Positions 1 through 24,210 of a stretch of 24,210 nucleotides of DNA are shown piece by piece. The DNA is taken from IMG/VR virus record IMGVR_UViG_3300044638_000766, positions 1 through 24,210 of that record; one strand, 5' to 3'. This stretch comes from a virus. How positions within the stretch are numbered: position 1 is the first letter of the stretch; every line of letters begins with the position of its first letter. The position numbers were made by a program, and so were the translations under genes. The notes below the pieces were generated by a model. That model had not been told where the DNA came from. It saw nothing but the letters and a program-made list of their open reading frames with translations, and made no database searches.

Positions 1-1067
1 CAGTTAACGTGGCGATAAATGGCGTTGAAAGTCGAGCGGGACACTAGCCGCCGGTCGTCAAGGTCGAAGAATGATTCATCGTCTTGGACGTAGGCCCACT
101 TTCCCCACCAGTCGGCCTTGTCGATCCGGCCTAGCTCGCGCTGTTCGACTGCCTTGATCGTCGCAGCGGCGGCGTCGGGGAACGCGGGCGTAGGGTTCAG
201 CTTCTCAGCAACGCCCTGCATAATGGTGGCGATCAGTTCAGACCGGAACCCGTGCGCGTGCCGGGGGCCACCCTCGGCGGCGACCCATGCGAGGAACGCT
301 TCCGAGCCCCAGTCTTGGCAATGCCCATGGAAGCAGGCAAACGCGCGTGAGGTGGGCAGGTAACGCGCGCCGATCTGGCCGTCCGAGTGCTCGGCGCTGT
401 TGGGGCACTTGACGCCCCACCAGCCGCTGCTATTTCCACGCTCCAGCACCTCGCCGCGACCGGCCAGCCACTCGACAACATCATCAGGCGCGGCGTCAAC
501 AGCAATGGTTTGCACGCTGCCGTTGCCGTGGTCGGCGGGCGTTACTTGGAGCGCCTCGCAGATTCCCTCTAAGGTGTATTCGCGCTCAGGGCGGAACTCG
601 GCCAGCCGGGACGCGAAGCCGTTCTTGTGGTTAACTGACCCCGGCAGTCGGAAGTTTCTGACCGGGTTGATCGCGCCGGGGTCGGTGTAGCCAGCGGCGG
701 CGATGGCGAGAATCGCAGCGGCAAATTCATGTTTGGTGGGCTGTTCGCTGAACGTGTAGCCCCATTGGTAGTTACCCTCGCTGGTCTCCATGATCCAAGT
801 CGGCGGCAACTCAGGCGCGCGGCTCTTAGTGCCGATGTCGTCCAGCACCATGACCAAAACGTGTTCGATATTCGCGCTGCTGGCCGAGACATGACCATCG
901 CGGAAGCGGTCGATGATAAAAGAGCCTGTATTTCCATACCAAGCACCGCCAGGCGTGTACTTGCGGGGCAGAAAAGCCGGGTAGGTAAACCTTTCGCCTT
1001 TTGGTTTTTGCTTGACGATCAGGAAAGTCTCGCCTTCGCCAGCGAGTGAACTCAGGTAGTCGATCAT
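1..1067 (-). CDS. Phage DNA primase (primase-helicase), C-terminus cut by window edge
   Basis: Open reading frame from an ATG at 1067 to the left edge with no stop; 355 residues are visible. Residues about 64-150 look like a RepB/archaeo-eukaryotic-type primase core, with VMVLDDIG (72-79), PTWIMETSEGNYQWGY (89-104) and FRLPGSVNHK (139-148), the last typical of phage primase-polymerase proteins. A zinc-ribbon-like cluster follows: Cys221, His227, Cys245, His247 and Cys250. The visible end (about 320-355, rich in W, F and D) resembles the linker that precedes an SF3/D5-type helicase domain in this family, so a helicase half probably lies outside the window. The start overlaps the HNH gene stop as ATGA. 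Role inferred: primer synthesis for phage replication together with the polymerase upstream. Helicase content is not seen. The primase call is good; the exact subfamily is uncertain. Confidence 0.8.
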   Translation of the reverse strand, partial: MIDYLSSLAGEGETFLIVKQKPKGERFTYPAFLPRKYTPGGAWYGNTGSFIIDRFRDGHVSASSANIEHVLVMVLDDIGTKSRAPELPPTWIMETSEGNYQWGYTFSEQPTKHEFAAAILAIAAAGYTDPGAINPVRNFRLPGSVNHKNGFASRLAEFRPEREYTLEGICEALQVTPADHGNGSVQTIAVDAAPDDVVEWLAGRGEVLERGNSSGWWGVKCPNSAEHSDGQIGARYLPTSRAFACFHGHCQDWGSEAFLAWVAAEGGPRHAHGFRSELIATIMQGVAEKLNPTPAFPDAAAATIKAVEQRELGRIDKADWWGKWAYVQDDESFFDLDDRRLVSRSTFNAIYRHVN

Positions 1068-1534
1068 TTAACAGCCTCGGGATTATGCGTGTGAATTTTT
1101 GACGCGGCAACGGCGTACGCTTTCGCCGCATCGCAAATGTTGTCAAAACTACCTAAATACTTTTTTCTGTAGTTAACATTAATGTACGCGTCCCATTTGT
1201 TTCGGCGTTTATCTCTTGAAACACCCCTGTAGCCGCTAGAATTTGCGGCGGACAATTTTGAATTCTGAATGTTTTGGCTAACAGTAACTTGGCGCAAATT
1301 TTCTATGCGGTTGTCAAGCGACTCATGATTAATATGGTCAATGTGCAAAATAGGCTCGACACCGTAAACATAAAGCCATGCAAGCCGATGTGCAAAATAG
1401 TGTTTGTGTGAAATAGTAATCCGTAAATAACGATGGCCTTTATTAGACCCGGCTAATTTGCCTGTACTGCGCCACGTAAACACGCCCGTCAAGGGACAGT
1501 AATGCAACAGCTCTTTTAGCCTATCTTGATTCAT
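1064..1534 (-). CDS. HNH homing-type endonuclease with AP2-like DNA-binding domain
   Basis: 156 residues. The middle holds an HNH_3-type nuclease core: AHRLAW, then HIDHINHESLDNRIENLR, then SQNIQN. The C-terminal part, SGYRGVSRDKRRNKWDAYI followed by YLGSFD and DAAKAYAVAA, is an AP2-like domain. This pairing is characteristic of free-standing phage homing endonucleases, which cut a related genome lacking the gene and so spread themselves. Start ATG at 1534 has GGAGAG about 7 bases upstream. GC is about 43 percent over 1081-1500 by hand count, clearly below the primase and polymerase genes around it (about 60 percent or more), which fits recent acquisition. It sits between polymerase and primase, separated from the polymerase stop by 97 bases that hold two inverted repeats, and overlaps the primase start as ATGA. 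Confidence 0.9.
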   Translation of the reverse strand: MNQDRLKELLHYCPLTGVFTWRSTGKLAGSNKGHRYLRITISHKHYFAHRLAWLYVYGVEPILHIDHINHESLDNRIENLRQVTVSQNIQNSKLSAANSSGYRGVSRDKRRNKWDAYINVNYRKKYLGSFDNICDAAKAYAVAASKIHTHNPEAVK

Positions 1535-1551
1535 TGATTTCTCTCCGCGAC

Positions 1552-1616
1552 ACTCCCAAAAAGAAAACAGCGGCAGGCGGGGAGTACGCTTTTCGTCTGG
1601 CTCATGACTTCCAGAC
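1552..1616. repeat. Two inverted repeats between polymerase and HNH genes
   Basis: In the 97-base gap between the polymerase stop and the HNH start there are two perfect 6-bp inverted repeats. ACTCCC (1552-1557) pairs with GGGAGT (1580-1585), and GTCTGG (1595-1600) pairs with CCAGAC (1611-1616) across a 10-base loop. Neither has a run of U after it, so they are not convincing terminators. They could be mRNA structure at the polymerase 3' end or marks of the HNH insertion junction. Short repeats like these can arise by chance. Confidence 0.3.
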
Positions 1617-1631
1617 TAGCCGTGTTTGTGC

Positions 1632-3533
1632 TCAACTGTACCGGGTAGACACCGCGCCCGCAACCGCTAACGGCAAACCTTTTGCCCACTCTGGCGCTTC
1701 ACACATGATCTCTTGCACGCGCTGCGCCACGCGGTCTTGTTCAGCTTCGTCGCACTCTATGAGCGCCTCGTCGTGTACGTGCCCAATAGTCTCAAGGCCT
1801 TCACCGTCCATCCTTCGCAACGAATGGCGCAAGATGTCATGCGCTACTGCTTGAGTACAGTTTTCAACCGCAATCCCGTACCAAAGTTTTGCGCGCGGCC
1901 ATTCTTTCGCGTCCTGCGCTGGCTTCCACGCGGATTTTGCGTATGAAATTTCCCCGTCTTCTTCAAAACGCGCAAATGGGTAGCACAAGACGCGGCCTGA
2001 CGGAAGCGCGTACCACAAGTGATGTCGGTCGTACATGTACGTCACACGGTTCGCCGTAAACGTATGCCCTGGATGCCGCATAGCTCGACGGTAGGCTTCT
2101 TCCGCCCGCTGCCACATGCTCTGCGCCCAAGGATTCGCGCGTCGCCAAAGATTTACGATGCGCTTCGCCTCAGAATCTGAGAACTTGAGCCCGTAACCTT
2201 TAGCCATTGCAGCCAGAGCGCCTACTGATCCCCCAAAACCGCACGCGAGAATCGCCACTTTGGCTTGCTGGCGTTGGTCGGGGGATACTTCAGTTACGTT
2301 GAACATGGCACGCGCAGTAGCAACGTACATGTCCTCACCGCGCCGAAATACGTCAAGCGTATCCTCACCGTGTTCACTCAACCACGGTAAGACGCGCGCT
2401 TCAATGGCGCTCCAATCGTAGTTGACCAGTACCCGCCCCGGCGACGCTATGATGGCAGGCCGCAGCATACCCTTCAGCACGTCGGTTACGCGCTTGCCAA
2501 AAACAGGAACGATCTGACCGTTCTTGCATATAACATCGCGGACAGCTTCAGGGTCTTTTGCTGTTTTGCGAGACAGATTGTGTAATTGAATTCCATACGA
2601 CGCCGCGCGCCCCGTAGCCGAACCCCCAGCAAAAACAAATGCACCTCTAACGCGGCAATCCTCAACGTCGGCAATTTGTGCGAACCTCGCAAATTTTGCT
2701 ACTGAAGACGAAAAAAGATCATCTGCTGATTGGATGACCTCGCGCACATCCGAGTCAAGATCGGTGTTGAGCAAGTTGGCGCGCACGGTCTTGTCGATGG
2801 ACTTCTTACCCTCGACCATCATCAGTTTCTGGCCTTCTTCGTCCAGACGCTCGAAGACCCACTCCCTCATTTTCGGTGAGCGCACAGTCGGCACAGCGCC
2901 GCCCGTCACCTCGACGACGATCTCCTGTATGTCCTTGACCTCCTGCGCGGCGTACCGCACAGCACCGCGCGCCAGCGGTACATCGACCAGTACGCCACGA
3001 TCGTTGATGCGTTCGTTGACATGGTAGTCGAGCAGTTCGTCGGCGGTCAACTGGCGCAGCCCGGTGCTTATGGCGCGCATCGCCCGAACGTCCTGCTCGC
3101 AATAGGCATACAGTTCCGGCAGGAGCGCGGTGTTGAACGGCGGGATGCAGCATTGCCGAACCAGATGCGCGCCCCGGTGATCCTTCCGCATCGACGCGCC
3201 GTAAAATCTTCCCACATCTTCCAGCGAACCAGGCGCGCAATTCGACCTAGCCTGCGTGGCGGTGCAGTAGAACTGTTCTAGTTTGAATTCGATCTGTAGG
3301 ACGTACCAGAAGATCAGCCGCTCAAAGGCCGCGTTGTGCGCCCTGATCTGGCCGGTGAAGTTGGTGACCTGTACAGGAAACGGACGTTCAGGTGTCCATG
3401 TCTGTACAGGTTCATCGTCGAAAGCGTAGGACATACACAGCACCTCTGTGCTGGCGTCCTGCGCGTAGTTGTAAACGCCTGCGATTTTTAGGTCGCAGGC
3501 GCTACGGGTTTCAAAGTCAACCCAAAGGATCAT
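1632..3533 (-). CDS. Family A DNA polymerase with 3'-5' exonuclease domain
   Basis: 633 residues from ATG 3533, which overlaps the upstream stop as ATGA; an in-frame TTG 18 bases earlier is less likely. Exonuclease motifs: DFETRS (Asp6, Glu8), AHNAAFE (65-71, Glu71 where Asp is usual) and YCEQD (Tyr144, Asp148). Polymerase motif A is YDWSAIEAR (Asp373, Glu378). Motif B starts at Arg421 with Lys425. Motif C is HDE at 587-589. Aligning motif B with E. coli Pol I puts Leu429 at the Phe762 position and Phe433 at the Tyr766 position. There is no 5'-3' exonuclease domain, as expected for a phage replicative PolA. It copies the phage genome and lies between the PP-loop gene and the HNH gene in the leftward replication block. 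Function is secure; the effect of the O-helix residues is inference. Confidence 0.97.
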   Translation of the reverse strand: MILWVDFETRSACDLKIAGVYNYAQDASTEVLCMSYAFDDEPVQTWTPERPFPVQVTNFTGQIRAHNAAFERLIFWYVLQIEFKLEQFYCTATQARSNCAPGSLEDVGRFYGASMRKDHRGAHLVRQCCIPPFNTALLPELYAYCEQDVRAMRAISTGLRQLTADELLDYHVNERINDRGVLVDVPLARGAVRYAAQEVKDIQEIVVEVTGGAVPTVRSPKMREWVFERLDEEGQKLMMVEGKKSIDKTVRANLLNTDLDSDVREVIQSADDLFSSSVAKFARFAQIADVEDCRVRGAFVFAGGSATGRAASYGIQLHNLSRKTAKDPEAVRDVICKNGQIVPVFGKRVTDVLKGMLRPAIIASPGRVLVNYDWSAIEARVLPWLSEHGEDTLDVFRRGEDMYVATARAMFNVTEVSPDQRQQAKVAILACGFGGSVGALAAMAKGYGLKFSDSEAKRIVNLWRRANPWAQSMWQRAEEAYRRAMRHPGHTFTANRVTYMYDRHHLWYALPSGRVLCYPFARFEEDGEISYAKSAWKPAQDAKEWPRAKLWYGIAVENCTQAVAHDILRHSLRRMDGEGLETIGHVHDEALIECDEAEQDRVAQRVQEIMCEAPEWAKGLPLAVAGAVSTRYS

Positions 3534-4231
3534 AGAGAGCAAACCCGGCAAGTTGGGGCGTTACCGTCGCCGCGAATCTTGCGCCCGCTTTCAAACTCAA
3601 CAGCCAGTTCTTTGAGCGAAGCAGGCCAGTTGTCGCGCTGCGGGGATCGAAACGTGTGGCCGAGTTTCTCTTCGACCGCCACACCGCGCGCGTACTCTTC
3701 TGGGTAGTCGCGCCAGAGGTCGCGCCACTCACCCAGCCGCTGATACGGACACACGGCGCAATCGGTGCGCTTTGGGATGGTGACATCGCGCGAGGCCAGA
3801 TACTTCCAAACATCAGCCTCGTTCCACCCCCACTCTCGCATGGGAAACCTGATCTTCATGTCTTCGCCGTAGATACCGCGCCGCGCCTCTTCGTCAGCGC
3901 GCAGCCCCACATACAGTACCGACCCGTCAGGAAGCGATTCGAAGTACTTGATCGTCGGCTCGATCTTCAAGATGCGCGTACACCATCTGGCGCGAAAGTT
4001 GGGCAGCATCTGCATCTGGTCGATCAACCCGTACAGGTCAGTCGTGTGGCCTACCTTCTTGATTGGCAGGCCCAGCAGGCGCTCCAGTTTCTCCCAATGC
4101 GCGACCATCTCTGGAAGTTCATTGCCGGTGGCGTTGCAGATCAGTTCGTACTCGCGCGGCTCGACTTCCATCAAACGCAACGCAAGTGCGGTGGAATCTT
4201 TGCCACCGCTCAGTCCAATAACGTGCTTCAT
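3530..4231 (-). CDS. PAPS reductase / DndC-like PP-loop ATP pyrophosphatase family protein
   Basis: 233 residues from ATG 4231. An upstream extension in frame (to 4330) would run through the hairpin and into the previous gene and is rejected. The N-terminus HVIGLSGGKDS (PP-loop, residues 8-13) binds ATP in adenylating enzymes such as PAPS reductase, DndC and thiolation enzymes. ARWCTRILKIEP (81-92) is the second conserved block of the family. Cysteine pairs occur at Cys158/Cys161 (DCAVCPY) and Cys228/Cys231 (CRVC) in addition to Cys84, which could hold a metal or Fe-S cluster. Phages often carry such proteins beside replication genes and their role is mostly unknown; assimilatory sulfate reduction is unlikely here. 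A role in nucleic-acid sulfur modification is a guess. No Shine-Dalgarno is visible: a UUCG hairpin ends 8 bases before the start. Confidence 0.85.
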   Translation of the reverse strand: MKHVIGLSGGKDSTALALRLMEVEPREYELICNATGNELPEMVAHWEKLERLLGLPIKKVGHTTDLYGLIDQMQMLPNFRARWCTRILKIEPTIKYFESLPDGSVLYVGLRADEEARRGIYGEDMKIRFPMREWGWNEADVWKYLASRDVTIPKRTDCAVCPYQRLGEWRDLWRDYPEEYARGVAVEEKLGHTFRSPQRDNWPASLKELAVEFESGRKIRGDGNAPTCRVCSL

Positions 4232-4239
4232 AGGAAGAA

Positions 4240-4253
4240 GGGGCCGAAGCCCC
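4240..4253 (-). terminator. UUCG-loop hairpin between the conserved replication gene and PP-loop gene
   Basis: On the minus strand GGGGC-TTCG-GCCCC forms a 5-bp GC stem with the very stable C(UUCG)G loop. It starts 6 bases after the stop of the gene at 4260-4868 and ends 8 bases before the ATG at 4231. The following bases, TTCTTCC, are pyrimidine-rich but not a U-run, so it may be a partial terminator, an mRNA 3'-end stabiliser, or a block on initiation of the next gene. A longer version of the same hairpin occurs at 21829-21852. Confidence 0.55.
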
Positions 4254-4259
4254 CACCCT

Positions 4260-4868
4260 TTACTCAGCGATGGCCCGACGACGACGGGCAGGCGCTTCCG
4301 GTTCAGCCTTAACTTCGCCCTCCATGCCAATCCACTTCTTCACATCGAACAGAGGCGTGTAGATGCGACCGTAGGACTTGTGAACGTAGTGTTCCTTGCC
4401 CAGCGACACAACAGGCACAGGTGACTCGGGGTTCGTGTCCACGCGCTCGGCGATCTTCACGCCCATCGCCTGCACGGCGCGCTTGCCGCCAACCGAAGTC
4501 ACGGTATAGCGCACTTCCAGACCCTCATCTTCTCCGGACAGGCACTTCATGCTCAGCCCGACCTGTTCCTCCCACCCACGCTTTGCGCCGGGAGGCGCGG
4601 CTTCGAGTTCTGGCAGCGGCGACGTGATGCTGACCATCTTCTCGCCGAGAACCTCGCCTTCACCCCAAGCGATGAACCCGTGGACGAAAGAGAACGGATT
4701 CACCGCCCACAGGGAACCGGCATCGACCTCGGTCTGGTCTGCGCCGAACACCCAATGACCCGTCTTATCCATTTTCAAGATGGCGACGCCCGTTGCGGCG
4801 GCAGGGGCCAACGTGCGGAGAGCGGTGGCAATGGTGGCGATAGAACCGTTTTGGACTACTGGAAACAT
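4260..4868 (-). CDS. Conserved phage replication-region protein (single-stranded DNA-binding candidate)
   Basis: 202 residues, ATG 4868 with AAGGA 9 bases upstream, 6 bases after the DUF2800 gene. I do not match it with confidence to a named family. Visible blocks are GHWVFGADQTEVDAGSLWAV (37-56), FVHGFIAWGEGEVLG, WEEQVGLSMKCLSGEDEG and YGRIYTPLFDVKKWIGM, then a charged, alanine/proline-rich tail ending RRRRAIAE. There is no signal peptide or membrane segment. In the related DUF2800-polymerase cassettes this slot is usually occupied by DUF2815 (Enc34-type ssDNA-binding protein). The sequence here does not look like DUF2815, so an ssDNA-binding role is inferred only from position. The tail is not acidic as in most bacterial SSBs. 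Confidence 0.75.
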   Translation of the reverse strand: MFPVVQNGSIATIATALRTLAPAAATGVAILKMDKTGHWVFGADQTEVDAGSLWAVNPFSFVHGFIAWGEGEVLGEKMVSITSPLPELEAAPPGAKRGWEEQVGLSMKCLSGEDEGLEVRYTVTSVGGKRAVQAMGVKIAERVDTNPESPVPVVSLGKEHYVHKSYGRIYTPLFDVKKWIGMEGEVKAEPEAPARRRRAIAE

Positions 4869-4874
4869 GATTGT

Positions 4875-6005
4875 TTATCCTTGAAGTTTAGTGAGGGCCG
4901 ACTTCAGTTGCGACCCGAGTTGCATGACTTGCGGCCGTGGATCATCCACGTCTGCAAGCGTAACGCCCGAACTGACGGCGGCGGTCGAGCCTTCCGGCAG
5001 CGCAAGTTTCAGTTTCTTCAACTTCTTCTCGACGACTGCTGGACTGCACATTTTCACCTCGACCAGTTCAGACTCTGGAAGGTGCGCGAGAAGCAGCGCC
5101 TTGGCTGCGTCCTCGTTCACCCATGATCGTGTGGCCCTTTTAGCGACCAACTTGTAGCCAGGCACTTCGACGCCTGACTCCAGCATTTGAAACGCCAGCG
5201 CGCGGAGGTCGGTGATCCACCCTTCGAGCGCGTCAGCGGTCTTCAAGTATTCACCAATCTGAGCGGCGGGTAAAGCAGCAATCTGCGCTGCCCGAACCCG
5301 ATCCACCTCGCCGGTCATCACGGGGCAGACAGGTTTGGCCGCACACCACTTGCACCACTTGCCAGCCGCCAGCAGGGCGTTGTCGGACTTCGCTTCCTTA
5401 ACGGCGCTGACCAACTGCTCCTCAAAACGGTCAAGCCGTTCCGGCGTGGTTTCCCAAATCTTGATGCCTGGTGGCTGTACGATGGCAACAAGCACCTTCG
5501 TAGCACCCTTGAAGACCCATTTCGTCAGATCAGTACGCCGCGCCGCGCAAGCGTAGAACAGCCCTTGATAGTTCTCCTCGGCCTCGACCATGACGCCGCT
5601 GCCAAACTTCCAGTCCAGCACGATGGCCGTATCGCCCAGCCGACCCAACAGGTCGGCGCTGCCGAACACCCCCGGCAGCAGATCGCCGAAGCCGACGCGC
5701 TGCTCGACCTCGTAGTCCATCTGGTTGTCGGGGTCGATGCTGTTGAGCAAGCGCATGGCGGGCAGCAGCTTCTCCTCAACCAATTCCTCGGTCAAGGTCT
5801 GGCCGTTGTAGGTGCGTCCGATCATGTCGCGCGCACTCTTGACATTCAAGTTCAGCAGATCAGCGATGCAGTCGTGCAGCAGGGTGCCTTCGTCGGCGTA
5901 GCTGCTGGACTCTTTCGGTGGCATGGTTGCCACCAGTTTGACCGAACCGGGGCAGTTGATGACGCGCTCGGCGGTGCTACCGCCAACGATATTAGAGTGC
6001 TTCAT
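4875..6005 (-). CDS. DUF2800 Cas4/RecB-like PD-(D/E)XK nuclease with Fe-S cluster cysteines
   Basis: 376 residues from ATG 6005. Nuclease motifs in order: His44 in GTLLHDCIAD, Asp118 in PGVFGSADLLG, Asp131 and Lys133 in IVLDWKFGSG, and NYQGLFY (145-151). Cys18 (INCPGS) together with Cys218, Cys221 and Cys227 (CKWCAAKPVC) gives the one-plus-three cysteine pattern of the Cas4/AddB-type 4Fe-4S cluster that clamps the nuclease domain. The length fits DUF2800. Family knowledge predicts a metal-dependent exonuclease that resects DNA ends in replication-coupled recombination. It is translated just after a 53-aa gene whose 3' end overlaps it by 14 bases, and is followed by the conserved replication-region gene. 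Confidence 0.93.
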   Translation of the reverse strand: MKHSNIVGGSTAERVINCPGSVKLVATMPPKESSSYADEGTLLHDCIADLLNLNVKSARDMIGRTYNGQTLTEELVEEKLLPAMRLLNSIDPDNQMDYEVEQRVGFGDLLPGVFGSADLLGRLGDTAIVLDWKFGSGVMVEAEENYQGLFYACAARRTDLTKWVFKGATKVLVAIVQPPGIKIWETTPERLDRFEEQLVSAVKEAKSDNALLAAGKWCKWCAAKPVCPVMTGEVDRVRAAQIAALPAAQIGEYLKTADALEGWITDLRALAFQMLESGVEVPGYKLVAKRATRSWVNEDAAKALLLAHLPESELVEVKMCSPAVVEKKLKKLKLALPEGSTAAVSSGVTLADVDDPRPQVMQLGSQLKSALTKLQG

Positions 6006-6153
6006 CAGTCTTTTCCTCGAAGGTGAAGGTGGCGTTCGGAGCGTAGGTGTACGTCTCCATCATGACCGTGTTGAACTCAGCCTGCGGGAACTGGCGCTGC
6101 GCCCAAGTGAGCAAAATGTCGTTGATTTCTTCGGGAGTGATGGTGAGTTTCAT
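5992..6153 (-). CDS. Small hypothetical protein, first gene of the leftward replication block
   Basis: 53 residues, ATG 6153 to TAA 5994-5992. It begins MKLTITPEEINDILLTWAQR and is mildly acidic, with no membrane segment or cysteines. AAAGG lies about 6 bases before the ATG. It overlaps the DUF2800 start by 14 bases in another frame and is the first gene downstream of the leftward promoter at 6195-6222, leaving a leader of only about 35 bases. I recognise no family. Its position suggests an early small regulator or accessory to the nuclease, which is inference. Support comes from start context, position and full use of the space. Confidence 0.7.
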   Translation of the reverse strand: MKLTITPEEINDILLTWAQRQFPQAEFNTVMMETYTYAPNATFTFEEKTDEAL

Positions 6154-6172
6154 TGTTTGCCTTTAGTGGTTA

Positions 6173-6187
6173 CGGGTGACTGACCCG
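6173..6187. promoter_or_regulatory. Possible operator: inverted repeat at the leftward transcription start
   Basis: CGGGT-GACTG-ACCCG is a perfect 5-bp inverted repeat with a 5-base spacer. It lies 8-22 bases downstream of the -10 box of the leftward promoter, where a repressor could block initiation. The arms are short and chance occurrence is possible; no second copy was noticed nearby. Confidence 0.25.
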
Positions 6188-6194
6188 CCACGCT

Positions 6195-6222
6195 ATGTTA
6201 GCATCGCCGCATCCCAAGTCAA
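6195..6222 (-). promoter_or_regulatory. Sigma70-like promoter for the leftward replication genes
   Basis: On the minus strand TTGACT (6222-6217, five of six consensus) and TAACAT (6200-6195, four of six) are separated by 16 bases. This is inside the only divergent intergenic region (6154-6232) of the window, and transcription would begin near 6188, about 35 bases before the first leftward start codon. No equally good promoter was seen for the rightward genes; TATGTT at 6194-6199 could be a -10 but lacks a convincing -35. Confidence 0.6.
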
Positions 6223-6232
6223 CAACTTTTTT

Positions 6233-6517
6233 ATGCTTGAACGTGACATAGAGCGATACCTAGTGAAACGTGTTGAGGCGTGTGGAGGCAAGGCGTACAA
6301 GTTCGTTAGCCCCGGCAGGGCCGGTGTAGCCGACAGAATTGTGTGTCTTCCCAACGGCGAGACATGGTTCGTCGAGATCAAAACAACAGGCGGTCGGCTG
6401 TCTGCCTTGCAAAAAGTTTTTGCCGAAGATATGATGCGCCTCAACCAGCGATACATTGTTGTCTGGAACAAGGAGCAAGTTGATGAGTTTACGGCCCTAC
6501 CAAAACCTTGCGGCTGA
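6233..6517 (+). CDS. VRR-NUC domain nuclease
   Basis: 94 residues, almost entirely one VRR-NUC domain: Glu3 near the start, GVADRI (31-36, Asp34), WFVEIK (45-50, Glu48 and Lys50) and Gln60. These are the PD-(D/E)XK catalytic residues of the family. Stand-alone phage VRR-NUC proteins are structure-specific nucleases related to Holliday-junction resolvases and to the FAN1 domain; processing of branched replication intermediates is the likely role. The ATG at 6233 has no visible Shine-Dalgarno, and a GTG at 6176 is possible but would add 19 residues unlike the family. The 3' end overlaps the helicase gene by 35 bases, so the two are coupled. The gene starts right after the divergent promoter region. 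Confidence 0.92.
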   Translation: MLERDIERYLVKRVEACGGKAYKFVSPGRAGVADRIVCLPNGETWFVEIKTTGGRLSALQKVFAEDMMRLNQRYIVVWNKEQVDEFTALPKPCG

Positions 6518-7754
6518 CTTCCTGTACGGGCGCGACCGCGCCATGATCCTCGCGCCCGTGGGCGCGGGCAAGACCGCCATCACGCTGGCCGCGATGCGCG
6601 ACATGGCCCGCAAGTTCTTGGTCGTCGCCCCGAAACGGGTGGCCGTGTCGGTCTGGCCGACCGAAACAAAGAAGTGGGCACCGAACCTGTCGGTGGCTGT
6701 GTGCGTCGGCACGCCAGCGCAGCGGCTGAAGGCGCTGATGGAAGACGCTGACATCACGGTCACCAACTACGACAACTTGCAATGGCTGTCGAACAATATG
6801 CGCCCGTTTGACGGGATCGTGTTTGACGAACTCACGCGGCTGAAGAACCCCTCCGGCGCGCGGTTCAAGGCGCTGCTGAAAGTCATCGACCCGATCCAGA
6901 TCAGGTGGGGCTTGACCGGATCGTTCACCTCGAACGGTCTGGAAGACGTATTCGGCCAATGCAAGATCATCGATCAATCCCTGCTGGGCCGCAGCAAGGG
7001 TGCGTTCCAGCAGCAGTACTTTGTCCTGATCAACAAGGAATTCGGCCAATGGGAGCCGCGCGTCGGGTCGCTCAAGTTGGTCATGGAGCGCATCAAACGC
7101 GCCACGTTCGTATTGGAGCCTGGCGAGTACGCCGACAAGTTGCCGCCGCTGCACACCGTGGACGTTGACTGCGAGATGGATATGCTGGATTACAAAGAGA
7201 TGAAGAAGGAGATGGTGCTGCGCTACGGTGACGACCGCGCCATCGCTGCCAACGCCGCTGTGGTCACGGCCAAGTTACAACAACTGGCGTCAGGGTTTGT
7301 GTACACCGAAAGCAAAACGACGGTACACACTTCGCCACACAAGTTCGACGCGCTCGACAATTTATTGCAAGAAAATCAACGCGCCAATACAATAGTTGTT
7401 TACAATTTCCAAGCGGAGTTGGAAGAACTTCAGCGCCGCTACCCGAGGGCCAGAACCATCGACGGGTCTATCGATGATTGGAATGACGGGAAGATAGAAC
7501 TGCTGCTGATCCACCCCAAGTCAGCGGGGCACGGGTTGAACCTTCAGCACGGCGGCAGCAAGATCGTGTTCTTCTCGCTGCCGTGGTCGTTGGAGTTGTA
7601 CGAGCAGACGGTGGGGCGACTGCACCGCAGCGGTCAGCGCCATGATGTCTGGTGTTACCGCATGACTACCAAGGGCACCGTGGACGAGAAGATCGCGCGG
7701 GCGTTGCAAGACAAGCGGTCGGTGTCAGACATTGCAATGGAGGCGTTGAAATGA
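6483..7754 (+). CDS. SNF2/SF2-type DNA helicase
   Basis: 423 residues from ATG 6483, with AGGAG about 7 bases upstream. This start is better than in-frame upstream options. Walker A is VGAGKT (26-31), motif II is DELT (115-118), motif III is LTGS (144-147), motif V is in KSAGHGLNLQ (346-355), and motif VI is QTVGRLHRSGQ (375-385, arginine finger Arg382). The QTxGRxxRxGQ form is typical of SNF2-like translocases. Phage homologues sit beside VRR-NUC and family A polymerase genes and probably drive fork or branch remodelling in replication and recombination. The gene overlaps VRR-NUC by 35 bases and the next gene as ATGA. Confidence 0.95.
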   Translation: MSLRPYQNLAADFLYGRDRAMILAPVGAGKTAITLAAMRDMARKFLVVAPKRVAVSVWPTETKKWAPNLSVAVCVGTPAQRLKALMEDADITVTNYDNLQWLSNNMRPFDGIVFDELTRLKNPSGARFKALLKVIDPIQIRWGLTGSFTSNGLEDVFGQCKIIDQSLLGRSKGAFQQQYFVLINKEFGQWEPRVGSLKLVMERIKRATFVLEPGEYADKLPPLHTVDVDCEMDMLDYKEMKKEMVLRYGDDRAIAANAAVVTAKLQQLASGFVYTESKTTVHTSPHKFDALDNLLQENQRANTIVVYNFQAELEELQRRYPRARTIDGSIDDWNDGKIELLLIHPKSAGHGLNLQHGGSKIVFFSLPWSLELYEQTVGRLHRSGQRHDVWCYRMTTKGTVDEKIARALQDKRSVSDIAMEALK

Positions 7755-8020
7755 AAGCGAAGTTGTTTGCCGCGAAAGCGGAACTGAGGATCAGGCAGCG
7801 GCAGTTGAACGCCGCTCAACGTGGTTATGAGAAAGTACTAAGGACAATTGATGGAATCACTAGAAAATTGGAGGGTGTTGAACCAACACCTAAACACGTT
7901 CGACGAGCCGACGGTGCTGGCGATGTTGGAGCACGAGATCAAGAACCGCCGCAGGGCGATGTTCTTGCAGAGACTTCACCAGAGGTACAACGCCCTGCGC
8001 GTGTCGCGGGAGAGGATTGA
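7751..8020 (+). CDS. Small coiled-coil hypothetical protein overlapping the next gene out of frame
   Basis: 89 residues; ATG 7751 overlaps the helicase stop as ATGA and has a strong GGAGG 7 bases upstream. Residues 1 to about 43 are lysine/arginine-rich and helical with heptad-like spacing (LFAAKAELRIRQRQLNAA onward), compatible with a coiled coil. After about residue 34 the same DNA also encodes the gene at 7851-8048 in another frame; the tail (about 50-89) is rich in G, P, E and R and looks less like an evolved protein. No family recognised. The start is well supported; the C-terminal half may be constrained mainly by the overlapping gene. Confidence 0.65.
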   Translation: MKAKLFAAKAELRIRQRQLNAAQRGYEKVLRTIDGITRKLEGVEPTPKHVRRADGAGDVGARDQEPPQGDVLAETSPEVQRPARVAGED

Positions 8021-8048
8021 GTTGTTGGGTACGGCGAGGTCGGTATGA
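7851..8048 (+). CDS. Small conserved-looking phage protein
   Basis: 65 residues, ATG 7851 with AAGGA about 6 bases before it. The composition is helical and basic, with FDEPTVLAMLEHEIKNRRR followed by a segment rich in L, R and H, then RERIELL. No membrane segment or cysteines. It reads in a different frame from the gene starting at 7751, with 170 shared bases, and ends overlapping the next start as ATGA. No named family recognised; its role in the rightward early block is unknown. The well-formed helical sequence and coupled junction support expression. Confidence 0.72.
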   Translation: MESLENWRVLNQHLNTFDEPTVLAMLEHEIKNRRRAMFLQRLHQRYNALRVSRERIELLGTARSV

Positions 8049-8263
8049 AGTGGAACGTGGGGACACCACCTACCTCTGGCTGGTATGCGGCGCGGTTTGC
8101 GCGGGACACTACACAAGGTTGGAACAACTCTTACCGATGGTGGGATGGCAGGCTGTGGTCATGGCCTGCCTTTCCTCATGAGTCAGCGGTCAAGGCTGGC
8201 CGGTGGGCGTCTAAGAAAGAAGTAAAGGGTTACAACAGCGAAATCATCTGGGGGACAAAATGA
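8045..8263 (+). CDS. Small tryptophan-rich hypothetical protein
   Basis: 72 residues, ATG 8045 within ATGA of the previous stop and GAGG 5 bases upstream. It is rich in aromatics: SGWYAARF, WNNSYRWWDGRLWSWPAF, GRWASKK. This GWYxxR...WWDGxxWS layout is common in short proteins of phage early regions, whose function is unknown. It is probably a small beta fold, with no transmembrane segment. The stop overlaps the next start as ATGA. Confidence 0.75.
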   Translation: MKWNVGTPPTSGWYAARFARDTTQGWNNSYRWWDGRLWSWPAFPHESAVKAGRWASKKEVKGYNSEIIWGTK

Positions 8264-8526
8264 GTGACCTACGCAAAGCAGTGCAGACGGCGTTGGAGGC
8301 ATGGGATCGGTCACGACAATGGCCGTTTCCTACCCGCCCAGACAAAGAGTTTGACGCCCTCCGCGCTGCCCTCGCGCAGCCTGAGCGCAAGCCGCTGACG
8401 GAAGATGACATTGAGTTGGCTTACCGAGAAATTTGGCGAGACTTGTCAGATGGCTTTAGCCACACTTCAGTTGAATGGATTGAGGCAGGTATTCGCTACG
8501 CTGAAAAAATGCATGGGATTGAGTGA
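8260..8526 (+). CDS. Small hypothetical phage protein
   Basis: 88 residues, ATG 8260 overlapping the previous stop, with a G-rich GGGGGA upstream. The N-terminal half (RKAVQTALEAWDRSRQWP, then FDALRAALAQPE) resembles a segment repeated in many small proteins of proteobacterial phages. The C-terminal half (EDDIELAYREIWRDLSD and WIEAGIRYAEKMHGIE) is helical and acidic. No enzyme motif. The two-part look suggests a shared module, but function is not known. Confidence 0.72.
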   Translation: MSDLRKAVQTALEAWDRSRQWPFPTRPDKEFDALRAALAQPERKPLTEDDIELAYREIWRDLSDGFSHTSVEWIEAGIRYAEKMHGIE

Positions 8527-8543
8527 CTTTAGGAGAATTATCA

Positions 8544-8705
8544 ATGAGCGATAAATACCACCGCACAATGCAGTCAGCTTTTGGCCCGTATACGTCAAAC
8601 CACATTGACGAAGACCCAGACCCTGCTGAGTCGTGGACATTCTGGTTGGCCGTAGGGGTTACGATCTTGCTGGCCACCCTGATCGTGTGGTTGCTGATAT
8701 GCTGA
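8544..8705 (+). CDS. Small single-pass membrane protein (C-terminal anchor)
   Basis: 53 residues. ATG 8544 is chosen because AGGAG lies 8 bases upstream; an in-frame alternative start at 8523 lacks this. Residues 1-30 are polar and acidic (HIDEDPDPAES), and residues about 31-53 form one hydrophobic helix (FWLAVGVTILLATLIVWLL), so the protein would be tail-anchored in the inner membrane with a cytoplasmic N-terminus. No family recognised. Early-region membrane peptides in phages can act in host takeover or superinfection exclusion; nothing in the sequence decides this. Confidence 0.7.
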   Translation: MSDKYHRTMQSAFGPYTSNHIDEDPDPAESWTFWLAVGVTILLATLIVWLLIC

Positions 8706-8899
8706 TCTTTAGACGTTGTATGTTAGTGGCGATGCTGACCGAAGACGCGCCGCCAGAGAAGCACGAAAGCATTGTGCTGGGGGCGTTGGCCGCGATTGGC
8801 TACACCGTGCCCACGCCTATTCCTAAAGGCGACCTTGTGGCGCTGACCCTTTACATAAGGAACTATGCCCATGAGTACGGCAAACGAAGAACAGATTGA
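8699..8899 (+). CDS. Small hypothetical protein
   Basis: 66 residues. The start is placed at ATG 8699, overlapping the previous gene by 7 bases, although no Shine-Dalgarno is visible; coupling could explain initiation. It contains CMLVAMLTEDAPPEKHES and then a helical region, LVALTLYIRNYAHEYGKR. No membrane segment is convincing. The 3' end overlaps the DUF3310 gene by 29 bases. No family recognised. Confidence 0.6.
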   Translation: MLIFRRCMLVAMLTEDAPPEKHESIVLGALAAIGYTVPTPIPKGDLVALTLYIRNYAHEYGKRRTD

Positions 8900-9122
8900 C
8901 GGATCGCATTACAAAGATCGCACGATTCAACCGTGGGACTACATCGTTCAGAACGACATTCCGTATCTTGAAGGAAACGTCATCAAGTACGTTTCACGCT
9001 GGCGATCCAAGGGCGGCATGACCGACTTGTTGAAGGCGCAGCACTACCTCACAAAACTAATCGAGACAGAACATGAGCGAATTGGAAGCGTTGCGGCTGC
9101 TGGTGGAGCAGCAAAAGGCTGA
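8871..9122 (+). CDS. DUF3310 family protein (SaV-like)
   Basis: 83 residues. ATG 8871 is preferred over ATG 8865 because AAGGA lies 9 bases before it. The family signature is clear: SHYKDRTIQPWDYI, then NDIPYLEGNVIKYVSRW and LLKAQHYLTKLIE. DUF3310 proteins are widespread in phages next to nucleotide or DNA metabolism genes and are described as nucleotide kinase-like/SaV-like, with no firmly known function. The alanine/glycine tail after residue 70 overlaps the start of the next gene. Confidence 0.9.
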   Translation: MSTANEEQIDGSHYKDRTIQPWDYIVQNDIPYLEGNVIKYVSRWRSKGGMTDLLKAQHYLTKLIETEHERIGSVAAAGGAAKG

Positions 9123-9186
9123 GATTGACGCGCTGCGGGCTGACCTGAAAACCGTACTGAAAGCCTGGCGTGATCAAATGTCCTGA
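9073..9186 (+). CDS. Short coiled-coil peptide
   Basis: 37 residues, ATG 9073 to TGA 9184-9186, lying partly within the DUF3310 gene (50-base overlap) and partly within the zinc-ribbon gene (17 bases). The sequence (ELEALRLLVEQQKAEIDALR) has clear leucine/isoleucine heptads of a coiled coil. The upstream Shine-Dalgarno is weak. Similar short helical ORFs are common in phage early operons; it may self-associate or bind a partner. No family recognised. Confidence 0.5.
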   Translation: MSELEALRLLVEQQKAEIDALRADLKTVLKAWRDQMS

Positions 9187-9349
9187 GTGCGGCAGGCACG
9201 CTAAGGTGCTGGATTCGCGGGTTCGTCTCGAATGGCGATACCGGCGTTTTGAGTGCCAGAATGGGCATCGATGGAACGCTCTGGAACGCAAACCAGAAAC
9301 TGACCCTGCACCTCACACCGCCACAGACCATCTTCCTCAAGAGGACTAA
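9170..9349 (+). CDS. Zinc-ribbon protein (NrdR/Ogr-like N-terminal fold)
   Basis: 59 residues starting at GTG 9170 and ending with TAA 9347-9349. It begins IKCPECGRHAKVLDSR and continues RRFECQNGHRW: a CPxCG knuckle, the VxDSR segment and a second ExCxxGH knuckle, very like the zinc ribbon of NrdR or the phage Ogr/Delta activators. Expected role is nucleic-acid binding, perhaps a late-gene activator or RNAP-binding factor, which would suit the last gene of an early operon. The C-terminal 20 residues are acidic and His-rich. It overlaps the lipoprotein ORF on the opposite strand by 149 bases. The start codon is GTG with a weak ribosome site, so expression needs confirmation. Confidence 0.7.
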   Translation: MIKCPECGRHAKVLDSRVRLEWRYRRFECQNGHRWNALERKPETDPAPHTATDHLPQED

Positions 9350-9383
9350 CGCAGCCTGCCAGCAGGAGCAGAATCAGCCGCAC
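9201..9383 (-). CDS. Small lipoprotein downstream of endolysin (outer-membrane spanin candidate)
   Basis: 60 residues from GTG 9383, overlapping the endolysin stop by 10 bases. The N-terminus RLILLLLAGC is a minimal lipoprotein signal with a lipobox (LAGC, Cys11). The mature part is about 50 residues with two further cysteines (WRCEV and LVCV). In Gram-negative phages, a short lipoprotein immediately after the endolysin is usually an Rz1-type o-spanin, which disrupts the outer membrane. This one is not proline-rich, so the spanin label is an inference from place, length and lipobox. It runs antisense to the zinc-ribbon gene over most of its length. Confidence 0.6.
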   Translation of the reverse strand: MRLILLLLAGCVSPLEEDGLWRCEVQGQFLVCVPERSIDAHSGTQNAGIAIRDEPANPAP

Positions 9384-9886
9384 ATCTTGAGCGCGGTGAC
9401 GCGGACTTCTTCAACCCGGCGCTCCCAACCTTTGCCAAACGTGGGCCATGTTGACCGGCCTTTGAGAAACTCCAGCCGGATCGCGCTGTACTTGTCGATC
9501 AGCATTTGGGGGTTGGTCAACAGCACTAGCTTCAGCGTCTGCTCGCCGATTGCGCCATCGGCAACGGCTGCGACGGTGGTTTGTAGCCACTTGGCTGCGC
9601 GAGACACACCGCTGTTGACGGCAGCGTCAAACACGCAATAGTCCACGCCAGACGGCAGCTTGTCGCCCTTGACGCGATCCCAATACATCTCGCGGTACAG
9701 CGGTGCAACCTTGGCTGGCGTGAGTGCCTTCATGTTTTCTTCTGTAACTGTGCGGTCAATCCAATCTTCCCAGACGGCTTGCGTCACGCCGAGGTTGGTA
9801 GCGCCGCCTGGGTCGGACGGATGATTGACGAAACCGCCTTCGTGCTTGAGCAGCTCGGCCAGACTTTTCTCAAAGTTTGTGTTCAC
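9374..9886 (-). CDS. GH108 N-acetylmuramidase endolysin
   Basis: 170 residues, GTG 9886 within GTGA of the preceding stop. The signature EGGFVNHPSDPGG followed by ATNLGVT (catalytic Glu16) is diagnostic of glycosyl hydrolase family 108; the C-terminal part (GAIGEQTLKLVL, YSAIRLEFL, FGKGWERRV) matches the paired peptidoglycan-binding_3 region. It cleaves the glycan backbone of peptidoglycan to lyse the host. There is no signal or SAR segment, so release to the periplasm depends on a holin, and two candidate holins lie just upstream. The lipoprotein ORF follows with a 10-base overlap. Confidence 0.96.
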   Translation of the reverse strand: MNTNFEKSLAELLKHEGGFVNHPSDPGGATNLGVTQAVWEDWIDRTVTEENMKALTPAKVAPLYREMYWDRVKGDKLPSGVDYCVFDAAVNSGVSRAAKWLQTTVAAVADGAIGEQTLKLVLLTNPQMLIDKYSAIRLEFLKGRSTWPTFGKGWERRVEEVRVTALKMCG

Positions 9887-10092
9887 TTGTCATCCCGGCC
9901 CATTTTAATTCCAGCAATCGTGCCGACAAACGCCCCGACTATCATATTGAACGCTGGCTCCATGATTTTGAAGATGGCTTGGTTGTCTACTCGCTCATCA
10001 AAAAAAGCATACAGACAAACAAAGGCAGTTGATACCAACACCACCGCCAGCGAAATGCAGCAGACAACGGTGATCTGATCGCTGACTTTCAT
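9883..10092 (-). CDS. Two-helix membrane protein, holin or antiholin candidate
   Basis: 69 residues, ATG 10092, overlapping the upstream stop (ATGA) and the endolysin start (GTGA). Two hydrophobic segments lie at about 7-31 (VVCCISLAVVLVSTAFVCLY) and 44-62 (FNMIVGAFVGTIAGI), with a charged tail MGRDDK. Size, topology and direct linkage to the endolysin fit a class II holin, or a partner that tunes the larger holin next to it. No family recognised with certainty. Confidence 0.75.
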   Translation of the reverse strand: MKVSDQITVVCCISLAVVLVSTAFVCLYAFFDERVDNQAIFKIMEPAFNMIVGAFVGTIAGIKMGRDDK

Positions 10093-10565
10093 TTCTTGTC
10101 TTTCTCTTTGCTGCCGATACTTGAGCCAAACCAGAAATTAAGCATTGTTGCCACGACAGTCCCCAATATGAAACCAAGAATGGTGTCGGCGAACCGGACG
10201 TTCTGCTCTGGGATTACGCTGAACGTAATGAAGCCAATGTACACCGCCGCAGCAATGCTCCAGAACGAGGTCAAGTACATCGTGAACCGCTTGCTAAACA
10301 CATCCGACTGCTGGAGCGCAGCGATCTGCATAGCCCGAGCGTCAGCGGTGTTGGCGTAGTCGGCCCTGATCTTTTCCAAATCAATCTGCGCCAGCTTCAA
10401 CGCGGCGTCTGGGTCTGCCTTGACGGCCTGCGTCACCGCCTCGACGGTATCTTCTACTCCCAAACGTCGAGCAATAGCTGATACAGCAGCGCCCCCCAAG
10501 GGGCCAGCAACAGCAGTTGCAAGAGCGGGTGCAATGCTGCCAAGCAGTCGGAGCAGTTCATTCAC
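10089..10565 (-). CDS. Holin, GTA_holin_3TM-like
   Basis: 158 residues, GTG 10565 in GTGA overlap with the upstream gene. A glycine/alanine-rich amphipathic or membrane segment lies at about 10-33 (LATAVAGPLGGAAVSAIARR), a helical soluble middle follows (40-92), then two strong membrane helices at about 96-118 and 126-146, ending FGSSIGSKEKDKK. This arrangement and ending match the three-segment holin family found in phages and gene transfer agents. It would open the inner membrane for the endolysin encoded two genes downstream. Confidence 0.8.
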   Translation of the reverse strand: MNELLRLLGSIAPALATAVAGPLGGAAVSAIARRLGVEDTVEAVTQAVKADPDAALKLAQIDLEKIRADYANTADARAMQIAALQQSDVFSKRFTMYLTSFWSIAAAVYIGFITFSVIPEQNVRFADTILGFILGTVVATMLNFWFGSSIGSKEKDKK

Positions 10566-10795
10566 TTGTCTGCTTTCCCGTCAATCCGGTCAAACAACTT
10601 GGTCAGCATCTCTTTGATTTCGCGGATGTCGTCCTTGTAGTCATCACGCACCACATACGTTCGCGGAAGTTCTTCGCGCAGCTTAGCAAGATCAGCTTTC
10701 AGTTCCTTGACCGCTGCCCACATTTCGCGGGCGAACCAACCCAACACGCTTGCTGATACCCCAAGGGCAAGGTTAATCAGGTCTTGTGAGTTCAT
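10562..10795 (-). CDS. Membrane-anchored coiled-coil protein (lysis-region, inner spanin candidate)
   Basis: 77 residues, ATG 10795 (ATGA overlap with the large upstream gene). One N-terminal membrane helix (about 6-25, INLALGVSASVLGWFA) is followed by a highly charged coiled coil (ELKADLAKLREELP, then DDYKDDIREIKEMLTKLFDR). That topology is that of i-spanins, which span the periplasm and pair with an outer-membrane lipoprotein; however, similar small proteins are common before phage holins with unknown roles. The overlap at both ends places it in the lysis group. Confidence 0.7.
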   Translation of the reverse strand: MNSQDLINLALGVSASVLGWFAREMWAAVKELKADLAKLREELPRTYVVRDDYKDDIREIKEMLTKLFDRIDGKADK

Positions 10796-13188
10796 TCAAG
10801 GATCAGCCTGTTGGTGGGTGCGGGAGCCATCTGATTCTTAATGGCAGCGCGTGTCTTCGGGCCTTGTGCGCCCGACCGTGTAGGCCGGGGGCCACGCATA
10901 TTTTCTTCCATAGCATCGAGGGCGTCCAGCAGTTCATCGCGGGACTTTTCAGCACTACGTCTAGCTTGCGCCGTTTGCGCGCGCTGGGCGATGTCGTCAA
11001 ATGCTTGGGCTTTTTCGCGCGCTTTCTGGGCGGCCCCCGCAGCCCACTCCCGATCCATGATCTTGCCCGCGATTTGGGCGTCAGACATACCTTTGAGTTC
11101 TGGCGCGGCAGTAGCAAAGTCAATCTTGGTCTTGTTCCACGCTACTTTTTCAGCGGCGGTGAGGTCAAAATTACGGCCCGCAGTAACTTTTTCTGCCGCC
11201 GTTTTGAGCGCCATGCCGAAGTCTGAGAACGTAGCTGGCGTCGCGCCTTTGATGCCTGCGCTGGCACTAACCAGCCGCCCCGTGATCGGATCGAGGTCAA
11301 ACAGTTGCCCTGCGCCTGTAGGCGCGCGCGCTGCGGCCTCTGCCGCCGCCTGTTGAGCTTCGGCTTGCTGGCCTAGCGTGCGGGACATACCGGCAGCACG
11401 GCCACGTTCTTGCGCCAGCATATTCAGCGTGGATTCGGCGCTGGGCGCGGGCAAAGCATTACGCATTTCCGGCGCAACGGGCGTTACTCGCGGCGGGTAT
11501 TGATTTGGCTGCGCCACAAAGTTAGGCTTGTACTGCGCGTCAAGAACTTCTACCGGCGCTTCGTAAGGGACGACGGCGCGGTTCTGCGGGATCGGTTGCA
11601 TAGATGTAGCCAACTGATTGATTGGCAGGCGCGCATCACTCAGGTTCAAACCCGCTTGGTAGCCAGGTGAAGCCATGCGGTTAGCCGCATACGATTGGGC
11701 TAACTTACCTCCAGTAGCACCTAAAACAGAACCTAACGCGGCGCTGATGTAGTCTTGCCCTAGCGTGTAGCCAGCAAGACCACCCAACGTACCCGCCGCG
11801 CCAGTACGGCCAACCGACAAAGCCTTAGTCCACGGAGAAGCCGCTTTGTTGGTGAACGCTTCTGGAAAGTTACCCGCAATACGACCGAGCGAAGCAATGT
11901 CGCCGGTCAGAGCGTTATCCTTACCGGTGACGCGCGCTAATTTTTGAACATCAACCATGCCCGTATTGAAGTCCGTCGCGGCTTCGTAGGCATATGTCCT
12001 AGCCATTTTTTGCCGCGCGTCGCGGAACTGGCCCAACAGTTTCGGGTTAGAAATGTTGGACTCAATCATGGACTCCAGCGCGTTGGCTACGGCTAAATTG
12101 GTGTCCGCAACATCAATCGCAGGTAAGTCTGCGTTTTTGTTGTTGTAAATTTTGCGCGCGCGTTGGCGTAAAGTTCTTACGTTGTTGAGCAGTTGCGTGC
12201 CGTCCAGCCCGGTGCCTGCCTTAACCAACGCGTCGTCGATGATCGCGTTTATGCTTTTGGCGTAAGTCTTGGAACCAATCAAAGACTCATCTGGACGCAA
12301 ACGCTCTAAGGCCGCGCGGGCGGCGTCATCAGCTACGATGACGGGCAAACGCCGAACTTCATCATACGGCGCGGCTAATTTGGCACGCGCCGCGTCAAAG
12401 GCAGCGCCGCCGTTGAGTTGGGTGGTCGGCGGTAAGTCCAATTCATTCAAAGCAACATCGCGGATTTTATTTTTGTTAGCCGCTGTAATTGCTTCTACGC
12501 CTTTTTCGCCTGCTACAGCAGACAGCATCCTTGGCCCTGCTGTTGGCTGGATGTCCACCGGGTTCAACGCAATGCCTAAACGCTGCGCTTCTGCCGCTGC
12601 GTCAAGTTGCGGGCCGCGAGCGTAGTCTTTTAGCGATGCCGCCTCGCGGCGCGCTTGAAGCATAGGCTCAAACGGCATCTTTGCCCCGACAACGGCGCGC
12701 TCTATAGCGGGCGCAACAGCCTGTTTAATCGCCCCCGGCAACGGTTTGGCTAACGGCGCGGCTACCGTCAGCGTGCCCATCATGTTTTCAACGTCGGGCG
12801 TAGGCACGCCCGTCGCGTTAGAAATCCATTTAGCACCTTTTTGGATGTTCTGCCCGATAAAATCTAGCAGTTGACGCCCAGACTCTTGCTGGTATTCCGG
12901 GGTATTTGACACCCCAAAAGCCTTACCAAACGGCTGCTCAACGGCGCTGACTACGCCGCGCGCAGCCGCCTGCGCCTGCTCTGGCGTGCGGCCTACGCGA
13001 GCGAGAGGGTAGGCCACTTGTTGTGCAATGGCCGGAAGCACACCACCAACAGTAACGTCAGCTAAAGACGCCGCCCCGCGCCCGAGCCGCGTAAAAAACC
13101 CTGGCGCGGGGGCCGCGTCCCATTGAACAGCAGAAAGATCAATCGCGGGCGCAGCGTCCCATTGAACTTTAGATGCGTCAATTGCCAT
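10792..13188 (-). CDS. Large internal virion / DNA ejection protein candidate
   Basis: 798 residues from ATG 13188, overlapping the upstream gene by 11 bases; a TTG start 27 bases earlier is less likely. Alanine-rich throughout. The N-terminus has two 13-residue repeats containing VQWDAAPA. The middle (about 330-460) is helical and basic with LLNNVRTLRQRARKIYNN. A glycine/alanine hydrophobic stretch follows (GAAGTLGGLAGYTLG and ISAALGSVLGATGG), which could insert in a membrane. The C-terminus is coiled coil (QKAREKAQAFDDIAQRAQTA). Its size, Gly/Ala membrane-active stretch and position after two other ejection-type genes fit the largest P22-type pilot protein (like gp16), but I see no clear sequence signature and no lysozyme motif. 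Confidence 0.7.
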   Translation of the reverse strand: MAIDASKVQWDAAPAIDLSAVQWDAAPAPGFFTRLGRGAASLADVTVGGVLPAIAQQVAYPLARVGRTPEQAQAAARGVVSAVEQPFGKAFGVSNTPEYQQESGRQLLDFIGQNIQKGAKWISNATGVPTPDVENMMGTLTVAAPLAKPLPGAIKQAVAPAIERAVVGAKMPFEPMLQARREAASLKDYARGPQLDAAAEAQRLGIALNPVDIQPTAGPRMLSAVAGEKGVEAITAANKNKIRDVALNELDLPPTTQLNGGAAFDAARAKLAAPYDEVRRLPVIVADDAARAALERLRPDESLIGSKTYAKSINAIIDDALVKAGTGLDGTQLLNNVRTLRQRARKIYNNKNADLPAIDVADTNLAVANALESMIESNISNPKLLGQFRDARQKMARTYAYEAATDFNTGMVDVQKLARVTGKDNALTGDIASLGRIAGNFPEAFTNKAASPWTKALSVGRTGAAGTLGGLAGYTLGQDYISAALGSVLGATGGKLAQSYAANRMASPGYQAGLNLSDARLPINQLATSMQPIPQNRAVVPYEAPVEVLDAQYKPNFVAQPNQYPPRVTPVAPEMRNALPAPSAESTLNMLAQERGRAAGMSRTLGQQAEAQQAAAEAAARAPTGAGQLFDLDPITGRLVSASAGIKGATPATFSDFGMALKTAAEKVTAGRNFDLTAAEKVAWNKTKIDFATAAPELKGMSDAQIAGKIMDREWAAGAAQKAREKAQAFDDIAQRAQTAQARRSAEKSRDELLDALDAMEENMRGPRPTRSGAQGPKTRAAIKNQMAPAPTNRLILE
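13105..13182 (-). repeat. Two tandem 39-base repeats at the start of the large virion gene
   Basis: Codons 3-15 and 16-28 of the large internal virion gene encode IDASKVQWDAAPA and IDLSAVQWDAAPA. Ten or more of the 13 residues are identical, and the shared core GTTCAATGGGACGC appears in both DNA copies. It reads as an in-frame tandem duplication of a short N-terminal motif, perhaps a capsid- or scaffold-binding tag. Confidence 0.8.
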
Positions 13189-14539
13189 ATTCAATAGTTC
13201 CGTCGCTGTATTCAATAACCTTGCGCCCGTTTAGTGTACCCGTGCGGGCAACCGTTCGGGCACCAGGAATCCGCGCGGCGGTGCTTTCATTTGCGGCGCC
13301 GAATTTTTTAAGCGCAGGCCGGTCAAACAGCGATTTGCCGCCGTCACCTTCGTACCACGCATCTTCCGCGCCGTCGTAGGTCTTGTTGGACTTCCACCAC
13401 TTGTCGTAGAAGTTGCGCTGCTCGACATCACGCTTGAGTTGCTCTTGAGCGACGGTGAGCATAAATTTATTGCCCCCAGCGGTGTTACCCAACTGCGCGC
13501 CGGTTTCCTTAATACGTTGCGCGTCAGATTCCGTTTGCGGGCCTTTCTGCTCAAGCTGCCTTTGCAGCACGGCTTGCGTAGCGTTGGCATTAAAAATTTG
13601 CGCGGTAGTGGCGTACTTTTCAGCGTCTTGAACGCCGAGCGCGCCCAGCACTTTAGCGGCAGCGGCCTGTGCCTCCGTGCCAAAGCCGGTGTTAAAGCCG
13701 TTCTCAAGAACTTTTAAGTTAGATTGAATAGCCGGTAGTGTTTTAATGGCGATACCCGCTTGATCTGAAACCGCGCCGTATTGCTTGACCAGCAACTCGC
13801 CGCGCTTTTCCTGTTCTGCTTTCGGCTGCGGCGGCAAATACACTCTTGCGCCTTCTGGTCGTCCGGCTTGTGCAATATCTCTTTTCTGCGCCACAACATT
13901 TTCCGGCAGCGGAACGTCTGCGTACGTGCCGACCGTCGTAGGCGCGCCGCCAAACGCTGGGCGCTCAATTACATCGGTCTGCCCGCCACGGTTGACTTGG
14001 AGGGTGCTAGGCTTCAGATCGCTTGCGCTTGCGCCAGATTGCGACAACACTTCGGCACGTTTTTCTGGGGTCATACGAAGCAATTCTTGAACGGTAGCTT
14101 CTGCTTCCTCCGCAGAGTACAGCTTTTCAATAACCGCGTCTTGGCCCCATGAGATTACATTTTCATCTGATGGGTTGCTTGAAAGGTTGCGCTTGAGTTT
14201 GTCAAGAAAATCATCCTGCTTCATGCGAAGATCAAGGTCTGCTTTTTTAGCCCCCGCTTGCTTCGTTCTGTAGTCCACCATTCCCTGCGGCCCGACGATC
14301 ATGCCCAAACCCCGCTCAAAGTCTGGCGCGCTAGGGTCTTTGTTCGCCATGTACGACTGCAGCGCCCGACGCTGGTTCTCAGCGTCCATCGCTTGGTTGT
14401 ACTGCAAATCAGCCAGCTTGTTGGCCCGCTCTTGCTGCACCAGCGCGTTGCCACGGTCAATGTAGGCGTTGTAGCCCTTCGTCATCGCGCCTTGAGTCAG
14501 GTTGGGGTCAATCACCCCGTAGTTAACTAATGCACTCAT
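13178..14539 (-). CDS. Phage virion-associated protein, probable DNA ejection protein
   Basis: 453 residues, ATG 14539 (ATGA overlap), AAAGG about 10 bases upstream. It is mostly helical and glutamine/alanine-rich. The C-terminal third contains GFGTEAQAAAAKVLGALGV, QAVLQRQLEQKGPQTESDAQ and KRDVEQRNFYDKWWKSNKTY followed by WYEGDGGKSLFD. This block recurs in structural-region proteins of many proteobacterial podophages. No enzymatic motif or membrane helix. Lying between the gp7-like gene and the large internal gene, it is the positional counterpart of P22 gp20 in a three-gene ejection set; that equivalence is inference. Confidence 0.75.
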   Translation of the reverse strand: MSALVNYGVIDPNLTQGAMTKGYNAYIDRGNALVQQERANKLADLQYNQAMDAENQRRALQSYMANKDPSAPDFERGLGMIVGPQGMVDYRTKQAGAKKADLDLRMKQDDFLDKLKRNLSSNPSDENVISWGQDAVIEKLYSAEEAEATVQELLRMTPEKRAEVLSQSGASASDLKPSTLQVNRGGQTDVIERPAFGGAPTTVGTYADVPLPENVVAQKRDIAQAGRPEGARVYLPPQPKAEQEKRGELLVKQYGAVSDQAGIAIKTLPAIQSNLKVLENGFNTGFGTEAQAAAAKVLGALGVQDAEKYATTAQIFNANATQAVLQRQLEQKGPQTESDAQRIKETGAQLGNTAGGNKFMLTVAQEQLKRDVEQRNFYDKWWKSNKTYDGAEDAWYEGDGGKSLFDRPALKKFGAANESTAARIPGARTVARTGTLNGRKVIEYSDGTIEYGN

Positions 14540-15456
14540 GAAAAGTAACCTTTTATTTTTGACCCAAGTTCATTAAAATCAGTATCTTCTATTGCACCAA
14601 ACAATTCACCATAGTTTCCGTACTGGCTGGCCCCAATGTTGCCCCTAGCCAGATAAGCATTTGCTTGGTTCGCGCCGCCGGTCATGGCGATGTTGCCTGC
14701 GTTCGTACCATAATTCCCCGCAGCGCCAGCCAGTTGATTAGTGGCCGTCTGCCCCGCGCCTGTGATGCTTTGAAGCGGGTTCAGTTGGTTGGCGCGGTTG
14801 GTTTGGTAGCGGTTAAAAGCGTTCATGTACTCTTGCGAGCCCAAATCCTGCCCATACCGTTGCGCGGCCTTCAGCGCCCCGCCAGAGATCAAGCCGCCCC
14901 GCGCTGCTGCTTGGCGGTCTAGCGCCTTCATGCCTTCGCTCACCCGAAACGCATAGCCTGGGTCAGTCGTAAAGTCTTGCATTCCAAAGTCACGGGCGTA
15001 TTTTCCGTAGTTGGCAACCGGCGCTTGATTACGAAGAAAATTGCCTTGAGGCGCGCCTTTTGACACCCAATGCTCGTAAGCTAGTTGGTCTGGGCTTTTG
15101 TCTGATGTAGGCCGCCCCGGAATAACCATGCCGTTAGGCAACCGGACACCGCCGGTTTGCTGGCTTACAAAAGTTTTGGCGTCGGGATTGGCGGCAAGAT
15201 ACGCGGCGGCGTTAAAATTGCCTTGTGATTGATCGTACCGTGGGCCTAGACCAAGCAACTCATTCAGACGATTTTGCGCGGCAAGACCAGATGCGCGAAA
15301 CGGCGCTTGCAGTTCAAGCTGCTTGTCAAACATCTCCTTTTGGAGATCGGCTGCGTACCGTTCTGCATCCGCCGATGTTTGCGCGGCTTTTTTTACTGCT
15401 TTAGATTGCTTCTTTGCGCCTATTACGTTGCCTACCGCTTTAACTACGCCGCCCAT
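14536..15456 (-). CDS. P22 gp7-like DNA transfer (ejection) protein
   Basis: 306 residues, ATG 15456 with GGAGAG 6 bases upstream. An N-terminal helical segment (VVKAVGNVIGAKKQSKAV) leads to ELQAPFRASGLAAQNRLNEL and LLGLG. The central TTDPGYAFRVSEGMKALDR and ARGGLISGGALKAAQRYGQD with SQEYMNAFNRY are the hallmark of gp7-type ejection proteins and related phage 'DNA transfer' proteins. Asn/Gly/Ala-rich repeats of low complexity follow. It is packaged in the capsid and ejected with DNA to help cross the envelope. It is first of three consecutive, overlapping ejection-type genes. Confidence 0.85.
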   Translation of the reverse strand: MGGVVKAVGNVIGAKKQSKAVKKAAQTSADAERYAADLQKEMFDKQLELQAPFRASGLAAQNRLNELLGLGPRYDQSQGNFNAAAYLAANPDAKTFVSQQTGGVRLPNGMVIPGRPTSDKSPDQLAYEHWVSKGAPQGNFLRNQAPVANYGKYARDFGMQDFTTDPGYAFRVSEGMKALDRQAAARGGLISGGALKAAQRYGQDLGSQEYMNAFNRYQTNRANQLNPLQSITGAGQTATNQLAGAAGNYGTNAGNIAMTGGANQANAYLARGNIGASQYGNYGELFGAIEDTDFNELGSKIKGYFS

Positions 15457-15797
15457 GATGTACTCTCCAATCGAATCATATTACCGTCGCGCCCGACTTC
15501 CGTAAAACCAAAATGTTTTGCTAGGCGCAAAGACGGCAGATTGTCTTCGTAAATCTTAGCCACAAGGGTGCCGTGCTTGCGACCCATTGTACTAAGAAAC
15601 TTCGTTACTTGACCACGGATGTTCCACCGCCCACGGCGCTCGGGAACTACAAACAAATCAAATTCATTGCCATCGGCGATGAACGCGCCGCCGTCAAACG
15701 GCGTGATGTCTAGATTTTCTTCGATCCACTCGCGCGTGCCATCTGCAACGTCGGTGTAATCGCAGATCACCTGCCAAACGTCATCATGTAACCTCAC
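15444..15797 (-). CDS. GNAT-fold acetyltransferase-like protein in the virion operon
   Basis: 117 residues from GTG 15797 (14-base overlap with the previous gene); no good ribosome site is visible, and longer in-frame starts would only add antisense-like residues. Core features of the GNAT fold are present: FDLFVVPERRGRWNIRGQV (acetyl-CoA-binding beta4/alpha3 region, R-x-G-like) and IYEDNLPSLRLAKHFGFTEV with N..S..LAKHFGF, then a terminal strand NMIRLE. Such proteins occur among structural genes in several phages; the substrate is unknown (a virion or host protein is possible). It overlaps the gp7-like gene by 13 bases. Confidence 0.78.
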   Translation of the reverse strand: MRLHDDVWQVICDYTDVADGTREWIEENLDITPFDGGAFIADGNEFDLFVVPERRGRWNIRGQVTKFLSTMGRKHGTLVAKIYEDNLPSLRLAKHFGFTEVGRDGNMIRLESTSWAA

Positions 15798-16119
15798 GCC
15801 CAGACACCCGAATGTTGATCGCGCTGGCCGTGCCAGCAAGGGTCGATATAAACGCAGACGGCGACAGCACTTGGCCGACAAGCTCAGGAAAAGTGTACAC
15901 CTCAGACGGCTGCAACGTCCTGTTCTTTGTAATCAGGTTGGCGTCGCCTGCCGTACCCGCCGCCGTGACCAAGTTTACGCTAATCGTCGCGGCGCTGGCG
16001 CTGTAATTCGTTGCGGTGAACTTGTCAATGATCGTCGTCACGTTCGTTGCCGTGTACTGCCGTGTCTGCGCCGCCTCAGCGGTCTTGGCCGGAACCAAGA
16101 CTTTTACTGTAACGGTCAT
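15784..16119 (-). CDS. Small beta-rich tail or virion structural protein
   Basis: 111 residues, ATG 16119 (ATGA overlap). Alternating hydrophobic/threonine residues suggest a beta sandwich: VTTIIDKFTATNYSASAATI, NLITKNRTLQPSEVYTFPEL, then SAINIRVSGREVT. The pattern 'IDKFTATN...ISVNLV...PSEVYTFPELVGQ' is common in uncharacterised phage virion proteins encoded near fibres. No signal peptide, cysteines or catalytic motif. Its exact place in the particle is unknown. Confidence 0.72.
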   Translation of the reverse strand: MTVTVKVLVPAKTAEAAQTRQYTATNVTTIIDKFTATNYSASAATISVNLVTAAGTAGDANLITKNRTLQPSEVYTFPELVGQVLSPSAFISTLAGTASAINIRVSGREVT

Positions 16120-16496
16120 GCGCTCACCTGAGCGGCAGCCACGAACAACTCATCCACCTGAGCGTCTGTCAAGCCAAGCATTGCTGCAAGAGCGTTGACC
16201 GTTGGGCTGGTGCGCTCCCAATCGGTGGCGTTCTCAAAGGCCAGTCGGGTGACATTGGTGCGCGGCAGGGCGTCGATGTAAACGTGGACGGTATCTAGCC
16301 AGCCACCAGCGGCGAGCGTGGCGAGTGCTTGGAAGCGCGTCACCGTTGCAGGGATGGGTGGCGGTGGGGAGACGTAGGGTTCAACAACTGCACCCTCTGG
16401 CAACGCGGACGCAATCATGGACATCCTGCTGATGCCGTCCTCGTCAAAAACTTGGGCAGCGGTGTTTGTTGCGTCGGTGTATTGATATGTTTTCAC
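16116..16496 (-). CDS. Tail-fibre-associated small protein (assembly factor candidate)
   Basis: 126 residues from GTG 16496, chosen because it overlaps the fibre stop as GTGA and has GGAG 9 bases upstream; ATG 16511 in the same frame would add five residues. A proline-rich linker (VSPPPPIPATVTRFQAL) separates an N-terminal part from a helical C-terminal part: VTRLAFENATDWERTSP, LAAMLGLTDAQVDELF. The latter resembles C-terminal segments of phage tail fibre assembly/tail accessory proteins. It directly follows the fibre gene, as chaperones do. The specific role is inferred. Confidence 0.68.
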   Translation of the reverse strand: MKTYQYTDATNTAAQVFDEDGISRMSMIASALPEGAVVEPYVSPPPPIPATVTRFQALATLAAGGWLDTVHVYIDALPRTNVTRLAFENATDWERTSPTVNALAAMLGLTDAQVDELFVAAAQVSA

Positions 16497-17965
16497 AGTT
16501 CTGCACTCCATCCAAGATAAGCATTTGAAGTGGCAGACCTCAGTTCCGCCCCTTGTCCAGCAGTTAACCCAGAAGCGACAGTTCCTACTGTCCTTACATT
16601 GTTTACATTGGACGCACTAATGGTTGGCACGGCGCTGCAAGTAATAGTTGATCCTCCAGCAGTTAAAACTGAATAATCTGTTGCAGTACCTGTTTGATCT
16701 AACACAGAAGGAGCTGCTCTCATGGTGACAGGAAATGGAGTCATTAGTGCGGAAGCAGTAGTAGTTGCAGCATAGCCTCCGGTACTAAATACGGCCGACG
16801 CAGCTGCTGGGCTTATTCTGTAATAGTATCTCTGACACAATTGCAGACTCAAACCGTATGGAATTTGCTCGAATGGACTTGAAATTGGGCCGACTTCAAG
16901 TTGCACCTGAGCAATACTGACGGTTTTGCTGGCTTGGCCGATGGAGCCTGAGCGGGTTGCAGAAGATGAACCTGAATCTAGCCAAATGTCTAATACTGTA
17001 AAACTTGTGTTTGCCGTTGTTCCAATAGTTTTGCCACTAATAGACGAAACAGTAAAAGTCTTGGTGTATTTTGTCCAAGTGGTTGTTAGTGCTTGCGACT
17101 GCCCTACTCCCGTAACCGTTGCGGATGGACTGCCACCAGTACCAAATGACTGCCAAACTTCAAACCCAATTGACGGAGTGCCGCTTGCTGCTTTGGCCCA
17201 AAATGAAACAGTTACTGTTTGCCCAGCGAGAATCCGGACATCTTCAATGGGTTGCCCAATTTTTACATAGTTTGCTGCACCAGCAACTGAAGTGACCGCA
17301 ACCGTTGTAAAGTATTGCGCCCCGCCCGTGTCAAACAAAGTATCGCCAGATACAAACGATCCTTGAGTTGTGGAGAATGTGCTTCCAACGGAATCATTCT
17401 TCCACCGATCTGCAGGGCCATAGACGTTGGTAGTAACCGCAGTCGCCCCCCGCTGGAATATCCCCATATTCCCATTGATAATCTTATTCCGCAGCCCCGC
17501 CAACTGACCGCCATTGGCAGAGGCCATTTGCACGTTGCCGCTGAACGTACCAGTTGTGCCAGAAACTGCGCCGCTAAACGTGCCTGTAGTGCCAGAAACT
17601 GCGCCGGAGAACGCGCCTGACGCAGCAGTAAGAGCGCCGCTGAACGTGGCGGTTGTGCCAGAAACGGGGCCGTTAAAAACGCCGCTGTTGGTGGCATAAA
17701 TGTTATCTACCGTCCAGATTAGCGCATCGTCAGCGTCGTACAACGCCAACTTGTATGGAGCGGCGGGACTTAGCCACACATTCGCTTCGCCGCGCGAGTC
17801 CAAGATGACCGGGTTGGTGTTAGCAATAGTACCGGCGTAGGTCGTGTACGTTGCCAAGGGCGTTGTGGTGCCCGCAGCGTATGAATACAGTTTCCCGCCA
17901 ACCAGCGGCGTGCCGTCGCTGGCGAGGAACTGGGCTTTGGGTGCTGGCGTAAGTGCTGCGGTCAT
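16493..17965 (-). CDS. Tail fibre / receptor-binding protein with P22-type head-binding-like N-terminus
   Basis: 490 residues, ATG 17965 with GAGG 6 bases upstream. The N-terminus (about 10-90: AQFLASDGTPLVGGKLYSY, then TTTPLATYT, ILDSRGEANVWL, YKLALYDADD) is the particle-attachment module shared by many podophage fibres and spikes. Residues 98-143 are four 11-residue repeats of SGTTGTFSGAV type. From about 160 (IINGNMGIFQRG) a carbohydrate-binding-like jelly roll follows, with GQTVTVSFWAKAASG, and then VQLEVGPISSPFEQIPYG and CQRYYYR, a common ending block of phage fibres. The final 90 residues are Ser/Thr/Ala-rich and probably form the variable tip. No hydrolase motif was seen, so it probably binds rather than cuts surface sugars. 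Confidence 0.88.
   Translation of the reverse strand: MTAALTPAPKAQFLASDGTPLVGGKLYSYAAGTTTPLATYTTYAGTIANTNPVILDSRGEANVWLSPAAPYKLALYDADDALIWTVDNIYATNSGVFNGPVSGTTATFSGALTAASGAFSGAVSGTTGTFSGAVSGTTGTFSGNVQMASANGGQLAGLRNKIINGNMGIFQRGATAVTTNVYGPADRWKNDSVGSTFSTTQGSFVSGDTLFDTGGAQYFTTVAVTSVAGAANYVKIGQPIEDVRILAGQTVTVSFWAKAASGTPSIGFEVWQSFGTGGSPSATVTGVGQSQALTTTWTKYTKTFTVSSISGKTIGTTANTSFTVLDIWLDSGSSSATRSGSIGQASKTVSIAQVQLEVGPISSPFEQIPYGLSLQLCQRYYYRISPAAASAVFSTGGYAATTTASALMTPFPVTMRAAPSVLDQTGTATDYSVLTAGGSTITCSAVPTISASNVNNVRTVGTVASGLTAGQGAELRSATSNAYLGWSAEL
17541..17672 (-). repeat. Four tandem 33-base repeats in the tail fibre gene
   Basis: Units at 17541-17573, 17574-17606, 17607-17639 and 17640-17672 each encode 11 residues of the SGTTGTFSGAV type; the first two are nearly identical and the third is most diverged. 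A truncated fifth unit continues to about 17684. The 33-base period keeps the frame, so copy number could change without breaking the protein. They form the link between attachment domain and distal fibre. Confidence 0.9.
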
Positions 17966-17972
17966 AAGAGCC

Positions 17973-19187
17973 TCAAGTTGCGTTCAAACCAACCCCAAGG
18001 GTTGTTGATGAGTCATTAACAAGCGAAACAATCAACTGTTTCAGTATCAGCACATCAGCCGCCAAAGCGTTGACCTTAGTGGCGATTGCGTCTGCTTGCG
18101 CTTGCGTGGTAAATCCGTAGGGGGCGACGTTTGTTGCCGCTGTGGTGACAAGGTTTGTAAACGTCGCGTTAGGAATTACGCGCGACGCCGTGGCGTAAGT
18201 CTTGGTGTACGCAGCCGCTTGTGCCACGGGGGTTGTACCAAAAAAACCTAACTGCAAAGTGGGCGTGGCGTCTTGGGTGACTTGAATAACCGTCCCCGAG
18301 TCTGCATTGAAATAAATGCTGCCGCTTGGCACTCCAAAACCAGATGCAATAGTGACATCCCCGCCCGTTCCGGTTACGGACGAACCAGCCAGCATCACAA
18401 AACTTCCTCCCGCCCCCGAAGACGCCGCTGCACCAGCGGTCAATTCAAAACTTCCACCGGAAGCAGTAGTAGAACCCAAACCAGCGGTCATGGTGAAATT
18501 GCCACCAGTACCCGTTGGGCCGCTTCCATTTCCAGAGTTAAAAGTTACTGACCCCCCAGAAACCGTCCCGTTAGCAGAGGTAAAACTTAGACTTCCCCCA
18601 GTTTGACCCGTACCTGTATTAAATGAAAAGCTGCCGCCTGTCCCCGTTCCTAACGCAGTACCGCCAGTAAATTGAAGACCGCCCCCCGCGCCGTTAGTTG
18701 CGCTGGCGTTCTTGCCCAAAAGCCGCAAGGTGCCCGCAACCGTTGCCCCCGTAGGCGCAAGCGTCTCAATGGTGGTAGTTGCCCCCGCAGGGCCAACGGT
18801 GAAGGTGTTTGTGCCTGTGTCGTAGGTAAAGTTGGCGCTTGCCCCAAACGCGCCCGCGTTGTTGTACTGAACTTGGGTAGTAGACCCGGCGGGGGCGGTT
18901 ACCGGCGGCGAGGCAAACGTACCATCAGCCCGCAAGAAGTTGGCGGTGCCACCGCCGCTTGCGGGAGCCAAGCCAGCCGTTGACGAGGTAAACACCGCGT
19001 TGACTGCTGAAGTATCAACTGGCGGTGGCCCGACTTGCAAATCAGACAATGAAAAAGTGTTAGAGCCGTCGCCGGTCAACGTAAATATGTTAATGAAAAA
19101 CCGATACCACTCGCGCGACATCAAGCCGGTTTTTTCATCAATGATCGGCACCCGCAGCGCGGGAATCTGAGTGATATTGTTAGGCAT
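17973..19187 (-). CDS. Second fibre-like tail protein with glycine-rich beta repeats
   Basis: 404 residues, ATG 19187, 8-base overlap with the gp10-like gene. The N-terminus (IPALRVPIIDEKTGLMSREW, YRFFINIF) is shared by many phage tail proteins next to gp10 genes and is probably the attachment part. FLRADGTFASPP (84-95) is a common fibre motif. Residues 168-292 hold about nine repeats of a GG-x-hydrophobic-x-hydrophobic strand, 13-17 residues apart, suggesting a beta-solenoid or triple-stranded beta shaft. The C-terminus (about 330-404) has RVIPNATFTNLVTTAATN and a helix ADVLILKQLIVSLV, likely for trimerisation. Partner of the fibre encoded next. Confidence 0.8.
   Translation of the reverse strand: MPNNITQIPALRVPIIDEKTGLMSREWYRFFINIFTLTGDGSNTFSLSDLQVGPPPVDTSAVNAVFTSSTAGLAPASGGGTANFLRADGTFASPPVTAPAGSTTQVQYNNAGAFGASANFTYDTGTNTFTVGPAGATTTIETLAPTGATVAGTLRLLGKNASATNGAGGGLQFTGGTALGTGTGGSFSFNTGTGQTGGSLSFTSANGTVSGGSVTFNSGNGSGPTGTGGNFTMTAGLGSTTASGGSFELTAGAAASSGAGGSFVMLAGSSVTGTGGDVTIASGFGVPSGSIYFNADSGTVIQVTQDATPTLQLGFFGTTPVAQAAAYTKTYATASRVIPNATFTNLVTTAATNVAPYGFTTQAQADAIATKVNALAADVLILKQLIVSLVNDSSTTLGVGLNAT
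18312..18686 (-). repeat. Glycine-rich degenerate repeats encoding a beta-stranded shaft
   Basis: Codons 168-292 of the fibre-like gene. Successive units start GGLQFTGG, GGSFSFNTG, GGSLSFTS, GGSVTFNSG, GGNFTMTAG, GGSFELTAG, GGSFVMLAG, GGDVTIASG and GSIYFNADSG. The spacing is 13-17 residues, so DNA repeats are degenerate while the protein pattern persists. Confidence 0.85.
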
Positions 19188-20634
19188 TGGTGCCGCTCAC
19201 TTGAAGTTCAGCGCCCATGATAGCGATCTTCACCGGGTCGGTGCCAGATACTTCGTACACCCGATCACGCAGCTTAAGCGTCATGCCCAAGCGCCGCCAG
19301 AACACACGGTGGCTGAACTGACCTATCTGGCCCATGTCGGCCCAATGCTCGTTGCTCCAAGTGTGCCCGCCATCGTCCGACCACCGCAGCATAACGCGGG
19401 GTTTCATCATCTCTGTTGTGTCTATTGCGTCAAGATAGTCAAGCCCGACGCCAGACTCGCAATCAAGTTGCAATGCATGGTGCGCGGTGCGCTTGAGGTC
19501 GTTTTGCCCGGTGGGGATCGCCCGCCAAGACCGCAACCACTTCTGAATCTCACCGTTGTCGGCATAGACATCCAAATCAAGCGCGTAAATGTTGCCGTTC
19601 TCGTAGTCGCCGACAATGATTGTGCCGCCAAAGTTGCATTGGCAGTTTGACCGATGCCGGGTGAATTCACCAGCCTCAAACCCGGCACGCTCATGCCATG
19701 CAGAGGTTGCTACGTCAAACACCCATGTCGCTTCCGCAAAACTCAGCACATAAAAGGCGTGGCCTTCTTGCTGGTATGTGTAGGCCACAGCCGTTGAGAT
19801 GTCGGCGTACTGGGCGATGGCGTATTCGATGGCGTGCGTGCTGACGCGCTGCGCGTTATAGCCAGCGGTGCGGTAGACAATCCCTTGGCCGCGAGCGTCG
19901 GTGCCCAACCAGAACAACGAGTTGTCCAACTTGGCAACAGAATAGGCTGCAACGCAACCGACTTCAGAAAACGCGCCTTGAATTCTGGTCAACGGAAAGT
20001 CGGCCAACCCTGCGTCGTACCAAACTTCAACCGAATCAGCCCCAAACAACCACGCTTCGCGGTTGTTGATGTTGACGGCCACCAGCCCGTCAGGCGATCC
20101 TTCCGCGCTGGCAAAATCCAGCGGATCAACGCTAGTGCCTTCAAGAAGTTCAGTAACCCAAATTCGCTGGCCGCTTGGCTCGTTAAAGACAAAGTAGCCA
20201 TCCAAGTAGCCGACCGTCTTCGCGCCAGGGAAATCTATGTCGGTGATCTGCTGGAAGACGTTGGTAACTTCGTTGTAGATGTAGCTCGGGCCGTTACAGG
20301 CAAAGAAAATCTGCGTGCCGTTGTCTGCAATTGACACGGGGCCAGTACCGGACACATCGCCCAGCTTGACCGGCGTGCCGGTAGTGGAGGTCAGTTTGTA
20401 GACCTCTGTGCCCGAGACAACGTAGAAATCTGAGCCGTTAGTTTGGTGCGCCCACAATGCGCGAATTGGGCCTGTGCCAACAGTCTGAAGAAACGCCAGA
20501 CCAGGCGCTCGATTAAGGAACGCAGGCTCTTTGCCGCCTTCTGGGATCACTTCTGGAAAAAGATTCACCATGCGGTTTGCCGCAGCGTTGACGCTGCGAG
20601 CCACATAACTTGAGCCCAGAATAGGCGTGTGCAT
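19180..20634 (-). CDS. P22 gp10-like packaged DNA stabilisation protein (tail needle-knob ring)
   Basis: 484 residues, ATG 20634, whose A overlaps the upstream TAA stop. The start SSYVARSVNAAANRMVNLFP with PEGGKEPAFLNRAPGL is the signature of the P22 gp10 family. The body is a repeated beta-propeller-like pattern (ADNGTQIFFACNGPSYIY, GYLDGYFVFNEPSG, WLFGADSVEVWYDAG). The C-terminal part has MLRWSDDGGHTWSNEHW and FWRRLGMTLKLRDRVYEV, also typical. In P22, gp10 binds the gp4 ring below the portal and keeps packaged DNA in; it also bridges to the spike. The length is close to that of P22 gp10. Confidence 0.94.
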   Translation of the reverse strand: MHTPILGSSYVARSVNAAANRMVNLFPEVIPEGGKEPAFLNRAPGLAFLQTVGTGPIRALWAHQTNGSDFYVVSGTEVYKLTSTTGTPVKLGDVSGTGPVSIADNGTQIFFACNGPSYIYNEVTNVFQQITDIDFPGAKTVGYLDGYFVFNEPSGQRIWVTELLEGTSVDPLDFASAEGSPDGLVAVNINNREAWLFGADSVEVWYDAGLADFPLTRIQGAFSEVGCVAAYSVAKLDNSLFWLGTDARGQGIVYRTAGYNAQRVSTHAIEYAIAQYADISTAVAYTYQQEGHAFYVLSFAEATWVFDVATSAWHERAGFEAGEFTRHRSNCQCNFGGTIIVGDYENGNIYALDLDVYADNGEIQKWLRSWRAIPTGQNDLKRTAHHALQLDCESGVGLDYLDAIDTTEMMKPRVMLRWSDDGGHTWSNEHWADMGQIGQFSHRVFWRRLGMTLKLRDRVYEVSGTDPVKIAIMGAELQVSGTNA

Positions 20635-21344
20635 TAGTATGATCCAGCATAGACGTTGAAACGCTGCCTGGTTGCCACGATTGCGTAAGGCATTGACATC
20701 ACATCATCAGGGTTGTTGATGCGCTTGAGGTTACGCTTGCTGGTCATCGCAATACGCTGAACCGTCTGCGATGGCTCAACGCCAAACTCAGGTGCAATCT
20801 CGCAGGCCAAGTTGTACTTGAAACACCGCAAGTAACCCGGCGGCATATAAATCTGCGTTGCCAGCGTTGCGGGCGCAGCCAGTTGTTGCACCGAAATAAA
20901 GTGCCACTCCAAATCCCGTGTAGGCTTGGGATAGATGGTCATGGTGATGTCGGGGTGCGTCATGTTGACGAAAATCACCTGCGGGTAGGTGCTCGTCACC
21001 GTCTTGACAGCAATACCGTTGTACTGCTGTTGATTGATAAACTTGATGCCAAACGACACGTTGGTGCCTGGGTCGCGGTAATACGTCGCGTCGTCCAACA
21101 GCACAGGCCGCACGCCAACAAAGTCACCCGTGGGGCCAAGCGTTCTCTGAATCACACCAGACGGCCAAGTAAACACTTGGTCAAGGGTGTTGTAGATCAT
21201 TAGACGCTCGGTAGACCAAGAGTCAATCATCTGGTTTAGCGCCGCAAGCGCATCCTGAGATGCGTCGGGGGAGGTAGTCTCGCCTTCTGCCAGAACACCC
21301 AAAAGCCGCAACGCGGCGTTGATCTGATCTCCAGCAGTCGTCAT
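20634..21344 (-). CDS. P22 gp4-like tail accessory factor
   Basis: 236 residues, ATG 21344 with a strong AGGAGG 8 bases upstream. N-terminal AGDQINAALRLLGVLAEGET and ALAALNQMIDSWSTERLMIY are characteristic of the P22_Tail-4 family, as is YPKPTRDLEWHFISVQQL and the ending PPGYLRCFKYNLACEIAPEF with KRNLKRINNP. The product forms the first ring added to the portal after packaging and receives the gp10-like protein encoded next. It is longer than the P22 protein, like many environmental homologues. No lysozyme motif was noticed. Confidence 0.92.
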   Translation of the reverse strand: MTTAGDQINAALRLLGVLAEGETTSPDASQDALAALNQMIDSWSTERLMIYNTLDQVFTWPSGVIQRTLGPTGDFVGVRPVLLDDATYYRDPGTNVSFGIKFINQQQYNGIAVKTVTSTYPQVIFVNMTHPDITMTIYPKPTRDLEWHFISVQQLAAPATLATQIYMPPGYLRCFKYNLACEIAPEFGVEPSQTVQRIAMTSKRNLKRINNPDDVMSMPYAIVATRQRFNVYAGSY

Positions 21345-21359
21345 GACTACCCCTCCTTT

Positions 21360-21815
21360 TTACGCCGCGCCGTGGATGACTGAGAAATTGATCACCACCG
21401 CCTCAGACTGCGAGGTAGCGGTAAAGTTTCGCAGCGTGATGACTGCGGAGCCAGCCGACAGACTGCTGACGTATACAGTATACGTCGTGGTGTCTGCTAC
21501 CGAGCCACCTGACACGCACAGAATCAACACGTCGTTGGTGCTGATAGTAGTGTTGGTCAGCGTGAACGACACGGCGGTGTTGCCAGCCAGAGCAGCAGCG
21601 TTCATCGTGATGCGGCCAGCCGACTTACTCAGCGTGACGCCGGTAGACTTGCTGGTTGCTTGCGTAACCGTGCCCTGTGCTGCGGCGGCGTAGCCGATTT
21701 CGCTGGTTGCGTAGACAGTTGTGCCAACCACAGATGCTGGAGTGACAGCGCCGATAGTGCCGCCATCAATGTCTTGGTCGCTAAACGCAACGCCAATTGA
21801 TTTGGTATTACCCAT
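21360..21815 (-). CDS. Small beta-rich virion protein (decoration or head-fibre candidate)
   Basis: 151 residues, ATG 21815 with AAAGGA 7 bases upstream; that ribosome site lies just after the U-run of the hairpin. The sequence is Ser/Thr/Ala-rich with a beta pattern: SKSTGVTLSKSAGRITMN, AVSFTLTNTTISTNDVLILC, YTVYVSSLSAGSAVITLRN, AVVINFSVI. This resembles phage virion proteins of unknown location found between coat and tail genes. No enzymatic motif. Candidates are capsid decoration or a short head fibre; neither can be proven from sequence. Confidence 0.75.
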   Translation of the reverse strand: MGNTKSIGVAFSDQDIDGGTIGAVTPASVVGTTVYATSEIGYAAAAQGTVTQATSKSTGVTLSKSAGRITMNAAALAGNTAVSFTLTNTTISTNDVLILCVSGGSVADTTTYTVYVSSLSAGSAVITLRNFTATSQSEAVVINFSVIHGAA

Positions 21816-21828
21816 ATCTAATCCTTTG

Positions 21829-21852
21829 AAAAATGGGGGCCGAAGCCCCCAT
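21829..21852 (-). terminator. Intrinsic-type UUCG terminator within the virion operon
   Basis: On the minus strand ATGGGGGC-TTCG-GCCCCCAT forms an 8-bp stem with a UUCG loop, ending in TTTTT. It lies 4 bases after the stop of the gene at 21857-22273 and before the gene at 21360-21815. This is a textbook rho-independent terminator, placed so that coat and the next gene would be transcribed more than the tail genes. The hairpin core matches the one at 4240-4253. Confidence 0.85.
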
Positions 21853-21856
21853 GAGG

Positions 21857-22273
21857 TTAGGCAGTCCTGTAAACCGAATACGCGCCGTCGCCGGTCTTGC
21901 GGAACCGGAACATTCCGCTAGAGGTGATTGGGAGAGCCACCGTAGCGTTGCCGCCATCAGTAAAGCCCGTACCAGAACCCATAGCCAATGCGCCCGTACC
22001 CGACGAAGTGCCGATGTTGACCACAAACAGATCAAACGTGCTGCCAACCTTTGCGGATGAAACAACAGCGTCAATCAGCGTAGCCGCTGGCAGCGTGTAG
22101 GTCTGAGCAGCAGTTGCGCCCGAGCCCACCACCAAGATGCCAGAGGTCACTTGAGCCGCCGACAGAGTAGCGGTTGCAGCCGCCGACAAAGGCGTATTTT
22201 CGTAACCGAGAAGAACTTCGCCCAGATTGCCGCTACCAACTTGGTAACCGCCTGCGCCATTTGGAAAAGCCAT
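21857..22273 (-). CDS. Small virion protein following the coat gene (decoration candidate)
   Basis: 138 residues, ATG 22273 with AAGGAG 9 bases upstream. Starts MAFPNGAGGYQVGSGNLGEV and continues with a beta pattern: AQTYTLPAATLIDAVVSSAK, STFDLFVVNIG, then glycine-rich GSGTGFTDGGNATVALP and MFRFRKTGDGAYSVYR. This layout is frequent in phage head decoration or minor head proteins encoded directly after coat. It shares a strong ribosome site and a terminator immediately after its stop, both in keeping with high expression. The structural role is inferred. Confidence 0.78.
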   Translation of the reverse strand: MAFPNGAGGYQVGSGNLGEVLLGYENTPLSAAATATLSAAQVTSGILVVGSGATAAQTYTLPAATLIDAVVSSAKVGSTFDLFVVNIGTSSGTGALAMGSGTGFTDGGNATVALPITSSGMFRFRKTGDGAYSVYRTA

Positions 22274-22296
22274 GATATTTGCTCCTTAGAAAAAGT

Positions 22297-23496
22297 TTAA
22301 CCCCAGATGCGGCAGGCCATCTGTGGACGAATGGTGCTGTAGCCGTACAGAACGTCAATACGGCAAGGCATACGGTCGTTGTTGATGTCGTACTGACGAA
22401 CAACGCGCAGGCTGATACCGTTATGGGTCGCACGCGCAGCCATGTCAACACCTTGCGGCAGCAAGAGGTCAGCGGTAGCGAACGTGATGGCGTCCTTGTG
22501 ATAGACCAGATTTTGAGCGAACTGCGTAGAAGCAGCGCCCAAGAAGGTTACGGTCTTGCTGTTACCGGGCAGCGTGTTGACGGTCGCTAGAGCGTGCGTA
22601 GCCGAGTAGATCGGAGCCACGGTCACATCAGCAGCGCCACCAGAAGCGGTAACACTAGCCAGAGCAACGAACTGCGCCAGCGAGCCGGTGGTTTCACGGG
22701 TTTGCGGGTTGACAGCAAAGCAATCAGCCACCGTGAACACATCGCCAGCCAGAACGGTGTTCGTGCTGCCCAGACCCGTCAGGGAGATGGTCGTAGCGCC
22801 TTCAGCAGTCACAGCAGCCGAGGTGGTGCCGTTCGTGCGTGAGCCGGTGGTGTGCTGCTTGATCGACTGAGACATATTGACTTCATCGAAGCCCAGCACG
22901 CCGGTGCCCATCATGCCGTTGCGGAACTGCTTGCTGACCGTATCGGTTGGGTTGAACAAGCCCTTCATGCCCTCGACCAAGGCGGCGTTGGCCGCAGGGT
23001 TGACGGTAGCGTAACGTGGCGACATAACCGCTGCGTTCTCGTTAAGCTTCTGTTGCGCTTGCAGCAGAACCAGCGAGGTGCCGGGGGTCGTGCCCGGGGT
23101 GCCGACGCTGTTGCCGATGGTCTTGTAGGCGTTAGCCACATCAGCGTCGATGCTGGAGGCCAACTGGCTAATACGAGGCTTCAGCACGCGGTCTGCAAAG
23201 TCGTCAAGCTGCATCGTCAGTTCGGCGCTGGTGAAGTTCACGCCGATGTGCTTTTGGTTGCTCACAGACAGGGTGGTGAACTGCTCGTTGTCGTCCTGAA
23301 CTTGCAGGGCAGCCCCGTCCGTTACCAGAGCGCGGTCTGGCAGGCGGATACGCAGGGTCGAGCCGATCTTGGCACCTTCAACAGCAAAGCTGTCGTCGTA
23401 CTGACGGTTCACGTTACGGGTAAGAACAAGGTTGTTTTCGAGAATCTCAAGCGCCTTGCGCGTGATCATGTCGATGGTAAGAATCGAATTAGCCAC
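22297..23496 (-). CDS. P22-type major coat protein
   Basis: 399 residues. The start is GTG 23496 with AAGGA about 8 bases upstream. N-terminus NSILTIDMITRKALEILENN, then LVLTRNVNRQYDDSF and KIGSTLRIRLPDRALV, match the P22_CoatProtein family (HK97 fold with extra domain); later blocks include ADVANAYKTIGNSVG, VLGFDEVNMSQSI, FAQNLVYHKDAITFATADLL and a C-terminal SLRVVRQYDINNDRMPCRID. It assembles the icosahedral head around the scaffold encoded just upstream. The middle insertion region (about 230-290) is Thr/Gly/Ala-rich. Slightly shorter than P22 gp5 (430 residues). Confidence 0.96.
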   Translation of the reverse strand: MANSILTIDMITRKALEILENNLVLTRNVNRQYDDSFAVEGAKIGSTLRIRLPDRALVTDGAALQVQDDNEQFTTLSVSNQKHIGVNFTSAELTMQLDDFADRVLKPRISQLASSIDADVANAYKTIGNSVGTPGTTPGTSLVLLQAQQKLNENAAVMSPRYATVNPAANAALVEGMKGLFNPTDTVSKQFRNGMMGTGVLGFDEVNMSQSIKQHTTGSRTNGTTSAAVTAEGATTISLTGLGSTNTVLAGDVFTVADCFAVNPQTRETTGSLAQFVALASVTASGGAADVTVAPIYSATHALATVNTLPGNSKTVTFLGAASTQFAQNLVYHKDAITFATADLLLPQGVDMAARATHNGISLRVVRQYDINNDRMPCRIDVLYGYSTIRPQMACRIWG

Positions 23497-23514
23497 AATA
23501 ATTTCCTTATGAAG

Positions 23515-24210
23515 TTAGTAACGGTTACGCTCAAGTTTCTTCATCTGCCTAGCCCTGTCAGCAATGATCCACTCGCTTGCGCTCATGGTCTTTACTGATC
23601 GAGGATCGGTAGTGTCGTAACTAGGCGCACCAGAAGAACGTGCGGTAACCGGCGCAATCGGGGTTGGTGCGCTGGTCGTTTTCTTGACAACGGGATTATC
23701 AGCCAATTTGGCTTCAAGTTTCCCGATTTCTTTGGCCTGCAAGATAGGCTGCAACTTGGAAATACGATCTGCCTCTTTGGGGTTTGCCCCCAAGAAATAA
23801 GCCACATCAGGGCCAATTTCAGATGCTTGGATTGACTGAGCCATTACTTCAGTAATCCGAAGGTTGGGGTTGTACGCAACTTGCTCGAAGTCCTCGTACT
23901 TGTCCCGTGCTTCTTCTTCCCTGTCGCGGTAGCTCTCAAGAGTTTCTGACTGCTGTTTTTGCACCTCACGTTCACGGATAATCTGCTCGGCCTTTTGATA
24001 GGCCAACGCCTCGGCGTAAGCCTCTGGCGTGTCAGCGTTTTCCGGTAACGGGGTAGGTGCCTGCTTTGCAGCAAACTCTCGTCCCATCTTGCGGCGTTCT
24101 CTTGCGAGACGCTTGCCGAATTCAGCGTTCAGTTCTTCCTGCGTGAACAGTTTCTCTGAGGGCGCTTCATCAGCTACTTCCGGCGTTTGGTCTTCTGGCT
24201 CAGGCGCTGC
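23515..24210 (-). CDS. Scaffolding protein, N-terminus cut by window edge
   Basis: The reading frame is open from the right edge to TAA 23517-23515, giving 231 visible residues; the start lies outside. A very acidic front (PEPEDQTPEVADEAPSEK) leads to LFTQEELNAEFGKRLARERR, a frequent phage scaffold motif, followed by long charged helices (YQKAEQIIREREVQKQQSE, YRDREEEARDKYEDF). A helical EIGPDVAYFLGANPKEADRI segment, a Pro/Thr/Ser linker and a basic ending (ADRARQMKKLERNRY) complete it. The basic C-terminus is what binds coat in P22 scaffold. It is 18 bases upstream of the coat gene. Confidence 0.88.
   Translation of the reverse strand, partial: AAPEPEDQTPEVADEAPSEKLFTQEELNAEFGKRLARERRKMGREFAAKQAPTPLPENADTPEAYAEALAYQKAEQIIREREVQKQQSETLESYRDREEEARDKYEDFEQVAYNPNLRITEVMAQSIQASEIGPDVAYFLGANPKEADRISKLQPILQAKEIGKLEAKLADNPVVKKTTSAPTPIAPVTARSSGAPSYDTTDPRSVKTMSASEWIIADRARQMKKLERNRY

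Follow-up and report, generated by a model that had tools for sequence, protein, structure and literature searches.

Long antisense overlaps between genes are often dismissed as annotation errors. Such an overlap is found in a freshwater phage known from a 24,210-base virus record (the window, analysed here at its full length), in which a gene for a zinc-ribbon protein (ZR) and a gene for a small lipoprotein (LP) run towards each other on opposite strands. Is one of the two strands a decoy, or does the same DNA encode two proteins, and how could such an arrangement form and persist?

Locus and geometry of the overlap

Both reading frames were confirmed as originally predicted, ZR (59 aa) at 9170-9349 on the plus strand and LP (60 aa) at 9201-9383 on the minus strand, each with a GTG start. 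The DNA common to them (9201-9349) measures 149 nt, which is long relative to 59-60 codons, so that most of both genes is shared. Codon position 1 faces position 1, position 2 faces position 3 and position 3 faces position 2, that is, phase 123:132. ZR closes a rightward run of genes that comprises VRR-NUC-like and SNF2 helicase-like genes (recognized by eye), a DUF3310 gene and a small 37-aa gene (9073-9186, +), a conserved neighbour with which ZR overlaps by 17 nt. Two further same-strand overlaps, one of 50 nt between the DUF3310 and 37-aa genes (9073-9122) and one of 73 nt (8633-8705) between the genes at 8523-8705 and 8633-8899, point to tight packing throughout the rightward operon. Among the replication genes, an ORF on the minus strand (1064-1534) resembles an HNH homing endonuclease, as judged by eye from its translation.

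The leftward lysis cassette that ends in LP lies entirely on the minus strand. It consists of a 77-aa protein with an inferred TM segment and coiled coil (10562-10795; phrog_462, E 4e-12), a possible i-spanin; a 158-aa membrane protein (10089-10565) that matches phrog_1544, a family of unknown function (E 1.6e-28), and is considered holin-like from its position; a 69-aa membrane protein without informative family match (9883-10092), which by sequence and position may be a second holin; and a GH108 endolysin (9374-9886; PF05838, E 3e-30; phrog_315, E 5e-49). The LP lipobox LAGC (9351-9362) is located beyond the endolysin stop codon (9374-9376) and outside ZR. It had been placed 10 bases before that stop; it is instead the LP start codon (9383) that sits 10 nt inside the endolysin gene.

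Conservation of both reading frames

Viral contigs were searched with each protein separately and near-duplicates were dropped, which left 18 distinct sequences, the window included. In all 18 homologous loci both frames are open in the same antisense register and the motifs of both proteins are kept. None of them has a stop in the LP frame, whereas stops interrupt the other two antisense frames in 10/18 and 16/18 loci. An open 49-codon antisense stretch in the same phase is found at 6% of positions inside the phage's own genes, and when the ZR protein is kept fixed and its codons are shuffled synonymously, the fraction of shuffles with an open LP frame is about 0.65 for the right part and about 0.96 for the left part. 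An open LP frame in a single genome is weak evidence on its own, and it is the conservation that carries the case. Because the pair recurs in 18 sequences with the zinc ligands, the lipobox and the LP cysteine pair retained, neither strand is a decoy, and the prediction of two genuine genes on opposite strands of the same DNA is borne out. One locus (L056) displays in-frame length changes, with 4 residues lost between the LP cysteines (HCQFLVC) and both frames still open.

The zinc-ribbon protein

The zinc ligands C4, C7, C29 and H33 are invariant in the ZR alignment of overlapped loci. They belong to a single ribbon (C4-x2-C7 ... C29-x3-H33) and not to the two zinc knuckles first described, and the VLDSR earlier regarded as a ZR motif is replaced in most relatives by VKESR or the like. 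The start codon is GTG, with an ATG or GTG one codon downstream in L066, L067 and L070. Profile searches matched ZR to phrog_10675 (E 3e-6) and to the N-terminal zinc ribbon of NrdR (PF22811; E 2e-4, 21.6 bits, below the Pfam cut-off of 27.2), and the CPEC ... RRxEC layout of these families is also present in ZR. Nevertheless, ZR was not assigned to NrdR: it has only 59 aa, its last knuckle is Cys-x3-His, the ATP-cone domain is absent, and its score against TIGR00244 is 12.8 bits versus a cut-off of 124.65. AlphaFold2 modelled residues 1-40 with confidence as a ribbon (block pLDDT 84-89) and predicted the tail to be disordered (46-52); a Foldseek search of this model against the PDB gave no meaningful hit (best E 0.18). 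ZR probably functions as a zinc ribbon that binds nucleic acid or protein. Calling it an early regulator, as was done originally, is no more than guesswork based on zinc-ribbon matches that are weak and fall under the Pfam cut-off.

The small lipoprotein

LP satisfies the lipobox pattern [LVI][ASTVI][GAS]C after a hydrophobic stretch, and the lipobox of all overlapped members is LAGC, LTGC or LIGC (A, T or I before GC). Besides the lipobox, L20, W21, C23, G27, C32, VPxRS and further residues are conserved in most members. The protein is predicted to be lipidated. PROSITE-type rules for lipoproteins expect the lipobox cysteine at about position 15-35 and a K or R near the N terminus; in LP this cysteine occupies position 11 in the window, 12 in many members and 15-16 in L060, L064, L070 and L071 (11-16 overall). 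Overlapped members start with GTG or TTG, and ATG is used in L071 only, a locus with a different type of lysis cassette. The weak starts and the unusually short signal count against the explanation favoured below. AlphaFold2 predicted a short hydrophobic start and a hairpin with strands 21-26 and 29-34 (block pLDDT 77), with a mean pLDDT of only 57 and a tail disordered from residue 38 (pLDDT about 42). No family was matched in Pfam, PHROGs or NCBIfam at the thresholds used, no convincing match was found in 50,697 annotated phage records, and of the 301 matches from a pattern search of genome contigs 0 were confirmed.

Selection along the overlap

Pairwise differences among the 18 sequences were classed as synonymous or non-synonymous in each frame, so that the test is overlap-aware; confidence intervals are bootstraps over codons, and the sequence pairs are not phylogenetically independent. 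Over the whole overlap, dNN/dSN for ZR was 0.49 (0.28-0.81) and dNN/dNS for LP was 0.58 (0.37-0.89), indicating purifying selection in both proteins. Over ZR codons 13-37 selection is strong on ZR (0.29; 0.12-0.56), and the LP value is not significant (0.69; 0.35-1.24). Over ZR codons 38-59 it is LP that is selected (0.45; 0.26-0.89), and protein-level constraint on ZR is undetectable (1.06; 0.49-2.6). The control antisense frame that faces position 2 to position 2 gave a dNN/dNS of 1.71, and the third antisense frame gave 0.63 (0.35-1.51). The constraint on both strands of 9201-9349 that two coding strands should leave was thus found for both proteins overall, but it is partitioned along the overlap. 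Each stretch of DNA mainly serves one protein, and the overlap is not evenly dual-coding.

Four segments can be delimited accordingly. The ZR core, codons 1-37 (9170-9280, +), is the folded ribbon, is under ZR selection and is present with or without LP; the ZR C-terminal tail, codons 38-59 (9281-9346, +), is an antisense read-through of the LP core. The LP core, residues 1-36 (9276-9383, -), holds the signal, the lipobox, a predicted hairpin with Cys23 and Cys32, and CVPER, and is under LP selection; the LP C-terminal tail, residues 37-60 plus the stop (9201-9275, -), is an antisense read-through of the ZR core. The parts of both proteins that AlphaFold2 leaves disordered match their unconstrained parts. 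Since constraint is partitioned and both tails are predicted to be disordered, the functional part of ZR and that of LP are encoded by different bases.

Each gene without the other

LP-like genes also stand alone without any ZR opposite, encoding 42 aa (L168/L177), 44 aa (L178) and 43 aa (L179). They stop 3-5 residues past CVPE(R/H), where overlapped LPs start their run-on tail, and the tail is absent from them. A small basic protein of the phrog_16028 type ('KPGLYANIxAKRERIAAGS') is encoded right before LP in L179 (3831-4004) and L168 (5328-5489), with no ZR present. In L061 the overlapped LP is preceded by a gene that ends similarly (...KKNK) and joins LP through an identical GTGA junction, and the sequences suggest that a neighbour of this type is common to the stand-alone LPs and the L061 LP.

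ZR, for its part, occurs in LP-less phages. There it overlaps the 3' end of a holin gene by 57 nt (L068, L075) or about 60 nt (L113, L117; holins 57-62 nt overall) and the 3' end of a GH108 endolysin gene by 65 nt (L105). It overlaps no convergent gene in L073, nor in the L003-L016 group, where the next gene apparently runs in the same direction. LP-less homologues include a group with 50% identity and ATG starts. The ZR core is the same in LP-less relatives, and the ZR tail changes with the partner. In the distant Phage DSL-LC05 (OR003940.1; L081, 2998-3270, +) an unannotated zinc-ribbon ORF ends the early operon and has a 141-nt antisense overlap with the annotated holin. In L111, distantly similar versions of both genes, an LP-like frame and a ZR, have the same antisense arrangement. 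L126 carries a different lipobox ORF of 67 aa (MRFLVLLLLLSGCSIQVKRIEC...; 4087-4290, -), which has the early-gene direction and lies downstream of a zinc-ribbon gene. Homologues with one gene only had been named in advance as evidence against two genes. They were found on both sides, but in these the partner is absent or situated elsewhere and has never decayed in place.

The hinge between the two cores

Around the meeting point of the cores, ZR ..HRWSVLER.. lies opposite LP ..CVPERSID.SGT..A. A probable doubly constrained hinge was located here from the contrast in synonymous differences and from sister pairs; it covers ZR codons 25-40 and approximately LP residues 33-48 (9242-9289, both strands). 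Four close relatives with ZR and without LP (L068, L073, L075 and L105) served as the control. The ZR synonymous difference over codons 25-37 was 0.157 with LP vs 0.507 without, compared with 0.336 vs 0.333 over codons 3-12 and 0.432 vs 0.551 over codons 13-24, and amino-acid identity of the ZR core was nearly equal (0.859 vs 0.838). Quartets of LP-bearing sequences reached a maximum of 0.328 over codons 25-37, none attaining the LP-less value of 0.507, and label permutation gave P = 0.03 with n = 4 LP-less sequences. Between nearest-neighbour (sister) pairs, synonymous differences in the hinge amounted to 20/39 without LP vs 25/190 with LP.

L068 is identical to the LP-bearing L064 over ZR codons 2-24, after which the two diverge sharply into different lysis cassettes, which places a probable recombination breakpoint at about ZR codon 24, inside the ZR core. 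Recombination near this codon could contribute to the hinge pattern. Moreover, L068, L075 and L105 have some hinge codons in common and are therefore not fully independent. Because of this breakpoint and these common codons, constraint on about 45 nt in both frames is likely rather than proven. Recency or hitch-hiking is an unlikely source of the low hinge divergence, LP-synonymous divergence being high in the adjacent codons 41-59 (dNS 0.33).

Origin of the overlap

Because both genes exist without the overlap, it is best explained as a tail-to-tail run-on. Very probably, two pre-existing genes have run on through each other, with their cores nearly abutting and with a hinge of about 45 nt that is doubly constrained. 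The rightward early-type operon with ZR would converge on the leftward lysis cassette with LP at a crowded junction, where stop loss and run-on would have extended each gene through its neighbour. With the ZR core ending at about codon 37 and the LP core at about residue 36, the cores would almost abut, and each tail, being the antisense of the partner's core, would be expendable. Both proteins would be made and selected, translation being read from the conserved frames, and recombination would exchange lysis cassettes next to a fixed ZR core. Computational support for this explanation comes from conserved frames, partitioned constraint, the occurrence of each gene free of the overlap elsewhere and swappable partners.

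Other origins were weighed against the same data. If only ZR were real, the LP frame would be a decoy that is open in antisense and carries a lipobox by chance, in keeping with its weak start codons, its short signal and the large share of synonymous shuffles that leave it open. This is highly unlikely, as the lipobox lies outside ZR and is yet kept in 18/18 loci with tolerated changes only, LP is selected over ZR codons 38-59, and LP homologues without any ZR already largely refute it. The converse, a real LP with a decoy ZR frame, could draw on the unconstrained ZR tail, but it hardly deserves credence: it is already refuted by the ZR homologues of LP-less phages, including the 50% identical group with ATG starts, and is contradicted by the invariant zinc ligands and the strong ZR selection over codons 13-37. 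A decoy on either strand was accordingly rejected on the homologous loci, the selection test and the stand-alone LPs. Very unlikely, too, is the de novo origin of LP by overprinting on the ZR gene. The lack of a database family and of a convincing match in the annotated phage records would agree with a new gene, but the LP core is situated outside the ZR core, opposite the non-conserved ZR tail, stand-alone LPs occur in other contexts, and the phrog_16028 gene that precedes LP in L179 and L168 may also precede the overlapped LP of L061. Overprinting was rejected because LP cores exist alone and sit outside the ZR core.

Lysis cassettes and the function of LP

LP ends lysis cassettes of three endolysin types, GH108, GH24 and M15, and the cassette of L071 holds a GTA_holin_3TM holin. 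The 77-aa TM/coiled-coil protein has 184 relatives in viral contigs, and its family heads GH108, GH24 and M15 cassettes whether LP is present or not. From the terminal position in three cassette types, the lipobox and the TM/coiled-coil protein in the cassette, LP may tentatively be regarded as an o-spanin-like lysis accessory, at somewhat below even probability. As in Rz/Rz1 spanins (PMC6139136), a short lipobox protein ends a cassette with a small TM/coiled-coil protein, and o-spanin genes are frequently overlapped and unannotated (PMC6139136). Unlike Rz1, however, LP is antisense to a non-spanin gene, is separated by two or three genes from its putative partner and has no detected o-spanin homology: PHROG, Pfam and NCBIfam searches left it unmatched, except that its signal region alone hit the Rz-like spanin profile phrog_812 at E 0.09.

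It is also possible, though somewhat doubtful, that LP is another kind of envelope lipoprotein, for instance a superinfection-exclusion or lysis-modulating factor. Such a role would suit a gene that is optional, many otherwise complete cassettes having neither LP nor any substitute lipobox ORF, that lies away from the lysis cassette in L179, and whose resemblance to a spanin profile is confined to the signal. The o-spanin assignment is weakened because LP is optional and is located away from the cassette in L179. Against a non-spanin role stand the terminal position of LP in cassettes of three endolysin types and the finding that, in the lysis region of the window, the coding strand has no other credible lipobox ORF.

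Antisense transcripts at the junction

It had further been proposed that the two transcripts silence each other and so link early and lysis timing. No promoter- or terminator-like signal was found at the ZR/LP junction, so reciprocal antisense RNA is possible. Silencing as the function of the overlap would be consistent with genes that converge without intergenic space or a predicted intrinsic terminator, and with the convergent overlap of some form in most relatives whose ZR faces a lysis cassette. It is nevertheless very improbable, since the partner and the overlap length vary freely (149 nt with LP, 57-62 nt with holins, 65 nt with the endolysin, none in L073) and the run-on of two protein genes already accounts for the pattern. 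Because partner and length vary among relatives, no specific RNA is conserved, and this speaks against a dedicated silencing element. With junction signals missing and LP-less relatives having other convergent overlaps or none, the proposed coupling found no backing. There is a slight chance that the junction overlap is selected as a device in a broader sense, with the ZR core as an exchange point for lysis cassettes, antisense RNAs tying early and lysis expression together, or both. As an exchange point, it may allow GH108 with LP, GH24 with a holin, or GH108 alone to be swapped by recombination, with both frames usable in every recombinant.

Relation to known overlaps and significance

The nearest precedent is found in HIV-1, where functional parts in the tat/rev and rev/env overlaps are described as lying opposite disordered parts of the partner (PMC9119678, citing Fernandes et al. 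2016). Segregation of the tat/rev type is found in ZR/LP, where constraint falls on different stretches, the tails opposite the partner's core are predicted to be disordered (block pLDDT <=52) and each nucleotide mainly serves one protein. The HIV genes overlap on one strand, whereas ZR and LP are antisense and convergent, join two operons of a DNA phage and have their segregation inferred from evolution and not from deep mutational scanning.

Phase 123:132 is the commonest in convergent prokaryotic overlaps (PMC2174442), and a survey of overlaps >60 bp found possibly real cases among convergent pairs only (PMC2478687). ZR/LP has the same orientation and phase and fits an origin by stop-codon loss and run-on; it differs in its 149 nt, long for genes of 59-60 codons, and in being backed by 18 distinct sequences as well as by controls that lack LP or ZR. 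Short antisense protein genes are also known from E. coli O157:H7, where overprinted or newly found genes are antisense to an annotated gene (PMC9927249; laoB, PMC5810103), whereas ZR and LP both appear older than their overlap. ZR/LP adds a clear-cut case to a known kind of overlap, and its mechanism is not new.

With natural controls on both sides and an overlap-aware test, ZR/LP shows how such overlaps can form and persist, the route being that dispensable tails run over the core of the neighbour. It also points to an undescribed family of small lipoproteins that end phage lysis cassettes, the genes of which are probably missed by gene callers.
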